DNA of 64,000 nt. Origin: Caulobacter rhizosphaerae. GTDB taxonomy: Bacteria > Pseudomonadota > Alphaproteobacteria > Caulobacterales > Caulobacteraceae. How positions within the stretch are numbered: the first letter of the stretch is position 1; each line of letters starts with the position of its first letter. The translations under genes and the position numbers were made by a program. The stretch spans positions 992,001 to 1,056,000 of the forward strand of contig NZ_CP048815.1 of assembly GCF_010977555.1 (NCBI RefSeq), given 5' to 3'. The notes beneath the pieces were generated by a model. That model was not told where the DNA came from. It did not search any database and saw only the letters and a program-made list of their open reading frames with translations. This document shows positions 1 through 64,000 of this stretch, piece by piece.

Positions 1-710
1 GGCGCCAGGCGCTCCAGAGCGTCGCGGGCCAGGGCCTTGCGATGGATCAGGTAGCGGCGGACGATCAGGTCGCGGGCCGGATGGGCTTCCAGCCAGCCCT
101 CGCCGCGCCGCATCAGCTTCTCCACCTCGTCGTCGCCGACCCAGTAGTGCTTGTCGTCGTCCAGCACCGGGATCAGCACATAGAGGTGGTTCAGCAGGTC
201 GCGCAGGCGCGCGGTCGCCGACAGGCGCAGGGTCACGTAGCGCGACGGCGCGCCGTCCGCGCCGGCCACGCCCTCGACGTCGACGGTCCAGCCCAGCGGC
301 TCGAACAGCTGGCGCACCAGGGCCTCGCCGCCCCGCGCGGGCAGGGGCGTGACGACGGCCTCCAGGGGGATCGCGCTCTGCGCCAGTTCTGGCCGCTCGC
401 GCGAGGTCCCGGTCATGGCCGTGCGCAGGGCGCGGGCCAGGGCCACGGACAGGAAGGACGAGGCGGCGTAGGGGCGGTCGTTGACGTACTGGTCCAGCAG
501 GCCGTCGCCCCGGCCCTTGCCACGCACCAGGCCGACGGGATCGACGTCCAGCATCAGGGCCGCCTCGCAGCGATCCTCGCCGACCTGCGGATAGAAGACG
601 TGCGCCTTGCCGAACGGCAGCTCGGTCTCGTGCACGCGGCCGGGGTGCTTGTGCAGCAGGAAGCCCAGGTCGGTGGCGGGGCGATGGGTGGTGGCGATCG
701 ACAGGAACAT
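1..710 (-). CDS. hen1: 3'-terminal RNA ribose 2'-O-methyltransferase Hen1, N-terminal part (runs off the left edge)
   Basis: The ATG at 710 opens a frame that stays open to base 1, giving about 236 residues. The N-terminus carries TTHRPATDLGFLLHKHPGR, then GKAHVFYP and LDVDPVGLVRG, which are hallmarks of the N-terminal domain of bacterial Hen1. In that family this domain stimulates the partner RNA ligase Pnkp, and a C-terminal manganese-dependent methyltransferase domain 2'-O-methylates the 3' end of cleaved RNA so that repaired tRNA resists a second cut. The methyltransferase domain would lie outside the window, so activity cannot be judged. The gene is third in a minus-strand row after a TROVE gene and a small HTH gene, 21 bases after the latter, with no good ribosome binding site visible. 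A pnkp gene is expected further left but is not seen here. The family call is firm; the operon role is inference. Confidence 0.9.
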   Translation of the reverse strand, partial: MFLSIATTHRPATDLGFLLHKHPGRVHETELPFGKAHVFYPQVGEDRCEAALMLDVDPVGLVRGKGRGDGLLDQYVNDRPYAASSFLSVALARALRTAMTGTSRERPELAQSAIPLEAVVTPLPARGGEALVRQLFEPLGWTVDVEGVAGADGAPSRYVTLRLSATARLRDLLNHLYVLIPVLDDDKHYWVGDDEVEKLMRRGEGWLEAHPARDLIVRRYLIHRKALARDALERLA

Positions 711-731
711 CGGAGGCTTTCGGACGGGCGT

Positions 732-977
732 TCAGTCTTCAGAAGGGGAGTCTTCGGCCGGGTCGAGCTGGTCGTACTCGCCCGGCCGAAGACCGGTCAG
801 TCGGTAGATGAGCAGCCAGGCCTCGACGGCGGCGGCGACCGGACCGGGAACCGGCAAGCCCGCGAACCAGCGGGATACCGAGGACCGGTCCACCCCCAGG
901 GTTTCGGCGAGCCGGGACATCCAGCCCCGCTCGCCGAAAAGGGTGATCGCCGCCTGCCGCAAGGCCTCCGGGCTCAT
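732..977 (-). CDS. Small helix-turn-helix protein (81 aa)
   Basis: The frame encodes 81 residues. Residues 22-36 (LAETLGVDRSSVSRWF) form a helix-turn-helix of the XRE/Cro kind, followed by a hydrophobic helix (AVEAWLLIYRLTG) and an acidic tail ending DPAEDSPSED. The ATG lies one base after the TAG of the TROVE gene and the stop is 21 bases before the hen1 start, so the three genes are almost certainly co-transcribed. No other domain is visible. Its position suggests a local regulator of the Y RNA/TROVE/hen1 unit, for example one binding the GTTGC-N5-GCAAC palindromes upstream, but nothing in the sequence proves this. It could also be an RNA-binding accessory. Coding is supported by tight packing and GC-rich third positions. 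Confidence 0.75.
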   Translation of the reverse strand: MSPEALRQAAITLFGERGWMSRLAETLGVDRSSVSRWFAGLPVPGPVAAAVEAWLLIYRLTGLRPGEYDQLDPAEDSPSED

Positions 978-978
978 C

Positions 979-2295
979 CTAGCGAACCTCCGCCGTCAGG
1001 CGTTCGTGCTCGCGGATGAAGCCCAGGACGGCCTCGGAGAAGCCGTCAACATGGACCCAGTTCGGGCCGTAGCCGACGCCGTTCCGGGCGCTGGCGACGT
1101 TGACCATATAGGCCTTGGCCGCCTTCGGGGCCGGAACCCGGTCGTGGGACTGCTCGTCGGTCACCACGATCAGCCGGTCGTGGGCCAGGGCGTTGATCTT
1201 TTCGATCGCCTGGCCCAGTTCCGTGCCGCCGTGGGGCTGCGAGCGGATCACCACGTCGACCCCCGCCATGCCCCGACGGGGCGGGACTTCCTTCACCGCG
1301 TTGGAGAAGGTGAAGACCCGCACCTCGCCCGGCACGATCGAGGCCAGGGTGGCGGCCGCGTCCATCCGGGTCAGGTCCGACCGGGCCGACAGACGGGCGT
1401 CCATCGAGCCGGAGACGTCGACCAGAATGATCGTCCGCCCATCGAAGACCGCGCCTTCCAGCACGGTCTCGGCCAGCGCCTGGTCGAGCCAGGGCTCGAA
1501 CCGCGGCGCGGCCCGGGCGGCCGCCACGTAGCGGAAGGGCAGGACCCGTTCCGCGCCGCGCCGCGCCAGGATGGCGTCCTTGACCAGGGCCTCGTCGACG
1601 CCGGCCTGATCCATGTTCCGGAGGTTCCGGAGCAAGGCCAGGTAGCCCAGCTTCTTCTCGGCCAGCAGGCGCTGGAAGGTTTCGCGCTTGTCCGCGCCGC
1701 CCGAGAGCGCGACCTCCCAGGTGTCCGGCGCCGTCAGCGTGCGGTCGGCGACCTGCTTCCACAGGGCCGCCTGCGCCTCGTCCTTCGGCTTGGCGTGGAC
1801 CAGGAACAGCACGTCGCGCAGCTTCACCGGACCCTCGCGGTCGTACTTGGCCAGCTGATAGGCGTCGAACTTGCCGAAGGCGGCCGCGAGGCCCTTCTTC
1901 GTCTGCTTGCTCAGCGGCCGCCGGCCATGGCGCCAGTAGAGCGCCAGGAACTCGGTGATTTCGTCGGCGCGCTGGATCACCCGCTCGATCGTCTGGGCGA
2001 CCAGCGGCGTGCCCGATCCCGTGCGGGTCAGGGCGCAGAGCAGCATCAGCGGCGCATGGCGCAGCTTGAAGGTCTCGCGCGCCTCGATCGCGAGATCGGC
2101 CGTGACCTGCGGCGCGACCGCGCTCGCCAGGGCGGCGATGCGGTCGGCGATGGCCAGGCCGTCCTCGTAGAACTCGTCCTCCCACAGGAGGCACGAGAGC
2201 ACCGACCGGCGCAGTTGTTGTTCAGCCGTGAGGACCACGGCGGGGGCGCCCTCGAAGGTGACGTCGGGGCGCTTGGCGAAGATGTTGAAGCGCAT
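979..2295 (-). CDS. TROVE domain protein, bacterial Ro60 orthologue (Rsr-like)
   Basis: The 438-residue protein has the two-part build of Ro60/Rsr. Residues about 1-270 form the TROVE HEAT-repeat ring, with KLRHAPLMLLCALTR at 78-92, then PLSKQTKKGLAAAFGKF, KYDREGPVKLRDVLFLVHA and LLRNLRNM. Residues about 283-438 form a von Willebrand A domain with the MIDAS motif D293-x-S295-x-S297 and a later GGTELGQAI and VVTDEQ. Ro proteins bind misfolded RNA ends in the ring and Y RNA on its outer face, and in bacteria they can tether the exonuclease PNPase. The start ATG follows AGGAGAAG at a normal distance. Length is a little short of the usual 510-540 residues. The gene follows Y-like RNA genes on the same strand and precedes the HTH gene and hen1, so a Ro-Y RNA particle linked to RNA repair is likely. 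Confidence 0.95.
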   Translation of the reverse strand: MRFNIFAKRPDVTFEGAPAVVLTAEQQLRRSVLSCLLWEDEFYEDGLAIADRIAALASAVAPQVTADLAIEARETFKLRHAPLMLLCALTRTGSGTPLVAQTIERVIQRADEITEFLALYWRHGRRPLSKQTKKGLAAAFGKFDAYQLAKYDREGPVKLRDVLFLVHAKPKDEAQAALWKQVADRTLTAPDTWEVALSGGADKRETFQRLLAEKKLGYLALLRNLRNMDQAGVDEALVKDAILARRGAERVLPFRYVAAARAAPRFEPWLDQALAETVLEGAVFDGRTIILVDVSGSMDARLSARSDLTRMDAAATLASIVPGEVRVFTFSNAVKEVPPRRGMAGVDVVIRSQPHGGTELGQAIEKINALAHDRLIVVTDEQSHDRVPAPKAAKAYMVNVASARNGVGYGPNWVHVDGFSEAVLGFIREHERLTAEVR

Positions 2296-2360
2296 GGCGC
2301 TCTTCTCCTGACGTCGCTTGGGGTTTCCAGGCCGGTCGGGAGACGGACGAGACGTCCAGG

Positions 2361-2387
2361 CCCCGACGGCCGAAACCGGCGTCGGGG
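2361..2387 (-). other. Leader hairpin in the TROVE mRNA
   Basis: CCCCGACG and CGTCGGGG form an 8-bp perfect stem around an 11-base loop that can pair further. It lies about 65 bases before the TROVE start inside a leader of about 200 bases. No U-run follows, so it is not a plain terminator. Confidence 0.4.
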
Positions 2388-2391
2388 AGGT

Positions 2392-2442
2392 CTAGGGCGT
2401 GCAGCCCTCCGGACGTTCAAACTTCAGATTGCTCGAAGTCAT
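2392..2442 (-). other. Possible 16-codon leader ORF upstream of TROVE
   Basis: An ATG at 2442 opens a 16-codon frame (begins MTSSNLKFERPEG) that ends at TAG just before the leader hairpin. The ribosome binding site is weak. It sits within the predicted 5' leader of the TROVE mRNA and may be chance. Confidence 0.25.
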
Positions 2443-2504
2443 GGTCTCGTTCGTCGCCTGATCGGGTCCTCGCGACGCCGGCGGCGTCTCTTCGAAGACC
2501 AGGG

Positions 2505-2535
2505 TTCTTTAGTCCAGCTTGTTGCGTAATGCAAC
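2505..2535 (-). promoter_or_regulatory. Palindrome plus -10-like box, promoter P1 of the TROVE-HTH-hen1 mRNA
   Basis: Read on the minus strand, GTTGC-N5-GCAAC (2535-2521) is followed 9-10 bases later by GGACTAAAG. The palindrome is the core of a longer perfect inverted repeat, 14 bp per arm with a 5-base loop (2512-2544). The same arrangement recurs at 3000-2971 and 3180-3152 before the two Y-like RNAs. The aligned trio reads GTTGCA-NNA-(C/T)GCAAC-N3-CTGG-N2-TA. The TTGCA of the left arm can serve as a -35 box. The promoter role is inferred from position and recurrence. Confidence 0.6.
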
Positions 2536-2548
2536 AAGCTGGACGAAG

Positions 2549-2690
2549 AAAAATGTCGACGGGGAATACTCGGCTCGGGAGGGCGCTTCCGCCGGGCGCT
2601 CGCGACGCCCGGACCCGGTTGGACTTTCGTCCCGGCCGCCCTTTGGTTGGTGCGATGAACCCGGTTGGCCATCACCGCCGTCGACGATCT
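2549..2690 (-). ncRNA. Third structured RNA candidate (RNA C) with a Y-like terminal stem
   Basis: On the minus strand, GTCGACGG (2685-2678) pairs perfectly with CCGTCGAC (2562-2555), and a U-run (ATTTTTC) follows, which suits a factor-independent 3' end. Next to this stem the 5' side reads CGGTGAT and the 3' side GAGTATTCC, echoing CGGCGCA and GAAnnTTCC of RNAs A and B. Inside are a GGAC-GAAA-GTCC hairpin and a 7-bp CCGGGCG/CGCCCGG hairpin, but no T-loop or D-arm. There is no palindrome promoter directly before it, so it may be co-transcribed with RNA B. It could be a Y RNA with another effector domain, or the 3' part of a longer B-C transcript. Confidence 0.45.
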
Positions 2691-2703
2691 TTCCGGGGAA
2701 CAG

Positions 2704-2742
2704 GCGCACCGCGGGCCTCCCTCTTGCGAGGGAACGGTGCGC
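2704..2742 (-). other. Strong hairpin between RNA B and RNA C
   Basis: GCGCACCG pairs with CGGTGCGC (8 bp), and inside it TCCCTC pairs with GAGGGA around a GCAA tetraloop. It lies in the stretch 2691-2804, which has no open reading frame that looks coding. It may mark another RNA domain or a processing site. Confidence 0.4.
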
Positions 2743-2804
2743 AGCTTTCGCCCGCCTGCCGTCACCCGAAGAATCCGCTGTGCTACGCCGCCGGATCGAT
2801 TGGC

Positions 2805-2965
2805 TTCCCGAGGGGGAAAATTCGGAAACGGCGTGGCGCTCTACCAGACTGAGCTACGGGCGACTTGCGTCATCCGGAGGGATTCGAACCCTCGACCTCC
2901 CGCGTGACAGGCGAAGTAACCGTCTCCTGCGCCGCCCTCGGTTCCCGCCGCCGAAGCGACGAGAG
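2805..2965 (-). ncRNA. Y RNA-like small RNA B with permuted tRNA mimic
   Basis: Read on the minus strand. The ends pair through CCGAGGG (2941-2935) and CCCTCGG (2814-2808). After an internal loop (CGGCGCA on the 5' side, GAATTTTC on the 3' side) a second 8-bp helix GGAGACGG/CCGTTTCC follows. The apical part has a tRNA-like T arm (GAGGG-TTCGAAT-CCCTC, 2893-2877), a 7-position acceptor-like stem (CGGATGA with TCGCCCG, one mismatch and one wobble) extended by a C-G pair and capped by a GCAA tetraloop, then a D arm (GCTC-AGTCTGGTA-GAGC, 2854-2838). The order T arm, acceptor, D arm is the reverse of a real tRNA, so this is a circular permutation opened at the anticodon stem. Bacterial YrlA RNAs are known tRNA mimics bound by Ro. 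The anticodon-stem remnant is weaker here than in RNA A. Ends are approximate. Confidence 0.8.
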
Positions 2966-3000
2966 GCGTTCGTATAGTCAAGTCTGTTGCGTCATGCAAC
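2966..3000 (-). promoter_or_regulatory. Palindrome plus -10 box, promoter P2 of RNA B
   Basis: GTTGC-N5-GCAAC (3000-2986) is followed by CTATAC (2977-2972), 16 bases after TTGCAT, which gives a plausible -35/-10 pair. Transcription would begin near 2965, just before the base-paired 5' end of RNA B. The palindrome overlaps the -35 region, which suits a repressor or activator site. Confidence 0.6.
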
Positions 3001-3147
3001 GAAAAACGGTGACGATGGGGAATGTTCGGAAGCGGCGTTCCTGATGCTCTACCCACTGAGCTATGGCGAGAAGCCCCGCCAGCGGGACTCGAACCCGCGA
3101 CCGTCAGATTATCGATGAAACCGCTTCCTGCGCCGCCATCGTCCCGC
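3001..3147 (-). ncRNA. Y RNA-like small RNA A with near-perfect permuted tRNA mimic
   Basis: Read on the minus strand. The outer stem is GACGATGG (3143-3136) with CCATCGTC (3018-3011); after an internal loop (CGGCGCA / GAACATTC) comes GGAAGCGG with CCGCTTCC. The apical part contains every tRNA helix in permuted order: anticodon-stem 3' strand TCTGA, 5-base variable loop, T arm GCGGG-TTCGAGT-CCCGC (3098-3082), acceptor 3' strand TGGCGGG, a GCTT loop, acceptor 5' strand CTCGCCA (3070-3064), TA, D arm GCTC-AGTGGGTA-GAGC (3061-3046), one A, then TCAGG, which pairs with TCTGA. A U-run (GTTTTTC, 3007-3001) marks the likely 3' end. This fits the bacterial Y RNA (YrlA) plan of a Ro-binding stem plus tRNA-mimicking domain. 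It is not a functional tRNA because the acceptor end is closed. Confidence 0.85.
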
Positions 3148-3180
3148 GGTCGGATATACCAGAATGTTGCATTGTGCAAC
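3148..3180 (-). promoter_or_regulatory. Palindrome plus -10 box, promoter P3 of RNA A
   Basis: GTTGC-N5-GCAAC (3180-3166) is followed by TATATC (3158-3153), about 15 bases after TTGCAC. It begins 12 bases after the stop of the upstream MucR-like gene, so RNA A has its own promoter. It is the third copy of the motif. Confidence 0.6.
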
Positions 3181-3191
3181 ATCAGGCGGGT

Positions 3192-3581
3192 CTAGGCGCC
3201 CAATCGACCGCGGCGCGCGGCTTGCGAGCGAAGATCCGAGAAGCTGCGGGCCACCAGCGGATAGTCGTCGGGCAATCCCCATTTGGCGCGATACTGGGCC
3301 TCGGTCAGGCCTTGCTGCTTGAGATGGCGGCGCAGCGAGCGATAGCGGCGGCCGTTCTCGAAACTGACGATGGCGTCGGGGGTGACGCTGGCGGCGATGG
3401 CTTCGGGGCTGGGCGGCCTGATCGGCTCCGTCCTCGGCAAGGGCGCCAGCACCGCCTCGAGCGCGGCATAGGTGCGGGCGGTGAGCCCGGGCAGGTCGTC
3501 GGGCGGGACGAGGTTGCGGCTGAGATAAGCGCAGAGGACCCGCGCGGCCATCTCGGCGGCGCGCTCCTGGGCCTTGGTCAT
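3192..3581 (-). CDS. MucR/Ros-family transcriptional regulator lacking the zinc-finger cysteines
   Basis: The 129-residue protein ends with the Ros/MucR signature: GRRYRSLRRHLKQQGLTEAQYRAKWGLP at about 88-115, then DDYPLVARSFSDLRSQAARRGRLG. In most MucR/Ros proteins the segment before the RRHL helix has Cys-x2-Cys for zinc. Here it reads IVSFENGRRYRS with no cysteine, so this is a zinc-independent variant, a kind known among rhizobial homologues. The family are H-NS-like or gene-specific regulators of envelope, motility and cell-cycle genes in alphaproteobacteria. The start ATG follows GGAG at 9 bases. It lies between sulP and RNA A, all on the minus strand, and a hairpin separates it from sulP. 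No evidence ties it to the RNA unit downstream. Confidence 0.8.
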   Translation of the reverse strand: MTKAQERAAEMAARVLCAYLSRNLVPPDDLPGLTARTYAALEAVLAPLPRTEPIRPPSPEAIAASVTPDAIVSFENGRRYRSLRRHLKQQGLTEAQYRAKWGLPDDYPLVARSFSDLRSQAARRGRLGA

Positions 3582-3601
3582 CGGGAGTTCTCCAGGAAGG
3601 C

Positions 3602-3629
3602 GCCCAGGAACGGGGGTCCGTTCCTGGGC
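3602..3629 (-). terminator. Hairpin after the SulP gene
   Basis: GCCCAGGAACG and CGTTCCTGGGC form an 11-bp perfect stem with a 6-base loop between the SulP stop (3648) and the MucR-like start (3581). There is no U-run, so it may be a Rho-assisted end or an mRNA-stabilising stem. Confidence 0.45.
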
Positions 3630-3647
3630 TTGGGTGCGGCGGCCGGA

Positions 3648-5207
3648 TCAGTGGGCGACGGCGGCGCGGAGACGATCGCCGAACGCGCAGGGACTGGGCA
3701 GCTCGACCTTCACCCCCGCCCTGGCCTTGCCCTTCAGCCAGTCGCCGAGGGCTTCGGCGCAGGTGTGGTCCAGGCAGGTGAGGGCCCGGGTGTCGAGACG
3801 GACGAGGCCCCCGTTCGGCGCGGCGTCCAGGACCTTGGCGATCTTGGGCAGCTGGACGAAGGTCGCCGCGCCCTCCAGGCGGATCTCGCTCTCGGTCTCG
3901 CTCAGCGCGTGCTGGGCGACCCGCAGGCGCATCTTCCGCAGGTTGGGGATCAGCTCCAGCAGCGTCAGCGCCATGCCGATCAGCACGCCGGTCAGCAGGT
4001 CGGTGGCCACCACCGCCACGAAGGTCGCCGCCCAGATCACCGCGGGCAGCAGGCCGTAGCGGGCGAACAGGTGGCGGACGTGGTCGAGGCTGACCAGCTT
4101 CCAACCCGTGACCACCAGCACCCCGGCCAGGGCGGCGCTGGGGACCTGGCGCAGCAGCCAGGGCAGCAGGGCGACGAAGGCCAGGATCCAGGCGCCGTGC
4201 AGCATGGTCGAAAGCCGCGAGACCGCCCCGGCCTGGACGTTGGCCGAGCTGCGCACGATCACGCCGGTCATCGGCAGGGCCCCGACCGCGCCGCACAGCA
4301 TGTTGCCGACGCCCTGGGCGAACAGCTCCTTGTTGTACTTCGTGCGCGGACCGTCGTGCATGCGATCGACCGCGGCCGCCGACAATAGGGTCTCGGCCGA
4401 GGCGATGAACGCCACGGCCAGGGCGGTCAGCAGCAGCATCGGGTCGGCCATCCGGGCGAGGTCGGCCGCGCCGGGCACGGCGATGGCCGCGGCGATCGAC
4501 TCCGGCACGGCGATCTTCTGGACGTCGAGGTCGAAGCCCAGGGCGACCAGCGTGCCGGCCAGGACCCCGAGCAGGGCGCCGGGCACCAGCTTCAGCCTGG
4601 CGGGGCGGAACTTCTCCCACGCCAGGATCGAGCCGATGGTGACCAGGCCGACCACCAGGGCGGCCTCGACCGCGCCGAGGCTGGTGAAGGAGACGCCGCC
4701 CAGGGCGGCCGGGATGGCGGCCAGGTTCTCCAGCCCGTGCGCCTTGGGCTTGTCGGCGAACAGGACGTGGAACTGACCGGCGACGATCAGCACACCGATG
4801 CCCGCCAGCATGCCGTGGACCACGGCCGGCGAGATGGCGCGGAACCATTGGCCCAGCCTCAGCGCGCCGGCGACCAGCTGGATCAGGCCGGCCGCCAGCA
4901 GGAGCGGACCCAGCATCGAAAGGCCGTGCTTGGACACGATCTCGAAGACGATGACGGCCAGGCCGGCGGCGGGACCGCTGACCTGCAGGGGCGAGCCGGC
5001 CAGGGCGCCGACGATGATCCCGCCGATGATGCCCGTCACCAGGCCGCGCTCGGCCGGGACGCCGGAGGCGACCGCGATGCCCATGCACAGCGGCATGGCC
5101 ACCAGGAAGACGACGATCGAGGCGGTGAAGTCGCGCGACAGGATCGCCTGGAGTCCGGGCCTGCCGCCCGGCGACTCCTTGGGGGAGGTGATGGCGGCCT
5201 GGGTCAT
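3648..5207 (-). CDS. SulP/SLC26-type anion transporter with STAS domain, likely bicarbonate uptake
   Basis: The 519-residue protein has many hydrophobic segments from about residue 25 to 420, beginning FTASIVVFLVAMPLCMGIAVASG, followed by a cytoplasmic STAS domain (about 425-519: ATFVQLPKIAKVL, GLVRLDTRALTCLDHTCAEAL). SulP proteins exchange or co-import sulfate, bicarbonate or dicarboxylates across the inner membrane. The ATG overlaps the stop of the carbonic anhydrase gene in an ATGA, so the two are translationally coupled. That pairing points to bicarbonate as the substrate, with the enzyme interconverting CO2 and bicarbonate at the transporter mouth. Substrate is inferred from context only. 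Confidence 0.9.
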   Translation of the reverse strand: MTQAAITSPKESPGGRPGLQAILSRDFTASIVVFLVAMPLCMGIAVASGVPAERGLVTGIIGGIIVGALAGSPLQVSGPAAGLAVIVFEIVSKHGLSMLGPLLLAAGLIQLVAGALRLGQWFRAISPAVVHGMLAGIGVLIVAGQFHVLFADKPKAHGLENLAAIPAALGGVSFTSLGAVEAALVVGLVTIGSILAWEKFRPARLKLVPGALLGVLAGTLVALGFDLDVQKIAVPESIAAAIAVPGAADLARMADPMLLLTALAVAFIASAETLLSAAAVDRMHDGPRTKYNKELFAQGVGNMLCGAVGALPMTGVIVRSSANVQAGAVSRLSTMLHGAWILAFVALLPWLLRQVPSAALAGVLVVTGWKLVSLDHVRHLFARYGLLPAVIWAATFVAVVATDLLTGVLIGMALTLLELIPNLRKMRLRVAQHALSETESEIRLEGAATFVQLPKIAKVLDAAPNGGLVRLDTRALTCLDHTCAEALGDWLKGKARAGVKVELPSPCAFGDRLRAAVAH

Positions 5208-5965
5208 TCGGCGGCGATGCCCAGGTGGTCGGCCGCGACCATGCGGCGGGACGGGCGCTGGGCCACGGGCAGCGGGGCGCCCTCATAGACCTGTTCGAAC
5301 TGGCCGGTGTCGCCGTTATAGGCCTGGATCTGGCCGGTCTCGATCTCGAAGAACCAGCCGTGCAGGGTCAGCTCGCCCTTGGCGATGGCCGAGGCCACCG
5401 ACGGGTGGGTGCGCAGGTGGTTGATCTGGACGACGACGTTCTCGAGCGAGAGGGCCCGCGTCCGGCCGTGCTCGTCCAGGTTCTGATAGCACGAGCAGAC
5501 CACGCTGTGGGCCGCATGGGCGTGGCGCAGCCAGGCGGCGACATTGGGCATCTTCTCCAGCGCCTCGGGATGGGAGAAGGCCTTCATGGCCCCGCAATCG
5601 GAGTGGCCGCAGACGACGATGTCGCGCACCCCCAGCGCCACCACCGCATATTCCACCGCCGACGACACCCCGCCGTTCGCCTGGGAGAACGGCGGCACGA
5701 TGTTGCCGGCGTTGCGACAGACGAACAGGTCGCCGGGACTGGCCTGGGTGATCAGCTCGGGCACGACGCGGCTGTCGGCGCACGAGATCATCAGGGCCTT
5801 GGGACTCTGGCCATGACTGGCCAGGCGCTCGTAAAGGGCGCTCTGGGCGGGAAAGACCTGGCCGCGAAACAAGGCGGCGCGTTCGAGAAACTGTTCCAAG
5901 GGACCTCCGTCGATTGGCCGCCGCGGCGCCGAAAAAGGGGGGACGACGCCGCGGCGGGGCGTCAT
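5204..5965 (-). CDS. Beta-class carbonic anhydrase
   Basis: The protein is 253 residues from the ATG at 5965. Zinc ligands and the catalytic dyad are all present: Cys62, Asp64 and Arg66 in CADSR, His121 and Cys124 in GHSDCGAM. It catalyses reversible CO2 hydration in the cytoplasm. The first 22 residues (arginine- and proline-rich) are not typical of the family, and a TTG codon at 5899 preceded by GGAGG would give a more usual N-terminus (LEQFLERAALF), so the start is uncertain. The gene overlaps sulP by 4 bases. A TTTGTCACAAA palindrome lies 62 bases upstream of the ATG. Confidence 0.93.
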   Translation of the reverse strand: MTPRRGVVPPFSAPRRPIDGGPLEQFLERAALFRGQVFPAQSALYERLASHGQSPKALMISCADSRVVPELITQASPGDLFVCRNAGNIVPPFSQANGGVSSAVEYAVVALGVRDIVVCGHSDCGAMKAFSHPEALEKMPNVAAWLRHAHAAHSVVCSCYQNLDEHGRTRALSLENVVVQINHLRTHPSVASAIAKGELTLHGWFFEIETGQIQAYNGDTGQFEQVYEGAPLPVAQRPSRRMVAADHLGIAAE

Positions 5966-6026
5966 GGCGAGGATCGCCAGACGCAGGGACGAAGGTGGTT
6001 TTCGGGTTTTGCTGCGATGCAGCGGC

Positions 6027-6042
6027 TTTGTGACAAAGGATG
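6027..6042 (-). promoter_or_regulatory. TTTGTCACAAA palindrome upstream of the carbonic anhydrase gene
   Basis: Read on the minus strand, CATCCTTTGTCACAAA occurs here and again at 10432-10417, each time 60-90 bases before a minus-strand start codon. The core is palindromic around one base. The 355-base gap 5966-6320 also holds the left inverted repeat of the DUF559 gene and otherwise nothing I recognise. Confidence 0.4.
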
Positions 6043-6193
6043 TCTGGCGGTCGGGCCAACCTAGAACCGGCCCAAAATCAGCCTAGGGCTGTCAATAACG
6101 CGACGTGTTCGCAGTTGCGTGGGTTTCAGCCCAACAGCGGACGCTTTCAACATCCGCGAAGGGTGGTTTTCGGGATTGGCTGCCGCCCTGGAA

Positions 6194-6252
6194 CCCCTCT
6201 CTCTTTGAGAGAGGGAGGGGCCCGCCGCGAAGCGGTGGGAGGGTGAGAGGTT
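6194..6252. repeat. Left inverted repeat flanking the DUF559 gene
   Basis: About 59 bases that recur in reverse complement at 6661-6721, differing only by a few bases at the centre. The outer end is itself a small palindrome (CTCTCTTTGAGAGAG). Confidence 0.85.
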
Positions 6253-6320
6253 TCACCGCTGGCCGGAAAATCCCGATTCCCGTCGTTGCGTGATCTTTGC
6301 GGTGCTTCCAGGCTCTCGCC

Positions 6321-6662
6321 ATGGACGCCACCGCCAACGCCCGCCGCCTTCGCCAGAACCAGACCCTGGCCGAGAAGGCGTTCTGGACGCTGGTGCGCAA
6401 CCGCCGGCTGGGTGGCTTCAAGTTCCTGCGGCAGGTCTCAATCGACCGCTATTTCGTCGACTTCGTCTGCGAGGCGGGCAAGCTGATCGTCGAACTGGAC
6501 GGCGCCGCTCACGAGGAACGGGAGGATTACGACGCCCGCCGCACGCAGGTGCTGGAACTGTTTGGCTATATGGTCCTGAGGTTCCCCAACGAGCGGGTCC
6601 TGGCCGACCCCGGCGGCGTCGCCGACGACATCCTGGCCGTGCTTCGACCGGAGAGGGTGTAA
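6321..6662 (+). CDS. DUF559 family endonuclease-like protein
   Basis: From the ATG at 6321 the product is 113 residues. It shows the DUF559 pattern: ARRLRQNQTLAEKAFW near the start, RRLGGFKFLRQ, then DRYFVDFVCEAGKLIVELDG and a late GYMVLRFPNERVLADP. The D-(x)n-E-x-D arrangement fits the Vsr/PD-(D/E)XK nuclease fold. No substrate is known for most members. An in-frame ATG at 6297 would add 8 residues without family similarity. The whole gene lies between near-identical inverted repeats, and the right repeat starts at the stop codon, so gene and repeats look like one transferable unit. Function remains unknown. Confidence 0.85.
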   Translation: MDATANARRLRQNQTLAEKAFWTLVRNRRLGGFKFLRQVSIDRYFVDFVCEAGKLIVELDGAAHEEREDYDARRTQVLELFGYMVLRFPNERVLADPGGVADDILAVLRPERV

Positions 6663-6721
6663 CCTCTCACCCTCCCACCGCCTGCGGCGGCGGGCCCCTC
6701 CCTCTCTCAAAGAGAGAGGGG
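6661..6721. repeat. Right inverted repeat flanking the DUF559 gene
   Basis: Reverse complement of 6194-6252 apart from a short central change (CTTCGCGG in one, CTGCGGCGG in the other). It begins at the TAA stop of the DUF559 gene. Confidence 0.85.
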
Positions 6722-6870
6722 TCTGGGTAGCGTCCGCCCAGGGTCGAAATACGAGCTTGGCGCCCGTCCGGCTTCCGGACCGGATGAAAGTCCGCTGCCC
6801 GACCTGGCGCTAGTGGCAAGGATCGACCCTAGTCGGATGTTTCGAAGATTTTCCGCTCATTACATTGATC

Positions 6871-6902
6871 CGTCATTCCCGCCACAAGGGCGGGAATGAC
6901 GG
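6871..6902. repeat. Short palindromic repeat
   Basis: CCGTCATTCCCGCC and GGCGGGAATGACGG-type arms form a 13-bp stem with a 4-base loop. It resembles other CGTCAT-type repeats in the window (16220, 31803). The rest of the gap 6722-7108 holds nothing I recognise. Confidence 0.6.
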
Positions 6903-7108
6903 AGCTTATTTGGGAGAGGCGGCTAACCATCCCTGTCGGCTACTGAAAACGACCACTAACCGGAAGCGAGCTCTATTGGGGCCAGTCTTGTTGTAAGTGC
7001 GCCGCCCAAGGCCCCGCGTTAGATGGGCGTCGCGAAAGTGGCTAATCTGGCCGACCGGGTGCTTTAAAAGCTTTGGCCGGTCCGCCTTAACCGGGGCCGA
7101 TACTGGCG

Positions 7109-8431
7109 CTACAGTGCGGGCAGTCGCAGCTCGACGCGGAGGCCGCCTTCGGGGCGGTTCTTCAGGACCAGGACGCCGCCTTCGCGGTGCAGGATCTGCT
7201 GGACGATGGTCAGGCCCAGGCCCAGGCCCGCGGTGTTGCGGGCCCGCGCGCTGTCCAGGCGGTGGAAGGGCTGCAGCACCTCGGCCAGTTCCGCCTCGGG
7301 AATGCCCGGACCGGAGTCCTCGACCGCCAGCACCGCCGCGGCGCCTTCGCGCGTCAGGGTCAGGTTCGCCTCGCCGCCGTAGTGCAGGGCGTTTTCGACG
7401 ATGTTGCTGATGGCGCGCTTCAGCGACACCGGCCGCGCCTGGACGGGCAGGTGGTCCAGGCCATCATAGGCGGCGGGGCGCCCGGCGTCGACGGCGTCGT
7501 CGACCACCGTCATGGCGAGGGCGGCCAGGTCGGTGCGGCGCCGGGGCTCGGGATCTTCCTGGCCGCCCAGATAGGCCAGCAGCGAATCGAGCATGGCCGT
7601 CATCTCGTCGACATCGGCCTCCAGCGCCTCGCGGGCCTCGACGTCCTTGACGAAGCCCGCCCGCAGCCTCAGGCGGGCGAGCGGCGTGCGCAGGTCGTGG
7701 CCGACGGCGGCCAGGGCGTCGGTGCGGGCCCGCAGCAGGCCGGCGATCCGGTCCTGCATGGCGTTGAAGGCCTTGGCCACCAGCTTCAGGTCGCCGGCCC
7801 CGGTTTCGCCGATGCGCACATGGGCGTCCTGGCCGACCTTGTCGGCGGCCTCGGCCAGGGCCCGCAACGGACGGCTGAGATTGCGCAGCACCAGGGCGGC
7901 GGCGGCGATGACGCCCAGGCCCAGGATGAAGGCCGAGCCGACGCTGCTGAGCAGCACCGCCCAGGGCGCGGCCCGGATCCTGGTCTTCAGGGTCAGCCAG
8001 GTCCCGTCACGCAGCCTGAGCGCCACCTTCAGGTGGGTGTCGCGGGGCAGGGCGTGGCCCAGCTCCGCGTTGAAGTGCAGGTCCCGGTCGCGCAGGCCGG
8101 GCTCGGCGTCGCGGAACTCGTCCTTGAGCTTGTGCTCGGCCGAACGCTCGCGATCGACCAGGGCGGACTGCGGCGACCAGACCAGCCGGCCGCCGCGGTT
8201 GGACAGGGCAGCCGCCCGCGCGGGACGTTCCGCGGCCGGGATGTTTTCCAGGATGTTCCCCGCCGTGACCAACTGCTCGGCGGCGCGCCGGACCTGGTTG
8301 TCGCGGTTGGGATAGATGCGGCTGTTCTCGAACAGGATCGAGCTGCCGATGAACTCCAGGGCGACGGCCAGCATCAGGACCAGGGTGACCTGGCCGCCCA
8401 GACGCTGCGGCCACAGCCGCCAAGGCTTCAT
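7109..8431 (-). CDS. Two-component sensor histidine kinase
   Basis: The 440-residue kinase starts at the ATG at 8431, which overlaps the response regulator stop in an ATGA. A first transmembrane segment (about 14-34, VTLVLMLAVALEFIGSS) and a second (about 157-182) enclose a periplasmic sensor of roughly 120 residues. A HAMP segment follows (NLSRPLRALAEAADKVG), then the phospho-acceptor His245 in AVGHDLRTPLARL, an N box (NIVENALHYG), and G boxes (DSGPGIPEAE, GLGLGLTIV). It phosphorylates the OmpR-type regulator encoded just upstream. The ligand is unknown; neighbours do not indicate one. Confidence 0.93.
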   Translation of the reverse strand: MKPWRLWPQRLGGQVTLVLMLAVALEFIGSSILFENSRIYPNRDNQVRRAAEQLVTAGNILENIPAAERPARAAALSNRGGRLVWSPQSALVDRERSAEHKLKDEFRDAEPGLRDRDLHFNAELGHALPRDTHLKVALRLRDGTWLTLKTRIRAAPWAVLLSSVGSAFILGLGVIAAAALVLRNLSRPLRALAEAADKVGQDAHVRIGETGAGDLKLVAKAFNAMQDRIAGLLRARTDALAAVGHDLRTPLARLRLRAGFVKDVEAREALEADVDEMTAMLDSLLAYLGGQEDPEPRRRTDLAALAMTVVDDAVDAGRPAAYDGLDHLPVQARPVSLKRAISNIVENALHYGGEANLTLTREGAAAVLAVEDSGPGIPEAELAEVLQPFHRLDSARARNTAGLGLGLTIVQQILHREGGVLVLKNRPEGGLRVELRLPAL

Positions 8432-9156
8432 CGACGCTCCACCGCCGCCGTGAACAGATAGCCGACGCCGCGCACCGTCCGCAGCAGCGCCTCGGCCTGG
8501 CCGGTGACGGCCAGTTTCCGGCGAAGGCGGCTGACCAGCACGTCGATGCTGCGGTCCGAGGCGTCCGAGAAGCGGGCGCGCGACATTTCCAGCAGGCGCT
8601 CGCGGCCGATCACCCGCTGGGGCGAGGTGACGAAGGCCAGCAGCAGGTCGAACTCGGCCCCTGACAGCTCGACGAAGGTTCCGTCGGGCGACAGCAGCTC
8701 GCGGCGGCCCGGGTCCAGGCTCCAGCCGGCGAAGGTCATCTGCTGGTGGCCGCGGGGCTGGCTGGACTGCGCGCCGCCCTGGGCCCGGCGCAGGATGGCG
8801 CGGATGCGGGCGATCAGCTCCTTCTTGCTGAAGGGCTTGCCGATATAGTCGTCGGCGCCGAGCTCCAGGCCGATCAGGCGGTCGGTCTCGTCGTCGCGGG
8901 CGCTCAGCATGACGATCGGCACCTCGCTGTCGCGCCGGATGGCCCGGCACAGGTCGAAGCCGTTGCTGCCGGGCAGCATGACGTCCAGCAGGATCAGGTC
9001 GACGGTGTTGGTCTCGAGAAGCCGCGCCATTTCCGCGCCGTGGCCGGCGCTGAGCGGCTGGAAGCCTTCCTCGCGAAGCAGCCGCATCAGCAAGGTGCGC
9101 AGCGCGGGATCGTCCTCGACGATCAGGATGGTGGGCGCCAGCGGCGCTGTCGCCAT
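8428..9156 (-). CDS. OmpR-family response regulator
   Basis: From the ATG at 9156 the protein is 242 residues. The receiver domain has the acidic pair ED at 14-16, phospho-acceptor Asp58 in LILLDVMLPG, the threonine/serine region VIMLSARD and Lys in GKPF. The C-terminal winged helix has FDLLLAFVTSP, DRSIDVLVSRLRRKL and TVRGVGYLF, typical of OmpR/PhoB DNA binding. An upstream in-frame ATG at 9201 would add 15 residues; neither has a clear ribosome binding site, and 9156 gives the usual distance to the receiver. It is coupled to the kinase gene by a 4-base overlap. The target genes are unknown. Confidence 0.92.
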   Translation of the reverse strand: MATAPLAPTILIVEDDPALRTLLMRLLREEGFQPLSAGHGAEMARLLETNTVDLILLDVMLPGSNGFDLCRAIRRDSEVPIVMLSARDDETDRLIGLELGADDYIGKPFSKKELIARIRAILRRAQGGAQSSQPRGHQQMTFAGWSLDPGRRELLSPDGTFVELSGAEFDLLLAFVTSPQRVIGRERLLEMSRARFSDASDRSIDVLVSRLRRKLAVTGQAEALLRTVRGVGYLFTAAVERR

Positions 9157-9399
9157 GTCACGCGGCGGGACGATTGTTCCGTGGCCTGAATAATCCATAT
9201 GCTCGGGGTACTTAGGCGCGGCGACCGCGCGAACAAGATCGGTGTCGAGGTTTTTCGGTCCAGGCTCGAACGCAAAAGCCGGAACGCGCCGAGACTTTCC
9301 CGGCCAGATCGAGCCCTCGCGCGCCGCGGGGGAGGGGAACACGCGAGGGCGGGCCGCCTGGGCCTTTCCGGGTCCTGAACGGCGGTGCGGCCGCTAGGC

Positions 9400-9642
9400 C
9401 TAGCTGGCCCGGCAGCTGTCGGACGCCGCGCCGTCCGGCTTGGCGTCGTCGGACTTGCGGGGCTCTCCCGCCTTGGGCGCGGCGCAGTCGGAGGGCGAGC
9501 GGAGCTCCGCGGCCCGCTTCTTCTGGAGAGCTTTCCTGGCCACCTCCTCGGTGAAGGTCAGGCCGGTGCCGGCGGGACCGGCGAAGGCGGGGGAGGCCGC
9601 CAGGCAGACGGCGGCGAGGCCGATGGACGCGAGAACTTTCAT
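9400..9642 (-). CDS. Small exported protein of unknown function
   Basis: Eighty residues beginning MKVLASIGLAAVCLAASPAFAG, a clear Sec signal peptide with an AFA-G cleavage site. The mature part is charged and has two cysteines (SPSDCAAP and SDSCRAS) that could form a disulfide. I recognise no family. It follows the 215-residue exported protein gene on the same strand after 41 bases, so the two may be co-transcribed. Confidence 0.65.
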   Translation of the reverse strand: MKVLASIGLAAVCLAASPAFAGPAGTGLTFTEEVARKALQKKRAAELRSPSDCAAPKAGEPRKSDDAKPDGAASDSCRAS

Positions 9643-9683
9643 GCGGGTGACAAACTCCGGGACATCAGGGGTGGAAGGGTGGT

Positions 9684-10331
9684 TCAGCCGTCCGCCGCGG
9701 TGTTGGCTTCGGCCTGGACGGCGGGCAGGGTGCGGCGGTAGCCGTCGACGGCCTTGAGCAGGCCTTCGATCTCGGCATGGGTGATGGCGGTGCGATGCTC
9801 GTCGCCGCCGTCGGACTTGAACTTGAAGCGCCAGGCGCCCGGCTGGGCGGCGGCGCGGCGCAGCTCGCTTTCGGAGATCTCGAAGGCGACCTCCTCGCGG
9901 CACAGCTCCGGCGCCTCGAACACGAAGCAGTAGCCGGCGTTGTCCTTGATCCTGGTCACCGGCGCGCGGACCGGCCACTGGCCGGTTTCATAGGCCACTT
10001 CGCCATAGCCCCTGACCGGACCCATGTAGGTGAGGACCTGGCGGACCTCGAAGCGCGTGGCGCCCGATCGCTTGTCGACGACGGCGCGCAGGTGGTTGTC
10101 GTTGCTGGGCGCCCGGAACAGGCCCTTGCCGGTCTGGAAGCCGCGTTCGGAGCTGATCACGGTCTCGATGTCCAGCGGATCGTCCACGACCTGGGCGCGG
10201 GCGTGGAAGTGGTCGGCGCCCAGGGCGACCTGCCGGGCCGGCAGGGGCGTGGTCTCGGCGCTCGCCGCGCCGCCGGCGGCCAGGCCGGCGATAGCGCTCA
10301 GAGCCAGCAGGGCGGTACGGGTCTTGGTCAT
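9684..10331 (-). CDS. Exported protein of unknown function (215 aa)
   Basis: The ATG at 10331 is preceded by GAACGAGG at a good distance. Residues 1-26 (MTKTRTALLALSAIAGLAAGGAASAE) form a signal peptide with an ASA-E cleavage site. The mature part has a few motifs such as SSERGFQTGKG, EVRQVLTYMGPVRGYG and CFVFEAPELC, with two cysteines close enough to bond. The sequence resembles uncharacterised periplasmic proteins; I can assign no function. A TTTGTCACAAA palindrome shared with the carbonic anhydrase gene lies 86 bases upstream. Confidence 0.75.
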   Translation of the reverse strand: MTKTRTALLALSAIAGLAAGGAASAETTPLPARQVALGADHFHARAQVVDDPLDIETVISSERGFQTGKGLFRAPSNDNHLRAVVDKRSGATRFEVRQVLTYMGPVRGYGEVAYETGQWPVRAPVTRIKDNAGYCFVFEAPELCREEVAFEISESELRRAAAQPGAWRFKFKSDGGDEHRTAITHAEIEGLLKAVDGYRRTLPAVQAEANTAADG

Positions 10332-10416
10332 CCTCGTTCTCCCGAACAGGCCGCTCGATGGCGAGCCGCCTTCTGGGGTCGAGAGTGGCGAGGCCGCCTT
10401 TCGGCTCTGCATCGCG

Positions 10417-10432
10417 TTTGTGACAAAGGATG
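10417..10432 (-). promoter_or_regulatory. Second TTTGTCACAAA palindrome
   Basis: Sixteen bases identical to 6027-6042 (CATCCTTTGTCACAAA on the minus strand), followed in both cases by a TGCA at similar distance. It lies upstream of the exported-protein gene at 10331. Confidence 0.4.
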
Positions 10433-10486
10433 ACAGCCGCAACGCCCGGCTGCGGCCGGACCGAGAGGACCGCCGGCGCCGGGTCG

Positions 10487-12817
10487 CTAGCCCGCCATGA
10501 CCCGCGCCTCGTAGAACACGGCCGCCTTTTCGCCCGCCTCGAGCCGCACCCGCGCCGGGCCGGCGCCGGGCGGCAGCGGCAGGTCCACGGCGAAGAAGCC
10601 GTCGCGCTTGTCCGCCGGGGTCTCGACGACGCCGGCGGGGGCGCCGTCGACCAGGACCTTGACCCCCTGGCCCGCGTCCTGCCCCCAGTAGACCAGCTGC
10701 AGGCTCATGCGCCCGGGGCGGCGGTTCAGGGTCATCTCCAGCCAACCGCCGGGATTGAGCTTGCGACCGCTGCGGCCGTTCAACTGGATGATCTCGCCGT
10801 TGGCGGCGCTCACCCCGTGGTCGACCTCCGGCTGCTGTTCGCCCAGATAGACCGTGTCGACGGTGCGGCCCACGGCCTCGATGCGGGCCTGTTCGGCGGC
10901 CAGGAAGCCCGGTCCCTCCGCCGCCCAGCGGGCCTTGGTGAAGACCGGGGCGTAGACGGCCGTGCGGCGCGCGTACTGGGCGTAGAACGGGCTGAAGGTC
11001 GCCGTGCCGCCCGTGGCCAGGTCGGCGACATAGGCGTGCGGCGCCGGTCCGGCCTTGCGCAGCAGCGTCGCCGGAGGCCCGTCGCCCAGCAGGGCGGGGG
11101 CGGCTCGCTCGAAGGGCCGTTCGGCCGGGCCCAGGTCGGCGGCCAGCACCAGCGGACCGCTGACGAAGGCCACCAGGTTGGGGTCGTCCGGCGTCGCCTC
11201 CGCCCGCAGGGCCATCGGCAGCACCAGTTCGACCCGGTCGCCGGCTTTCCAGCGGCGCTTGAGGCGGGCGTAGCCGTCACTTCCGCGCCGTCCCATCGGC
11301 GTCCCATTGACCTTGACCACCGGGGCCGCGCACCAGCCCGGCAGGCGCACGGCGATCTCGCGCTCGCCCGCCGGGGCCCGCTCGACGTTCAGCCGCACCA
11401 GCCCCTCGGCCGGATAGCGGGTGTCCAGGTCGATGGCGAATTCCCCGTCCGGCAAGTCCAGGCGCGAAGGAACGAAGAGGTTGAGATAGAGGGTGTCGCC
11501 GCCCCGCCACCAGATGGAATCGGCGTGCTTGGCGTGGCTCTCCATGCCCGAGCCGACGCAGCACCAGAAGCTGTCCTCGCGCGTGGAGTAGCTGCGCCGC
11601 CCTCCCGCCGCCATCGGCATGAAATAGACGAACATGCCGTCGCTCGGCCGCTGGTGGGCCATGATGTGGTTCAGCTGGGTCCGCTCGTAATAGTCGAACA
11701 GCGACCCCTGCGGCGCCCAGCTCCACAGGCGGCGGGTCAGCTTCAGCATGTTGTAGCTGTTGCAGGCCTCGCAGGTGGTTTCGGCCATGTGGCGGGCGAT
11801 CTCGTTCGGCTTGCCGAAATGCTCGCGGTCGGAATTGCCGCCGATGACGTAGCTGTGGTTCTGGGTGACCACCTGGTGGAAGAACCGCGCGGCCCGGGCC
11901 TCGGCCGGATCGCCGCCCACTTCGTACAGTCGCGCCAGGCCGATGACCTTGGGGATCTGGGTGTTGGCGTGCAGGCCGGCCAGTTCGTCGCGACCCTCGG
12001 CGATGGGGTCGAGCACCGCCCTGTGGCGCAGCCGGCGCGCGACCTTCAGCCAGCGCTCGTCGCCGGTCAGGGCGTAGGTCTCGGCATAGGCCTCGTTGAT
12101 CCCGCCGTGCTCGGCGACCAGGATCTGCTGCACCTGCTCGTCGCTCAGGCCTTCGATGATGGTGGCGAAATAGCCGGCCAGGCCCACGGCGACGTCCAGG
12201 GCCTTGGGCGTGTCGGCCAGGCGGTGGGCGTCCAGCAGGCCGGCGTGCACCTTGTGCCAGGTGTAGATCGGCACCCAGCCGTCATTGAGGCTGAAGCGCG
12301 ACGAGCGGATGTCGCCCCGGCGGAGTTCCTCGAACACCTGCTTGCCGCCGGCCGAGTCGGCCTGGCCCCAGCGGGTGGTGCCAGCCGCGTAGCCGTCGCC
12401 GTGGGCGGCCTGCACGCGGGCCAGTTCGGCGACGATATAGGTCAGGCGGTCCTTCAGCTCCGGGTCGCCCGTGCCGGCCACCTGCAGGGCGCAGGCGGTC
12501 ATGTAGTGGCCCAGGGTGTGGCCGGCGATGCTCATGGCCTCCCAGCCGCCATAGACCGGGGCCTTGACCGGCAGGCCGGCGCCCTGGTGGAAGTTGTGCA
12601 GCAGCCGGTCGGCCGACAGCGAGACCAGATAGGCGCGGTTGGCGGCCTGGGCCTGCTGGAAGATCGAAGGCTTCAGCGCCACGTGACGGGCCGGCGCCGG
12701 CTCGGCGGCCACGCGGCCGGCCGTCGCGACCGCCAGGGCGGGCGAGGCTGCTCCCGCGAAGGCCAGGGCGCTGGAGGCCAGCAGAAAGGCGCGCCGGTTC
12801 GGCCGATCAAGATCCAT
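10487..12817 (-). CDS. GH127 beta-L-arabinofuranosidase-type glycoside hydrolase, Tat-exported
   Basis: The 776-residue protein belongs to the DUF1680/GH127 group. Characteristic residues are visible: Glu350 and Cys352 in TCEACNSYNML, and Cys419-Cys420 in FWCCVGSGMESH. In the Bifidobacterium enzyme the matching Glu and three Cys bind zinc and one Cys is the nucleophile. The N-terminus has twin arginines (RPNRRAFLLASSALAFAG) and an ALA-type cleavage region, so it should be exported folded to the periplasm. It would remove L-arabinofuranose from plant-derived oligosaccharides. It is monocistronic; a TTGTCCGACAA palindrome lies about 120 bases upstream of the start. Confidence 0.9.
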   Translation of the reverse strand: MDLDRPNRRAFLLASSALAFAGAASPALAVATAGRVAAEPAPARHVALKPSIFQQAQAANRAYLVSLSADRLLHNFHQGAGLPVKAPVYGGWEAMSIAGHTLGHYMTACALQVAGTGDPELKDRLTYIVAELARVQAAHGDGYAAGTTRWGQADSAGGKQVFEELRRGDIRSSRFSLNDGWVPIYTWHKVHAGLLDAHRLADTPKALDVAVGLAGYFATIIEGLSDEQVQQILVAEHGGINEAYAETYALTGDERWLKVARRLRHRAVLDPIAEGRDELAGLHANTQIPKVIGLARLYEVGGDPAEARAARFFHQVVTQNHSYVIGGNSDREHFGKPNEIARHMAETTCEACNSYNMLKLTRRLWSWAPQGSLFDYYERTQLNHIMAHQRPSDGMFVYFMPMAAGGRRSYSTREDSFWCCVGSGMESHAKHADSIWWRGGDTLYLNLFVPSRLDLPDGEFAIDLDTRYPAEGLVRLNVERAPAGEREIAVRLPGWCAAPVVKVNGTPMGRRGSDGYARLKRRWKAGDRVELVLPMALRAEATPDDPNLVAFVSGPLVLAADLGPAERPFERAAPALLGDGPPATLLRKAGPAPHAYVADLATGGTATFSPFYAQYARRTAVYAPVFTKARWAAEGPGFLAAEQARIEAVGRTVDTVYLGEQQPEVDHGVSAANGEIIQLNGRSGRKLNPGGWLEMTLNRRPGRMSLQLVYWGQDAGQGVKVLVDGAPAGVVETPADKRDGFFAVDLPLPPGAGPARVRLEAGEKAAVFYEARVMAG

Positions 12818-12938
12818 GGCGCTTCGTCTCCCGCAGCTTTTGTCTGATTATTGCCGCAAAAAAGCACAAAGGACGGGACGGCTCAAGGCTGGTCTCATCG
12901 TTGCTTGAAGAACGATCGGGGTTTGCGACCTTTAGTAA

Positions 12939-12949
12939 TTGTCCGACAA
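12939..12949. promoter_or_regulatory. TTGTCCGACAA palindrome upstream of the GH127 gene
   Basis: Perfect 5+1+5 inverted repeat, about 122 bases before the GH127 start, with AATT on one flank. It may be an operator of a sugar-responsive regulator; no regulator gene is adjacent. Confidence 0.35.
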
Positions 12950-12982
12950 GTGGCGGTTAGCTGGCTAGCAGGAGGCGTCTCC

Positions 12983-13450
12983 TCAGTTCGGCCGCCCGTC
13001 GGGCTCCAGTTCGAACGCCGCGTCCAGGGCGATCTCGTCCACGACGGTTCCCTTCAGCGCGGCGTCCAGGACCTCGCCCAGCGAGCTCCAGACGAAGGCC
13101 AGCTGTTCCAGCACGGCTGGCAGGCGTTCGGGGTCGAAGCCGGGATAGAGGTCGGCGACCAGCCACAGGCCGGTCAGCACATCGAAGCCGAACCGGCAGC
13201 CGATCAGGCGGAACTGGGCGCGGGCGATCGTCTCGAACAGGGCGTCCAGGCTGCGGGCCTGGTCGAGGTCGGCCGGGTCGAACACCTGGCAACGGACCTG
13301 CAGCCAGTCGCCCTCGGGGAACAGGTAGAAGGCCCCGCCGTCCTCGGCGCCGGAGACCTCCAGGCCGCGGTCGATCGCGGCGACGACATAGCCGGCCTCG
13401 CGGCAGGCCTCGGCGATGTCGTGGAGGGCGATGGGGGCGTCGTCGGCCAT
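12983..13450 (-). CDS. YbjN-like protein of unknown function
   Basis: The 155-residue acidic protein starts at the ATG at 13450. It alternates short helices and strands: HDIAEACREAGY near the start, GAFYLFPEGDWLQVRCQVFDP, then LARA-type helix and FDVLTGLWLVADLYPGFD, much like the YbjN/type III chaperone fold. Members of that group are proposed regulators or chaperones but have no settled biochemical role. No signal peptide or membrane segment is present. The repeat 13488-13603 lies between it and argJ. The family call is tentative. Confidence 0.7.
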   Translation of the reverse strand: MADDAPIALHDIAEACREAGYVVAAIDRGLEVSGAEDGGAFYLFPEGDWLQVRCQVFDPADLDQARSLDALFETIARAQFRLIGCRFGFDVLTGLWLVADLYPGFDPERLPAVLEQLAFVWSSLGEVLDAALKGTVVDEIALDAAFELEPDGRPN

Positions 13451-13487
13451 GGTCGGATCCGATCGTTGGTTGTGAGGCGGACTGGGC

Positions 13488-13603
13488 CGCCGTGCGTCCT
13501 TCGAGGCGCGCTCAGGAGCGCGCACCTCAGGATGAGGAAGTCAGGGCAAAAAGTCCCTCATCCTGAGGCGCCCGCGCAGCGGGCCTCGAAGGACGCACGG
13601 CGG
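13488..13603. repeat. Long inverted repeat, CGTCCTTCGAGG family
   Basis: Arms GCCGTGCGTCCTTCGAGGC and the reverse complement enclose CTCAGGATGAGG and CCTCATCCTGAG. The same family occurs at 41588-41692 and 44892-45003, and as a variant at 21200-21281 and 63912-63996. It could act as a two-way terminator between genes. Confidence 0.85.
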
Positions 13604-13604
13604 T

Positions 13605-15128
13605 TTAGCTGCGGTAATCCCCGTTGATCGCCACGTACTGCTTGGTCAGGTCGCAGGTCCAGACCGTGGCCGAGCCCTTGCCGACCCCGACGTCCACCGA
13701 CACTTCGAACTCGGCGCGCTTGACGTATCTGCTCATCGCCGCCTCGTCATATTCGGCCGAGACCAGGCCGTCGCGGGCGGCGTAGAGGTCGCCGAACTTG
13801 ACGCTGATCTTCTCGCGGTTGACCGGCTCGTCGGCGCGGCCCACGGCCATGACGATGCGGCCCCAGTTGGCGTCCTCCCCGGCGAAGGCGGTCTTGACCA
13901 GCGGGCTTTCGGCGATGGTGCGGGCGATCTTGCGGGCCGACAGCGGGCTTTCGGCGCCGTTGACGGTGATCTTGACGAACTTGGTCGCGCCCTCGCCGTC
14001 GCGGACCAGCTGCAGGGCCAGGTCCAGCAGCACCGCCTCCAGCTTCTCGCGGAAGTCGGCCAGGCGCCGGTCGCCGGCCCGGTGGATCTTGGGCGCGCCG
14101 GACTGGCCGGTGGCGAACAGCAGCAGGGTGTCGTTGGTCGAGCGGTCGCCGTCCACCGTCACGCAGTTGAAGGTGGTGCGGGTATAGAGGCTGACCAGGG
14201 TCTGCAGCGCCGCCGGGGCGATGGCCGCGTCGGTGGCCACGAAGGCCAGCATGGTGGCCATGTCGGGCGCGATCATGCCCGAGCCCTTGCAGATCCCGGC
14301 GATCCGCACCTCGTGGCCGTCGATGGTCGCCGTGGCGTAGGCGCCCTTCGGGAAGGTGTCGGTGGTCATGATCGCCGAGGCGGCGCCGGCCCAGGCGTCC
14401 TCGGTCAGGCGCGTTTCCACCAGGCGCAGGTTCGAGGTGATCTTGCTGTCGTCGAGGATCACGCCGATGACGCCGGTCGAGGCCATCATCACGTCGCGCT
14501 GGCGGCAGTCGAAGCGCTTGCCGACGGCCGTGGCGACCCGGCGCACCGCGTCGGCCCCAGGCTTGCCGGTGAAGCTGTTGGCGCAGCCGGCGTTGACCAC
14601 CAGGGCCCGCACATCCAGCCCGCCGGAAGCGGCCAGTTGCCGCTTGCACCAGTCGACCGGGGCCGAGCCGACGCCGTGGCGGGTGAAGACGCCGGCCGCC
14701 GAGGTGCCCTCGGCGAAGCGCATCAGCAGCATGTCCTCGCGGTCGTGCTTGTAGAAGCCGGCCCGGCCGGTGGCGATCTCGACGCCGGCGATCGGCGGGA
14801 TGGTCGGGAACGGCACGGCCAGGGGCGAGACCGCCAGGCCCGGCTTGCCGGGCGCGCCCTGGGCGGCCGGGGCGGTCGCCGGCTTGGCGGCCTGGACCGC
14901 TTCGGGGCTCCCCGTATTGGCGTCCTTCTGGGCCCGGCGCAGGCCGGCGCGCTTGAGGGCGGCGGTCAGCGGGTCGACCAGGGCCCGCTCCAGGGTGTGG
15001 CCGACGCTGGCGCCGACCTGGCCGACGATCTCGGCCGGGGTCGGGGCGCTGGCGGCCGCCGGAGTCTTGGCGGGCTTGGCGGCGGTCTTGGCCGCCGTCT
15101 TCGGCGCGGGCTTGGGAGTCTTGGTCAT
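13605..15128 (-). CDS. argJ: Bifunctional glutamate N-acetyltransferase / amino-acid acetyltransferase ArgJ, with N-terminal extension
   Basis: The conserved region starts near residue 112 (GVEIATGRAGFYKHDRED) and includes VNAGCANSFTG, STGVIG, TTDTFPK, the GSGMIAPDMATML segment with the autocleavage Ala-Thr bond, and NCVTVDGDRSTND. ArgJ cycles acetyl groups in arginine biosynthesis. Common ArgJ proteins have about 400 residues; this one has 507 because of about 100 residues at the front, rich in Ala, Lys, Thr and Pro (MTKTPKPAPKTAAKTAAK) with one helix-like stretch. The ATG overlaps the PPIase stop by 4 bases, so this long start is plausible and coupled to translation. The extension has no targeting signal I recognise. 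Confidence 0.95.
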   Translation of the reverse strand: MTKTPKPAPKTAAKTAAKPAKTPAAASAPTPAEIVGQVGASVGHTLERALVDPLTAALKRAGLRRAQKDANTGSPEAVQAAKPATAPAAQGAPGKPGLAVSPLAVPFPTIPPIAGVEIATGRAGFYKHDREDMLLMRFAEGTSAAGVFTRHGVGSAPVDWCKRQLAASGGLDVRALVVNAGCANSFTGKPGADAVRRVATAVGKRFDCRQRDVMMASTGVIGVILDDSKITSNLRLVETRLTEDAWAGAASAIMTTDTFPKGAYATATIDGHEVRIAGICKGSGMIAPDMATMLAFVATDAAIAPAALQTLVSLYTRTTFNCVTVDGDRSTNDTLLLFATGQSGAPKIHRAGDRRLADFREKLEAVLLDLALQLVRDGEGATKFVKITVNGAESPLSARKIARTIAESPLVKTAFAGEDANWGRIVMAVGRADEPVNREKISVKFGDLYAARDGLVSAEYDEAAMSRYVKRAEFEVSVDVGVGKGSATVWTCDLTKQYVAINGDYRS

Positions 15129-16105
15129 TTCTTGGCCGGAGCTTGAGCGGGGGCGGACGCCGGCGGGGCGTCGTCGAGGTCGGAGGAGGGGGCCTGGTCG
15201 GCGGCGCCGGGCGGGGCCGAGGCCGGCTCCTGCGGCGCGCCGGGCACGGCCTGGGGCTTGCCCGTCAGCATCTCGACCTTGGCGCCGCCGCGCAGCTTCT
15301 CCAGCAGGTCGCGGACCTGGTCATAGGTCAGGAAGCGCACGATCTGCGGCCGGGCGGCCTCCAGGGTGATCGGCTCCTCCAGGCGCTTGTCCTCGACGCG
15401 CAGCACGGCCCAGCCGCCTTCCGTCTGGAACGGGCCGACCAGCGCGCCCTTCTGGGCGTCCTTCAAGGCCACGGCGTAGGCCGGCGGCATGACGTCGACT
15501 GTGAAATAGCCCAGGTCGCCGCCGTTGAAGCGGGTGGCCGGGTCGGTCGAGCGCTCCATGGCCAGGGCGTCAAACGAGGCGCCGGCGGCCAGCAGCTTCT
15601 TGACGGCCTCGGCGTCGGCCTGGCTGCCGACCAGGATCTGGCGGGCGCGGATCTCCTCGCTGCGCTTGGACAGCTTCTGCTGCTCGGCGTAGAGGCCGCG
15701 GATGGCGTTCTCGTTGACCGCCTTCTCGACGACGTTCTCGACCAGCATGTCGCCCAGGATGCGCTCGCGCGCGGCGGCCAGGCGGCGCTGGGCCACCGGA
15801 TCCTTGTCCAGCTTCTGCTTGAGGGCCTCGGCGGCCAGCAGCTTCTGGTCGATCACCTCGTCCAGGCGCTGACGGAACAGGTCCGAACCGATGTCCAGCG
15901 GCTCGCCCTCGCTGATCAGCCCCTGGGCCACCGCCTCGCGCTTGACGTCCGAGGCCCAGACCGTGTGGCCGTCCACCTTGGCCACGGCGGTGTCGCCGGG
16001 TTCGGGCGGGCGCTCGTCGGCCTTGTCGCGGCCGCAGGCGGCGACCAGCAGGGAAAGGACCAGGACGGCGACGAGGCCGTGAACGCGGGACTTGCTGATA
16101 TTCAT
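15125..16105 (-). CDS. Peptidyl-prolyl isomerase lipoprotein, parvulin type
   Basis: The 326-residue protein begins with a lipoprotein signal peptide ending in the lipobox LVAAC. A SurA-like N-terminal helical part follows (AVAKVDGHTVWASDVKREAV), then a parvulin domain (RARQILVGSQADAEAVKKLLAAGASFDALA and FNGGDLGYFTVDVMPP, GPFQTEGGWAVLRVED). The C-terminal 50 residues are Pro/Ala rich. It likely assists folding of outer-membrane or periplasmic proteins while anchored in a membrane. It overlaps argJ by 4 bases and faces secA across a 491-base gap. Confidence 0.9.
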   Translation of the reverse strand: MNISKSRVHGLVAVLVLSLLVAACGRDKADERPPEPGDTAVAKVDGHTVWASDVKREAVAQGLISEGEPLDIGSDLFRQRLDEVIDQKLLAAEALKQKLDKDPVAQRRLAAARERILGDMLVENVVEKAVNENAIRGLYAEQQKLSKRSEEIRARQILVGSQADAEAVKKLLAAGASFDALAMERSTDPATRFNGGDLGYFTVDVMPPAYAVALKDAQKGALVGPFQTEGGWAVLRVEDKRLEEPITLEAARPQIVRFLTYDQVRDLLEKLRGGAKVEMLTGKPQAVPGAPQEPASAPPGAADQAPSSDLDDAPPASAPAQAPAKK

Positions 16106-16219
16106 AAGGGGCCGATCTCCGGCTGACTCTCACTCAGCGCTCTAGCGCGGTTTATCGCCAAGAGGAAACAGCTTCGCGATCTCGTCGCGATAGACGCCGC
16201 GCAGCTTCAAAATAGTTTC

Positions 16220-16345
16220 GTCATTCCGGGCCTTGTGCCCGGAACCCCTGGTTCAGCCGACAGTGAGACGCCCTGACGCGCTGGCGCGCCACGCATGCGC
16301 ACCTGCGGCGGGCAGAGGGGTTCCGGGCACAAGGCCCGGAATGAC
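16220..16345. repeat. Long inverted repeat, TCATTCCGGGCC family
   Basis: Arms TCATTCCGGGCCTTGTGCCC and its reverse complement lie about 70 bases apart. A close relative is at 31803-31934. The gap 16106-16596 between the PPIase gene and secA otherwise holds only presumed promoters; no coding frame there is convincing. Confidence 0.8.
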
Positions 16346-16596
16346 GGTGGATAAGAAGATGACCTTGGGAACCAGTTTTGGTGGCGGCGATTTAGGCGCC
16401 GGATTGTTTCCACCCCGCCGTCGCAAGGTTCATGACTGTAAGCGCTCGCGTTGACACCCGGTGGACCGGTGCTTAAGTCTCCGCGCGCGCACAGGACGTG
16501 GAATTTCCGCGCGCTTCGCCGCCTCGAATTTACCGTAGTGAAGGCCTTCAAGCCCTAGCGCCGGCCTCACAGACACCGCTCCGGAACCTTCTCTTC

Positions 16597-19362
<2,766 letters not shown>

Positions 19363-19385
19363 ACCCTGAGCGTCTGGTGAACTGA

Positions 19386-19418
19386 AACGCCCGCCCCGGG
19401 AGACCGGGGCGGGCGTTT
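19386..19418 (+). terminator. Rho-independent terminator of secA
   Basis: AACGCCCGCCCCGG and CCGGGGCGGGCGTT form a 14-bp stem with a GAGA loop, followed by TTTTC. A near copy ends the alpha/beta hydrolase region at 21303. Confidence 0.9.
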
Positions 19419-19436
19419 TCGTTTCCATTTAGATCC

Positions 19437-19561
19437 GCTCATCCCGGCGAATGCCGGGACCCAGATCCCTTAGCGGTGTGGCGAGTTGGAAAAGCTCAGA
19501 GCTTGTGGCGTCAGCCTCAAAGCTATTCCATCTGGGTCCCGGCATTCGCCGGGATGAGCGG
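19437..19561. repeat. Long inverted repeat, CTCATCCCGGCGAATGCCGGG family
   Basis: CTCATCCCGGCGAATGCCGG at the left returns as reverse complement at the right, 60 bases away, with CCCAGAT/ATCTGGG inside. It is between secA and the MarR-type gene. Confidence 0.8.
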
Positions 19562-19580
19562 TGTTTTGGAGGTGTGAAGG

Positions 19581-20066
19581 CTAAGTCTTAGCTTCGTCCA
19601 CCAGCGCCGCGCGCAGCGCCTGGACCTGGCGGTTGAGGGCGTCCAGCTGGTCCAGGGTCATGGCCGACTTGGCCAGCAGGGTCTCGCCCAGACAGTCGCA
19701 CTGGTTCAGCAGGGCGCGCCCGGCGTCGGTGAGGCTGACCTGGACCTGGCGTTCGTCCACCACGCCGCGTCGGCGGGCGACCAGGCCGGCCTGCTCCAGG
19801 CGCTTGACCAGCGGGGTGATCGTGCTGGACTCCAGCGCCAGCCGTTGGGCGATCGCGCCCACCGTCGCGCCGCCGTCGCGGCCCTCGGCCTCGCCCAGCA
19901 CGTTCAGCACCAGGTACTGCGGATAGGTGATCCCCATCGCGTCCAGCATCGGCTTGTACGTGCGGGTGATCGCCATGCTGGTGGCGTAGAGGCTGAAGCA
20001 GATCTGGTTGTCCAGCGGGATGGGCACGACGGGAACCTCATGGCGGAAGCGGCCTGCCAGGTTCAT
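19581..20066 (-). CDS. OhrR-like MarR-family repressor
   Basis: The 161-residue protein has the OhrR opening LDNQICFSLYATSMAITRTYKPMLD, with Cys23 matching the peroxide-reactive cysteine of OhrR. The winged helix is VGAIAQRLALESSTITPLVKRLEQAGL and ends RRRGVVDERQVQVSLTD. OhrR proteins release DNA when this cysteine is oxidised by organic hydroperoxides. The gene is divergent from an alpha/beta hydrolase gene; the 115 bases between them hold two copies of TATCGCGATA, likely its operators, so it probably represses both itself and the hydrolase. No ohr gene is next to it in this window. Confidence 0.88.
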   Translation of the reverse strand: MNLAGRFRHEVPVVPIPLDNQICFSLYATSMAITRTYKPMLDAMGITYPQYLVLNVLGEAEGRDGGATVGAIAQRLALESSTITPLVKRLEQAGLVARRRGVVDERQVQVSLTDAGRALLNQCDCLGETLLAKSAMTLDQLDALNRQVQALRAALVDEAKT

Positions 20067-20080
20067 ACCACGAAAAATGA

Positions 20081-20090
20081 TATCGCGATA
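20081..20090. promoter_or_regulatory. Operator copy 1, TATCGCGATA
   Basis: Perfect 10-bp palindrome 14 bases before the OhrR-like start codon. Its centre is 55 bases from that of the second copy. Confidence 0.65.
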
Positions 20091-20131
20091 AAGATTTTGC
20101 TGGACAGGTCGCCGCGGGCGCCTTAGTCATA

Positions 20132-20149
20132 TCGTTATCGCGATAACGA
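20132..20149. promoter_or_regulatory. Operator copy 2, 18-bp perfect palindrome
   Basis: TCGTTATCGCGATAACGA is its own reverse complement and contains the TATCGCGATA core. It lies 33 bases before the hydrolase start, overlapping the likely promoter. Confidence 0.7.
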
Positions 20150-20181
20150 ATATCGCCGCAACGATCCAGAGGGACACGAAG

Positions 20182-21177
20182 ATGAGCCAATCGATCCAGC
20201 AAGCCTCGCGCCGCACCATGATGACCGCCAGCCTGGGCCTCGCCGCCGCCGCGGCCGCCGCCCCGTTCGCGGCGGCCGCCCAGGACCGCCCCGCCGCCGC
20301 CAAGGGCGCTTCCGCAGCCACGGGCGCCGCCAAGTCGACCGCCGGCAGCGGCTTTCTCACCGTCCAGGACGGCACGCAGATCTTCTACAAGGACTGGGGC
20401 CCCAAGACCGCCCAGCCGATCGTCTTCCACCACGGTTGGCCGCTCAGCAGCGACGACTGGGACGCACAGATGCTGTTCTTCGTGGGCCAGGGCTACCGGG
20501 TGATCGCCCATGATCGCCGCGGCCATGGCCGCTCCACCCAGACCGACACCGGCAACGAGATGGACACCTACGCCGCCGACGTCGTGGCCCTGGCCCGCCA
20601 CCTGGACCTGAGGAACGCCATCCATGTCGGCCACTCCACTGGCGGCGGCGAGGCCATCCACTACGCCGCCCGGGCCGACGCCGGCCGGGTCGCCAAGGTG
20701 GTGCTGATGGGCGCGGTGCCGCCGATCATGCTGAAGACGGCGGCCAATCCCGGCGGCCTGCCCAAGGAAGTGTTCGACGGCTTCCGCGCCGCCCTGGCCG
20801 CCAACCGCGCCCAGTTCTTCCACGACGTCGCGGCCGGCCCGTTCTACGGCTACAACCGTCCCGGCGCGAAGGTCTCGCCGGCCACGGTCGAGAACTGGTG
20901 GCGCCAGGGCATGATGGGCGGCGCCAAGGCCCACTACGACTGCATCACCGCCTTCTCCGAGACCGACTTCACCGACGACCTCAAGGCCGTCGACCTGCCG
21001 GTGCTGGTGATGCACGGCGAGGACGACCAGCTGGTGCCGATCGCCGACAGCGCCCATCTGAGCATCAAGCTGCTGAAGAAGGGCGTGCTGAAGACCTATC
21101 CGGGCCTGCCGCACGGCATGGCCACGACGCACCCCGAACTGATCAACAAGGACCTGCTGGCTTTCTTCAAGGCGTAG
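20182..21177 (+). CDS. Alpha/beta hydrolase, non-haem chloroperoxidase-like, Tat-exported
   Basis: The 331-residue protein has a twin-arginine type leader ([18 protein letters not shown] with AAA-Q) followed by an Ala-rich linker. The hydrolase core starts with [17 protein letters not shown]. The triad is visible: Ser in GHSTGGG, Asp in HGEDDQLVP and His in GLPHGM. The [12 protein letters not shown] and DRRGHGRS motifs place it with bacterial cofactor-free haloperoxidases/esterases. It is divergent from an OhrR-like gene with two shared operators, so a role in peroxide or organic hydroperoxide stress in the periplasm is inferred. The true substrate is unknown. Confidence 0.88.
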
Positions 21178-21199
21178 GTTTCCAAGTCCGGCGCGTGGT

Positions 21200-21281
21200 C
21201 CTCGTCCTTCGACAAGCTCAGGATGAGGACCATGTGCAGGCGCGGTAGAAAACCTCATCCTGAGCCTTTCGAAGGACGAGG
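21200..21281. repeat. Inverted repeat, TCGTCCTTCGACAAGCTCAGG family
   Basis: CCTCGTCCTTCGACAAGCTCAGGATGAGG and its near reverse complement 20 bases later. The last 85 bases of the window carry another copy. Confidence 0.8.
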
Positions 21282-21302
21282 TTTTCGCTGCCCCTGAACG
21301 AG

Positions 21303-21336
21303 AAACGCCCGCCCCGGGAGACCGGAGCGGGCGTTT
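21303..21336 (+). terminator. Rho-independent terminator
   Basis: Nearly identical to the secA terminator: AACGCCCGCCCCGG-GAGA-CCGGAGCGGGCGTT plus TT. It lies between the convergent hydrolase and DEAD-box helicase genes. Confidence 0.85.
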
Positions 21337-21359
21337 TGCTTGGGAGGCGTCAGCCGTCC

Positions 21360-22850
21360 TTAGTCGATCGGGTTCCAGCGTTCGGACGGGGCGGCCGCGC
21401 GCTTGGGGCCGCGGAAATCACCGCCGGCGGCGCGGGCCTGGCCCTGGGCTTGCGCCTGGCCTTGGCCATTACCCTGGCCGCCGCCGTTGCGACCGCGGTT
21501 CTGGCCGCCGGGCTTGCCCTGGCCTTGGCCGGCGCCGCCGCCCTTGGCCGGGCGATTGCGCTGGCGGCGCAGTTCGGACGGGACATTGTTGCGCGGGTCG
21601 GCGCGGCGCGGATCGACGTACTTCTCCGGCGGGGCCAGCTTGTCGGCGACGGCCGCGGCGGCCGCCAGGCCCTTGTCGTTGCGGCGGTCGAAGGTCGGGA
21701 TCGTCTGGCGGGTGGCCTTCTGGATGTCCTTCAGCAGCGGACGCTCGTCATCGGCGCAGAAGCTGATGGCGATGCCGTCCTTGCCCTTGCGGGCGGTGCG
21801 GCCGATCCGGTGGACATAGGCCTCCGGCACGTTGGGCAGCTCGTAGTTGAACACGTGGCTGATGTCGTTGACGTCGATGCCGCGGGCGGCGATGTCGGTG
21901 GCGATCAGCGCCTTGACCTGGCCGGCCTTGAACGAGGCCAGGGCCCGTTCGCGCTGGCCCTGGGTCTTGTCGCCGTGAATGGCGGCGGACTCGATGCCGC
22001 TGGCGGTCAGGTACTTGGCCACCCGGTCGGCGCCGCGCTTGGTGCGGGTGAAGACGATGGCGCGCTCGACGCTGCGATCGGCCAGCAGCTCAGCCAGCAG
22101 GGGACGCTTGCGCTGGGCCTCGATGAAGATCAGCGACTGGTCGATGCGCTCGACCGTGGTGGCCTGCGGGGTGATCGACACCTGGGCCGGATTCTTCAGC
22201 AGCTCGCCGGCCAGCTTGCCGATCTCCGACGGCATGGTGGCCGAGAAGAACAGGTTCTGGCGTTCCTTGGGCAGTTGGCTGGCGATCTTGCGGATCGGCA
22301 CCACGAAGCCCAGGTCCAGCATCTGGTCGGCCTCGTCGAGCACGAAGATCTCGACGCCGTTCAGGTGGGCGCTCTTTTCGCCCAGGTGGTCCATCAGGCG
22401 GCCCGGGGTGGCCACGACCACGTCGACGCCGGCCGCCAGGGCCTTCATCTGGGGGCCGTACTTCACGCCGCCGAAGATGGTGGCGACGGTCAGGCCCAGG
22501 TGGGCGCCATAGGCCTTGAAGTTGTCGGCGATCTGGGTGGCCAGCTCGCGGGTCGGGGAGAGGACCAGGCAGCGGAAGCCGCGGCGCGGGGCCGGGCGCT
22601 TGTCCTCGGCCAGGCGGTGCAGGATCGGCAGGGCGAAGGCGGCGGTCTTGCCGGTGCCGGTCTGGGCGATGCCCAGCAGGTCGCGGCCCGACAGCACGGT
22701 CGGGATGGCTTGCGCCTGGATCGGGGTGGGCGTGGTGTAGCCCTTGTCGGCCAGCGCCTTCAGAAGCGGTTTGGCGAGGCCGAGATCGGTGAATTGAGTC
22801 AAGTCAGAAGCTTTCGTGCAGCCACGAGACGGCGCATGCGATCCTCGCAC
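21360..22850 (-). CDS. DEAD-box RNA helicase, RhlE type
   Basis: The helicase core has all motifs: Q motif GYTTPTPIQAQAIP, AQTGTGKT, PTRELA, TPGR, DEAD, SAT, and HRIGRTAR. The C-terminal 130 residues are low-complexity, rich in Gly, Gln, Asn and Arg (GGGQGNGQGQAQAQGQ), typical of RhlE RNA-binding tails. It unwinds short RNA duplexes in ribosome assembly or RNA decay. The frame starts with GTG at 22850, but similarity begins at a TTG (22802, LTQFTDLGLAKPLL), which could be the real start. The 239 bases upstream, to 23089, hold a small hairpin and no gene. Confidence 0.93.
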   Translation of the reverse strand: MRGSHAPSRGCTKASDLTQFTDLGLAKPLLKALADKGYTTPTPIQAQAIPTVLSGRDLLGIAQTGTGKTAAFALPILHRLAEDKRPAPRRGFRCLVLSPTRELATQIADNFKAYGAHLGLTVATIFGGVKYGPQMKALAAGVDVVVATPGRLMDHLGEKSAHLNGVEIFVLDEADQMLDLGFVVPIRKIASQLPKERQNLFFSATMPSEIGKLAGELLKNPAQVSITPQATTVERIDQSLIFIEAQRKRPLLAELLADRSVERAIVFTRTKRGADRVAKYLTASGIESAAIHGDKTQGQRERALASFKAGQVKALIATDIAARGIDVNDISHVFNYELPNVPEAYVHRIGRTARKGKDGIAISFCADDERPLLKDIQKATRQTIPTFDRRNDKGLAAAAAVADKLAPPEKYVDPRRADPRNNVPSELRRQRNRPAKGGGAGQGQGKPGGQNRGRNGGGQGNGQGQAQAQGQARAAGGDFRGPKRAAAPSERWNPID

Positions 22851-23089
22851 GGCTCGCCTGGTGGCGGGTCGGTGGGGAGCGCCCCGCGTGACACGGGCGG
22901 TCTGATGAGAAGCTTTCAGGGCGCTCGACAGGCTGGACCGGAAAGGTCCTTCACGCGGCTGGAGCGGCCGATAACGCCGGATGGCGTAGGGCCTATGTCG
23001 TTTATTGCACGTGCGAAGTCAAGGGTAGGGGTTATTTGACGCACTGCGTCGGGAAAACCCGGCGGGTCTGGACGTTGGTCGCGTTGACT

Positions 23090-23713
23090 TCAGGCGACCA
23101 GTCGTTCGCCCAGGTCCACCAGCCGCCTTACATCCGCGGGGGCCGGGGTGAGATCCAACTGTCCATGAGCGACCGCGTTTCGCGTGCTGCTCAGCCTGAA
23201 CAGCAGGGCGCTTTCCGTCTGGGGCAAATGCCCCGTCGAAATAAGCAGATCGATCAGAGATCCCGTGGAAAGGCTCCGCGCCGCCAGGGTTGGCTCCAGA
23301 CGCCGCCCAATGGCTTCCAGGCTTGCCCAGGCCATCATGAGCGCCGAGCGGGGGGCGTCGTCGGACAGCCGGCGGGCTTCCCCCAGAGCCGTGCGGATAT
23401 CGTGAGGCGTGATGGTCTCGAGCGGCGCGCCATCGGCGGTGGCGTAGACGACCTCAAGCCGCCAGTCTGCTTGGCCGGAAAACAGACTTTGCAGCTGTTT
23501 CAGCTTGGTTTCGGTTGAGCCGCCTCCGCGCTGCATCACCTCGATGACCAACTGAGGTTTCGCGCCGACGGCGATCGCATCGGGCTGAAAACCACGCAAG
23601 AAGCCCGGGAGCTGATCCGCAGAAGGTCGGCGGATCACCTGATAGCCTCGTTTTGTCCAACGAGATTCCAGATTATCGAGCGCCGCTTGCTCGTTCAGCA
23701 TGGCGGAAACCAT
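23090..23713 (-). CDS. PD-(D/E)XK nuclease-like protein (AHJR-like N-terminal domain)
   Basis: The 207-residue protein has an N-terminal half that looks like the restriction-endonuclease fold: LESRWTKRGYQVIRRP, then QPDAIAVGAKPQLVIEVMQRGG with Asp and Glu where PD-(D/E)XK enzymes have catalytic acids. The usual lysine after the glutamate is replaced by M-Q-R, so activity is doubtful. The C-terminal half is helical (RSALMMAWASLEAIGRRL, SLIDLLISTGHLP, SSTRNAVAHGQ), similar to helical add-ons of defence nucleases. It follows the RusA-like gene with a one-base overlap (TGATG). No other phage genes are near. Function unknown; a nuclease or defence role is inference. Confidence 0.65.
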   Translation of the reverse strand: MVSAMLNEQAALDNLESRWTKRGYQVIRRPSADQLPGFLRGFQPDAIAVGAKPQLVIEVMQRGGGSTETKLKQLQSLFSGQADWRLEVVYATADGAPLETITPHDIRTALGEARRLSDDAPRSALMMAWASLEAIGRRLEPTLAARSLSTGSLIDLLISTGHLPQTESALLFRLSSTRNAVAHGQLDLTPAPADVRRLVDLGERLVA

Positions 23714-24129
23714 CAGGCCAGCTCCTCATGCAGGTCGTTGGTGACCCGAATATAGATGATGGGTTCGTCCGCCTCCAAGGCTGACACCAGGGTATCGGTC
23801 GGGCTTTGGAAAGCAAACACCCGGCCGGGTTCGAACTTCTGAACGACGACCCGCTCCACGATCTCGTCATCGCTATAGACGCATCTTACCATGGCATCGA
23901 GTATCGGCTTTACCCTGTTGTCGACATCGCCCTGCATGACCGCGCCGGGAAAGATGAAGATGGTGACGGCGAGCGGCTCTGTGAGAAGCCAGGAGCCTTC
24001 AGGCAAGGCCTTGCGCGCCGCTTCCCGGATGGCGTCCTTCCAGGCGGCTTTCGAAGCTCCGGAGCCCTGAAGGCTGATCGCCGTCCCTCGAACAGCGAAT
24101 TCGAACGGCAGTTCCGGTTCCAGAGACAA
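23713..24129 (-). CDS. RusA-like Holliday junction resolvase family protein
   Basis: The 138-residue protein matches the RusA pattern: PFEFAVRGTAISLQ at the start, WKDAIREAARKAL, then GDVDNRVKPILDAM and YSDDEIVERVVV. The aspartates in DVDN and SDD are the metal-binding residues of RusA. RusA enzymes cleave Holliday junctions and are usually phage encoded. Here it heads a two-gene minus-strand unit with a nuclease-like partner, and upstream DNA is AT-rich (TCAATTCATAATTGCATTC). The opening differs from typical RusA, so the substrate may differ as well. Confidence 0.7.
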   Translation of the reverse strand: MSLEPELPFEFAVRGTAISLQGSGASKAAWKDAIREAARKALPEGSWLLTEPLAVTIFIFPGAVMQGDVDNRVKPILDAMVRCVYSDDEIVERVVVQKFEPGRVFAFQSPTDTLVSALEADEPIIYIRVTNDLHEELA

Positions 24130-24171
24130 GTTGCGTTCGTCCGGCTGTTTTCAGTCAATTCATAATTGCAT

Positions 24172-24801
24172 TCACGATTGGGAATCAAGTTTGGAGACGC
24201 CTTCCATCGGCCGCGCCCAGACCAGGTAGCGCAGGGGGCCGTGGACCTTGGCGTCCAGCGGCCAGCAGGTGGCCAGGGCCAGGGCGCGGCCGGGCGCGTG
24301 GGGATCGAGGCCGGACGCGTCCCAGCGCACGACCTGGGCGCCGGCCACCGAGAAGCGGGCCCGGCGGCCGTCGATCCGCTGCACCGCGATCTCGTCTCCG
24401 GGGCCCAGCTGGCCGAGCAAGGCGAAATGGGTGTCGCGATGGGCGGCGTAGACCGCCACGCCCCGGTCGCCGGCGTCGGGGGTGCCCGCCACGTGGCCGG
24501 GACCGAAGGCCAGGGCCTGGCCGCTGGCGCCGTCCAGCACGATCACGCTGCGGTGCAGGCGGGGGAAGGTGATCCGGGCCACCGGCCAGGTGTCGGCCCA
24601 GGGCCAGGGCTTCACGGGCTGGCCCGTGGCGACGGACCGGGCGAAGGCCCGCTCCAGCAGCACCTGGGCCAGGGCGGCCTTGGCCGGGATCCACAGGCCC
24701 TGGCCGCAGAGCGCCAGCCCCACGGCCATGACCAGGGCCGCGGGGGCCAGGAACGGGAGCCGCCGTCGGGCGGCTCCCAGCAGGGCGGCGATCCGGCTCA
24801 C
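24172..24801 (-). CDS. Class GN (proteobacterial) sortase
   Basis: The GTG at 24801 follows GGAGGAACGC and overlaps the stop of the substrate gene by 4 bases. The product is 209 residues with an N-terminal membrane anchor (LAPAALVMAVGLALCG). Catalytic residues are His121 in YAAHRDTHF, Cys179 in LATCWP and Arg191 in GPLRYLVW. Class GN sortases occur in Gram-negative bacteria as a single enzyme with one dedicated substrate, encoded next door. It cleaves the LPxTATDG signal of the vWA protein upstream and joins it to an unknown acceptor in the envelope. Confidence 0.93.
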   Translation of the reverse strand: MSRIAALLGAARRRLPFLAPAALVMAVGLALCGQGLWIPAKAALAQVLLERAFARSVATGQPVKPWPWADTWPVARITFPRLHRSVIVLDGASGQALAFGPGHVAGTPDAGDRGVAVYAAHRDTHFALLGQLGPGDEIAVQRIDGRRARFSVAGAQVVRWDASGLDPHAPGRALALATCWPLDAKVHGPLRYLVWARPMEGVSKLDSQS

Positions 24802-26957
24802 GCCGCGTTCCTCCGGCCGGACAGGACCCAGCCGCCGGCCCCGAGCAGGCCGCCCAGCGCCAGCAGGCCCAGGCCCACCATGACCAGCAGCGGGCCGTCC
24901 GTGGCGGTCTGCGGCAGGTCCAGGCCAGCGACCTGCTGGTCGGCGTCCGCGTCGGCCTGGCCGTCCGCGCCGGGGTGGCGGGCCCCGCCGAACAGGACGT
25001 CGAAGTCCCAGCCGGCCGGCAGGTTCAGCGGCAGGTCGGCGCGGGTCAGCGGCGCGTCGGCCGGGCGGGAAGGGGTCTTGTCGACGGCCACCAGGCTGGT
25101 CTGGCTGGTCACCAGCTGGTGATCCAGGCCCAGCTTCAGCACCCGGGCGTCGGCGTCTTCCTCGCTGATCTGGGCCAGGCTGCGGGCCACCTCGGCGTCG
25201 GTGACCTTGCGGCGGGCCCACAGCTTGGAGATCCCCTTGCCCGCCTCGGCGTCCTTCAGCGGGATCCGGGTCTCCCAGGGCTTGCCGTCGATCATGCCGC
25301 TGATCCGCAGGACGCCCTTCATGGCGCCCACCCGGGCGGCCACGGTGATCGGCTCGCCGCGATAGAGGTCGGGCAGGACGGCCGGGGCCAGGTCGACCTC
25401 GGCGCCTTCGAACGTCACGGCCAGGTTGGTCGCCACGGGGCTTTCCAGCTTGTCGAACAGCTGGCGCATGGCGCCCTCGACACCGTCGGTCGAGCCGATG
25501 TGGGTGAAGGTCCCCCGGCCCAGTTCGGCGGCGCGGCTCATCAGATAGGTGTTGGGGGCCGAACCGATGCCGACCATGAACACCCGCGAGCGGCCGCGAT
25601 TGGCGCTGATCGTGTCGAACAGGCCCTGCTCGTCGCCGATCGCGCCATCGGTCAGGAACACCACCTGGCGGACCCGGCCGGTCTCGCCGGCGTGGTCGTC
25701 CTTGAGGGCGGCGGCCATGGCCGGGATCATCTCGGTGCCGCCGTCGGCGTCGAGGCTGGCGACATAGTCCTGAGCCTTGGCCAGGTGGGCGGCGTCGGCC
25801 GAGACGGCGCTGGGGAACAGCACGGTGACGGTGTCGTCGAAGCGCACGACGTTGAAGCGGTCGCCCGGCTTCAGGTGGGCCAGGCCGTAGGCCAGGCTGG
25901 CCTTGGCCTGCTGCATGGACTCCCCGCCCATCGAGCCGGAATTGTCGATCACGAAGACGATGTCTCGCGGGGCCGGCGTCGTCGCGCGGGCGGCGATCGG
26001 CGGGGTCAGCTGGGCCAGGACGTAGTCGTCGCCGGCCACCTTCTCGTGGAACAGGCCCACGGCCGGGGCGGTCAGGGGGGCGGCGCGCCAGGTCAGGACG
26101 AAGTCGCGGTCGGCGGGGACCTGGCCGCTGGCCAGGGTGATCCGCTTGCCGCCACGCTCGTCGCGCACGTCCAGGGCGTGGGTGGCGCTGGACACGCCGG
26201 CCAGGGGGAAGCCGGCCCGCAGGTGGACGGTGATGGTCACCGGGTTGATCTTGCCGTGGACCCGCGGATCAACGACCGGCGCCGCGGCGTCGGGGGCGGC
26301 CGGCGCGCCGGGCGAGGTGTAGCGCGGCGCCACGACCAGGGGGACGCGCAGCGAATAGTCGCCGGCCGAGACCGCGACGGGCGCCTGGTATTCGATCTGC
26401 ACCAGCACCGTCTCGCCAGGCGCGACATTGGCGACCGAGTTGGTGAACATGTTGGGCCGGCCCTGCTCGACCAGGGCGGCCTTCTTGCCCTGGGCCTTGG
26501 CCGCGTCATAGATCGCCTGGGCCTCGGCCTTCTTCTTGATCTCGCCGACGATGACCTTGTTGCCGACCACCATCTTCAGGGTGTCGACGCCCCCGTCGTC
26601 GGGCAGGGGATAGACATAGACCGCCTCGACCCAGTGGCCGGTGTCGTTGCGAAAGGCCTGGGTGACGCGGGTGCGCACGGTCAGGCCGCTGACGGTCATG
26701 TCGATGTCGGTTCCCAGCCGCACGGCCTCGACCACCTGGTCGCCGCCTTTGGCGCGCATCATCAGGGCGCCGGAGGTCACGTCGCCCGGCTCGGCGGCGA
26801 AACTCTCCCGGCAGAACACCAGGGCGGCCAGAACGGCCAGCACCAGCATCAATCCGGCCGCGCCGCGATGCAGGGCGAGGTTGGCCAGGGCGATGACGCG
26901 GGGCCCGAAGCGGTTCTGGGACGGACCACGGGACGCGCCGACGTCGGAAGCGGGCAT
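24798..26957 (-). CDS. Marine-proteobacterial-type sortase target protein (VIT and vWA domains)
   Basis: The 719-residue protein has an N-terminal hydrophobic segment (about 35-52), a VIT domain (about 60-200: VSGLTVRTRVTQAFRNDTGHWVEAVYVYPLP), and a vWA domain (about 335-500) with MIDAS DNSGSMG. The C-terminus holds the sorting signal LPQTATDG, a hydrophobic helix and an RR tail. It is the dedicated substrate of the class GN sortase encoded just downstream and overlapping by 4 bases. The protein would be exposed in the periplasm or on the surface, with adhesion-like roles likely. A divergent HTH regulator gene lies 183 bases upstream. Confidence 0.93.
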   Translation of the reverse strand: MPASDVGASRGPSQNRFGPRVIALANLALHRGAAGLMLVLAVLAALVFCRESFAAEPGDVTSGALMMRAKGGDQVVEAVRLGTDIDMTVSGLTVRTRVTQAFRNDTGHWVEAVYVYPLPDDGGVDTLKMVVGNKVIVGEIKKKAEAQAIYDAAKAQGKKAALVEQGRPNMFTNSVANVAPGETVLVQIEYQAPVAVSAGDYSLRVPLVVAPRYTSPGAPAAPDAAAPVVDPRVHGKINPVTITVHLRAGFPLAGVSSATHALDVRDERGGKRITLASGQVPADRDFVLTWRAAPLTAPAVGLFHEKVAGDDYVLAQLTPPIAARATTPAPRDIVFVIDNSGSMGGESMQQAKASLAYGLAHLKPGDRFNVVRFDDTVTVLFPSAVSADAAHLAKAQDYVASLDADGGTEMIPAMAAALKDDHAGETGRVRQVVFLTDGAIGDEQGLFDTISANRGRSRVFMVGIGSAPNTYLMSRAAELGRGTFTHIGSTDGVEGAMRQLFDKLESPVATNLAVTFEGAEVDLAPAVLPDLYRGEPITVAARVGAMKGVLRISGMIDGKPWETRIPLKDAEAGKGISKLWARRKVTDAEVARSLAQISEEDADARVLKLGLDHQLVTSQTSLVAVDKTPSRPADAPLTRADLPLNLPAGWDFDVLFGGARHPGADGQADADADQQVAGLDLPQTATDGPLLVMVGLGLLALGGLLGAGGWVLSGRRNAA

Positions 26958-27123
26958 GGGAAGATCTCCTCATCTCGAAAGCGAGAGATCTCTCTTGTCT
27001 TCACACGGGGCGCCGGCCGCGAGCCTCATGATCTGCATAGTTCGTGCGGAAGCCGTGCAGATCCTCCGGTCGAAGCCTTGCAGGGTCCGGCGCTGTGCCG
27101 CAGTGTGCGGAAATGTGCGGATT

Positions 27124-27138
27124 CGTCAGGACCTGACG
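27124..27138. promoter_or_regulatory. CGTCAGG-A-CCTGACG palindrome in the divergent promoter region
   Basis: Perfect 7+1+7 inverted repeat ending 2 bases before the ATG of the HTH regulator. In the same gap the sequence TGTGCGGA/CGTGCGGA occurs three times as direct repeats (about 27050-27120). Both could be binding sites of the regulator. Confidence 0.4.
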
Positions 27139-27140
27139 CG

Positions 27141-27905
27141 ATGACCCTGGCTCCGGCGGAAGCCGACCTCTCGACCGAACTGAGCCAGGCCATCGCCGCG
27201 CGGGTGCGCGAGGAGCTGGCGCGCCGGCGCCTGTCGCGCCAAGCCCTGGCCGACCTGGCCAAGATCAGCATCTCAACCTTGGAAAAGGCGCTGGCCGGCC
27301 GGCGGCCGTTCACCCTGGCCACGACGATCCGGCTGGAGGAGGCGCTGGGCGCCTCCCTGCGCGCGCCGGTCCGCGCCGCCGCCGCGCCGTCGCCGACGGG
27401 CCTGGCGCCCGAGGCCCTGGGCGCCTATTCGCGCACCGCCGTCGCCTGGCTGGAGGGCCAGTATGTCACCCTGCGACCCTCGTTCGAGGATCCCAAGGCG
27501 GTCTATGCCTACCGCACAGAGATCGCCTGGGACGAGGCCTCGTCCAGCCTGGCGTTCCGCGAGGCGGCGCGCGAGGACGCCGACTTCACCCAGAAGGGCG
27601 CGGTGTCGCTGTCCAACCAGTCGGGCCACACCTACCTGATCACCAACGAGCAGGGGCAGTTCCGGCTGGTGGTCCTGGGCCGGCCGGCGATCGGCGGCGA
27701 GATGTACGGCCTGCTGACCACCCTGCAGGCCGGCCAGGGCAGCCATCTGACTCCGGCGGCGGCCCCGATCGCCTTCGTGCCGCTGCGCCGCGTCGACGAC
27801 CCGCGCTTCGGCCGCATCGCGCCGGGGACCAGCCACTACGACCTCTATCGCGCCACCCTGGCCCGGGTGACCGACAAGGGCTTCGCGCGGTTCTTCGCGG
27901 GCTGA
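27141..27905 (+). CDS. XRE-family transcriptional regulator with C-terminal sensor-like domain
   Basis: The 254-residue protein has an N-terminal HTH (about 21-60: RVREELARRRLSRQALADLAKISISTLEKALAGRRPF). After an Ala/Pro linker, residues 90-254 (AYSRTAVAWLEGQYVTLRPSFEDP, SSLAFREAAREDADFTQKG, YLITNEQGQFRLVVLGRP) form an uncharacterised alpha/beta domain common to this XRE subgroup. The gene is divergent from the sortase/substrate unit, so it probably regulates it. The ATG at 27141 is chosen because frame and HTH distance fit. Confidence 0.85.
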   Translation: MTLAPAEADLSTELSQAIAARVREELARRRLSRQALADLAKISISTLEKALAGRRPFTLATTIRLEEALGASLRAPVRAAAAPSPTGLAPEALGAYSRTAVAWLEGQYVTLRPSFEDPKAVYAYRTEIAWDEASSSLAFREAAREDADFTQKGAVSLSNQSGHTYLITNEQGQFRLVVLGRPAIGGEMYGLLTTLQAGQGSHLTPAAAPIAFVPLRRVDDPRFGRIAPGTSHYDLYRATLARVTDKGFARFFAG

Positions 27906-27966
27906 GGCCGCGTCGGAAAATGCTCTAACGGTGGCCTGGACGCGCGCGGCGGGGTAACACCGGCCC

Positions 27967-28296
27967 ATGGCACGAACCAAGTTAAGCCCTGAATTCGAGA
28001 TCGAGGTCGGTGGAGAGCCCTATGTCTGGCGGCTTCATCGACTGCCCGGATGGTCCAGCGACGCCCCGGTGCGGCACGGCATGGCGATCGCCGTGCGGCA
28101 CCAGGAAGGCCAGCGCGAAGCCGTGGTAGAGTTCCCGCCGGGCCCGCAGCCGCGGTTCGGCGCGCCGCAACTGAAGGCTTCGCAGGTCCCCGTGAAGCTG
28201 GTGGCCAAGGCCATCGAGTCCGCCATCGCCGCGGGCTGGGAGCCGATGTCGCGCGGCAAGACGGTCGCCATCGTCGTGGACGCGACCGGCGCCTGA
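27967..28296 (+). CDS. Conserved small protein of unknown function (109 aa)
   Basis: It begins MARTKLSPEFEIEVGGEPYVW and continues with strands such as GMAIAVRHQEGQREAVVEFPPG and a C-terminal helix (PVKLVAKAIESAIAAGWEP) followed by SRGKTVAIVVD. No signal peptide or known motif. It lies 61 bases after the XRE regulator gene on the same strand and converges with the PRC-barrel gene. I do not recognise a function. Confidence 0.75.
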   Translation: MARTKLSPEFEIEVGGEPYVWRLHRLPGWSSDAPVRHGMAIAVRHQEGQREAVVEFPPGPQPRFGAPQLKASQVPVKLVAKAIESAIAAGWEPMSRGKTVAIVVDATGA

Positions 28297-28307
28297 GGCG
28301 GCGGCCC

Positions 28308-28652
28308 CTAGACCCCGCCCTCGAAGAACCGCTCCACCTGGCCGCCCCAGCCGTAGGTGGCGCTGTTGAGCTGGTCGCGGTCGTAGGCCGGGACCTCCTT
28401 GAAGCGGTCCTTGGTCAGGTCGGCCACATAGGCCTCGTCCTTGTCGTCCCAGGTCAGCAGGCGCCAGGGCAGAGGCCGGAACTTGCCGCCGGCGGCGAAC
28501 AGCCCGGCCGGCTCGACGGCGACGTAGCGGACGATGCCGGCGTCGCGGTCGACGAACAGTTCGCGGATCACGCCCAGCTTGTGGCCGCCGGCGTCCTTGA
28601 TCTTCAGCCCGACCAGGGCGGCGCTCTTCACCAGGCGATCATCGAGGCTCAT
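28308..28652 (-). CDS. PRC-barrel domain protein
   Basis: From the ATG at 28652, preceded by GGAAG, the product is 114 residues. The PRC-barrel fits from residue 9: ALVGLKIKDAGGHKLGVIRELFVDRDAGIVRYVAVEP, then RPLPWRLLTWDDKDEAYVADLTKD. PRC-barrel proteins occur in photosynthetic reaction centre H subunits, RimM and many small stress or storage proteins. It is encoded alone, converging with the 109-residue gene. The specific role is unknown. Confidence 0.85.
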   Translation of the reverse strand: MSLDDRLVKSAALVGLKIKDAGGHKLGVIRELFVDRDAGIVRYVAVEPAGLFAAGGKFRPLPWRLLTWDDKDEAYVADLTKDRFKEVPAYDRDQLNSATYGWGGQVERFFEGGV

Positions 28653-28774
28653 GGGGGTCTTCCTTGGTTGGTCCGCAAGCAAACGCGGCCACGACGCGGA
28701 TTGATCCCGGATTAGACCTTGGTCGGTCTTGCCAGGCTGCTCGCCTTGCGGCGGGGGGAAGGCCGATCTATGCC

Positions 28775-28788
28775 CGTTACCGCTACCG
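28775..28788. promoter_or_regulatory. Possible LacI-type (XylR-like) operator
   Basis: CGTTACCGCTACCG fits the GNTANCGNTANC pattern I recall for xylose-regulated genes in Caulobacter, with mismatches only at the outer bases. It lies 47 bases before the MFS start codon, followed by a GH43 xylosidase gene. Confidence 0.4.
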
Positions 28789-28834
28789 TTGCGGTGAGGC
28801 CGCCGCTACAGCAGGCGGAGCCGGGGAGAGACGC

Positions 28835-30130
28835 ATGAACGGCAAGATCGGGGCCCTGCGCTGGTGGATGATCGGCCTGGTGATGCTGGGCGCCGTGCTC
28901 AACTACCTGACCCGCAGCACCCTGGGCGTCGCGGCCCCGACCGTGCTGGCCGACCTGCACATCGGCCCCAAGGAATATTCCTGGATCACCGGCGCCTTCC
29001 AGCTGGGGGTCATGCTGCAACCGCTGTGCGGCTATGTGCTGGACTCCATCGGCCTGAAGCTGGGTTTCGCCCTGTTCGCCACCGCCTGGTCGCTGATCAC
29101 CATGGCCCACGGCCTGGCCGGAAACTGGCAGGCGCTGCTGGGCCTGCGCGGGGCCCTCGGCGTGGCCGAGGGTTGCGCGCAACCGGCCGGCATGAAGGCG
29201 GTGGCGACCTGGTTTCCCGCCCGGGAGCGCGGCCTGGCCGGGGGAGCCTTCAACATCGGCGCCTCGATGGGCTCGGTGCTGGCGCCGCCGCTGGTGGCCT
29301 GGTCGATCCTGGTCTGGAACTGGCGGGCGGCATTCCTGGTGGCCGGGGCGCTGGGCCTGGCCTGGGTGGCGCTGTGGCTGCTGGCCTACCAGTCGCCGGA
29401 CAAGCACAAGGCGCTGTCCGACGCCGAGCGCGACCTGATCGCCGCGGGCCAGGAGGCCCACCTGGAGGACGCCGGAACCCCGCCCTCGCTGCTGAGCCTG
29501 CTGGCCCGCCGCAACTTCTGGGGCATAGCCCTGCCCAGGTTCCTGGCCGACCCCACCTGGGGCACGCTGTCGTTCTGGATCCCGCTGTACCTGACCACGG
29601 TCCGGCATTTCGACCTCAAGCAGATCGCCCTGTTCGCCTGGCTGCCGTTCGTGGCCGCCGACATCGGCTGCCTGTTCGGGCCGGCCGTGGTGCTGTTCCT
29701 GCAGAAGCGCGGGGTCAGCCTGGTCAACGCCCGGCGCGGAGCCTTCACCCTGGGGGCGGTGCTGATGACCGGCATGATGTTCGTCGGCCGGGTCGAGAGC
29801 CCCTATGCGGCCATCGCCCTGCTGTGCCTGGGCGGCTTCGCCCACCAGACCCTCTCGGTGACGGTGATCACCCTGTCGTCGGACCTGTTCCGCAAGAACC
29901 AGGTGGCGACCGTGGCCGGCATGGCCGGCTTCTTCGCCAATCTGGGGGTGCTGGTCTTCTCGCTGCTGATCGGCGGCCTGGTGGCCAGCGTCGGCTATGA
30001 TCCGTTCTTCGTCGCCCTGGGCGTGCTGGACCTGGCCGGCGCCGTCCTGCTCTGGACCCTGGTCCGCGATCCCGCCATCACCTCTCCTGGGCCGCCGAAC
30101 ACCAGGCCCGTCACCGTTCCGGCCCCGTAG
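28835..30130 (+). CDS. MFS transporter, hexuronate/sugar-acid (ACS) family
   Basis: The ATG at 28835 follows GGGGAGAG and gives 431 residues with about 12 membrane segments. The N-terminus has LNYLTRSTLGVAAPTVLADL and the loop motif GYVLDSIGLKLGFALFATAWS, typical of the anion:cation symporter family (ExuT-like). The middle has FPARERGLAGGAFNIGASMG. Such carriers import hexuronates or related sugar acids. It precedes the GH43 gene by 4 bases in one operon, so it likely brings in products of xylan side-chain or arabinoxylan breakdown. Confidence 0.9.
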   Translation: MNGKIGALRWWMIGLVMLGAVLNYLTRSTLGVAAPTVLADLHIGPKEYSWITGAFQLGVMLQPLCGYVLDSIGLKLGFALFATAWSLITMAHGLAGNWQALLGLRGALGVAEGCAQPAGMKAVATWFPARERGLAGGAFNIGASMGSVLAPPLVAWSILVWNWRAAFLVAGALGLAWVALWLLAYQSPDKHKALSDAERDLIAAGQEAHLEDAGTPPSLLSLLARRNFWGIALPRFLADPTWGTLSFWIPLYLTTVRHFDLKQIALFAWLPFVAADIGCLFGPAVVLFLQKRGVSLVNARRGAFTLGAVLMTGMMFVGRVESPYAAIALLCLGGFAHQTLSVTVITLSSDLFRKNQVATVAGMAGFFANLGVLVFSLLIGGLVASVGYDPFFVALGVLDLAGAVLLWTLVRDPAITSPGPPNTRPVTVPAP

Positions 30131-30134
30131 AACC

Positions 30135-31775
30135 ATGCCGCAAGACACGATCTCGAACCCGATCCTGCGGGGCTTCAATCCCGACCCGTCGATCGTCCGC
30201 GTCGGCGAGGACTACTATGTCGCCACCTCCACCTTCGAGTGGTTCCCCGGCGTGCAGATCCATCATTCGCGCGACCTGGTGAACTGGCGGCTGCTGACCC
30301 GGCCCCTGACCCGGCCCAGCCAGCTGAACATGCTGGGGGCGCCCGATGGCTGCGGGCTGTGGGCGCCGTGCCTGACCCATGCCGACGGCCGGTTCTGGCT
30401 GATCTACACCGACGTCAAGCGCTATGGCCGCACCACGGTGGGCGGGGCGTCGGGCGCGTCCCTGCGCGACTTCCACAACTACCTGGTCACCGCCGACGCC
30501 ATCGAGGGCCCATGGTCGGATCCGGTCTATCTCAACAGCAGCGGCTTCGACCCCTCGCTGTTCCATGACGACGACGGCCGCAAGTGGTTGCTGAACCAGC
30601 TGTGGGACCACCGGCCGGGCCGCAACCGCTTCGCCGGCATCGTGGCCCAGCAGTACGATCCTGCGGTCCAGGCGCTGGTCGGCGAGCGCAGGAACATCTT
30701 CCCCGGCACGGTGCTGGGCCTGACCGAGGCCCCGCACCTCTACAAGCGGAACGGCTGGTACCATCTGGTCACCGCCGAGGGCGGCACGGGGTTCGGCCAC
30801 GCGGTGACCATGGCCCGTTCGCGGACGCTGGAGGGCCCCTACGAGCTTCACCCCGACGGTCCGGTGCTGACCGCCCGCGACCGGCCGCACGCGGCGCTGC
30901 AGCGGGCCGGCCACGCCGACCTGGTCGAGACCCCCGACGGAACGACCTGGATGGCCTATCTGTGCGGTCGGCCGCTGCCCAACCGCGGCCGCTGCGTGCT
31001 GGGCCGAGAAACGGCGATCCAGCCGATGGTCTGGGGCGAGGACGGCTGGCTGCGCACCCGCGACGGCTCCGGCGATCCGGAACTGGCCCCGCCGTCTCCA
31101 GGGCTGCCGCCCGCGCCGTGGCCCGCCGCGCCCGAATGGGAGGACTTCGACGGCCCCGCCCTGCCGATCGACTTCCAGTGGCTGCGCTCGCCGTTTCCGG
31201 ACGAGCTGTTCAGCTTGGCGGCCCGCCCCGGCTGGCTGCGCCTGTACGGCCGCGAGACGATCGGCAGCCAATACCGCCAGGCCCTGGTCGCCCGCCGCCA
31301 GCAGGCGTTCTGCTACGGCGCCCGGACGGTGCTGGACTTCGCGCCCGAGCGCTTCCAGCAGGCGGCGGGGCTGGTCTGCTACTACGGGGCCAGCAAGTTC
31401 CACTACCTGTTCGTGTCGCGCGACGGCGAGCACGGCCGTCATCTGCAGGTGATGTCGGCCCTGCCCGACAGCCCCCAGGCCGACGCCTTCACCGCCCCGA
31501 TCCCGCTGCCGGACGCGGGCCTGGTCCACCTGCGGGTCGAGGTCGACTTCGAGCGCCTGCGCTTCGCCTACAGCCTGGATGGAGACCGGTGGACCTGGCT
31601 GCCCCAGGTGTTCGACGCCTCGATCCTGTCGGACGAAGCCACCGCCCCGGGGGCGCCCAACTTCACCGGCGCCTTCGTCGGCATGGCCTGCCAGGACCTG
31701 TCGGGCGCGGCCCGGCCGGCCGACTTCGACGGGTTCGGCTATGTGGAGCGAGGGTATCAGGCGAGCCTGGAGTGA
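30135..31775 (+). CDS. Glycoside hydrolase family 43 beta-xylosidase/arabinofuranosidase
   Basis: The 546-residue protein begins NPILRGFNPDPSIVRVGEDYYVATSTF, where the Asp of NPDPS is the general base of GH43. Later blocks are GSSGFDPSLFHDDDGRKWLL-type (SGFDPSLFHDDDG) and GLTEAPHLYKRNGWYHLVTAEGGT with the acid Glu. The C-terminal half is the beta-sandwich common in the GH43_11 group (FQWLRSPF, FSLAARPGWLRL, YYGASKFHYLFV). It has no signal peptide, so it acts in the cytoplasm on imported xylo-oligosaccharides. It follows the MFS gene by 4 bases. Confidence 0.92.
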   Translation: MPQDTISNPILRGFNPDPSIVRVGEDYYVATSTFEWFPGVQIHHSRDLVNWRLLTRPLTRPSQLNMLGAPDGCGLWAPCLTHADGRFWLIYTDVKRYGRTTVGGASGASLRDFHNYLVTADAIEGPWSDPVYLNSSGFDPSLFHDDDGRKWLLNQLWDHRPGRNRFAGIVAQQYDPAVQALVGERRNIFPGTVLGLTEAPHLYKRNGWYHLVTAEGGTGFGHAVTMARSRTLEGPYELHPDGPVLTARDRPHAALQRAGHADLVETPDGTTWMAYLCGRPLPNRGRCVLGRETAIQPMVWGEDGWLRTRDGSGDPELAPPSPGLPPAPWPAAPEWEDFDGPALPIDFQWLRSPFPDELFSLAARPGWLRLYGRETIGSQYRQALVARRQQAFCYGARTVLDFAPERFQQAAGLVCYYGASKFHYLFVSRDGEHGRHLQVMSALPDSPQADAFTAPIPLPDAGLVHLRVEVDFERLRFAYSLDGDRWTWLPQVFDASILSDEATAPGAPNFTGAFVGMACQDLSGAARPADFDGFGYVERGYQASLE

Positions 31776-31802
31776 GGGGGCTTCGCCCACCGCCCCAAAC
31801 AC

Positions 31803-31934
31803 CGTCATCCCGGGCCTTGTGCCCGGGACCCCTCTGTCCGCCGCAGGTGCAGCGGGGGGCGGTTCGCCAGCGAACCGCTTGCGCCTCCCGGGGAAGCTGA
31901 ACCAGGGGTCCCGGGCACACGGCCCGGGATGACG
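31803..31934. repeat. Long inverted repeat, TCATCCCGGGCC family
   Basis: CCGTCATCCCGGGCC at left and GGCCCGGGATGACGG at right, about 100 bases apart. Same family as 16220-16345. Confidence 0.8.
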
Positions 31935-32001
31935 GCTGAAAAGAGTAGGGCGAGAACCAAAGCCGTTGCCAATCGGACCGCGACGTTCAACTAAGAGCCC
32001 C

Positions 32002-32406
32002 ATGACCAAGCCCACCGTCCTCGTCGCCGCCGCCGCCCTGATCGATGTCGACGGCCGGGTGCTGATCTGCCAGCGGCCGAAGGGCAAGCAGTTGGCCGGG
32101 CTGTGGGAGTTTCCCGGCGGAAAGGTCGAGCCCGGCGAGACGCCTGAACAGTGCCTGATCCGCGAGTTGCATGAGGAACTGGACATCAGGGTCGCCCAGG
32201 CCTGCCTGGCGCCGTTCGTCTTCGCCTCGCACAGCTACGAGTCGTTCCACCTGCTCATGCCGCTGTACCTGCTGCGGCGCTGGGAGGGACGGGTGACCGC
32301 CAAGGAGCACGAGGCGCTGAAGTGGGTGAAGCCGGATCAGCTGGCGGACTATCCGATGCCGCCGGCCGACCTGCCGCTGATCGCCTGGCTGCGCGACCTG
32401 CTGTGA
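32002..32406 (+). CDS. mutT: Nudix hydrolase, MutT-type (8-oxo-dGTP diphosphatase)
   Basis: The 134-residue protein has the full Nudix box GGKVEPGETPEQCLIRELHEELD and the opening VAAAALIDVDGRVLICQRPKGKQLAGLWEFPGG typical of MutT. It hydrolyses 8-oxo-dGTP and so limits A:T to C:G mutation. The start ATG at 32002 is taken because the upstream frame is unlike MutT. It converges with the methyltransferase gene 7 bases beyond its stop. Confidence 0.9.
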   Translation: MTKPTVLVAAAALIDVDGRVLICQRPKGKQLAGLWEFPGGKVEPGETPEQCLIRELHEELDIRVAQACLAPFVFASHSYESFHLLMPLYLLRRWEGRVTAKEHEALKWVKPDQLADYPMPPADLPLIAWLRDLL

Positions 32407-32413
32407 AGCGGCC

Positions 32414-33328
32414 CTAACTCCCCGCCTTGTCGCCCGCCGACTGCTCCACCGAGCCCAGCGCGTCGGCCAGCCGCATCTTGGCCGAGCCGGGGCGCAGGGG
32501 CTTCTGCTGGCGCTCGTGCGGGGCCCAGCCCGTCACCGTGATGATCTCGAACGTGGCCGGCACCCGGCCGTCGGGCTCGGCGAAGCGCTGCTGGTAGATC
32601 TCCATCGCCCGCAACAGCACCGCGCGGCCCAGCGGCTTGCGCGAGCGGTCGACCAGCACGCTGGTCTCGCCCATGGCCCGCAGGTCCTTGAGCAGGGCGA
32701 TCGGGTGGGCGTAGCGCACCTTGACCCGGTCCTTGTCGGCCACCGGCAGGGCGAAGCCGGCCCGCTGCAGCAGGCCGGCGGCGTCCACCGTGTCGGCGAA
32801 CGGCGAGACGCGCGGGAAGGCGCCGCCGGTGATTTCGTCCTCGGCCGCCAGCAGGGCCTGGCGCAGTTCGGTCAGGGTGGCCCCGCCGAACAGGGCGCCG
32901 ACGAACAGGCCGTCGGGCTTCAGCGCCCGACGGATCTGGATCAGCGCCCCGACCAGGTCGTTGGTCCAGTGCAGGGCCAGGGTCGAGACCAGCAGGTCGA
33001 TCGTGGCGTCGCCGAACGGCAGGCGCTCCTCGTCGGCGACGATCCGCGTCCCCGCCCGGTCCGCCAGCATCCGCGCCGACAGGTCGGTCTCGATCAGCAG
33101 GCCGACCTTGGCGCGGGCGTCGCTGTCGGCCAGGGCCCGCGAGAAAGCGCCGTTTCGGCTTCCCAGGTCGACGGCCACCGGAAACTCCCGCAGGATCGCC
33201 TCCAGGCGCAGCACGGCGTCCTCGGCGGCGCGGGCCTTCAGGAAACCGGCGGCGTCGAAGCCGGGGGCGGCGCGGTCGAGGCGGGCGCGCAGCAGGGCGC
33301 GGTCGAAGAGCAGGGGGGCGTTCGTCAT
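32414..33328 (-). CDS. SAM-dependent methyltransferase, BioC/NDUFAF5-like
   Basis: The 304-residue protein begins APLLFDRALLRARLDRAAP and has a Rossmann methyltransferase core: VAVDLGSRNGAFSRAL as motif I, EERLPFGDATIDLLVSTLALHWTNDL and LKPDGLFVGALFGGATLTELRQAL. This matches the alphaproteobacterial relatives of NDUFAF5 (which in mitochondria acts on complex I) and of BioC. The substrate in bacteria is not settled. Its start codon overlaps that of comF on the other strand in CATG. Confidence 0.85.
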   Translation of the reverse strand: MTNAPLLFDRALLRARLDRAAPGFDAAGFLKARAAEDAVLRLEAILREFPVAVDLGSRNGAFSRALADSDARAKVGLLIETDLSARMLADRAGTRIVADEERLPFGDATIDLLVSTLALHWTNDLVGALIQIRRALKPDGLFVGALFGGATLTELRQALLAAEDEITGGAFPRVSPFADTVDAAGLLQRAGFALPVADKDRVKVRYAHPIALLKDLRAMGETSVLVDRSRKPLGRAVLLRAMEIYQQRFAEPDGRVPATFEIITVTGWAPHERQQKPLRPGSAKMRLADALGSVEQSAGDKAGS

Positions 33329-34118
33329 GTCCGCGCAAGATGGGGCTTCCCGCGCGCCATGGAAAGCTCTGGGAAGGCCGCCGGCCCGCGTCACGGCGTT
33401 CGCGCAGGGGATGCTGGACCTGATCCTGCCGCCGCGCGCCTTCGACGGCGGGGCGGCCCTGACCTCGGGCCTGTCCGCCGACGCCTGGAGCCGCATCACC
33501 TTCCTGGACGGCCCGGTCTGCGACGGCTGCGGCGCGCCGTTCGCCTACGACGTCGGCGAGCTCCGCTGCGCCCTGTGCCAGGCCAAGCCCCGCGCCTTCG
33601 CCCGGGCGCGCGCCGCCTGCCTCTATGACGAGCACTCGCGCGACCTGATCCTCAAGCTCAAGCACGCCGACCGCACCGACCTGTCGGGCCTGTTCGCCCG
33701 CTGGCTGTCGCGCTGCGCCGCCGATCTGCTGGAGGACGCCGACGCGGTGCTCCCCGTGCCGATGCACCGCTCGCGGCTGCGCAAGCGCCGCTACAACCAG
33801 GCCGCCGAGATCGCCCGGCCGCTGTGCGCCCTGGCGGGGCGGAGCTACCTGCCCGACACCCTGGTCCGGAAGCGCGACACCGACAGCCAGGGCGGCAAGT
33901 CGGCCGATGGCCGCCGCCGCAACGTCGCCGCCGCCTTCGCCGTGCCCGAACCGCGCCGCCATCGGGTGATCGGCCGCAAGGTGCTGCTGATCGACGACGT
34001 GCTGACCACGGGCGCCACCGCCGAGGGCTGCGCCCGGGCCCTGCTGGCGGCCGGCGCGACCCAGGTGATGCTTGCCGTCGTCGCGCGCGTTACAGAAATG
34101 CAAGCCCGTCCTATATGA
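33327..34118 (+). CDS. comF: ComF family phosphoribosyltransferase-like protein
   Basis: The frame from the ATG at 33327 encodes 263 residues. A zinc-binding N-terminal region (CDGCGAPF and CALCQAKP) is followed by LKLKHADRTDLSG, PVPMHRSRLRKRRYNQAAEIA and the PRTase loop KVLLIDDVLTTGATAEG. ComF proteins act in DNA uptake or in recombination-linked steps. An alternative ATG at 33411 (MLDLILPP) would fit homologues with shorter N-termini. It is divergent from the methyltransferase gene with overlapping starts and heads a row with grxC, nit and DUF1178. Confidence 0.88.
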   Translation: MSAQDGASRAPWKALGRPPARVTAFAQGMLDLILPPRAFDGGAALTSGLSADAWSRITFLDGPVCDGCGAPFAYDVGELRCALCQAKPRAFARARAACLYDEHSRDLILKLKHADRTDLSGLFARWLSRCAADLLEDADAVLPVPMHRSRLRKRRYNQAAEIARPLCALAGRSYLPDTLVRKRDTDSQGGKSADGRRRNVAAAFAVPEPRRHRVIGRKVLLIDDVLTTGATAEGCARALLAAGATQVMLAVVARVTEMQARPI

Positions 34119-34149
34119 GGACGAGCACGATCTCTGTTACGGATTCCCC

Positions 34150-34404
34150 ATGGCCAAGGTCACCATCTACACCCGCCCGTTCTGCGGCTACTGCGCCCGG
34201 GCCCTGAAGCTGCTCAACGACAAAGGCGCCGACTTCACGGAAATCGAAGCCGGCATGGACCCGGCGCTGCGCAAGGAGATGATGGACCGCTCGGGCCGCG
34301 CCACCTTCCCGCAGATCTTCGTCGGCGACCAGCATATCGGCGGCTGCGACGACATGATGGCCCTGGAGCGCGAGGGCAAGCTGGACCCGCTGCTGGCCGC
34401 ATGA
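34150..34404 (+). CDS. grxC: Glutaredoxin 3
   Basis: The 84-residue protein has the active site Cys12-Gly-Tyr-Cys15 and a TFPQIFVGDQHIGGCDDMMAL segment with the cis-proline and glutathione-binding GG. It reduces disulfides and mixed disulfides with glutathione. It follows comF by 31 bases and overlaps the nitrilase gene by 4 bases, a conserved order in alphaproteobacteria. Confidence 0.96.
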   Translation: MAKVTIYTRPFCGYCARALKLLNDKGADFTEIEAGMDPALRKEMMDRSGRATFPQIFVGDQHIGGCDDMMALEREGKLDPLLAA

Positions 34405-35252
34405 CGACGCCCCAAGCGCCCCTGCGCGTCGGCCTGGTCCAGACCCGCACGCCGGCCACCCACGCCGCGGCGCTGGAGCATGTCGCCCCGCTGGTTCGTG
34501 AGGCGGCGGCGCAGGGCGCCCGGTTCATCCTGACGCCCGAAGGCGTCAACGTGCTGCAGAAGGACCGCGCCAAGCTCTTGCCGACCCTGGTGTCGCTGGA
34601 CGACGACCCAGTGGTTCAGGGCCTGCGGGACCTGGCGCGCGAACTCGACGTCTGGATCGACGTCGGTTCGGCCCTGGTCAAGCGCGAGGACGGCAAGGCC
34701 GCCAATCGCCAGGCGGTGATCGATCCAAGCGGCGCGATCGTGGCGACCTACGACAAGCTGCACATGTTCGACGTCGATCTCCCCCCACGAGACGGCAAGA
34801 AGGGCGAGACGGCGCGGGAATCGGCGACCTATGAGCCGGGCGACCGCGCGGCCGTGGTCGAGACCCCGCTGGCGACCTTCGGCCTGACCATCTGCTACGA
34901 CATGCGCTTTCCGGCCCTGCACCGCGCCCTGGCCCTGGGCGGGGCGCAGATCCTGACCGTCCCGGCCGCCTTCACCCGGCCCACCGGCGAGGCGCACTGG
35001 GACATCCTGCTGCGCGCCCGGGCCATCGAGACCGGTTCGTTCGTGATCGCCGCCGCCCAGGGCGGCTTCCACGAGGACGGCCGCGGCACCTGGGGCCGGT
35101 CGATCGCCATTGGCCCGTGGGGCGAGGTGATCGGAAAACTTGACCACGACGCGCCGGGCGTGTTGATCGCCGATCTCGACCTCGCGGCCGTCGACAAGGC
35201 GCGCGCGGCGATCCCGGCCCTGAAGAACGCCCGTGCCTTCACGGGTCCCTGA
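34401..35252 (+). CDS. Carbon-nitrogen hydrolase, deaminated glutathione amidase-like (Nit1)
   Basis: The 283-residue protein has the nitrilase triad: Glu in LTPEGVN, Lys in YDKLHMFDVDLP and Cys in ICYDMRFP. The sequence follows the Nit1 subgroup, which repairs glutathione deaminated in side reactions. It overlaps grxC by 4 bases (ATGA), so a link to glutathione upkeep is natural. DUF1178 follows after 15 bases. Confidence 0.92.
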   Translation: MTTPQAPLRVGLVQTRTPATHAAALEHVAPLVREAAAQGARFILTPEGVNVLQKDRAKLLPTLVSLDDDPVVQGLRDLARELDVWIDVGSALVKREDGKAANRQAVIDPSGAIVATYDKLHMFDVDLPPRDGKKGETARESATYEPGDRAAVVETPLATFGLTICYDMRFPALHRALALGGAQILTVPAAFTRPTGEAHWDILLRARAIETGSFVIAAAQGGFHEDGRGTWGRSIAIGPWGEVIGKLDHDAPGVLIADLDLAAVDKARAAIPALKNARAFTGP

Positions 35253-35267
35253 CCCTATCTAAGCATC

Positions 35268-35702
35268 ATGATCAAGTACGCGCTCAGCTGCGATCACGAC
35301 CACGCCTTCGAAGGCTGGTTCGGCTCGTCGTCCGATTATGACGACCAGGCCGCGCGGGGGCTGCTGGAATGCCCGCTGTGCGCCTCCAAGGTGGTGCGCA
35401 AGCAGATCATGGCCCCCGCCGTGGCCGGGACCAAGGCCCAGAAGGCCGCCCCCGAACCCAGCGCCCAGATGCGCGAGATGATGATGACCGCCATGGGCGA
35501 GGTCCGCCGCCAAGTCGAGGAGAACTTCGACTATGTCGGCGATCGCTTCGCCAAGGAGGCGCGCGACATCCACGACGGCAAGTCCGAGGACCGCGGCATC
35601 TATGGCGAGGCCTCGCCCAAGGAGGTCAAGGCGCTGATCGAGGATGGCGTCAGGGTCGCGCCGTTGCCGCCGCCCGCGCCGAAGAAGACCGAGGTCAACT
35701 AG
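35268..35702 (+). CDS. DUF1178 family protein
   Basis: The 144-residue protein begins MIKYALSCDHDHAFEGWFGSS and has the pair CD...CPLCASKVVRK, together a likely zinc-binding site. The rest is charged helices (MREMMMTAMGEVRRQVEENFDYVGDRFAKEARDIH, then YGEASPKEVKALIEDG). DUF1178 proteins are found next to nitrilase/glutaredoxin genes in alphaproteobacteria; their function is unknown. Confidence 0.92.
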   Translation: MIKYALSCDHDHAFEGWFGSSSDYDDQAARGLLECPLCASKVVRKQIMAPAVAGTKAQKAAPEPSAQMREMMMTAMGEVRRQVEENFDYVGDRFAKEARDIHDGKSEDRGIYGEASPKEVKALIEDGVRVAPLPPPAPKKTEVN

Positions 35703-35727
35703 CCTCGCCTCTCGGGCGCGGGTCGCG

Positions 35728-35755
35728 AAAAAGGGGACGGTTTCCCGTCCCCTTC
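35728..35755 (-). terminator. Terminator between DUF1178 and glycine-zipper genes
   Basis: AAGGGGACGG-TTTC-CCGTCCCCTT, 10-bp stem. On the minus strand it ends with CCCCTTTTTC, so it is a strong stop for the glycine-zipper gene and a weaker one for DUF1178. Confidence 0.8.
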
Positions 35756-35779
35756 ATCTGGCCAGCCTGGAGCGGCCGC

Positions 35780-36094
35780 CTAGTAGCGGCGGTACTCGTA
35801 GTGGCAGTTCTTCTTCTTGGAGTTCTTCTTGGCGATCTGGTTGCCGGCGACCGCGCCCAGCGCGCCGCCGAGCAGGGCGCCTTCGGTCTTGTTGCCGTGG
35901 CCGGCGACGACCGCGCCGAGCGTGCCGCCGCCGACGGCGCCGATGACGGTGCCCTTGTTGCGGGCGCTCTTGGTGCTCTTGCACACCCAGACCTTGTGGG
36001 TGCGCGTCTGGGCTTCGGCGGCGGTGACGGCCACCGTGGAGGCCGTGAAGCCAAGCGCGACGACGACGGCGAGAGTTTTCAGATGGGCGCGCAT
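35780..36094 (-). CDS. Exported glycine-zipper (2TM) protein
   Basis: The 104-residue protein has a signal peptide (about 1-28, cut after AEA) and a Gly-rich double zipper: GTVIGAVGGGTLGAVVAGHGNKTEGALLGGALGAVAGNQIA. Short charged tail NSKKKNCHYEYRRY. Glycine-zipper proteins insert in or pack beneath the outer membrane. It is followed by the terminator at 35728. A second and third protein with the same element are at 36232 and 45131. Confidence 0.85.
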   Translation of the reverse strand: MRAHLKTLAVVVALGFTASTVAVTAAEAQTRTHKVWVCKSTKSARNKGTVIGAVGGGTLGAVVAGHGNKTEGALLGGALGAVAGNQIAKKNSKKKNCHYEYRRY

Positions 36095-36231
36095 GGCGAC
36101 CTCCCTGGTTTGTTGGCGATCCTTGAACGCTAAGAACGCTCAAGCTTCAAATGAGTTCGATGATTGTCGGGATTCCGACCTGAACGGGGGATGAAGCGAC
36201 GCCGACCGCGCCGTTCATCCCCGTTCCTTCG

Positions 36232-37269
36232 CTAGCCCTGGATGCGATAGCGGCCCGAGCCGTCCGGGCAGACGCGGACATAGCGGGTTTCGACGCGACC
36301 GTTGTAGTCGGTTTCGGCCGGCGCCAGGCGGCAACGCCTGGAATAGTTGCTGTAGTCGTCGCGGGAACTGGCGCGATAGCGGCTGCTTTCGCGATAGGCG
36401 ACGGTGTCGTCGCGAGTCCAGTACTGGCCGTTGGCGTCGCAGCGGCTCTTGGCCGAGGCGTTGCCGATGCTGGCCCCGACCCCCGCCCCGACCAGGGCGC
36501 CCAGCACCGTGCCTTCCGGCTTGGCGTTGCGGGCGGCCAGGTTCGAGCCGGCCACGGCCCCGACCAGGGCCCCGATCACGCCGCCGGCCGTGGCGTTCCT
36601 CTTGGCGTCGACCCGGCACGGCGCGTTGTACGAGACGTCGTCGCCGTAGCGGCCGGCATAGGGCGCGCCGTAGCGGTTGGCGTAGTCGGGATAGCGGCGG
36701 TCATAGGCGCCGGAGCCGTAGCGGCGGTCGTAGTCGGATCGCGACCGCTCGTACTCGGCCCGGTCGCGATCGTACTGGGCCCGCTGGCTCAGATAGTCGC
36801 TGCTGTCGGCGCCGTAGACCTGGCCGCTGGTGCTGAAGCGGCGGGCCTGGTCGGGATAGCGGCGGTCATAGGCGCCGTAGCCGTTGCGGCGGTCGTAGTC
36901 GCGGCGGGTGTCCTCGTAGATCTGGCGATCGTGGTCGAAGGCCGTCTGCTCGCCGTAATAGTCCGAGCTGCCGGCGTAGCGGGTGTCGTCGAAGCGCGTG
37001 GCGTACTGCGGGTAGCGCCGGTCGTAGGCGCCGGCCCCGTAGCGGCGGTCATAGTCGGCCTTGTCGCTCAGGTACTTGGCCCGGTCGCGATCGTAGTCGC
37101 GCTGCTGCTGCTGGTAATCGGCGCTCTGGGCGTCATAGACGGCGCGCTGGTCGCCGTAGCTTTCGAGACGCTGCTGGTAGGCCGCCTCGGCCGACTGGGC
37201 GAAAGCCGGCGCAGCCGTGCTCAGGGCGAGGGCCGAGGCCATCAGCCACACGGGGGTTCTCGATGTCAT
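36232..37269 (-). CDS. Exported Tyr/Arg-rich repeat protein with glycine zipper
   Basis: The 345-residue protein has a signal peptide (1-24, AFA-Q). Residues 25-210 are dominated by Asp-Tyr-Arg motifs with three copies of YDRRYGxGAYDRRYP-like units (about 72, 127 and 185) separated by similar spacers. A glycine zipper follows (about 228-275: GGVIGALVGAVAGSNLAARNA, GTVLGALVGAGVGASIG). The C-terminus has several cysteines (CRVDAK, CDANG, CRLAP, VCPDG). It is likely an envelope protein. The Tyr-rich repeats may be linked to outer-membrane or surface structure; the role is unknown. Confidence 0.8.
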   Translation of the reverse strand: MTSRTPVWLMASALALSTAAPAFAQSAEAAYQQRLESYGDQRAVYDAQSADYQQQQRDYDRDRAKYLSDKADYDRRYGAGAYDRRYPQYATRFDDTRYAGSSDYYGEQTAFDHDRQIYEDTRRDYDRRNGYGAYDRRYPDQARRFSTSGQVYGADSSDYLSQRAQYDRDRAEYERSRSDYDRRYGSGAYDRRYPDYANRYGAPYAGRYGDDVSYNAPCRVDAKRNATAGGVIGALVGAVAGSNLAARNAKPEGTVLGALVGAGVGASIGNASAKSRCDANGQYWTRDDTVAYRESSRYRASSRDDYSNYSRRCRLAPAETDYNGRVETRYVRVCPDGSGRYRIQG

Positions 37270-37380
37270 GGTCGTTGTCTCCGTTCCGACGAACGGATCG
37301 ACGTCCGGCCCCCGAACGGGCCGCCAATCCTTGGTAGGTGTCCCTTGCCAATAGAAGGCGCGGCGGCGGTACAGGTTCCG

Positions 37381-37773
37381 TCAGGCGGCGGGCAGGGCGC
37401 TGGCGATGTCGGTGCGGATGAAGTCCTCGCCCTTGTAGAGCAGGGCGTCGTCGCCGCGGGTCCTCGCCAGGGCGTAGGCGAAGCAATCGCCCATGTTCAG
37501 GATTCCTCGCCCGAAGCGGAGGCGGGCTGCGATCGCGATCCGCGTCTGCTCGGCGTCGATGGGCGCGATCTCGACGCCCAGTTCGGCCATCAGGCGTTCG
37601 GCGTCCGGGCGCCCTGTCTCGTCGCGAAGGTGGGCGGTCCGAACGCAGGTCTCCCAGCAGTTGGCCGGAGAGATTACGCCGCCGCCGGCCTTGAGAATGG
37701 CGTCGAGGAAGCGGTCCCATTCGGGTTCACGCAACAGGATGGTCACCAGCGCCGAGGCGTCGATCACCATCAC
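37381..37773 (-). CDS. VapC-like PIN-domain toxin (module 1)
   Basis: The 130-residue protein has PIN-domain acids in MVIDASALVTILL, the middle CWETCVRTAHL and GDCFAYALARTRGDDALLYKG, plus a final Asp. VapC toxins are ribonucleases, often of tRNA or rRNA. It overlaps the antitoxin gene by 4 bases (37770-37773). The antitoxin is transcribed first, as usual. Confidence 0.9.
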   Translation of the reverse strand: MMVIDASALVTILLREPEWDRFLDAILKAGGGVISPANCWETCVRTAHLRDETGRPDAERLMAELGVEIAPIDAEQTRIAIAARLRFGRGILNMGDCFAYALARTRGDDALLYKGEDFIRTDIASALPAA

Positions 37774-38039
37774 TTCGGGAAGCCCTCCTCGTCATAGAGA
37801 TCGGCGTCGGTGAGCACCGCGCCCGTGCGGGGCCGAGCCCAGATCTCTTGCAGGAGGTCCATGGCCTTGGCTTGGCGCGCTCCGAGGTCGTCGGCTTTCA
37901 GCGCCCGTTCCCGTTCAAGCGTTTCCCGCACCGCCGCCTCGACGGTCTCGGTCAGGCCCGCGCCGCGGAGGCGGGCCAGCTCGCGGATGTTCTCCACGAC
38001 CTCGGCGTTGCGGATCTGGATGGGTCCGGGCTTTGTCAT
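37770..38039 (-). CDS. VapB-like antitoxin (module 1)
   Basis: The 89-residue protein from the ATG at 38039 begins MTKPGPIQIRNAEVVENIRELARLRGAGLTETVEAAV, a ribbon-helix-helix antitoxin of the Rv0623/PSK family, with a C-terminal toxin-binding part (TGAVLTDADLYDEEGFPK). It overlaps vapC. A palindrome TATCATGATA 15 bases upstream of its start is a candidate autoregulatory site. Confidence 0.9.
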   Translation of the reverse strand: MTKPGPIQIRNAEVVENIRELARLRGAGLTETVEAAVRETLERERALKADDLGARQAKAMDLLQEIWARPRTGAVLTDADLYDEEGFPK

Positions 38040-38053
38040 GATGCGGTAGATCG

Positions 38054-38063
38054 TATCATGATA
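38054..38063. promoter_or_regulatory. Palindrome TATCATGATA before the VapBC module
   Basis: A perfect 10-bp palindrome just upstream of the antitoxin start, where VapB repressors commonly bind. Confidence 0.55.
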
Positions 38064-38078
38064 ACGACCCCTCGTCAT

Positions 38079-38465
38079 TCAGTCGGACATCCACTCGACG
38101 TCGAAGCGCCGGCCATTCCATACGGCGACCGCATCGGACGATTCCTGGTAGCCGAATGACAGGTCGCCTTTCCGAAGCGTGATCCAGTCGCGTGAACATC
38201 GCCCGGTCTCGCGTCCGTAGTAGCCTTTGCCACAAGCGGTTTGGAAACGGCCCGCCCGCGTCGTGTCGACAAAAGCGCTGCTTGGCCGGTCCTTGCCATA
38301 ATCCCAGATCGTGACTGGATGACCGGGGTCGGCGCCGCGCGTCACGCGCAGGACATACTGTCCGCGGTGGGCGACGATCTGCGCCTCGTCGGGCCGACCG
38401 TCGTGATCGAAATCTCCGCTCAGAGGCGCGAAGGCCGTCGCCGCGGCCATCATCAGAGCGATCAT
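38079..38465 (-). CDS. Small exported protein with a calcium-loop-like motif
   Basis: The 128-residue protein begins MIALMMAAATAFAPLSG, a probable signal peptide, followed by GDFDHDGRPDEAQIV, an Asp-rich loop as in FG-GAP/VCBS and dockerin repeats. The rest has GADPGHPVTIWDYGKD and two cysteines (TACGKG, GRCSRD). It could be a periplasmic calcium-binding or lysozyme-inhibitor-like protein; I cannot assign a family. It lies between vapB and ubiG on the same strand. Confidence 0.7.
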   Translation of the reverse strand: MIALMMAAATAFAPLSGDFDHDGRPDEAQIVAHRGQYVLRVTRGADPGHPVTIWDYGKDRPSSAFVDTTRAGRFQTACGKGYYGRETGRCSRDWITLRKGDLSFGYQESSDAVAVWNGRRFDVEWMSD

Positions 38466-38470
38466 CCAGC

Positions 38471-39223
38471 TCAGTCCTTCGTCACCGTCATCATGTAGTT
38501 GATGTCGACGTCAGCCGAGCGGCTCCAGCGGCCGGTCAGCGGGTTGTAGGCCACGCCGAACGGGCCGTGCATGGCCACCGGCTCGCCGGCCAGGAAGGCG
38601 CGCAGCTCGTCGGGCTTGAGGAACTGCTTCCAGTCGTGGGTGCCCGGCGGCACCCAGCGCAGCACGTATTCGGCCCCGATCTTGGCCAGGGCCAGGGCCT
38701 TGAGCGTGCGATTCAGAGTGGCGACGATCATCAGGCCGCCGGGCGCGAGGAGCTTGGAGCAGGTGCGCAGGAACTCGCCCGGATCGGCGACGTGCTCGAT
38801 CACCTCCATGGTCAGCACCACGTCGAACGGTCCCGCGCCCTCGGCCAGCAGCTGTTCGGCGGTGGCCGGGCGGTAGCCGATCTCAAGCCCCTGTTCGTCG
38901 GCGTGGGCGGCGGCGGTCTTGATGTTGTTCTCCGAGGCGTCGACCGCCGTGACCGTGAAGCCCAGCCGCGCCATCGGCTCGCTCAGCAGGCCGCCGCCGC
39001 AGCCGATGTCCAGCAGCTTCAGCCCCTCGAACGGGGCGCGGGCGTTGCCGTCACGGTCGAACCGCGCCAGGGCCTGCTCCCGGATGAAGCCCAGCCGGCA
39101 GGGGTTGAACACGTGCAGCGGCGCGAACTTGCCGCGCGGGTCCCACCATTCGGCCGCGATGGCCGAGAACCGCGCCACGTCGGCGGGGTCGATGCTCCAG
39201 GAGGGGGGGGCGGTCTGAGTCAT
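38471..39223 (-). CDS. ubiG: Ubiquinone biosynthesis O-methyltransferase UbiG
   Basis: The 250-residue protein has the UbiG opening [38 protein letters not shown] and motif [20 protein letters not shown], then [11 protein letters not shown] and [14 protein letters not shown]. It makes both O-methylations in ubiquinone synthesis. The ATG overlaps the stop of the second VapC gene by 4 bases (39220-39223), so the toxin-antitoxin pair may be co-transcribed with it. Confidence 0.95.
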
Positions 39224-39612
39224 GGTTCGCGTATCAGCACGACTTCGACCGGAAGGTCCAGATCGCGCCAAGCGCGATCGGCGGTCATCACCGGCAGTCT
39301 CTCGCGCATGGCCAGGGCCAGGCAGGCGCGGTCGCCGAGAGACAGCCCCTTGTGGCGGGTGGCTTCGCGCAACAAGCCGGCCTTCATCGCCAGGTCGCGA
39401 TCGAGATCAACGACCTTGGATAGAAGCCGCCCCATCCGCCTTTCGATGTCGTACAGGGGAATCTCTTCATCGATCATGCTCGACACGATCTCAGCCAGAT
39501 TCACGGCGCAAATCCGGCTGTTGGGTAGAGCCGCCGCGACCCGGTCGTGGCCGGACTCTCCGTAAATCAGCGCCAGAATGGCCGAGGCGTCCATGACAAA
39601 CTCAGTCGTCAT
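39220..39612 (-). CDS. VapC-like PIN-domain toxin (module 2)
   Basis: The 130-residue protein begins [19 protein letters not shown], then [27 protein letters not shown] and VMTADRAW, the four PIN acids. It is preceded by its antitoxin (11-base overlap) and followed by ubiG (4-base overlap). It is diverged from module 1. The tight overlap with a metabolic gene is unusual for a toxin-antitoxin pair. Confidence 0.88.
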
Positions 39613-40132
39613 GGGGCCTCCAAGCCCGACGGTCCCGGGATTCGCGCTCTTCCATCTCTACGTCTCGCCGGCGTTCGGCGAGCAGTTTGTCGACCATCGA
39701 AACGCCCGGGCGCACGTCGGGCCGCGCCCACTCCTGAAGCTGCCGGATCGCTTCATGGGTGCTGATCAGGGTGAAGCTGTCTTCTCCCAGGTCGGCGATG
39801 ATCGCACCATTGGGACCTACGCCGAGCGCCGCCAGCACCTCCGGCGGCAAGGTCACAGTCCCGTTCTTCACCTCCAGCCGGTAGGTCTTGGGCCGGTCGT
39901 GGACGAACGCTCCGGCGTCCCCTTCGGCCAAGCCTTCGGGTTCGGGTTGCGCCGCCGTCTTCGTCTTTCCCGGCTCCTCCAGCACGTTGCGCACATGCTG
40001 GTAGCGCTTGCCGAGGATGCGCGCGATCTCGGCGCGGGGATAGCCGGCGGCCGCCAGGGCGCGGATCTTGCCGGCGACGGTGGTCTCGCCTTCGATGAGG
40101 CGGGCGACCTGCGGTGAAAGGGGCGCGCTCAT
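39602..40132 (-). CDS. AbrB/MazE-type antitoxin with N-terminal HTH (module 2)
   Basis: The ATG at 40132 has AAGG 8 bases before it; ATG 40147 upstream has no ribosome site. The 176-residue protein has an N-terminal helix-turn-helix (GYPRAEIARILGKRYQHVRNVLEE), a disordered linker (PGKTKTAAQPEPEGLAEGDAG), then an AbrB/SpoVT fold (KTYRLEVKNGTVTLPPEVLAALGVGPNG) and a C-terminal toxin-binding tail with a Glu/Asp/Arg-rich end. It neutralises the VapC-like toxin and may autoregulate. The added HTH makes it longer than typical antitoxins. Confidence 0.85.
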   Translation of the reverse strand: MSAPLSPQVARLIEGETTVAGKIRALAAAGYPRAEIARILGKRYQHVRNVLEEPGKTKTAAQPEPEGLAEGDAGAFVHDRPKTYRLEVKNGTVTLPPEVLAALGVGPNGAIIADLGEDSFTLISTHEAIRQLQEWARPDVRPGVSMVDKLLAERRRDVEMEERESRDRRAWRPHDD

Positions 40133-40328
40133 TGTGGCGACCTTCATGGACAGGTAGTCAGTTAGATAGGTTGCCTGCGCGACGTCAATGGCCGCCCGCG
40201 ACGAAAAAGACGGCGCCGCGACATTGCCGTTGCGCCTCAGCGCCGCTAGAAGACCGCGGCTTGCGCGGCGGAGGCGGTTCGTCCGTCCCCGGCGCAAGAA
40301 TTGACCTTAGGTTTTGACGGGGTAGGGC

Positions 40329-41576
40329 GTGTCACGTCTGGTGATGAAGTTCGGCGGCACCTCGGTGGCCGACCTGGAGCGCATCCGCCGGGTGGCGCGC
40401 CTGGTCGCGGCCGAGGTGGCGACCGGCAAACAGGTGGCGGTGGTGGTTTCGGCCATGTCCGGCAAGACCAACGAGCTGGTGGCCTGGACCGACGGCTCGG
40501 GCCGCGCGGCCCAGGGCCTGCCGGAGTCGGACGACGAATACGACGCCGTCGTCGCCTCGGGCGAGCAGGTCACGGCCGGCCTGCTGGCCATGACCCTGCG
40601 CAACATGGGCCTGAACGCCCGCTCGTTCCTGGGCTGGCAGGTGCCGATCCTGACCGACGACGCCCACGGCCGGGCCCGCATCGAGGACATCCCGCCGGCC
40701 AATCTGGAGGCCTGTTTCGCGGCCGGCCAGATCGCCGTGATCGCCGGCTTCCAGGGCGTGACCACCGACCAACGCATCACCACCCTGGGCCGGGGCGGCT
40801 CGGACACCAGCGCCGTGGCCATCGCCGCGGCGGTGAAGGGCGACTGCGACATCTATACCGACGTCGACGGCGTCTACACGACCGATCCCCGGATCGAGAG
40901 CAAGGCCCGCAAGCTGGCCAAGATCTCGTACGAGGAAATGCTGGAAATGGCCTCGCTGGGGGCCAAGGTGCTGCAGACCCGCTCGGTCGAGATGGCCATG
41001 GCCCATCGCGTCCCGGTGCGGGTGCTGTCGAGTTTCGTCGAGCCGGGCGAAGCCCCGGGCCAAGGTACGATCGTCTGCGACGAGGAAGAAATCATGGAAA
41101 AGCGCATCGTCTCGGGCGTCGCCTATAGCCGCGACGAGGCCAAGATCACCCTGCTGGGCCTGCCCGATCACCCGGGCGTGTCGTCGCAGATCTTCGGCCG
41201 GCTGGCCGAGGCCAACGTCAATGTCGACATGATCGTGCAGTCGCGCGCCCGCAGCGCCGACACCGCCAACATGGAGTTCACGGTCGGCAAGCGCGACGCG
41301 GTCCGCGCCGTCGAGATCGTCCGCAAGGCCCAGGCCGAGATCGGCTTCGAGGACGTGGCCGTCAACGAGGACGTGGCCAAGGTGTCGGTGATCGGCGTGG
41401 GCATGCGCAGCCACGCCGGCGTCGCCCAGTCGATGTTCCAGGCCCTGGCCGAGAAGAACATCAACATCCAGGTCATCTCGACCTCGGAGATCAAGATCTC
41501 GGTCCTGATCGACGCGGCCTATACCGAATTGGCCGTGCGGGCCCTGCACGCGGCCTACGGGCTGGACCAGCTGTAG
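40329..41576 (+). CDS. lysC: Aspartate kinase
   Basis: The frame begins with GTG at 40329 (SRLVMKFGGTSVADLERI) and gives 415 residues. Kinase motifs KFGGTS, GRGGSDTSAVAIA and the C-terminal two ACT domains (ITLLGLPDHPGVSSQIFGRL and VSVIGVGMRSHAGVAQSMF) are clear. It makes aspartyl phosphate for lysine, threonine and methionine synthesis and is likely feedback regulated through the ACT domains. An internal ATG at 40344 gives the same core. It is divergent from the antitoxin/ubiG unit. Confidence 0.96.
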   Translation: MSRLVMKFGGTSVADLERIRRVARLVAAEVATGKQVAVVVSAMSGKTNELVAWTDGSGRAAQGLPESDDEYDAVVASGEQVTAGLLAMTLRNMGLNARSFLGWQVPILTDDAHGRARIEDIPPANLEACFAAGQIAVIAGFQGVTTDQRITTLGRGGSDTSAVAIAAAVKGDCDIYTDVDGVYTTDPRIESKARKLAKISYEEMLEMASLGAKVLQTRSVEMAMAHRVPVRVLSSFVEPGEAPGQGTIVCDEEEIMEKRIVSGVAYSRDEAKITLLGLPDHPGVSSQIFGRLAEANVNVDMIVQSRARSADTANMEFTVGKRDAVRAVEIVRKAQAEIGFEDVAVNEDVAKVSVIGVGMRSHAGVAQSMFQALAEKNINIQVISTSEIKISVLIDAAYTELAVRALHAAYGLDQL

Positions 41577-41587
41577 GATCAGCCGCC

Positions 41588-41692
41588 CTGCGTCCTTCGA
41601 GGCCAGCTGCGCGGGCGCCTCAGGATGAGGGCTTCGTTGCTGATGCCCTCATCCTGTGGCGCCCGCGCAGCCGAGCCTCGAAGGACGCAAGG
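41588..41692. repeat. Long inverted repeat, CGTCCTTCGAGG family
   Basis: Arms TGCGTCCTTCGAGGC and GCCTCGAAGGACGCA, enclosing CTCAGGATGAGG and CCTCATCCTG. Directly after lysC, so it may help end transcription. Confidence 0.85.
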
Positions 41693-41761
41693 CGCTTCGC
41701 CGTTAGCAAAACGTCGCCTTCTGACGTTATGACGTCGAAACGTCATCCTCCAGGAGCCTCC

Positions 41762-42223
41762 ATGTCGGTCTTCCACTTCGATCCCGAGAAGCGCTCGGTC
41801 ACCTTCGAGGGCGAGGCCGGGCTGGAGTTGCTGTACGACCTGCTGCTGCGCGCCAAGTTCGGCGACGGCTACGAGAAGCCGCTGCTGGTCAGCCCGTGGC
41901 TGGCCTCGCTGCTGCGCAAGCTGGACAAGGCCCTGCCCGACGACGGCCAGTGGTTCCCCGAACAGCCCGGCCGGCCGATCTTCGACGAGGACGACCTGCT
42001 GGCCATGGGCGACGCGGTGATCGAGGAGGGCCACACCGTCGGCTGGTGGACGATGACCGAGCCCGAAAAGCGCGCCTATCTGCGCGAGGTGATCGCCGCC
42101 CCGCACCCCCTGACCGACGCCGAGGTCGAGTTCATCGAGCGCGACATCGACGCGGCGGTCGAGCAGGCCAAGCAGTTAGTCGAGGCGATCAGCGAGCCCC
42201 TGGCCTTGCCGGGGCACGGCTGA
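41762..42223 (+). CDS. Conserved protein of unknown function (153 aa)
   Basis: The protein begins MSVFHFDPEKRSVTFEGEAGLELLYDLLLRAKF. It is acidic and helical in the middle (LLVSPWLASLLRKLDKALPDDGQWFPEQPG) and ends with a charged helix (EVEFIERDIDAAVEQAKQLVEAI). No domain known to me. The ATG at 41762 fits the local frame and follows GGAG. It is followed by the AraC-type regulator gene after 22 bases, so they may be co-transcribed. Confidence 0.75.
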   Translation: MSVFHFDPEKRSVTFEGEAGLELLYDLLLRAKFGDGYEKPLLVSPWLASLLRKLDKALPDDGQWFPEQPGRPIFDEDDLLAMGDAVIEEGHTVGWWTMTEPEKRAYLREVIAAPHPLTDAEVEFIERDIDAAVEQAKQLVEAISEPLALPGHG

Positions 42224-42245
42224 CGACAAGGAGGGGGCGGCGGCG

Positions 42246-42989
42246 ATGGATCACGGACTGAACGGCCGTCCCGTCCGGCTTTCCCTTCGCCGCTACGGCG
42301 CCGACGGCGACGCCCACGCCCATGACGACTTCGACCAGATCGTCCTGCCGCGCCGGGGCGTGCTGGAGATGGAGATCGACGGCCGCGGCGGCCGGGTCCA
42401 GGCCGGCCAGGCGGCCCTGGTGCGTTGCGGAACCCGCCACGCCTTCGCCGCCGACGGCGACAACCTGTTCGTCGTGGCCAATATCGGCGCGGACCTGATC
42501 GCCCCGTTCGAGACCCTGCGCGACCGCGCCTTCCTGCCGGTCAACGCCCCGGTGCGCGGCCTGCTGGACTTCGTCTGCGGCGACGCGGCGCGGCAGGTGG
42601 AGGACGAGGTGGCGGCGCTGTGGGCGCCGTTGCTGCTGCGGGCCCTGGCCGCTGGAGGCCCTGAGCCGGATCCGCGCCTGGCCCGCGCCGCCGCCCTGAT
42701 CGAGCGCGATTTCGCCCGGCCGCTTGGCGTCGGCGAGATGGCGGCCGAGGCGGGCATGAGCCAGAGCCGGTTCTTCGCCGGCTTCGCGGCGGCGTTCGGC
42801 CGCTCGCCGCACGCCCAGCTGGCGGACACCCGCCTGCGCGCGGCCCAGCGCCTGCTGTCCCAAACTCGCCTGTCGATCGCCGAGATCGCCGTGCGCACCG
42901 GCCATGCCGACCAGAGCGCCCTGACCCGGGCGATGAAGGCGCGGCTGGGCGTGACCCCGGCGAGATGGCGGCGGGGCGCGCGCGGCTGA
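42246..42989 (+). CDS. AraC-family transcriptional regulator
   Basis: The ATG follows AAGGAGGGGG closely. The 247-residue protein has an N-terminal cupin-like ligand domain (HDDFDQIVLPRRGVLEMEID, GQAALVRCGTRHAFAAD) and two C-terminal HTH motifs (VGEMAAEAGMSQSRFFAGFAAAFG and IAEIAVRTGHADQSALTRAMKARLGVTPARWR). It is beside a GST gene and an EamA exporter gene, which is a common setting for AraC regulators of amino acid or drug export. The target is unproven. Confidence 0.92.
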   Translation: MDHGLNGRPVRLSLRRYGADGDAHAHDDFDQIVLPRRGVLEMEIDGRGGRVQAGQAALVRCGTRHAFAADGDNLFVVANIGADLIAPFETLRDRAFLPVNAPVRGLLDFVCGDAARQVEDEVAALWAPLLLRALAAGGPEPDPRLARAAALIERDFARPLGVGEMAAEAGMSQSRFFAGFAAAFGRSPHAQLADTRLRAAQRLLSQTRLSIAEIAVRTGHADQSALTRAMKARLGVTPARWRRGARG

Positions 42990-43086
42990 TCTTTTTTTGG
43001 GAATTTTCGGACCCGATGTCGAAATCGCGCTCCCTGGCGCGACTTCTCCTCGAAGGCCCCGCGGGGGCCTCGTGACGAGGAGCTGG

Positions 43087-43752
43087 ATGATGATCACGAT
43101 CAGTGCTTTCCGCTGGGTGCCGCCTTTCGCCCAAGGCATCGTGCGCGACCTGCGGGTGCGTTGGGCCCTGGAGGAGGCCGGCATCCCGTACCGGACCCAT
43201 CTTCTGGAGCAGGGCGAGCAGGGGACCGCCGCCTATCGCCAGATGCAGCCGTTCGGCCAGGTGCCCTATCTGCAGGACGGCGACTTCGTGATGTTCGAGA
43301 GCGGCGCCATCGTGCTGCACATCGCCGACCGCTCGCCGGTTCTGGCGCCGTCCGACCCGCAGGCGCGGCTGCGGATGCACACCTGGCTGATCGCGGCGCT
43401 CAACTCGGTCGAGCCGGCCATTCAGAACCTGACCGCCATCGACCTGTTCCACGCCGACGAGGCCTGGGCCAAGGCGCGCCGGCCGGCGGCCGAGGCCTTC
43501 GCGATCTCGCGGCTGGAAAGCCTGGCCGCCTGGCTGGATGGCCGCGACTACCTGTCGGACGACCGGTTCACCGCCGCCGACCTGATGATGACCACGGTGC
43601 TGCGCTTCCCGCGCCAGACCGACCTGGTGACCTCCAACCCGGTGCTGGACGCCTATGTCCGCCGCTGCGAGGCGCGGCCGGCCTTCCAGCGGGCCCTGGC
43701 GGCGCAGATGGCCACCTACCAGGAAGCCGAGGCCGTCCAGGCGGTGGCCTGA
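43087..43752 (+). CDS. Glutathione S-transferase family protein
   Basis: The 221-residue protein (ATG 43087 or 43090) begins with the thioredoxin-like GST N-domain VPPFAQGIVRDLRVRWALEEAGIPYRTHLLE and FGQVPYLQDGDFVMFESGAIVLHIA, then a helical C-domain (WLIAALNSVEPAIQNL, RLESLAAWLDGRDYL, FTAADLMMTTVLR). The ligand-binding Ser/Tyr at the usual N-terminal position is not clear. Upstream GAGGAG suits either start. Substrate unknown. Confidence 0.9.
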   Translation: MMITISAFRWVPPFAQGIVRDLRVRWALEEAGIPYRTHLLEQGEQGTAAYRQMQPFGQVPYLQDGDFVMFESGAIVLHIADRSPVLAPSDPQARLRMHTWLIAALNSVEPAIQNLTAIDLFHADEAWAKARRPAAEAFAISRLESLAAWLDGRDYLSDDRFTAADLMMTTVLRFPRQTDLVTSNPVLDAYVRRCEARPAFQRALAAQMATYQEAEAVQAVA

Positions 43753-43770
43753 CCCGGCGGCGGTTGAAGG

Positions 43771-43816
43771 TCGCCATCCCGGACGGCGCGCGCCGCGCCA
43801 GCGTCCGGGATGGCGA
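43771..43816. repeat. Short inverted repeat
   Basis: TCGCCATCCCGGACG and CGTCCGGGATGGCGA, 15 bp perfect with a 16-base GC-rich loop. It may act as a terminator for the GST gene. Confidence 0.7.
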
Positions 43817-43928
43817 TCTTGGTTGGATCGACAATGGCGTTGTTCCGCCGGGTCCGTTCGAGAGTCCTGGCCCAACCTGCGGGAGCTTTCGCCAAGCCTC
43901 CCGCGCCGGGCTCTGCTAACCCGTTCGC

Positions 43929-44888
43929 ATGGATCACCGGCGGCGTCTTCTGATCGGACTTCTCTGCGGCCTCGTCGCGGGGGCCTTCTGGGGCGGGGTG
44001 TTCCTGGCGCCCAAGCTGCTGGCCGCCTTCACGCCGCTGCAGATGACCGCCGGGCGTTATCTCTGCTACGGCCTGGCCTCGGCGGCGCTCCTGGTCCCCG
44101 GCGCGCGGGGCGTGCTGGGGCGCCTGACCCTGGCCGACTGGCGGGACCTGGCGGGCCTGAGCCTGCTGGGCAACATCGTCTACTATGTGGGCCTGGCCGT
44201 GTCGGTGCAGATCGCCGGCGTCGCCCCGGCCTCGCTGATCATTGGGCTGCTGCCGGTGACCATCACCCTGGTGGGGGCCCAAAAAAACGAAAAAGGGCCC
44301 GGGGAGGGCGTGGCCCTGCGCCGGCTGGCCGCGCCGCTGCTGCTGGTGGCCGCGGGCGTGGCCTGCATCAATATCGCCGCCTTCCAGACCGCCCGCGAGG
44401 TCGGCGTCGGGCGGCTGGTCGTGGGCCTGCTGGCGGCGGTCGGGGCGCTGGCGGTGTGGACCGCCTACGCCGTCTGGAACGCCCGCCGGCTGGCCGCCAC
44501 CCCGCGCTTCAACAGCCATGAATGGTCGCTGCTGACCGGCGTGGTCACCGGCCTGCTGTCGCTGCTGCTGGTGATCCCCGCCTTCCTGGGCGGCGTTTCG
44601 CACGCGGCGACGGGCTGGACCCTGTTCTGGGGCGTCAGCCTGGCCGTGGCGCTGGGAGCCTCGGTGATCGGCAACGGCCTGTGGAACGCCGCCAGCCGCC
44701 TGCTGCCGCTCAGCCTGTCGGGCCAGCTGATCGTCTTCGAGACCCTGTTCGCCCTGCTGTACGGCTTCCTGCACGAGGCCCGCTGGCCGCTGCCGCTGGA
44801 GGCGGCCGCCATCGTCCTGATACTCGCCGGGGTGCTGTGGTCGGTGCACCTGCACCGGCCGGCCGCCGAAGCCCATCCCGCAGAGTAG
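43929..44888 (+). CDS. EamA/DMT-type membrane transporter
   Basis: The 319-residue protein has ten hydrophobic segments in two EamA repeats (GLLCGLVAGAFWGGVFLAPKLLAAF, AVALGASVIGNGLWNAASRLLPLSLSGQLIVFETLFALLYGF). EamA proteins export amino acids, nucleosides or drugs. A short charged loop (QKNEKGPGEG) divides the halves. It is preceded by the GST and AraC genes. Substrate unknown. Confidence 0.9.
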   Translation: MDHRRRLLIGLLCGLVAGAFWGGVFLAPKLLAAFTPLQMTAGRYLCYGLASAALLVPGARGVLGRLTLADWRDLAGLSLLGNIVYYVGLAVSVQIAGVAPASLIIGLLPVTITLVGAQKNEKGPGEGVALRRLAAPLLLVAAGVACINIAAFQTAREVGVGRLVVGLLAAVGALAVWTAYAVWNARRLAATPRFNSHEWSLLTGVVTGLLSLLLVIPAFLGGVSHAATGWTLFWGVSLAVALGASVIGNGLWNAASRLLPLSLSGQLIVFETLFALLYGFLHEARWPLPLEAAAIVLILAGVLWSVHLHRPAAEAHPAE

Positions 44889-44891
44889 GGG

Positions 44892-45003
44892 GCGTGCGTC
44901 CTTCGAGGCTCGGCTGCGCCTCGCACCTCAGGATGAGGAATTCAGAGCAGCAAAGCTCCTCATCCTGAGGCGCCCGCGCAGCGGGCCTCGAAGGACGCAC
45001 GGC
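44892..45003. repeat. Long inverted repeat, CGTCCTTCGAGG family
   Basis: GTGCGTCCTTCGAGGC and its reverse complement with CCTCATCCTGAGG inside. Third copy of this family in the window. Confidence 0.85.
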
Positions 45004-45130
45004 CGTCCCCCAAACATGACCGCAACCTGAACATCGCCGTTCAGATCGGGTTCAAGGCGAGAATGCGACAAAGGTTCCAACAGCGCCGCACCGGACTTCT
45101 TCCGGCCTGACGCTCTCGAGGAGCTACGCC

Positions 45131-45601
45131 ATGAAGACCTTTGGTCAGTTCACCAAGATCGCCGTCGCCGCGGCCGTGACCGGCGCCCTGGTCCTGCCCG
45201 CCTCGGCCGCCTTCGCCGGCGACCGCAACAACAAGACCGAGCGCGCCATCCTGGGCGCCGTGATCGGCGGCATCGCCGGCGCGGCCCTGTCGGACGGCGA
45301 CAAGGGCGGCATCGCCATCGGCGCCGTCGCCGGAGCCGCCCTGGGCGCCTCGACGGGTCACAACGACCGCTATGACCGCGACCACCGCTATTCCAGCGGC
45401 TATCGCGACAGCCGCTACGGCTACGGGTCCAGCTACAACAGCGGCTACGGCTACAACGGCGGCTATGGCCGGTCGAGCTACGACAACGGCTACGGCCGCT
45501 CGGGCTACGACGGCCGCGACCGCCGCGGCGACCGCTACAACACCGGCTACCGCCATGACGGCGGCCAGTACGGAAACGGCTATTACGGCCAGCGCCGCTA
45601 A
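45131..45601 (+). CDS. Exported glycine-zipper protein with Tyr/Gly-rich tail
   Basis: The 156-residue protein has a signal peptide (about 1-30, AFA-G) and a glycine zipper (ILGAVIGGIAGAALSDGDKGGIAIGAVAGAALGAS), then 80 residues of GY, SY, DR and RY repeats (SGYRDSRYGYGSSYNSGYGYNGGYGR). It resembles the proteins at 35780 and 36232, so this locus encodes three related envelope proteins. A terminator follows at 45639. Confidence 0.85.
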   Translation: MKTFGQFTKIAVAAAVTGALVLPASAAFAGDRNNKTERAILGAVIGGIAGAALSDGDKGGIAIGAVAGAALGASTGHNDRYDRDHRYSSGYRDSRYGYGSSYNSGYGYNGGYGRSSYDNGYGRSGYDGRDRRGDRYNTGYRHDGGQYGNGYYGQRR

Positions 45602-45638
45602 AGGCCTCCCTCAACGGCCTTCGGGCCGAGGGTGATCC

Positions 45639-45670
45639 GGCGCCGTCCCCTCGGGGGCGGCGCCTTTTTC
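45639..45670 (+). terminator. Rho-independent terminator after the glycine-zipper gene
   Basis: GGCGCCGTCCCC/TCGG/GGGGCGGCGCC stem followed by TTTTT. Confidence 0.85.
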
Positions 45671-45818
45671 GTGCGCCAACCACGATTTGAGCGCCCGCGG
45701 TCACTGTGCGGCGCGCGAAATCTGCTATAGCCCGGCTAAGGGCGATGCGGCTTCTTAACCTTCGACGCGTTCTGTCGGGATCAGCCGTATCGGACCATTG
45801 GGGAGTGCGCGCTTAGAC

Positions 45819-48083
45819 ATGGCGGCGTCCGGGATCGCTGTTCGGGGACCACGCAGCCTGCTTCGGCAGATTCGCGAGGCCATGGCCGGAGGCGGGCCCG
45901 CCCAGGCCAAGCTCGACATGGTGGTGCGCACCATCGCCATCTCGATGGTGGCCGAGGTCTGCTCGATCTATCTGCGCCGCGCCTCGGGCGACCTGGAGCT
46001 GTTCGCCACCGAGGGCCTGTCGCGCGACGCCGTCCACGTCACCCGGCTGAAGCCCGGCGAGGGCCTGGTCGGCGAGACCATGCGCCTGGGCCGGCCGCTG
46101 AACCTGTCGGACGCCGCCAGCCATCCGTCGTTCTCGTATCGCCCGGAAACCGGCGAAGACCCCTACCACGCCTTCCTGGCCGTGCCGCTGCTGCGCGGCG
46201 GCCGCACGATCGGCGTGCTGGTCGTCCAGAACCGCACCGAGCGGGTCTATGACGAGGAAGAGGTCGAGGACCTGCAGATCATCGCCATGGTGCTGGCCGA
46301 GATGGTCAGCGCCGGCGAGCTGCTGGGCCTCACCGAGCTCAAGGACGTCGAGATCGCGCCGCACAAGCCCGAGCGGCTGAAGGGCGCGCGCTTCGCCGAG
46401 GGGCTGGCCTACGGCGTGGCCGTGCTGCACGAGCAGCCGGTGGCCCCCGAGCAGCTGCTGTCCGACGACGCCCTGGCCGAGGAGGCCCGGCTGAAATGGG
46501 CCATCGAGGCGCTGCAGACCCAAATCGACGAGATGCTGGAAGGCCAGCACGGCCTGGTCGGCGCCTCGTACGAGGTGCTTGAGACCTATCGGATGTTCGC
46601 CCACGACCGGGGCTGGAACCGGTCGCTGCAGGAGGCCGTGCGCTCGGGCCTGACCGCCGAGGCCGCCGTTGAACGTGTGAGGTCGGAGCATCGCGCCCGC
46701 CTGGGCCAGGCCCGCGACCCCTATCTGCGCGAGCGGCTGCACGACCTGGAGGACCTGAACGACCGGCTGCTGCGCCACCTGGCGGGCAATGTCCACGCCG
46801 TGCGGGTGCTGCCCGAGGACGCGATCCTGATCGCCCGGAACCTGGGTCCGGCCGACCTGCTGGAATACGACCGCACCAAGCTCAAGGGCATCCTGCTGGA
46901 AGAAGGCTCGGCCGCCAGCCACGCCGGCATCGTGGCCCGGGCGCTGGACATCCCGTGCGTGGGCCGCCTGGCCGGCTTGCGCGACCGGGTCAGCGAGGGC
47001 GACCCGGTGGTGGTCGACGCCGAGACCGCCGAGGCCTGGCTGCGGCCGCGCGCCGACGTGATCAAGTCGCTGCGGGCCCGGATGGAGGTCCGCGCCCAGC
47101 GCAAGGCCGAGTTCGCCCGGATCCGCGACACGCCGGCCGTCACCAAGGACGGCGACAAGATCACCCTGCTGATGAACGCCGGCCTGGCCGTCGACCTGGA
47201 CATCCTGGGCGAGACCGGGGCCGAGGGCATCGGCCTGTTCCGCACCGAGTTCCAGTTCATGGTCGCCGAGGAAATGCCCCGGCTGGAGGCCCAGACGGCG
47301 CTCTACGAGAAGGTGCTGGAGGCCGCCAACGGCATGCCAGTGACCTTCCGCACCCTCGACCTGGGCGGCGACAAGCTGCTGCCGTACATGGAGCTGGAGC
47401 GCGAGGACAATCCGGCCCTGGGCTGGCGCGCGGTGCGGATGGGCCTGGACCGTCCGGCCCTGCTGCGCATGCAGATCCGCGCCCTGATCAAGGCCGCGCG
47501 GGGGCGGGAGCTGCGGATCATGTTCCCGCTGGTGGCCAATGTGGACGAGTTCCGCGCCGCGCGCGCCTTCGTCGACCAGGAGGTCGCCTGGGCGCTGAAG
47601 CGCGGCCGGCCCGAGCCGGCCCGCCTGGACGTCGGGGCGATGATCGAGGCGCCCTCGCTGCTGTGGCATCTGGACGCACTGTTGCCGATGACCGACTTCG
47701 TTTCGGTCGGCACCAACGACCTGATGCAGTATTTGTTCGCCGCCGATCGGGGCAATCCAAGGGTTTCGGACCGCTACGACCCCCTGTCGCCGGCGGCGCT
47801 GCGGGCGCTGAAGACCATCCAGCAGGCCTGCGCCGACACCGGGACGGCGGTCTCGGTCTGCGGCGAGATGGCGGGGCGTCCGCTCGAGGCTTTCGCCTTG
47901 CTGGCCTTGGGTTTCGACCGCCTGTCGATGCCGCCGGCGGGGATCGGGCCGGTCAAGCAGATGGTGCTGTCGTGCGATCGCGAGGCCGCCCGGCGCAATG
48001 TCGAGGCCCTGCTGAAGACCTCGGCCGGATCGCTCCGTGGCGAGATCGAAACCCTGGCCCGCAAGCTTTACGTCGCCGTCTAG
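45819..48083 (+). CDS. ptsP: Phosphoenolpyruvate-protein phosphotransferase, nitrogen PTS (PtsP, EI-Ntr)
   Basis: The 754-residue protein has an N-terminal GAF domain (about 20-150: GGPAQAKLDMVVRTIAISMVAEVCSIYLR), then the EI part with phosphorylated His368 in ASHAGIVARAL, the PEP-binding GTNDLMQYLFAADRGNP and the catalytic Cys in VCGEMAG. It starts the nitrogen phosphotransferase cascade (PtsP, HPr, IIA-Ntr), which controls carbon storage, stringent response and cell cycle in Caulobacter. The ATG at 45819 is chosen over a TTG at 45798. It lies between envelope genes and the RodZ-like gene. Confidence 0.94.
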   Translation: MAASGIAVRGPRSLLRQIREAMAGGGPAQAKLDMVVRTIAISMVAEVCSIYLRRASGDLELFATEGLSRDAVHVTRLKPGEGLVGETMRLGRPLNLSDAASHPSFSYRPETGEDPYHAFLAVPLLRGGRTIGVLVVQNRTERVYDEEEVEDLQIIAMVLAEMVSAGELLGLTELKDVEIAPHKPERLKGARFAEGLAYGVAVLHEQPVAPEQLLSDDALAEEARLKWAIEALQTQIDEMLEGQHGLVGASYEVLETYRMFAHDRGWNRSLQEAVRSGLTAEAAVERVRSEHRARLGQARDPYLRERLHDLEDLNDRLLRHLAGNVHAVRVLPEDAILIARNLGPADLLEYDRTKLKGILLEEGSAASHAGIVARALDIPCVGRLAGLRDRVSEGDPVVVDAETAEAWLRPRADVIKSLRARMEVRAQRKAEFARIRDTPAVTKDGDKITLLMNAGLAVDLDILGETGAEGIGLFRTEFQFMVAEEMPRLEAQTALYEKVLEAANGMPVTFRTLDLGGDKLLPYMELEREDNPALGWRAVRMGLDRPALLRMQIRALIKAARGRELRIMFPLVANVDEFRAARAFVDQEVAWALKRGRPEPARLDVGAMIEAPSLLWHLDALLPMTDFVSVGTNDLMQYLFAADRGNPRVSDRYDPLSPAALRALKTIQQACADTGTAVSVCGEMAGRPLEAFALLALGFDRLSMPPAGIGPVKQMVLSCDREAARRNVEALLKTSAGSLRGEIETLARKLYVAV

Positions 48084-48252
48084 ACACGGCGCAGGTTAAC
48101 CAAGCGCGGCTTTATAGTTTATTGAATCCCGCGACTTACTTTGATATCGACCATAAAGTATTAACATTTCCCGGTCAGTGTGGCCGGGATAGCGCGTCGA
48201 AGTCGTCTCCCTGGCGGGACGAACGTCTCCGGCGACGCGATTTTGGGGTTTC

Positions 48253-49350
48253 ATGGCAGCCATGCCGCTGGATACGGGCAGGGTTTCGCACTTGCAGCTG
48301 GTCGCCGACGGCGAGGGCGAGAACGCGCCGATGGCCGCCCAACAACCTTCCGTCGACCACGGCGCCGACATCGGCTCGGCCCTGCGCGCCGCCCGTGCGT
48401 TCCGCGGCCTGACTCTGCAGGACGTCGCCGACGCCACCCGCATCCGTCAGAGCTATATCGAGGCGCTGGAAGCCCTGCGCCTGGACGAGCTGCCCTCGCG
48501 CCCGTTCACGATCGGCTATGTGAAGTCCTACGCCAAGGTCCTGGGCCTGGACGGCGACGCCGCCGTGGCCCGCTTCAAGCTGGACGCGCCCGAAGACAGC
48601 GAGCCGCTGCGCGCCCCGGTCGGCGTGCGCCACGAGCGCGATCCGCGCCTGGGCCTGATCCTGGCGCTGGGCGTGCTGGTCGTGGCCGCCATCGTGCTGT
48701 GGAACGTCGCCCAGCGGGCCATCGCCAAGGACACGCCGCCGGCCCTGGTGGCCCCGGCCCAGGCGACCGCCGCCGTCGCCGCCCCAGGTGCGGTGGCGAT
48801 GGGCGGCGGTGGCGGTGGCGGTGGTGACGGGACGGTGCCGCTGGGCGCGCCCCTGCCGGCCCCCGTCGAGTCGACCACGCCGGAGCCCTACAAGACCCCC
48901 GGCCTCGAGGACGCCGCGGCCAACGGCGGTTCGGCCGACGCCGTCAGCGCCGCCTCCAAGGCCCGCGCGGCCGAAGCGGCCAAGGCCGGCCCGGACCCCG
49001 GCCCGGTGCTCAATGTTGGCGCGCCGTTCCGGGCCAAGGGGGCGGTCTACGGCGCGGCCCAGGCCGAGGCCTCGGGCCTGATCCTGCAGGCCCGCAAGCC
49101 CGGTTCGCTGACCGTGCACGACGCGGCGGGCGCGATCTACTTCACCCGCTGGATGGCGGCCGGCGAGGCCTTCCGCGCCCCGCGCAACGCCGGCCTGGTC
49201 GCCGAGGTCTCCGACCCGTCGGTCTTCGAGGTCTATAACGGCGGCGTCCTGACCAGCCGCATGCCGAGCGCCACCGCGGCCCTGGGCAAGCTGACGGTCG
49301 CCCCCGCCGCGCCCGTCGCCGCGCCGCCGCCGGCCAAGCCGCAGGGCTGA
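48253..49350 (+). CDS. RodZ-like HTH membrane protein with DUF4115
   Basis: The 365-residue protein has an N-terminal HTH (about 45-110: IGSALRAARAFRGLTLQDVADATRIRQSYIEALEALRLDELPSRPFTIGYVKSYAKVLGLD), a transmembrane helix (about 137-156, LGLILALGVLVVAAIVLWNV), a Pro/Gly/Ala linker and a C-terminal DUF4115 part (SGLILQARKPGSLTVHDAAG). RodZ links MreB to the elongasome and is next to ispG in E. coli and others. Here an island sits between them. The upstream gap (48084-48252) has an AT-rich promoter region. Confidence 0.9.
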   Translation: MAAMPLDTGRVSHLQLVADGEGENAPMAAQQPSVDHGADIGSALRAARAFRGLTLQDVADATRIRQSYIEALEALRLDELPSRPFTIGYVKSYAKVLGLDGDAAVARFKLDAPEDSEPLRAPVGVRHERDPRLGLILALGVLVVAAIVLWNVAQRAIAKDTPPALVAPAQATAAVAAPGAVAMGGGGGGGGDGTVPLGAPLPAPVESTTPEPYKTPGLEDAAANGGSADAVSAASKARAAEAAKAGPDPGPVLNVGAPFRAKGAVYGAAQAEASGLILQARKPGSLTVHDAAGAIYFTRWMAAGEAFRAPRNAGLVAEVSDPSVFEVYNGGVLTSRMPSATAALGKLTVAPAAPVAAPPPAKPQG

Positions 49351-49352
49351 TC

Positions 49353-50003
49353 TCAGGCGGTGCGTTCGGCGTAGCTCTCGACGTAGTCGAAAACCCGTTT
49401 GTACAGACGGCGCGCGCCTGGCGCCCCGAGGCGCTTTTCCAAGAGGGCATGGGCGTAGTCGCGCTTGCCGCAGACGAGCGCCGCCGCGATGACCCGGACG
49501 AGCTGGGGGCGGGCGTGTGTCAACCGGCCATCATCGCGCGCCTGCGCCGCCACCATGTCCTCGGGCGTCGCATAGACGTCCAGGAGCGGCATCGTCCATC
49601 GATCCAGGAACGCGCGCACCTGTTCGACGGCGGCGGGAAGGTCTTGCAGCCGATAGACGTACCAGCGGCCCGGGTCGGCCTTCTCCGCGGTGAAATGGAT
49701 CCCCTGCCGGGTTCTGGCTTCCGAATAGCCGGCCAGTTCACCCGTCGCTCCGCCCACCATGTCCTCCAGGACGGCGTCGACGGCGGGGATTTGCACCTCC
49801 ATCCTGGGATATAGGGCCGCAAGGGCCACGGGATCTTCCTTCGGGCGAACGTCGAAGGTGAGATCGATGATCTGCGTCGAGCCGGCGATGACGCGCTTGT
49901 AGATCAGGCTGTTCTTTCCCCGGCGAAAGCCGTGGTCGGACATGTAGGCGTCGAGGTCCTTCTCCACGGCGGACAGCAGGCCGGCCTTGATGTCCTTCCT
50001 CAT
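49353..50003 (-). CDS. DUF4304-like protein, probable immunity protein
   Basis: The 216-residue protein begins MRKDIKAGLLSAVEKDLDAYMSDHGFRRGKNSLIYKRV and resembles the DUF4304 pattern in its first half (IDLTFDVRPKED, YPRMEVQIPAVDAVLEDM). The second half is helical. Its first six codons and the preceding 24 bases match the start of a small frame at 52311, next to another SMI1/KNR4 immunity gene, so it belongs to the toxin island's immunity set. Stop is 3 bases from the end of the rodZ-like gene. Partner toxin unknown. Confidence 0.65.
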   Translation of the reverse strand: MRKDIKAGLLSAVEKDLDAYMSDHGFRRGKNSLIYKRVIAGSTQIIDLTFDVRPKEDPVALAALYPRMEVQIPAVDAVLEDMVGGATGELAGYSEARTRQGIHFTAEKADPGRWYVYRLQDLPAAVEQVRAFLDRWTMPLLDVYATPEDMVAAQARDDGRLTHARPQLVRVIAAALVCGKRDYAHALLEKRLGAPGARRLYKRVFDYVESYAERTA

Positions 50004-50027
50004 TTCTGGGGCCTCGGGAAAGATCTT

Positions 50028-50123
50028 TCAGGCGAATAGATTTATCCGCTTCTCGATGAATTCAAGAAAATCATCGGCATAGGTCTCGCCGGTCGCCAGC
50101 CCCAGCACAGGATACTCGTTTCC
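50028..50123 (-). pseudogene. Fragment of an SMI1/KNR4 immunity gene, C-terminal 31 codons
   Basis: Read on the minus strand it encodes GNEYPVLGLATGETYADDFLEF and IEKRINLFA, nearly the same as the last 31 residues of the immunity protein at 52332-52784 (GNEYPVLSLATGEKYADNFLEF). It has no start and begins abruptly next to the stop of the upstream immunity gene. It is a leftover of a duplicated cassette. Confidence 0.85.
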
Positions 50124-50138
50124 CGGTCCAGGCCAGGA

Positions 50139-50675
50139 TCAGGCGCGCCAGGAGATCGACGCGGCGCTGACATCTTCGGCGAGATAGGCCTGCAGGTAGG
50201 CCGCCAGGTCGTGATAGCGGGACTCGCCGTTGGCGTCGTAGACCCACAGTTCCGGTTCGTCTTCGAAGTCCAGCCAGAGCAGGTAGATCCGCTCGTTGCT
50301 GTATTCGCTTCCGGCGAAAAGCGACAATCGTTCGGGGCGGAACAAGGTGGACGCGTCGTTGGACCAGCCTTCCGCGCTGGCGGCTTGCATCTGCTTGACG
50401 CCTTCGATGAAGGGATCGGTTCCGTTGTCCGACCACAGAGCTTCCATGTCGGCCGTGGAGAGCCAATGACCGTGGCTGGCCGTCGTCCATCGGCCAAGGA
50501 GCTGGAAACGCTCCTCCAGCATGGGACTGCTCGGCCTGAAAACGCCCGGCGCAAGCGTGGGGATTCCGTGACTGAGGGGCGTCGGCGGCCACATCTTCGG
50601 GCGCAAGGCCTGTTCGGCGGTCTCCCAATACTTCGCCGTCTGCGCGAACGCCGCTTCGATCAGGGTCTTGATCAT
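50139..50675 (-). CDS. SMI1/KNR4-like immunity protein of the deleted orphan tip
   Basis: From the ATG at 50675 (good GGAG; a GTG at 50684 is also possible) the product is 178 residues, with YLLWLDFEDEPELWVYDANGESRYHDLAAYLQAYL near the end, much like SMI1/KNR4 proteins, a common immunity superfamily. The preceding 12 bases upstream is the end of a toxin tail (stop at 50687), so it was the immunity gene to a toxin now largely deleted. It may still protect against that toxin from other strains. Confidence 0.7.
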   Translation of the reverse strand: MIKTLIEAAFAQTAKYWETAEQALRPKMWPPTPLSHGIPTLAPGVFRPSSPMLEERFQLLGRWTTASHGHWLSTADMEALWSDNGTDPFIEGVKQMQAASAEGWSNDASTLFRPERLSLFAGSEYSNERIYLLWLDFEDEPELWVYDANGESRYHDLAAYLQAYLAEDVSAASISWRA

Positions 50676-50686
50676 GCGCTCCACCC

Positions 50687-50902
50687 TTAAAACAAAGTGA
50701 CGCCATTATAGGTCGTCCCAAACGGCACGGCTTGAGTGGCGCCGCCGACATACCCGTTGACCACGCCATTCAACGGTTTTATCGGCCCGCCGTCGCGCCC
50801 CCCGGGCCGACGTCCGGCTTCGTCCGCCGCGCCAGGGCCAGCGGGCGGAAGCTGCCTGGCTCGTGCAGGTACAGCGTGGCCAGCGGATCGGCGGCCGCGC
50901 CG
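50687..50902 (-). pseudogene. Deleted orphan Rhs tip: Rhs fragment and toxin tail out of frame
   Basis: Bases 50902-50822 match the rhs gene (AADPLATLYLHEPGSFRPLALARR). After that the frame ends in TAA. In another frame the sequence ends with KPLNGVVNGYVGGATQAVPF and GTTYNGVTLF then TAA (50689-50687), which looks like the last part of a toxin domain, directly before its immunity gene. The middle of the tip and toxin is missing. Confidence 0.75.
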
Positions 50903-50932
50903 TGATCGCCTAGGTTACTGAAGTCGGTATGA
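50903..50932. repeat. Boundary sequence of orphan tip 2
   Basis: Just upstream of the rhs-homologous part the sequence TGATCGCCTAGGTT, then AAGTCGGTAT, matches 52168-52195 at the same point of the other orphan tip. The break from rhs homology is at the same base in both. Confidence 0.8.
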
Positions 50933-50990
50933 GGTAGTCTGCAAATAAATAAAATATGCTGTACGCGAAAAGGTGTGTATTTTTGCGTGT

Positions 50991-51335
50991 CTAGTCCTGA
51001 AATTCTATAAACGCGTCTCGTTCATAATAGAATTCGAAAGCCGCGAAGAGGTCCATCAGACTTGCGGAGCGTTTTTGTTCGCGAGCGTTGGAAACAATAT
51101 CCTGCAACGTAGCGACCGGCATCACCTGCATCAGCCCCTCATCCTTTGCAAATTGTGGAACTCCAGCGTCAGGTTCATCCTCAAGTTCGGGGGGGACTTC
51201 TTCGCTTTCCAATGCGGCGGATTTAGATTCTAGATTCCAATTTTTTGTACTTGGGAGATATACCCAAGCATTATGAGGCTTAGCCATGATTTCCGCCAGC
51301 ATGTCTTGGAAGGCGACAATTGTGTTATCGGTCAT
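50991..51335 (-). CDS. Acidic immunity protein to the WHH toxin
   Basis: The 114-residue acidic protein (LPSTKNWNLESKSAALESEEVPPELEDEPDAG and YYERDAFIEF) follows the WHH-toxin tip by 12 bases. Its base composition is low in GC compared with the window, as for many immunity genes. It resembles small DUF7716-like proteins but this is not certain. Its position makes an immunity role likely. Confidence 0.7.
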   Translation of the reverse strand: MTDNTIVAFQDMLAEIMAKPHNAWVYLPSTKNWNLESKSAALESEEVPPELEDEPDAGVPQFAKDEGLMQVMPVATLQDIVSNAREQKRSASLMDLFAAFEFYYERDAFIEFQD

Positions 51336-51347
51336 AATTTCCTCGTT

Positions 51348-52193
51348 CTACCTTCTTCCTCCTCCCCAAATCTGTCTACCACCCTGTTGATTAGGGTGGA
51401 GAGAGTTTTGGACAGGTCCGGGAGCTTGGTGATGATCGCGTGGCACCAGTTGAAGATTTCCCGGCGTATGAGGATCATGATGCCAAGATAGGCCGGGAGG
51501 TGCGGTATCTGCAACTCCTCCTCGAGGTCCGGGGGTAACATGCGCAGTAATACCAGGATATTCAGCTTCCATTCGTCGAGCATAGGCGGGATCCGCCTGC
51601 ATTCGACTATAAATTTCTCGGTTACCTTGACGGAAGTGATTTGCGTCCGAGGCCTCGAAGGTTCCTGGTTTAAGCTGAACCTCTCCCGCGACAGAATAAT
51701 GCGGGCTGTTGCTGGGGCGAGCGGCGTTGGTTCCATTCCCGAACGCGCACGACAACCCCAGCGGGTCCACCCAGGCATTCGGGTCCGACACATACGCCGT
51801 CGCGTTCAGCCCACCCAGAAGCCCGATCGGATCCGGCGTGATATACCGCGCGACGCCGGGGTCGTAGTACCGGAAGCGGTTGTAGTGCAGGCCGGTCTCG
51901 GGGTCGGCGTACTGGCCCTGGAAGCGGATCGGGTTGTCGATCGCCGCCTCGGCCTTGCGGGCCACCGCGCCCCAGGCGGTGAAGTCCTCGCGCCAGGTGA
52001 CCACGCCGTTGTCTTTGGTCAGCTCCTGCGGGGTCCCGGCCGCGTCCAGCTGGAAGTGGTGCAGCTGGGCGGACTGGTCCGGCGCCGTCCGCCGCGCCAG
52101 GGCCAGCGGGCGGAAGCTGCCTGGCTCGTGCAGGTACAGCGTGGCCAGCGGATCGGCGGCCGCGCCGTGATCGCCTAGGTTGTTAAGTCGGTA
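51348..52193 (-). CDS. Orphan Rhs tip with WHH-type HNH nuclease toxin
   Basis: The open frame runs from 52193 to 51348 (282 codons) with no proper start: YRLNNLGDHGAAADPLATLYLHEPG leads straight into Rhs-core sequence nearly identical to the resident Rhs protein, up to YDPGVARYITPDPIGLLGG and DPLGL. After DPLGL the last about 125 residues differ: GLSWHHDPHTPGNLQLVPRDHHQ, the WHH variant of the HNH/Endo VII nuclease fold. Silent orphan tips like this can replace the tip of the full-length gene by recombination through the shared core. It may also be expressed from a GTG at 52004, but would not be exported without an N-terminal part. Confidence 0.85.
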   Translation of the reverse strand, partial: YRLNNLGDHGAAADPLATLYLHEPGSFRPLALARRTAPDQSAQLHHFQLDAAGTPQELTKDNGVVTWREDFTAWGAVARKAEAAIDNPIRFQGQYADPETGLHYNRFRYYDPGVARYITPDPIGLLGGLNATAYVSDPNAWVDPLGLSCAFGNGTNAARPSNSPHYSVAGEVQLKPGTFEASDANHFRQGNREIYSRMQADPAYARRMEAEYPGITAHVTPGPRGGVADTAPPGLSWHHDPHTPGNLQLVPRDHHQAPGPVQNSLHPNQQGGRQIWGGGRR

Positions 52194-52195
52194 TC
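52168..52195. repeat. Boundary sequence of orphan tip 1
   Basis: TGATCGCCTAGGTT and AAGTCGGTAT as at 50903-50932, at the same rhs break point. One copy is one base shorter. It may be the 5' end of a standard cassette. Confidence 0.8.
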
Positions 52196-52311
52196 AGCTT
52201 GGTTGGGGGCAGTCGCACTATGCTGTTTCCAGCGGCGGGAAGCATGGCCAAGCCCTCGGCAAAGGATTTCTGGGCCGCCTTTGTCAGGTCGGCCTTGATG
52301 ACCTTCCTCAT
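52183..52311 (-). CDS. Truncated DUF4304-like gene, 42 codons
   Basis: The frame starts ATG at 52311 (MRKVIKADLTKAAQK) with the same first bases and upstream spacing as the DUF4304-like gene at 50003, and then runs into unrelated codons that stop in the orphan tip boundary. It is 20 bases from the end of the SMI1/KNR4 gene. It is likely the broken remainder of an immunity gene cut by insertion of the orphan tip. Confidence 0.5.
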   Translation of the reverse strand: MRKVIKADLTKAAQKSFAEGLAMLPAAGNSIVRLPPTKLIPT

Positions 52312-52331
52312 TTCTGGGGCGCCGAGTTGGC

Positions 52332-52784
52332 CTAGGTGAATAGCTTTATGCGCTTTTCGACGAATTCAAGAAAATTATCGGCATATTTCTCGCCAGTCGC
52401 TAACGATAGGACGGGGTATTCGTTTCCTTTTATGCCGTTTTCGGTTTGAAATACAAAAACACCGTCTATATCGCTATGGCATAAAGGTATTAGGTTCGAA
52501 TCTAAACCATCTTTCCCAGCCAATTTATACATATATACAATATCGCCACCAACGATATCATCAGGAGTTTCAGCATAGACGCTGAAAATTTCCTCGCCGC
52601 CAATTTCTCCGCCACTGTAATTTGTGAGCCACCACTTATAAGACTCAGGCAGAGGGGTTCCGATATTTTTTTCGGCAGCGGCAATCCATTCGGGGTTCAC
52701 GCCGTCGCCGAAATCCGCGAACTCAGCGATCGATCGATTATGCTCGATTAAATCGATGGTTTTTTTATAGGCAATTTCATCCAT
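52332..52784 (-). CDS. SMI1/KNR4 immunity protein to the LHH toxin
   Basis: The 150-residue protein has the SMI1/KNR4 pattern: AEKNIGTPLPESYKWWLTNYSGGEIGGEEIFSVYAETPDD, ending KYADNFLEFVEKRIKLF. It starts 3 bases after the stop of the rhs gene, and its DNA is AT-rich. SMI1/KNR4 proteins are widely used to inhibit nuclease toxins, so it should guard against the LHH tip of this Rhs protein. A C-terminal near-duplicate is at 50028-50123. Confidence 0.9.
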   Translation of the reverse strand: MDEIAYKKTIDLIEHNRSIAEFADFGDGVNPEWIAAAEKNIGTPLPESYKWWLTNYSGGEIGGEEIFSVYAETPDDIVGGDIVYMYKLAGKDGLDSNLIPLCHSDIDGVFVFQTENGIKGNEYPVLSLATGEKYADNFLEFVEKRIKLFT

Positions 52785-52787
52785 GGC

Positions 52788-55700
52788 TCAAAACCCCGTA
52801 GACCGATTCATCCAATAGCTTTCTCTCCATGAATTGAATGCGGATCGATCAATTCCTGAAGGAAGTTGCCCCGTATTGATGTGCAGAGTGCTGTAGTATT
52901 TCTGGTGCATGCTGCCCGATACCTCGGCTATTCCACCATTCTGAGTTTGTGTCAGGTGGTGAAGATTAACCGCCTTCCCGTCAGTTCCAATTGGCGCACG
53001 TCCGGTCGCCATACGCTCGATGTTGGTTCCCGTAACAGTTTTTCCCCTCACTTTCCAAGAGCTGGTCGCCTGCGGATCGAACAGGTCGTTCCTCTGGAAG
53101 ACCTTATTTCCCTTGAATGTGGTGGAGGTCTTCCAAAATTTTGGAGTGAATGCACAACCGGCGAGGCCTAGCGGATCCACCCATGCATTGGGATCGAACA
53201 CATACGCCGCCGCGTTCAGTCCGCCTTCGAGTCCAATCGGATCCGGCGTGACATACCGCGCCACGCCGGGGTCGTAATACCGGAAGCGGTTGTAGTGCAG
53301 GCCGGTCTCGGGGTCGGCGTACTGGCCCTGGAAGCGGATCGGGTTGTCGATCGCCGCCTCGGCCTTGCGGGCCACCGCGCCCCAGGCGGTGAAGTCCTCG
53401 CGCCAGGTGACCACGCCGTTGTCGTTGGTCAGCTCCTGCGGGGTCCCGGCCGCGTCCAGCTGGAAGTGGTGCAGCTGGGCGGGCTGGTCCGGCGCCGTCC
53501 GCCGCGCCAGGGCCAGCGGGCGGAAGCTGCCTGGCTCGTGCAGGTACAGCGTGGCCAGCGGATCGGCGGCCGCGCCGCCGGCGTCGGCCGGCGCTTCGGC
53601 CAGCAGCACGTCGCCGTCCCAGTAGAAGACGGTCCGGGTCGGTGTCAGCGGGGGCGGCGCGGCGCCGGGCGCGGCGTTGGCGGCCGCCGGGGGGGCGTAG
53701 CCGGACTCCTTCCAGGCGCGCCGGCCCAGGGCGTCGTAGCCGAAGCGGGTGACGCGCAGGCCTTTGCGGGAGCGCTCGACCACCTCGGCCAGCATGCCGG
53801 CCCCGTCATAGGCGTAGCGCAGCTCGCGGCCGTCGCCGGCTCCGCGCAGCTCGCGGACGCGTCGGCCGTCGGCGTCGTATTCGAAGCGCCGGTCGCCCCA
53901 CACCCGCAGCCGGTCTCCCGTCGCCACGCCCTCGACGCCCAGCGGGCCGGCGGGCAGGACGTTGCCGGAGGGATCGACGACGAACGCTTCCGGCGTCGCG
54001 CCGTCCACGCCCACCAAGCGGTCATTGACGTCGTAGCGGTAGCGCTTGGCGCCCCGCGCCAGGTCGTCGAGCGCCAGCAGCTGGCCGTAGGGATCGTAGG
54101 TGTAGCGGCGCTCGATCACCGGCGCGGCGGTCCCGCCGCGCAGGCCGCGCTGGTGGACCAGGAAGCCGGCCGCGTCATACTCGCTGTGCACGTTCAGCGC
54201 CCCGGCCTGGCGGGCCACCTCCCGGCCGGCCTGGTCGCGCGCCACGGCCGCGACCTGGCGGCCGTCCAGCGACAGGGTGCTGAAGTCGTCGCCGGCGTCG
54301 TAGGCGACCGCGATGGTCCGGCCGTCGGGCAGCCGGGTGGCGATCCGGCGGCCGCGCGCGTCGTAGCGGTGGGCGAGTTCGACCTCGTCCTGCTTTTCGC
54401 TGACCAGTTGGCCGGCCGCGTCGTAGGTCAGACTCACCGCGCGGTCGGCGGTGGTGGCGCCGATCATCCGCCCGGCGGCGTCCCAGGCGAAGCGGTGCAG
54501 CCGGCCGTCGGCGAAATTGGCCTGGATCACCCGTCCGGCCTCGTCGCGGCGGTAGCGGGCCGTTCCGGCGGCGTCGCGCCGTTCGACCAGTTGGTCGCCC
54601 GCGTCCCAGCCGTACTCGACCTGACGTCCGTCGAACCCGGTCTCGCGCACCACCCGGCCCGCCGGGTCGATGTCGAAGCGGTGGACCTCGCCCTTGGCGT
54701 TGGTCAGGGCGACCAGCTGCAGCGTGCCGTTGTAGGCGTAGCGCAGGGTGTCGCCGGCCGGGTCGGTGCGGCTGACCGGGAACGGCAGGCCGGCATAGTC
54801 CCAGGCCGTCTCGCGGCCGCGCGGATCGACGTGGCGGACCACCTGGTCCTCGGCGTCGTAGTCGAGCCGCACCTGGGCGCCGTCGCGGGCCCGGGTGATG
54901 GTGACGACATTGCCGTTGGCGTCGCGCTCGTAGCGGGTGGTCTCGCCGTCCAGGGTGACGGCGCGGGGGCGGCCCAGGGCGTCGTAGCGGACGTCGCGGC
55001 GGGCCTCGCGGCCGTCGCTCTCCCAGGCCAGCAGGCCCTGGGCGTCCCAGCCGTAGCGACGCAGCACGCCTTCGCCGTCGCGGATGGCCAGCGGCAGGCC
55101 GCGCTCGTCGCGGAGGAACCAGGTCTCGCGGCCCAGCGGGTCGGTGGTCGAGGTCAGCTGGCCGCGGTGGTCATAGGCGTAGTGGCTCACGCCGCCGGTG
55201 GGGTGGGTGGCGAACAGCGGCAGGCCAAGGCTGGGCGACGACAGCGAGGCGACGTCCTCGAGCTCGGCGAAGCCCGCCTGGATCGACGCGCCGTCGGGGG
55301 CGGTCTGGCGGACCAGCCGGTTCAGTTGGTCGTAGGCGAAGGCGGAGGTGCGGCCTTCGCCGTCCCTGTATTCCAGCAGGGCGCCGGCTTCGGACCACAG
55401 CCAGTGCTGTTCGTGGCCCAGCGGGCCGCGCTCCATCACCACCAGGCCGATCCGGTTGTAGGTGTAGAGGGTCACGGCGTCCTGGTCGTCGGTGACCAGG
55501 GTGACGTGGTCGTCGGGGCGGTAGTCGAACCGGCAATAGTACAGGCGGCCGTCGCCCCAGGTTTCGACGCACCGGGCCCGCCGGCCCAGGGCCGGGTCGT
55601 CCCAGCGGAAGTAGAACCGGAAGCCGCCGCGCCGCTGCTCCTCGACGATCAGGTGGGCGACGCTGCGATAGCGCGTAGCGCCGCCCCGGGCGTCCGTGGC

Positions 55701-57080
55701 CTGCACCAGGTCGCCTTCGGCGCTGTAGGCGTACGACACCAGGCGCTGGCGCGTCCCGGCCTCGGTCGGGTGGGGGGCGTCGATCTCGACGATGCGACCG
55801 GCCTCGTCGCTGAGCACCTGCAGGCGCCGGCCGCCGACATCGACCAGGGCCAGCAGGCGCCCGGCGGCGTCGCGCTCGACCTGGATCAGGTTTCCGGCCG
55901 CATCGCGCACGCCGGCCAGGCGGTGGAGCCCGTCGGCGTGGCGGCGGAAAACGTGGCTCAGGCCGTCGTAGCTGGCGATCCGGTAGCTGTCGCCCTCGGC
56001 GTGTAGGATCAGTCGTTCCGACAGGTTGATCATCGGCTCGCCCGGACGGGCCAGCGGGAAGAACGCCAGGCGGCCGTCCTCCAGGCGCGCCCTGGCCAGG
56101 CCCTCGCGCGGCAGCACTTCCAGCGCCATGTCGAACGGGTGCGACCAGCCCGAGCCGAGGTCGCCGTCGACGCTGGACGACGAGTTCCACCGCCGGGTCC
56201 AGGTCAGCGGCAGCGGACCGGGAAGCTCGAAGTCGGTGTGTTCGACGATCAGTTCGCCGGTCGCCACGTCGACCGGGTGGCCGCGCAGGCTGCGGATCGC
56301 GTTGCGCGCCCCGGGGATGCCGGCTAGCTCGCCCAGGGTCTCGCCGGCGATGCGTCCCTTCTCGCCCCAGAAGGCCTCGCCGATCGCCCCGCCGATCATC
56401 TTGCCGGCCATGGTGGAGACGAAGCCGAACGCCACGTTGCCGGCGAAGGCGGCGAGCCCCGCCAGGCCGCCGAGCGCCGCCCCGAAGAGCCCGGCCCCCA
56501 GGGCCACGCCGCCGCCGATGATCATCATCCACTTGGCGGTCGAGCTCATCCACTCGGGGATCTCGGGACTGATCGGCAGGAAGGTCCCGGGCTCGGCGCC
56601 GATGCTGACGTTCGGCGAGCCGGCGGCGATCGTGCCGTCGCACTCGGTCTTGTCGCCCTTTCGGGCCGCCGGCATGCCGTTGATGCCCACGGTCCTGCTG
56701 CCCTGGGCGATGCGCTTGGGGACTTGGCCGTGCTTGATGCAGGCCACGATGTCGATGACGCCGCGGGCCGCGGGCCGTCCGTTGATCAGGACGTTCGTCG
56801 AGCCGGTGAGGATTGGCCCGCTGGGCACGCTCATCAGTCCGCCCAGGACCCCGCCCGCCATGGCGCCGGCTCCGACGCCGGCCACGATCCCCCCCAGCGC
56901 GGCCACGGCGGCGACCCCGGCGCACAGCGACAGCCCGCCGGTGAACGGCGCGGCGACCACCGCGCCCAGCAGGGCCACGCCCACCGCCAGGCCGACGGCG
57001 GCGCCGATCAGGAAGCCGAGCATCGCGTTGGAGTGCTCGATCTGGTCGCCCATCCGGGCGGCCGCCAAGGCGGCTTCCAT
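52788..57080 (-). CDS. PAAR-Rhs polymorphic toxin with LHH nuclease tip (type VI secretion effector)
   Basis: The ATG at 57080 follows GGAGG and gives 1430 residues. Order: N-terminal hydrophobic region (about 20-90); PAAR-like part (about 90-175: GSTNVLINGRPAARGVIDIV and GINGMPAARKGDKTECDG); second hydrophobic region (about 190-260); then YD/RHS repeats (about 290-1250); the core end RFRYYDPGVARYVTPDPIG; after DPLGL a 120-residue tip with VNLHHLTQTQNGGI and a C-terminal SWRESYW. The LHH motif marks the HNH/Endo VII fold, so the toxin is probably a DNase. PAAR puts the protein on a type VI secretion spike. It is preceded by a DUF1795 chaperone gene and followed by its immunity gene. No secretion genes lie in the window. 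Confidence 0.93.
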   Translation of the reverse strand: MEAALAAARMGDQIEHSNAMLGFLIGAAVGLAVGVALLGAVVAAPFTGGLSLCAGVAAVAALGGIVAGVGAGAMAGGVLGGLMSVPSGPILTGSTNVLINGRPAARGVIDIVACIKHGQVPKRIAQGSRTVGINGMPAARKGDKTECDGTIAAGSPNVSIGAEPGTFLPISPEIPEWMSSTAKWMMIIGGGVALGAGLFGAALGGLAGLAAFAGNVAFGFVSTMAGKMIGGAIGEAFWGEKGRIAGETLGELAGIPGARNAIRSLRGHPVDVATGELIVEHTDFELPGPLPLTWTRRWNSSSSVDGDLGSGWSHPFDMALEVLPREGLARARLEDGRLAFFPLARPGEPMINLSERLILHAEGDSYRIASYDGLSHVFRRHADGLHRLAGVRDAAGNLIQVERDAAGRLLALVDVGGRRLQVLSDEAGRIVEIDAPHPTEAGTRQRLVSYAYSAEGDLVQATDARGGATRYRSVAHLIVEEQRRGGFRFYFRWDDPALGRRARCVETWGDGRLYYCRFDYRPDDHVTLVTDDQDAVTLYTYNRIGLVVMERGPLGHEQHWLWSEAGALLEYRDGEGRTSAFAYDQLNRLVRQTAPDGASIQAGFAELEDVASLSSPSLGLPLFATHPTGGVSHYAYDHRGQLTSTTDPLGRETWFLRDERGLPLAIRDGEGVLRRYGWDAQGLLAWESDGREARRDVRYDALGRPRAVTLDGETTRYERDANGNVVTITRARDGAQVRLDYDAEDQVVRHVDPRGRETAWDYAGLPFPVSRTDPAGDTLRYAYNGTLQLVALTNAKGEVHRFDIDPAGRVVRETGFDGRQVEYGWDAGDQLVERRDAAGTARYRRDEAGRVIQANFADGRLHRFAWDAAGRMIGATTADRAVSLTYDAAGQLVSEKQDEVELAHRYDARGRRIATRLPDGRTIAVAYDAGDDFSTLSLDGRQVAAVARDQAGREVARQAGALNVHSEYDAAGFLVHQRGLRGGTAAPVIERRYTYDPYGQLLALDDLARGAKRYRYDVNDRLVGVDGATPEAFVVDPSGNVLPAGPLGVEGVATGDRLRVWGDRRFEYDADGRRVRELRGAGDGRELRYAYDGAGMLAEVVERSRKGLRVTRFGYDALGRRAWKESGYAPPAAANAAPGAAPPPLTPTRTVFYWDGDVLLAEAPADAGGAAADPLATLYLHEPGSFRPLALARRTAPDQPAQLHHFQLDAAGTPQELTNDNGVVTWREDFTAWGAVARKAEAAIDNPIRFQGQYADPETGLHYNRFRYYDPGVARYVTPDPIGLEGGLNAAAYVFDPNAWVDPLGLAGCAFTPKFWKTSTTFKGNKVFQRNDLFDPQATSSWKVRGKTVTGTNIERMATGRAPIGTDGKAVNLHHLTQTQNGGIAEVSGSMHQKYYSTLHINTGQLPSGIDRSAFNSWRESYWMNRSTGF

Positions 57081-57096
57081 CGTCAGGCCTCCGTGC

Positions 57097-57166
57097 CTAG
57101 AGCGTTTCCCGACGAAGCGGACACCGGTTCGTCGCCGGAAAATGCGTTGAAACAAACATCCAGAGC
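57097..57166. repeat. Palindromic repeat between chaperone and rhs genes
   Basis: CTAGAGCGTTTCCCGACGAAG with a later CGTCGCCGGAAAATGCG half; the ends GCTCTGGATG and CATCCAGAGC-type sequences pair. The type is common in intergenic regions of alphaproteobacteria. A further hairpin (57162-57203) sits just after the chaperone stop. Confidence 0.6.
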
Positions 57167-57202
57167 CCGTCCCGGCCTGACGCGGTCAGGTCGGGGCAGG
57201 CT

Positions 57203-57634
57203 CTAGAGCCACTTGAATCCGGCGAGCATGTCCACGAACAGCGGGTCGACCGCCTCGAAGTCGCTGTCCAGCGCGGTGTTCACCAGGGTGATCAGCCGCC
57301 CGTCGTCGAGCGGCACATAGATCTGGCGCTGGCGCAGCAGGCCCGAGCCGGCGTCCCAGCGGAACAGGATCTCCAGTCCCCTGCGGCCGTCCACCAGCAC
57401 TTCCCGGCGGCCGATCAGCGAGAACTTCTTGGCCTGGCGGGCCAGGTCCGCGGCCTGGGCGTCGACGAACGCCTCGATGGTCTTGTCGGTGGGCAGACGG
57501 TCGTAGGTGGCCAGGATATTGGGAACCACCGCCTGGCCGGGCCGGGGCTGGGCGGACCACGCGATCATCCGTCGATCCTTCCAGTCGTCCGGGACGAGGA
57601 AAGAGAACTCGGCGGTTCGGCAATCTTGCGTCAT
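57203..57634 (-). CDS. DUF1795 (DcrB-like) Eag-type chaperone of the Rhs effector
   Basis: The 143-residue protein begins MTQDCRTAEFSFLVPDDWKDR and has the DUF1795 fold: RMIAWSAQPRPGQAVVPNILATYDRLPTDKTIEAFVDAQAADLARQ and LITLVNTALDSDFEAVDPLF. In other species Eag proteins bind the hydrophobic N-terminal segments of PAAR-Rhs effectors and load them on VgrG. It precedes the rhs gene by 122 bases. Start ATG at 57634 is preceded by GGGAGAAG. Confidence 0.88.
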   Translation of the reverse strand: MTQDCRTAEFSFLVPDDWKDRRMIAWSAQPRPGQAVVPNILATYDRLPTDKTIEAFVDAQAADLARQAKKFSLIGRREVLVDGRRGLEILFRWDAGSGLLRQRQIYVPLDDGRLITLVNTALDSDFEAVDPLFVDMLAGFKWL

Positions 57635-57826
57635 GGCTTCTCCCGGACGGAACGCAGTGCAACGTTGAGTATGTCTTTTTCGCGGCCGATGCGACATCGA
57701 AACCGCGACCCGCGCGGGAAATCCGTCGCCGAAACCATCCCCAACCGGGCGCCCTCGAAACAGCCTCAGGCCGAACGCGCGGCGCAGCTAAGCGTTGCAT
57801 TGGATGCGACCGCAGAGAGCAGGGGA

Positions 57827-58630
57827 TCAGCCTCGGCCGCGGCCCGACTTCGCGAACAGCAGGTCCGACCAGTTCCACGACCGCGATCCCAGCGCCAGGC
57901 GCGGCGCGCCGGGGGCGTCGCTGAGCGAGATCAGGATCAGGCCCCGCATCGGGTCGTCGCGGCAGGCCTTGGGCGCGAACGCCACCTCCAGCATGATCAG
58001 CTCGCGCACGCCGGCTAGGCCCTTGCCCTCCTGGCCCGGGCTCTGCACCCAGTCGCCGTTCCAGACCAGCACCGCCTTGCCCCGGGCCGCGGCCTCCGGG
58101 TGGGCCTGGGCCAGGGCGGCGCGGACGCGGGGGTTCTTGCGCAGGGCGTCCTGCAGCAGCCGGACCATGTCGCAGCCGCCGCCGCCCGAACCGCTTCCGG
58201 CGCCGCCGGCCCCCGATCCGGCGCCGGCGGTCGCCGCGCCGACCAGGTCCGCCTCGCCCAGTTCGGCCGCCACCACGGGCTTGGGCGCCGGCTTGGCGGG
58301 CAGGGGCTCCACCTCCGGCGGCGGAACCAGTTTCGGCGGGCGGACGGGCAGCCGGGGCGGCGAGACCTTGGCCGGGGCCGGATCGCCGGCCGGCTCGGGC
58401 GCCAGTTTCGGCGGCTCGGGCGGCGGGGGCGGCGGCTCGTACAGGGCGACGCTGATCGGTTCGGGTTCGGGGAGGGGCGGAGGCTGCACCCGCACCGCCA
58501 TCACCGCCAGCAGCAGGGCCAGGTGGGCGGCGACGCTGATCCCGGCGGCGACCAGGCCGTCCGCCTTCGCGCGCCGGCGGGGACGCGGCGTCGGGACGAG
58601 GGGATCGTAGACCTGCGGCCGACCGCTCAT
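57827..58630 (-). CDS. Proline-rich membrane protein, TonB-like, unknown role
   Basis: The 267-residue protein has a cytoplasmic Arg-rich start (PTPRPRRRAKADG), one transmembrane segment (about 25-47, LVAAGISVAAHLALLLAVMAV), then a long Pro/Glu/Lys region (LPEPEPISVALYEPPPPPPEPPKL), a Gly/Ser linker and a C-terminal domain (GGCDMVRLLQDALRKNPRVRAALAQ, LIMLEVAFAPKACRDDPMRG) with two cysteines. The layout is that of TonB-type energy transducers but the C-terminal TonB fold is not clear. It is at the edge of the toxin island and may belong to the chromosome rather than the island. Confidence 0.7.
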   Translation of the reverse strand: MSGRPQVYDPLVPTPRPRRRAKADGLVAAGISVAAHLALLLAVMAVRVQPPPLPEPEPISVALYEPPPPPPEPPKLAPEPAGDPAPAKVSPPRLPVRPPKLVPPPEVEPLPAKPAPKPVVAAELGEADLVGAATAGAGSGAGGAGSGSGGGGCDMVRLLQDALRKNPRVRAALAQAHPEAAARGKAVLVWNGDWVQSPGQEGKGLAGVRELIMLEVAFAPKACRDDPMRGLILISLSDAPGAPRLALGSRSWNWSDLLFAKSGRGRG

Positions 58631-58766
58631 CGAAACTCCGCTTTTTCGACGCCTTGGGGCGTCCGTGGGACCGTCCAGAGACCACCCGCCCGCGTCAGGA
58701 TCGTGGCGCCCGCGACATTTCCGTGATCCCCTTGGGTTCCGCCGCCAAACCCCTTAGATTGGCCGC

Positions 58767-59906
58767 ATGTCCGCAGACCACACCCACATCCGCCCCTGGC
58801 GCCAGATCGCGCGCCGGCCATCGCGCAAGATCCGCGTCGGCAATGTCGAGGTGGGCGGCGACGCGCCGATCTCGGTGCAGTCGATGACCAACACCCTGAC
58901 CAGCGACGCGGCCGCGACGCTGGAACAGATTCGCCAGCTGGAGGAGGCCGGCGCCGACATCGTCCGCGTCAGCTGCCCCGACACCGACTCGACGGCGGCG
59001 TTCAAGACCATCGCCCGCGAGGCCAAGGTGCCGCTCGTGGCCGACATCCACTTCCACTACAAGCGCGGCATCGAGGCGGCCCAGGCCGGGGCGGCCTGCC
59101 TGCGGATCAATCCGGGCAATATCGGCTCGCCCGACCGGGTGCGCGATGTCATCCAGGCGGCCCGCGACCACGGCTGCTCGATGCGGATCGGCGTCAACGC
59201 CGGCTCGCTGGAGCGCGAACTGCTGGAGAAGTACGGCGAGCCGTGCCCCGACGCCATGGTCGAGAGCGCGCTGAACCACGCCCGCATCCTGCAGGACCAC
59301 GACTTCCACGAGTTCAAGATCTCGGTGAAGGCCTCCGATCCGTTCATGACCGTGGCCGCCTACTACCAGCTGGCCGAGCGCATCGACTGCCCGCTGCACC
59401 TGGGGGTCACCGAGGCCGGGGCCCTGCGCACCGGCACGGTCAAGTCGTCGATCGGCATCGGCTCGATGCTGTGGGCCGGCATCGGCGACACCATCCGCGT
59501 CAGCCTGGCCGCCGACCCGGTCGAGGAGATCAAGGTCGGCTTCGACATCCTCAAGTCGCTGGGCCTGCGCCACCGCGGCGTCAACATCATCGCCTGCCCG
59601 TCCTGCGCGCGGCAGGGCTTCAACGTCATCAAGACGGTGGAGGCCCTGGAACAGCGCCTGGCCCACATCAGCCAGCCGATGTCGCTGTCGATCATCGGCT
59701 GCGTGGTCAACGGCCCCGGCGAGGCCCTGATGACCGACCTGGGCTTCACCGGCGGCGGCGCGGGGTCGGGCATGGTCTACATGGCCGGCAAGCCCGACCA
59801 CAAGCAGTCCAACGACGGCATGATCGACCACATCGTCGAACTGGTCGAGCAACGCGCGGCCCAGCTCAAGGCCGACGCCGAAGCCAAGGCGATCGCGGCG
59901 GAGTAG
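58767..59906 (+). CDS. ispG: 4-hydroxy-3-methylbut-2-enyl diphosphate synthase IspG (GcpE)
   Basis: The 379-residue protein begins [32 protein letters not shown] and keeps the iron-sulfur cysteines in ACPSCARQG and GCVVNGPGE plus INPGNIG and the glycine-rich C-terminal region. It performs the reductive ring opening in the MEP isoprenoid pathway. The ATG at 58767 matches family length. It follows the toxin island and would normally adjoin the RodZ-like gene. Confidence 0.97.
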
Positions 59907-59992
59907 TCCCGCCGCAAGCTTGACTTTAGGTGGCATGATCGGAAATGTCCCAACCACGGCGATCATCGCCGTCGTGTTTTGGGGGCTTTCAA

Positions 59993-60568
59993 ATGAGAAT
60001 TCTGGCTATCGTCGCCTTGGCCGCGACCGTGACGGCTTGCGCCACGACCGAGGAGACGGTTCCCGTCGGCTACGTTCCGGCGCCGGCCGCCGCCCAGCCT
60101 GGCGCCGAGGCGATCCAGGTGACCGTCACCGCCGTCGACGCCCGCACCACCAACCGCGCGCGCATCTCCACCAAGATCAACGGCTATGGCATGGAGATGG
60201 CCCCGATCCGCGCGCAGGGCGAGGTGGCCGACATCGTCCGTGACGCCCTGAGCGCCGAGTTCAAGCAGCGCGGCTACAAGCTGGCGGCGGGCGGTCCCAA
60301 GGTCGAGGCCAAGGTCGCGACCTTCTACAACCAGTTCGGCGTCGGCATGTTCGCCGGCAAGGCCAACGCCGAGGTCAATCTCACGGTCGCGGTGACCTCG
60401 CCGTCGGGCGCTCAGGTCTACAGCCGGGACCTCACCGGCAAGGTGAGCAAGTCGGTGCAGATGGCCGGCGGCAAGAACGCCGCGATCGCGTTGAGCGCGG
60501 CCCTGGCCGAGGACTTCAAGACCCTGTTCGCCGACGAGGCCTTCATCAAGGCGCTGTCTGCGCAATAG
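59993..60568 (+). CDS. YajG-family lipoprotein
   Basis: The 191-residue protein begins MRILAIVALAATVTACATT, with lipobox VTAC. The mature part has a YajG-like pattern (IQVTVTAVDARTTNRARISTKINGYG, IVRDALSAEFKQRGYKL, VNLTVAVTSPSGAQVYSRDLTG). YajG proteins are outer-membrane lipoproteins of unknown role. The ATG at 59993 is the one at the lipoprotein signal. It converges with the broken lipoprotein gene across a terminator. Confidence 0.85.
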   Translation: MRILAIVALAATVTACATTEETVPVGYVPAPAAAQPGAEAIQVTVTAVDARTTNRARISTKINGYGMEMAPIRAQGEVADIVRDALSAEFKQRGYKLAAGGPKVEAKVATFYNQFGVGMFAGKANAEVNLTVAVTSPSGAQVYSRDLTGKVSKSVQMAGGKNAAIALSAALAEDFKTLFADEAFIKALSAQ

Positions 60569-60584
60569 AGGCGGGCCGAACGCA

Positions 60585-60622
60585 AAAAGGGCGCGGTGGG
60601 CCTTCGCCCTCGCGCCCTTTTC
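60585..60622. terminator. Bidirectional terminator between convergent lipoprotein genes
   Basis: AAAGGGCGCG and CGCGCCCTTT, 10-bp stem with A-run on one side and T-run on the other, 16 bases after the YajG-like stop. Confidence 0.85.
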
Positions 60623-60630
60623 TTTGTCAG

Positions 60631-61112
60631 CTAGCGGGCGATGAAGGCGCGCTTGCAGATTTCCGCGCCGAAGCCCGACGACATCTGGCCCTCGGCGTCG
60701 GCCATGGCCGCCGCGGCGATCAAGCCGCCGCCGCCCGTCGAGCGGTCGATCTCATAGTCGGCCACCACCTTGTCGGTGGCCGGATCGATCAGCTGGGCGA
60801 CGCCCTTGATCTTGTTGGACGAGCCCACCAGGATCGTCATGCCGGCATTGGCCTTCTTGAAGTCGGTGATGTTGACCTTCAGCAGCAGGGCTGGGTGCCT
60901 TTGGCGCAGGTCGCCAGCTTTTCGGAGACGTTCTTCTTGAACGTGGCCTCGAACTGCGGACCGGCGCCGGCGGGCGTGTTGACTGTGATGTCCTTGACGA
61001 AGGCGTTCTTCGAGATGTCCGAGGAAATCTGGGCGATGGTGTCGCCGCCCGAATTGGTGACGCAGCCGGCGGTCGCCGCGGCCATGGCGGTGACGAGGAA
61101 AATGCGACGCAT
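60631..61112 (-). pseudogene. Frameshifted lipoprotein gene
   Basis: The first frame (ATG 61112) has a signal peptide with lipobox (TAGCVTNSGGD) and runs to a stop at 60879 after CAKGTQPCC. From there another frame continues in register with LLKVNITDFKKANAGMTILVG and GVAQLIDPATDKVVADYEIDR to a stop at 60631. Joined, they make one protein of about 160 residues, so one base is lost or gained near 60885-60895. It is either a true pseudogene or a sequencing error. The C-terminal half recalls DUF4410-type lipoproteins. Confidence 0.8.
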
Positions 61113-61233
61113 AACAGCTCCAACAAGATAGATTGGCTGAAACTGCTTCAGCCCCCGAGCGAGACCATAGCAAAGCTTAAGGTTGCGACGGAAGCATTGA
61201 TTGCGCTTAATTCCGGCTCAACCTGCGCGACGG

Positions 61234-61620
61234 CTAGCCCAGCGACGTCTGGATCGGCACGCCGCCCTTGATGGCCAGGGTCACCGGCGTGCGCTCGGCG
61301 ACGTCGGCCAGCCGGGCGCGCTGGGCCTCGTCCAGCGGCCCCGCCGGGACCAGCACCCGCTCGATCCGCGGCGGGGTCTCGCCGCCGTGATAGTGCAGCC
61401 GCACCTCCAGCGCCTCCAGCGGCCACTGCTTGTGCTCGGCGTACATCTTCAGGGTCATGGCCGTGCAGGCGCCCAGGGAGGCCAGCAGCAGGTCGAACGG
61501 CGCGGGGCCGACGTCGGCGCCGCCGTTGCGCTCGGGCTCGTCGGCGGTCAGGGCGTGGCGGCCGGTGGTGATGGCCGTGGCGTAATGGGCGTTGCTGATG
61601 CGGGCGGTGGCGGTCGCCAT
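61234..61620 (-). CDS. OsmC-family protein, one conserved cysteine lost
   Basis: The 128-residue protein has ADVGPAPFDLLLASLGACTAMTLKMYAEHKQWPLEALEV and a C-terminal ERTPVTLAIKGGVPIQ. OsmC/Ohr proteins reduce organic hydroperoxides with two cysteines; the second one (usually ERCPVx) is Thr here and only the cysteine in GACTAM remains. It could be a non-peroxidatic member. It follows the MocR gene on the same strand by 70 bases. Confidence 0.85.
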   Translation of the reverse strand: MATATARISNAHYATAITTGRHALTADEPERNGGADVGPAPFDLLLASLGACTAMTLKMYAEHKQWPLEALEVRLHYHGGETPPRIERVLVPAGPLDEAQRARLADVAERTPVTLAIKGGVPIQTSLG

Positions 61621-61690
61621 GGCGGTTCCTCCTGGGGGCGCGGAGCGGTGGTGTCGGGCGCCTTGGCGCTTGCGGCTAGAACAAATCGGC

Positions 61691-63079
61691 TCAGATCACC
61701 GCCCGCGACCGCTCGTCCACCCCGACCAGGGCCGAGGCGACCACCTGCAGGCCCTGTTCCAGCTCGGCCCGGTCGCGCGCCGCGCCCAGGCAGAGGCGCA
61801 CGCCGCTGGAGAGGCCCGGCTCGACGACGGGGGCGCTCGGCGGGGTGACCTCGACGCCGCCGCGCAGCGCGCGTCCGGCCAGGCGCTCGGCGTCCAGCTC
61901 GCCCATCGGCAGCCAGACGTGGGGGCAGGACACCGAAGCGGGCGGCTCCATGGCCGCGCCCAGGATCCGGCGCCCCAGGCCCATGCGCGCGGTCATCTCG
62001 GCGACCACCTCGGCGACGATGGCGTCGGCCGTCCCGTCCTCGATCCACTGGGTGGCGATCAGCCCGCCGAAGGCCGGCGGGGCGTAGGCCAGGGCGCGCA
62101 CCGCGCGCAACACCCGCTCCAGGGGCTCGCCGGGCGGCGTGACCAGGTAGCCGGCGCGCAGGCCCGGCGCCAGGGACTTGGACACCCCCGAGACGTGGAA
62201 GGTCCGCTCCGGGGCCAGCACGGCCAGGGGCGGCGGGTGGTTCGCGCCGGCATAGACCGCGTAGATGTCGTCCTCGACCAGCCACAGGTCGTGCTTGCGG
62301 GCGATGGCCACGACCTGGCGGCGGCGTTCCAGGCCCATGATCCGGCCGGTGGGGTTCTGCAGGGTCGGCAGCAGGACCAGGACCTTGGCGCCGCCGCGCG
62401 CCGCCTCGTCCAGGGCGTCGGGGCGCAGGCCTTCGGCGTCCATCGCCACGCCGCGCAACGAGAGCCCCTGGTGTTCGGCGATCGCCTTGACGCCCTGGTA
62501 GGTCGAGGCCTCGCAGAGCACGGCGTCGCCCGGCCGGGCCACGGCTCCCAGCGCCAGGGCCAGGCCCTGCTGGGCGCCGGCGCAGCAGACCAGCCGCGTC
62601 CAGTCCGCGCCCTCCAGCCCGCCGCTGCGCGCCAGCCAGGCCGCGCCGGCGCGCCGCTGGACCTCCAGCCCGGCCGGCGGGGCGTAGGCCAGGTGGTCCG
62701 CCAGGTCGGGGCGCCGCCGCAGCTTGGCCAGGGCGTCGGACAGCCGTTCGGCGGCCGGCTGGGGCGGGGCGGTGTTCTGGGCCAGGTTGATCGGACCCGA
62801 GGCGGCGGCGCGGGAGGCTGAGGCGCCGGCCGGGGCGGCGCCGCGCACGAAACTGCCGCGTCCCACATGCGCCTGGACCAGTCCGGCCTTCTCGGCCTCG
62901 ACATAGGCCCGGGTCACGGTCCCCAGCCCAAGGCCCAGACGGTGGGCCAGGTCGCGCTGCGGCGGCAGACGGTCGCCGTCGCCCAGGGCCCCCGAGGCGA
63001 TGTCCCGCCGCAGGGCGTCCAGCAGGCGCTCGTACAGTGGCGCCGCGCCCGGGGGGAGGGTGGGGGTCCAGCCGGCCAT
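61691..63079 (-). CDS. MocR/GntR-family regulator with aminotransferase-like domain
   Basis: The 462-residue protein has an N-terminal winged helix (LYERLLDALRRDIASGALGDGDRLPPQRDLAHRLGLGLGTVTRAYVEAEKAGLV) and a fold-type I PLP domain (ALALGAVARPGDAVLCEASTYQG, HDLWLVEDDIYAVYAG and the Lys region VSGVSKSLAPGLRAGYLV). MocR proteins use PLP to sense amino acids or vitamins. It is divergent from a LysE exporter gene across a region with the ATTGT-N7-ACAAT repeat, so it likely controls the exporter. Confidence 0.92.
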   Translation of the reverse strand: MAGWTPTLPPGAAPLYERLLDALRRDIASGALGDGDRLPPQRDLAHRLGLGLGTVTRAYVEAEKAGLVQAHVGRGSFVRGAAPAGASASRAAASGPINLAQNTAPPQPAAERLSDALAKLRRRPDLADHLAYAPPAGLEVQRRAGAAWLARSGGLEGADWTRLVCCAGAQQGLALALGAVARPGDAVLCEASTYQGVKAIAEHQGLSLRGVAMDAEGLRPDALDEAARGGAKVLVLLPTLQNPTGRIMGLERRRQVVAIARKHDLWLVEDDIYAVYAGANHPPPLAVLAPERTFHVSGVSKSLAPGLRAGYLVTPPGEPLERVLRAVRALAYAPPAFGGLIATQWIEDGTADAIVAEVVAEMTARMGLGRRILGAAMEPPASVSCPHVWLPMGELDAERLAGRALRGGVEVTPPSAPVVEPGLSSGVRLCLGAARDRAELEQGLQVVASALVGVDERSRAVI

Positions 63080-63093
63080 CGACGATCTCCATA

Positions 63094-63110
63094 ATTGTCA
63101 CTGGAACAAT
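63094..63110. promoter_or_regulatory. ATTGT-N7-ACAAT inverted repeat in the mocR-lysE gap
   Basis: Inverted repeat 15 bases upstream of the MocR start. MocR regulators often bind such short spaced repeats in divergent promoters. Confidence 0.45.
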
Positions 63111-63206
63111 ATAGGTTTTGACTCATGATGCAATTGGCCAGATGACCGTGACATTCCCGCCGCCGGCGCCCGTCCTTGCATGGGGCCGTCTCTAGGAGCG
63201 TCCGTC

Positions 63207-63881
63207 ATGACCGCCCAATTGCTGCTCGCCTTCGTCCTGTTCGCCTTCGCCACCGCCGGCACGCCCGGTCCCAACAACATGATGCTGCTGGCCTCGGGCG
63301 CGAACTTCGGCTTTCGCCGCACGGTGCTGCATATCCTGGGCATCAGCGTCGGCCTGGGCGTGATGGTGGCGGCCATGGGCCTGGGGCTGGGCGGCGTCTT
63401 CAAGACCTGGCCGGTGCTGCACGAGGTGCTGCGCTGGGTCGGCGGCGGCTACATGCTGTGGCTGGCCTGGAAGATCGCGACGACCAGGACCGTCGCGGAC
63501 AAGGGCCCCGGCGCGCGGCCGATGACCTTCCTGCAGGCCGCCGCCTTCCAGTGGGTCAATCCCAAGGCCTGGGCCATGGCCCTGACCGCCGCCACCACCT
63601 ACACGCCCGAGGGCTCGACGATCGGCGTGTTCTTCGTGGCCGGGACCTTCATGCTGGTCGGCGCGCCGTGCAGCGCCGCCTGGGCGGGCTTCGGCCAGGG
63701 CATGCGGCGGTTCCTGGACCGGCCGCCGGTGCTGCGCGCCTTCAACCTGACCATGGCGGCCCTGCTGGTCGTGTCGCTGTACCCGCTGGTGGTCGAGACC
63801 CGGCCGACGGGGGCTTCGAAGGAAGCGCCGCGCCTGCTGGCCGACCTGCCGCCGACGCCGCGCTGGTCATCGCGGGGGTAG
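63207..63881 (+). CDS. LysE-family amino acid exporter
   Basis: The 224-residue protein has six hydrophobic segments and the LysE/RhtB opening FAFATAGTPGPNNMMLLASGANFGFRRTVLHILGISVG. Family members export lysine, homoserine, threonine or other amino acids. The ATG at 63207 follows GAGCG; an in-frame upstream ATG is unlikely. It is divergent from the MocR gene. Confidence 0.93.
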   Translation: MTAQLLLAFVLFAFATAGTPGPNNMMLLASGANFGFRRTVLHILGISVGLGVMVAAMGLGLGGVFKTWPVLHEVLRWVGGGYMLWLAWKIATTRTVADKGPGARPMTFLQAAAFQWVNPKAWAMALTAATTYTPEGSTIGVFFVAGTFMLVGAPCSAAWAGFGQGMRRFLDRPPVLRAFNLTMAALLVVSLYPLVVETRPTGASKEAPRLLADLPPTPRWSSRG

Positions 63882-63911
63882 AGTCTCGCATGCCGACGCC
63901 GTGCGCGGTCC

Positions 63912-63996
63912 TGGTCCTTCGACAAGCTCAGGATGAGGACCGTTGAGCAGGCCTCGGCAGTCGAAAACCTCATCCTGAGCTTGTCGAAGGACGAGG
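63912..63996. repeat. Inverted repeat, CCTTCGACAAGCTCAGG family
   Basis: GTCCTTCGACAAGCTCAGGATGAGG and, 20 bases on, CCTCATCCTGAGCTTGTCGAAGGAC. It is a near perfect copy of 21200-21281 and fills the last bases of the window. Confidence 0.85.
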
Positions 63997-64000
63997 TTTT

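Follow-up and report, generated by a model that had tools for sequence, protein, structure and literature searches.

The window, a stretch of 64,000 nucleotides of Caulobacter rhizosphaerae (NZ_CP048815.1, positions 992,001 to 1,056,000), carries at its left end, on the minus strand, an array of four predicted Y modules (A, B, C1, and C2, in this order) followed by rsr, a small HTH gene, hen1, and, past the window edge, an ORF of 168 aa and pnkp (table 1). We interpret this locus as a Ro-RNP cassette, probably mobile and under tight regulation, that would handle damaged structured RNA and that is coupled in this genome to end-healing repair by Pnkp–Hen1, a reading to which we give a probability of about 0.55. 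The original prediction had described a jointly transcribed system of RNA quality control and repair; its gene composition and its expectation of Pnkp to the left held, the single joint transcript probably did not, and the main feature, the tandem Y array, had been missed. Judging from sequence, there are probably three transcription units instead (A; B-C1-C2; rsr-HTH-hen1-orf-pnkp), each with a promoter-like copy of one common operator. This apparently shared control site points to a way in which the surveillance of RNA could be linked to its repair, and we infer that the locus would serve the recognition and repair of damaged RNA.

Table 1. Features of the Ro–Y locus in the window (positions are those of the window).
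Feature	Position	Strand	Basis
Y module A, permuted tRNA-like	3011..3143	-	covariance model 131 bits; YrlA 42.8 bits
Y module B, permuted tRNA-like	2807..2942	-	covariance model 118 bits; YrlA 36.1 bits
Y module C1, non-tRNA apical domain	2689..2798	-	module finder score 50; covariance model 25 bits
Y module C2, non-tRNA apical domain with conserved GGCGGAAGCGCC	2555..2685	-	module finder score 41; covariance model 24.8 bits
Putative A promoter	3151..3180	-	palindrome GTTGCACAATGCAAC holds -35, 17-nt spacer, TATCCG
Putative B-C1-C2 promoter	2971..3000	-	palindrome GTTGCATGACGCAAC holds -35, 17-nt spacer, TATACG
Putative rsr promoter	2506..2535	-	palindrome GTTGCATTACGCAAC holds -35, 17-nt spacer, TAAAGA
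T-run past A outer stem, possible terminator	3002..3006	-	sequence
T-run past C2 outer stem, possible terminator of B-C1-C2	2549..2553	-	sequence
rsr leader element, possible degenerate Y-like module	2332..2465	-	fold z -4.46; alignment
rsr, TROVE-vWA (Ro60-like), 438 aa	979..2295	-	Pfam, PDB profile match, AlphaFold and Foldseek
81-aa Cro/Xre-like HTH gene, candidate regulator of the locus	732..977	-	Pfam P22_Cro, E 3.1e-4
hen1, N-terminal 236 codons, runs off the window leftward	3..710	-	Pfam Hen1_L, NCBIfam TIGR04074

The two Y RNA-like genes of the original prediction correspond to A and B, in which a long basal stem formed by the 5′ and 3′ ends carries a permuted tRNA-like domain (T arm, acceptor-like hairpin, and D arm), as in the YrlA architecture. 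The third RNA candidate is the one aligned to Deinococcus_Y_RNA (see C2 below); the modules C1 and C2, called by the module finder, are both without a tRNA-like part. The modules have a common basal architecture, consisting of an outer stem, a conserved internal loop (YGGYGYA / NNNNNTTCC), an inner stem, and UUHHUUCG, whereas their apical domains differ. No Rfam family matched at its gathering score within the window: A and B fell short of the curated YrlA cut-off (RF02553; 69 bits), and C2 was aligned over its whole length to Deinococcus_Y_RNA (RF01053) with 27 bits, its cut-off being 80. A covariance model trained on 23 tRNA-like modules, A and B being part of the training set and C1 and C2 lying outside it, gave five matches in the window, namely the four modules (E-values of 3.7e-4 for C1 and 4.1e-4 for C2) and an unrelated match at 18803-18879 (17.6 bits, E 0.023). 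In a search of the whole genome, C1 was no longer significant (E 0.035) and was outscored by tRNA genes (34.5 and 33.6 bits), and C2 was missing from the matches listed. Because genome-wide covariance scores do not single out C1 and C2, these modules rest on the finder, on their position in the array, and on their counterparts in relatives, which is weaker evidence than that for A and B. Single-sequence folding gave z-scores of -2.87 (A), -1.28 (B), -1.40 (C1), and -0.41 (C2), only A being under -2; the minimum-energy fold of A shows the module structure, that of C1 differs from the module fold, and in the consensus fold of the C2 class, the outer stem and the apical helices have support and the inner stem has none. 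Among the 33 consensus pairs in the alignment of the 23 tRNA-like modules, 21 carry compensatory changes.

Comparable arrays were found in bacterial relatives and in many phages. At least one module lies upstream of rsr in 77 of 80 bacterial relatives and at least two in 67, with a maximum of seven. In 18 upstream regions, one being that of the window and 17 belonging to other loci of this family, the finder identified 66 modules, versus 4 in ten dinucleotide-shuffled sets together. The 80 bacterial loci contain 253 upstream sense modules, as against one antisense, two downstream, and three in one shuffle; the corresponding numbers for the best 80 of the 253 stretches of viral contigs that encode an Rsr relative are 166, 0, 5, and 0. 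Covariation was assessed on 170 anchor pairs picked by sequence motifs alone, which makes the test non-circular, and outer-stem pairing reached 0.913 versus 0.601 with shuffled partners. An rsr match is present in 19 of the 199 genomes searched (including one weak partial match and one gene fragment), and full-length covariance-model matches occur in 17 of these versus 2 of the 180 others; a distant Rsr is present in one of the two. The tandem arrays add Y RNAs, none of which attained an Rfam Y-RNA cut-off in the ten loci tested. Named phages with rsr and modules include Gurke and CcrColossus, and two phage records label modules partly as tRNAs. CcrColossus, a phage of Caulobacter crescentus, has an array of the same type, which makes the questions raised here testable in an easy host.

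The abundance of viral loci and of their upstream modules, the patchy presence of rsr among the genomes searched, and the flanking genes of the window locus, which are not common to the 20 other stretches compared, would all suit a phage-derived weapon or counter-weapon, whose tRNA-like modules would be decoys or sponges for anticodon nucleases or host tRNA enzymes and whose ligases would repair the same tRNAs. We consider this unlikely. The T-arm signature is absent from 98 of 251 modules, so that a tRNA decoy cannot account for all of them; PADLOC assigned no defence family to rsr, the HTH gene, the 168-aa ORF, or pnkp, and its weak partial mad2 match to Hen1 covers the methyltransferase part only; and YrlA fragments were undetected in Salmonella when tRNAs were cut, according to the portion of PMC7790460 compared here.

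The division into three units is suggested by a 15-bp palindrome containing the -35 box. The 5.96-Mb genome has three copies of it, each in a putative promoter of this locus, where the promoter-like sites show the geometry TTGCAY-17-TAnnnn. Over 1.06 Mb of named loci, each of the 26 strict palindromes on the rsr strand precedes rsr by no more than 1.2 kb, and TA is found at the 17-nt spacing in 34 of 36 operator sites. A simple promoter/terminator scan found nothing and listed neither T-run. The perfect palindrome xxTGCAnnnTGCAxx is present in 17 of 34 HTH-bearing loci, the other 17 being devoid of it, versus 3 of 123 HTH-less loci; this co-occurrence among related loci makes the HTH protein a candidate ligand of the operator. 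The rsr leader of the window folds as a near-continuous hairpin without the canonical internal loop, and the finder made no call on it; in 12 of 19 relatives with the operator, a module is located after the operator and before the start codon of rsr, and the distant Rsr also has a leader module, as judged by eye and from its fold.

Such leader modules raise the question of whether the array is mainly a cis-acting leader, in which tandem Rsr-binding elements would tune rsr expression, and not a source of trans-acting Y RNAs. In 61 of 77 loci, no more than 250 nt separate the last module from the start codon, and TTTT is rare after modules (10 of 174 non-last and 14 of 77 last ones), as this explanation would have it. 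We nevertheless find it very improbable: in the window, A and B-C1-C2 each have their own putative operator-promoter, T-runs follow A and C2 ahead of the rsr promoter, and a Listeria phage shows three highly transcribed regions at most 2 kb from an Rsr-like gene (PMC12282133), whose identity as Y modules is only suggested in the portion of that source compared.

The protein-coding genes named in the original prediction were all recovered. Rsr matches Pfam TROVE with 41.2 bits (cut-off 23), over an alignment confined to residues 187-245, and VWA_2 with 29 bits; no NCBIfam match was obtained. Its DVSGSM motif, which we take to be the metal-site motif, is intact. Its sequence gave a profile match to PDB 9l5y/9kop (E 4e-37), and its AlphaFold model (pLDDT 85.2) gave 13 Foldseek matches in the PDB at E <= 0.001 (TMq 0.61-0.70), all described as Ro60, Rsr, or TROVE; the predicted structure thus has the Ro60 fold, a helical-repeat ring with a vWA domain. 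The HTH protein scores 20.9 bits with P22_Cro, below the cut-off of 30.2, and 20 of the 80 bacterial loci have a homologue beside rsr; 15 of the 80 viral loci also contain one. The first 236 aa of Hen1 score 352 bits with Hen1_L and 359 bits with TIGR04074 (cut-off 340); the complete gene (461 aa, at 9325-10710 of the extended window locus, L009) encodes Hen1_L and Methyltransf_25 domains, both over the Pfam cut-off. To the left of base 1, the rest of hen1, the 168-aa ORF, and the expected pnkp follow on the same strand. The 854-aa Pnkp contains AAA_33, Metallophos, and PNKP_ligase domains, all over cut-off, corresponding to kinase, phosphatase, and ligase, and PDB matches tie Pnkp and Hen1 to bacterial Pnkp–Hen1 repair of the Clostridium thermocellum type.

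Hen1, put forward originally as the repair partner, is thus present together with Pnkp, and the pair is an exchangeable partner: of the 19 genomes in which rsr was matched, 8 have Hen1–Pnkp adjoining it. RtcB is found in 29 of 80 loci of named bacterial relatives, and is absent from 18 kb of L009 (tblastn, E <= 1e-6). On the Rsr tree, the Hen1–Pnkp label requires three changes, at least two by starred branches; RtcB-bearing near relatives of Hen1–Pnkp groups are present, and the immediate neighbours of the Caulobacteraceae Hen1–Pnkp groups carry neither ligase. That one Rsr family stands beside either RtcB or Hen1–Pnkp independently supports a link of the Ro–Y particle with RNA repair, and this exchange, read from gene neighbourhoods, supports a coupling of Rsr–Y to RNA ligation. 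It also argues that the ligation partnership matters, which bears on the standing question of why bacterial Ro60 adjoins RNA-repair genes (Hughes et al., in the portion compared). On the other hand, 44 of the 80 bacterial loci showed neither ligase, although the downstream sequence exceeded 3 kb in 37 of these, and neither was seen in 79 of the 80 viral loci, whose flanks were no longer than 5 kb; the core function of the Rsr–Y unit is therefore not ligation. These loci would be expected if Rsr–Y were a RYPER-like machine of decay or stabilization, in which the Y RNA tethers Rsr to PNPase and the ligases are merely co-induced neighbours that leave Rsr-bound RNA untouched, RYPER being the bacterial function given in the portions compared of two reviews (PMC4726728, PMC8394870). 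We regard this explanation as rather doubtful, because a single Rsr family repeatedly has one or the other of two unrelated ligase systems next to it and, with three label changes on the tree, a neutral neighbourhood alone is hard to sustain.

In the cassette that we favour, the HTH protein would bind the palindrome and keep the three units off until a stress signal. Each module would bind one Rsr through its basal helix, in the manner of known Y RNAs, and the transcript of B-C1-C2 would either hold several Rsr side by side or be cleaved to single Y RNAs. The tRNA-like apical domains may imitate the elbow of a tRNA and attract PNPase or enzymes that bind tRNA, or may serve as tRNA decoys. Damaged RNAs would be held by Rsr, and their broken ends would be healed and sealed by Pnkp and 2′-O-methylated by Hen1, while surplus Rsr could limit its own synthesis via the Y-like element in the rsr leader. 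A more tentative extension, for which we would not claim much likelihood, makes the array a multivalent scaffold RNA with Rsr rings on adjacent modules. The apical domains (tRNA mimic, C1, C2, and minimal loops) would then present PNPase, Pnkp–Hen1, or RtcB, so that a damaged RNA bound by one Rsr could be handed to decay or repair; through the leader Y module, the particle would gauge and restrict its own supply of Rsr, and the HTH/palindrome switch together with ligase exchange would make a transferable cassette common to bacteria and phages.

Among known systems, Pnkp–Hen1 of the C. thermocellum type shares with the window locus the Pnkp kinase, metallophosphatase, and PNKP_ligase, and the Hen1_L and methyltransferase parts of Hen1. 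We know of no Ro or Y component in the classical description of that system, whereas here Pnkp–Hen1 is the tail of the putative rsr operon. The RNA repair operon of Salmonella, rsr-yrlB-yrlA-rtcB-rtcA (PMC7790460, PMC9879122), likewise brings together Rsr, a YrlA-type RNA with a tRNA-like domain, and an RNA ligase, with a stress-type repair logic; as far as the portions compared go, it differs by having two Y RNAs downstream of rsr instead of four tandem modules upstream, RtcBA instead of Pnkp–Hen1, and RtcR/sigma-54 control instead of a small HTH gene and a palindrome containing a sigma-70-like -35 box. RYPER of Deinococcus radiodurans (Rsr, Y RNA, and PNPase) also combines a Ro60-fold protein with a Y RNA, and our Rsr model matches its Rsr (2nvo); the portions of its descriptions compared here (PMC4726728, PMC8394870) name neither a ligase partner nor an array. 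The regions of Listeria phage CKA15 mentioned above, suggested to be Y RNAs, resemble the window in that an rsr-like gene is preceded on its own strand by several presumed noncoding RNAs (PMC12282133, in the portion compared). Ro60-Y-RtcB operons are already known, and a link between TROVE, a tRNA-like RNA, and repair has been stated in print, in a text whose compared portion mentions no tandem arrays, leader module, HTH/operator, or ligase exchange. Set against the literature that was compared in part, what looks new is the tandem arrangement of Y modules with several kinds of domain, the presence of a module in the rsr leader, the HTH/palindrome switch, and the replacement of one ligase by another.

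The window spans bases 992001–1056000 of contig 1, one of the two that make up the 5.96-Mb genome, and contains a minus-strand row in which four Y RNA modules (A, B, C1, and C2) precede rsr, a TROVE-vWA (Ro60-like) gene, a small HTH gene, and the RNA-repair gene hen1 (see table). The original prediction that a Pnkp partner would be encoded to the left of base 1 was borne out, as pnkp was found there on the same strand, beyond hen1 and an additional ORF. From rsr to pnkp, genes overlap or are separated by at most 21 nt, a spacing that is operon-like. Pnkp comprises kinase, metallophosphatase, and ligase domains, and Hen1 comprises Hen1_L and methyltransferase domains; the methyltransferase part of Hen1 gave the sole match in a search of a defence library, a weak and partial one to mad2. 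The additional ORF matches no Pfam family, no function name appears among the 120 listed of its 197 homologues, and it is not counted as a core component because hen1 and pnkp lie only 9–42 nt apart in three congeners. In Asticcacaulis, an ankyrin-repeat protein gene sits between hen1 and pnkp (fetched locus L081:9944–11071), and a related ORF is found in locus L090.

Coordinates of the features of the row (window numbering, except L009, the fetched stretch that includes the part left of base 1)
Feature	Position	Strand
Y module A	3143-3011	minus
Y module B	2942-2807	minus
Y module C1	2798-2689	minus
Y module C2	2685-2555	minus
rsr	2295-979	minus
HTH gene, 81 aa	977-732	minus
hen1, 461 aa	from 710 leftwards, past base 1	minus
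168-aa ORF	L009:8822-9325, left of base 1, between hen1 and pnkp	minus
pnkp, 854 aa	left of base 1, after 168-aa ORF	minus

For comparison, 20 stretches of 15–17 kb each were fetched around rsr or hen1 of related genomes. The genes flanking the row in the window (MucR-like, sulfate permease, carbonic anhydrase, and helicase) had no match in any of them. Module A is immediately preceded by a Ros/MucR-family regulator gene (3192–3581) in the same orientation; given this lack of matches, this gene is probably not a member of the cassette.

The TROVE match of Rsr is above the Pfam cut-off and is limited to residues 187–245, and the fold was therefore tested. A profile built from 13 Rsr relatives matched the solved TROVE proteins 9l5y and 9kop (E-value 4e-37), and the AlphaFold model (29 sequences, pLDDT 85.2) gave 13 Foldseek matches with E-values of at most 0.001, all to Ro60, Rsr, or TROVE structures, that of Deinococcus radiodurans Rsr among them. 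Judged by Rsr, the closest named relatives of the window are Caulobacter.

Modules A and B score 42.8 and 36.1 bits, respectively, with the Rfam YrlA model, both below its curated cut-off. The third RNA candidate of the original prediction is read as C1 plus C2; its assignment to the Deinococcus Y RNA was dropped, C2 scoring 27 bits with that Rfam model against a curated cut-off of 80. In the fetched stretches, one unit recurs in tandem: it runs from an outer stem through YGGYGYA, an inner stem, and UUHHUUCG to an apical domain that varies, and then back through the inner stem, NNNNNTTCC, and the outer stem. In 18 regions upstream of rsr (G136, a genome with an rsr fragment, being excluded, and G100, with a weak partial rsr match, unfetched), a strict stem-and-motif finder identified 41 units, versus 0–6 in each of 20 shuffled sets. 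A motif-plus-stem scorer, trained on words taken from the very loci it scored, called 66 modules, versus four in ten shuffled sets combined; 65 of these scored at least 37, and one scored 28. Among the best 80 of 160 named bacterial loci encoding an Rsr relative, the regions of up to 2.5 kb upstream of rsr contained 253 modules in sense and one in antisense orientation, versus two in those of up to 2.5 kb downstream and three in one shuffle of the upstream set. At least one module was present in 77 loci and at least two in 67 (loci with zero to seven modules numbered 3, 10, 13, 17, 26, 7, 3, and 1, respectively), with a median gap of 15 nt between neighbours. According to their record titles, these loci belong to Alphaproteobacteria, Acidobacteria, Betaproteobacteria, sulfate reducers, and Clostridia. 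At a slightly higher threshold (251 modules), 111 modules carry both T- and D-arm signatures, 42 the T arm alone, and 98 neither.

To avoid circularity, we placed modules by sequence motifs alone, which gave 170 unambiguous pairs of halves in 68 of the 80 loci, ambiguous pairs being dropped. The six positions of the outer stem were paired at a frequency of 0.913, versus 0.601 with exchanged 3' halves (maximum of 200 shuffles, 0.637), and the inner stem at 0.812 versus 0.580. Within the same array, 5' halves paired with their own 3' half at 0.923 and with that of another module at 0.686. RNAalifold analysis of 23 tRNA-like modules recovered the outer and inner stems, the T arm, an acceptor-like hairpin, and the D arm, with changes on both sides in 21 of 33 pairs. 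The consensus of 12 C2-type modules, with such changes in 14 of 31 pairs, bears out the outer stem and the apical helices but has another hairpin where the inner stem would be. Folded as a single sequence, module A, one of five so treated, adopted the module fold (z = −2.87).

A covariance model built from the 23 tRNA-like modules, A and B included, detected C1 and C2, both absent from its training set, where the finder had placed them in the window. On the scale of the whole genome, C1 had an E-value of 0.035, C2 was unlisted, and tRNA genes scored above them; six matches outside the locus (19.5–34.5 bits) were rejected as Y RNAs since all overlap tRNA genes. In 17 distant loci chosen from the 160 fetched, the model gave 62 matches, every one on the sense strand and mostly within arrays; L091 and L195 also have some outside their arrays, in part overlying tRNA genes. 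L091 is a contig from a Gallionellaceae metagenome-assembled genome; besides rsr, the beginning of RtcB, and Y modules, it carries a tRNA cluster (L091:42–1895), and it may be a phage contig. Across ten loci (148 kb), tRNA was the sole Rfam family found at the cut-off, one such match falling inside the Y array of L140.

Of 199 genomes searched in the family of the window, 19 have an rsr match; full-length matches to the model were found in 17 of these versus 2 of the remaining 180. One of these two (G117) encodes a distant Rsr missed by the rsr search, and the other (G082) has a shortened array (L229:7671–7803), no rsr being found. The tally comprises 24 genomes, 19 with full-length and five with only partial matches; the partial matches, seven in all and one per genome (46.4–46.5 bits), cover model positions 21–113 only and, by analogy with the whole-genome matches above, look like tandem tRNA genes. 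A 44-bit full-length match lies 23 kb from rsr in G141. Other modules apart from rsr are an array with an operator on contig 24 of G119, whose rsr is located elsewhere (L231:4216–4470), and a damaged, A-like module at the start of contig 8 of G033 (L232:225–363).

The original prediction also had the whole row transcribed jointly. This is judged unlikely because A, B-C1-C2, and rsr each have their own putative operator-promoter. A search of the whole genome for the palindrome GTTGCAYNRYGCAAC gave four strand hits at three places, each a promoter-like site of this locus; its reversed control gave none. In 17 upstream regions (L062 being excluded), we counted 36 operator-like sites, with A or G permitted at the fifth base of TTGCA. 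TA lies exactly 23 bases past the first T in 34 of them, that is, TTGCAY, 17 nt, TAnnnn, a geometry from which it follows that the palindrome contains the −35 box. A consensus promoter and terminator scan detected nothing, and the putative promoters therefore rest on this conserved geometry. In 1.06 Mb of named loci, the rsr strand bears 26 strict palindromes, every one in the 1.2 kb preceding rsr. HTH homologues were found in 20 of the 80 bacterial loci, there beside rsr, and in 15 of 80 viral loci, and a perfect palindrome xxTGCAnnnTGCAxx lies upstream in 17 of 34 HTH-bearing versus 3 of 123 HTH-less loci, which are not phylogenetically independent. The three HTH-less loci are L082, whose contig ends right after rsr, and L088 and L175, which have the same palindrome and contigs of equal length. 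With more distant HTH proteins, the outer bases vary (AGTGCA, CGTGCA). We infer that the HTH protein binds the palindrome and acts as a repressor.

Nineteen named loci have an operator no more than 600 nt from rsr; in 12 of them, the stretch from that operator to the rsr start codon holds a finder-grade Y module, presumably as part of the rsr mRNA. In 13 leader elements analysed with RNAalifold, 7 of 14 pairs show changes on both sides. Among the seven loci without such a module are L069, L070, and L085, all closely related to the window. In the leader of the window itself, no module was called by the finder, and the sequence folds strongly into a near-continuous hairpin (z = −4.46). That the modules serve only as a cis leader is regarded as improbable. 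A distant Rsr of 548 aa from another genus of the family (L230:5351–7900) has a Ro60-type vWA, with 23% identity over part of that domain, and an HTH gene, 46% identical across 56 aa, overlaps its stop codon. Its locus has an operator-like TTAGTGCATTACGCACTAA, a leader element, and Y-like units with another core, the units having been recognised by eye and by two folds, not via the finder.

Repair partners beside rsr were searched by tblastn with known partners, so that others may be missed; this search superseded a greedy ORF calling downstream of rsr, which produced many spurious frames in GC-rich DNA. RtcB was detected in 29 of the 80 bacterial loci, 16 at 60% identity or more and 13 at 31–38%, one of the latter being confirmed as PF01139. 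Hen1 was found in eight loci, seven of them with Pnkp, the contig ending in the eighth. Both systems co-occur only in L070, where the RtcB match (31%) is 5.4 kb away. In the family, presence is patchy: 19 of the 199 genomes have an rsr match, 16 Hen1_L, and eight Hen1-Pnkp adjoining rsr. On a quick Rsr tree of 80 rows with SH-aLRT supports only (L096, L109, and L130 excluded for in-frame stops), the Hen1-Pnkp label requires three changes, at least two of them by starred branches. Within Caulobacteraceae, the immediate neighbours of the Hen1-Pnkp groups have neither ligase, and the near relatives Asticcacaulis and Phenylobacterium have RtcB. Neither ligase was detected in 37 bacterial loci with room downstream. 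A function of the particle in decay only is conceivable although doubtful.

Phages carry the same arrangement. Viral contigs yielded 253 stretches encoding an Rsr relative; the best 80 contained 166 upstream modules in sense and none in antisense orientation, five downstream, and none after shuffling. L177 and L182 have no upstream sequence and L208 has 35 nt, so that these three could not show any. Caulobacter phage CcrColossus (JX100810.1) has seven modules, all scoring at least 48, ahead of a "putative TROVE-like domain protein," and viral locus L191 also has seven. An annotated tRNA-Gln of CcrColossus (L233:1646–1713) overlies the 5' part of one module. An annotated tRNA-Ser of Brevundimonas phage Gurke (ON529850.1; L234:2266–2340) likewise lies on the 5' part of a module, uncalled by the finder, with a 104.9-bit model match at its start. 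ARAGORN called the Gurke tRNA-Ser a tRNA, not the CcrColossus tRNA-Gln. Y arrays may inflate the tRNA annotation of such phages. A conflict between phage and host over tRNAs seems unlikely as the explanation of the system.

The reading that we rank as most likely, with a probability of roughly 0.55, is that of a Ro-Y particle that would be induced by stress, would retain damaged structured RNA, and would be coupled to RNA end repair; it overlaps with the alternatives. In the published passages covered, we met no tandem multi-domain Y arrays, leader module, HTH/palindrome switch, or exchange between RtcB and Hen1-Pnkp, nor a TROVE-Hen1-Pnkp linkage; an earlier mention in print of the tandem arrays or of this linkage is possible. 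The same passages indicate that other elements were already known, namely, the association of Ro60, Y RNA, and RtcBA in Salmonella (PMC7790460, PMC9879122), Y RNAs as tRNA mimics (PMC8394870), a TROVE protein with a tRNA-like partner as an RNA-repair platform (PMC7824862), and, in a Listeria phage, presumed Y RNAs close to an Rsr gene (PMC12282133).
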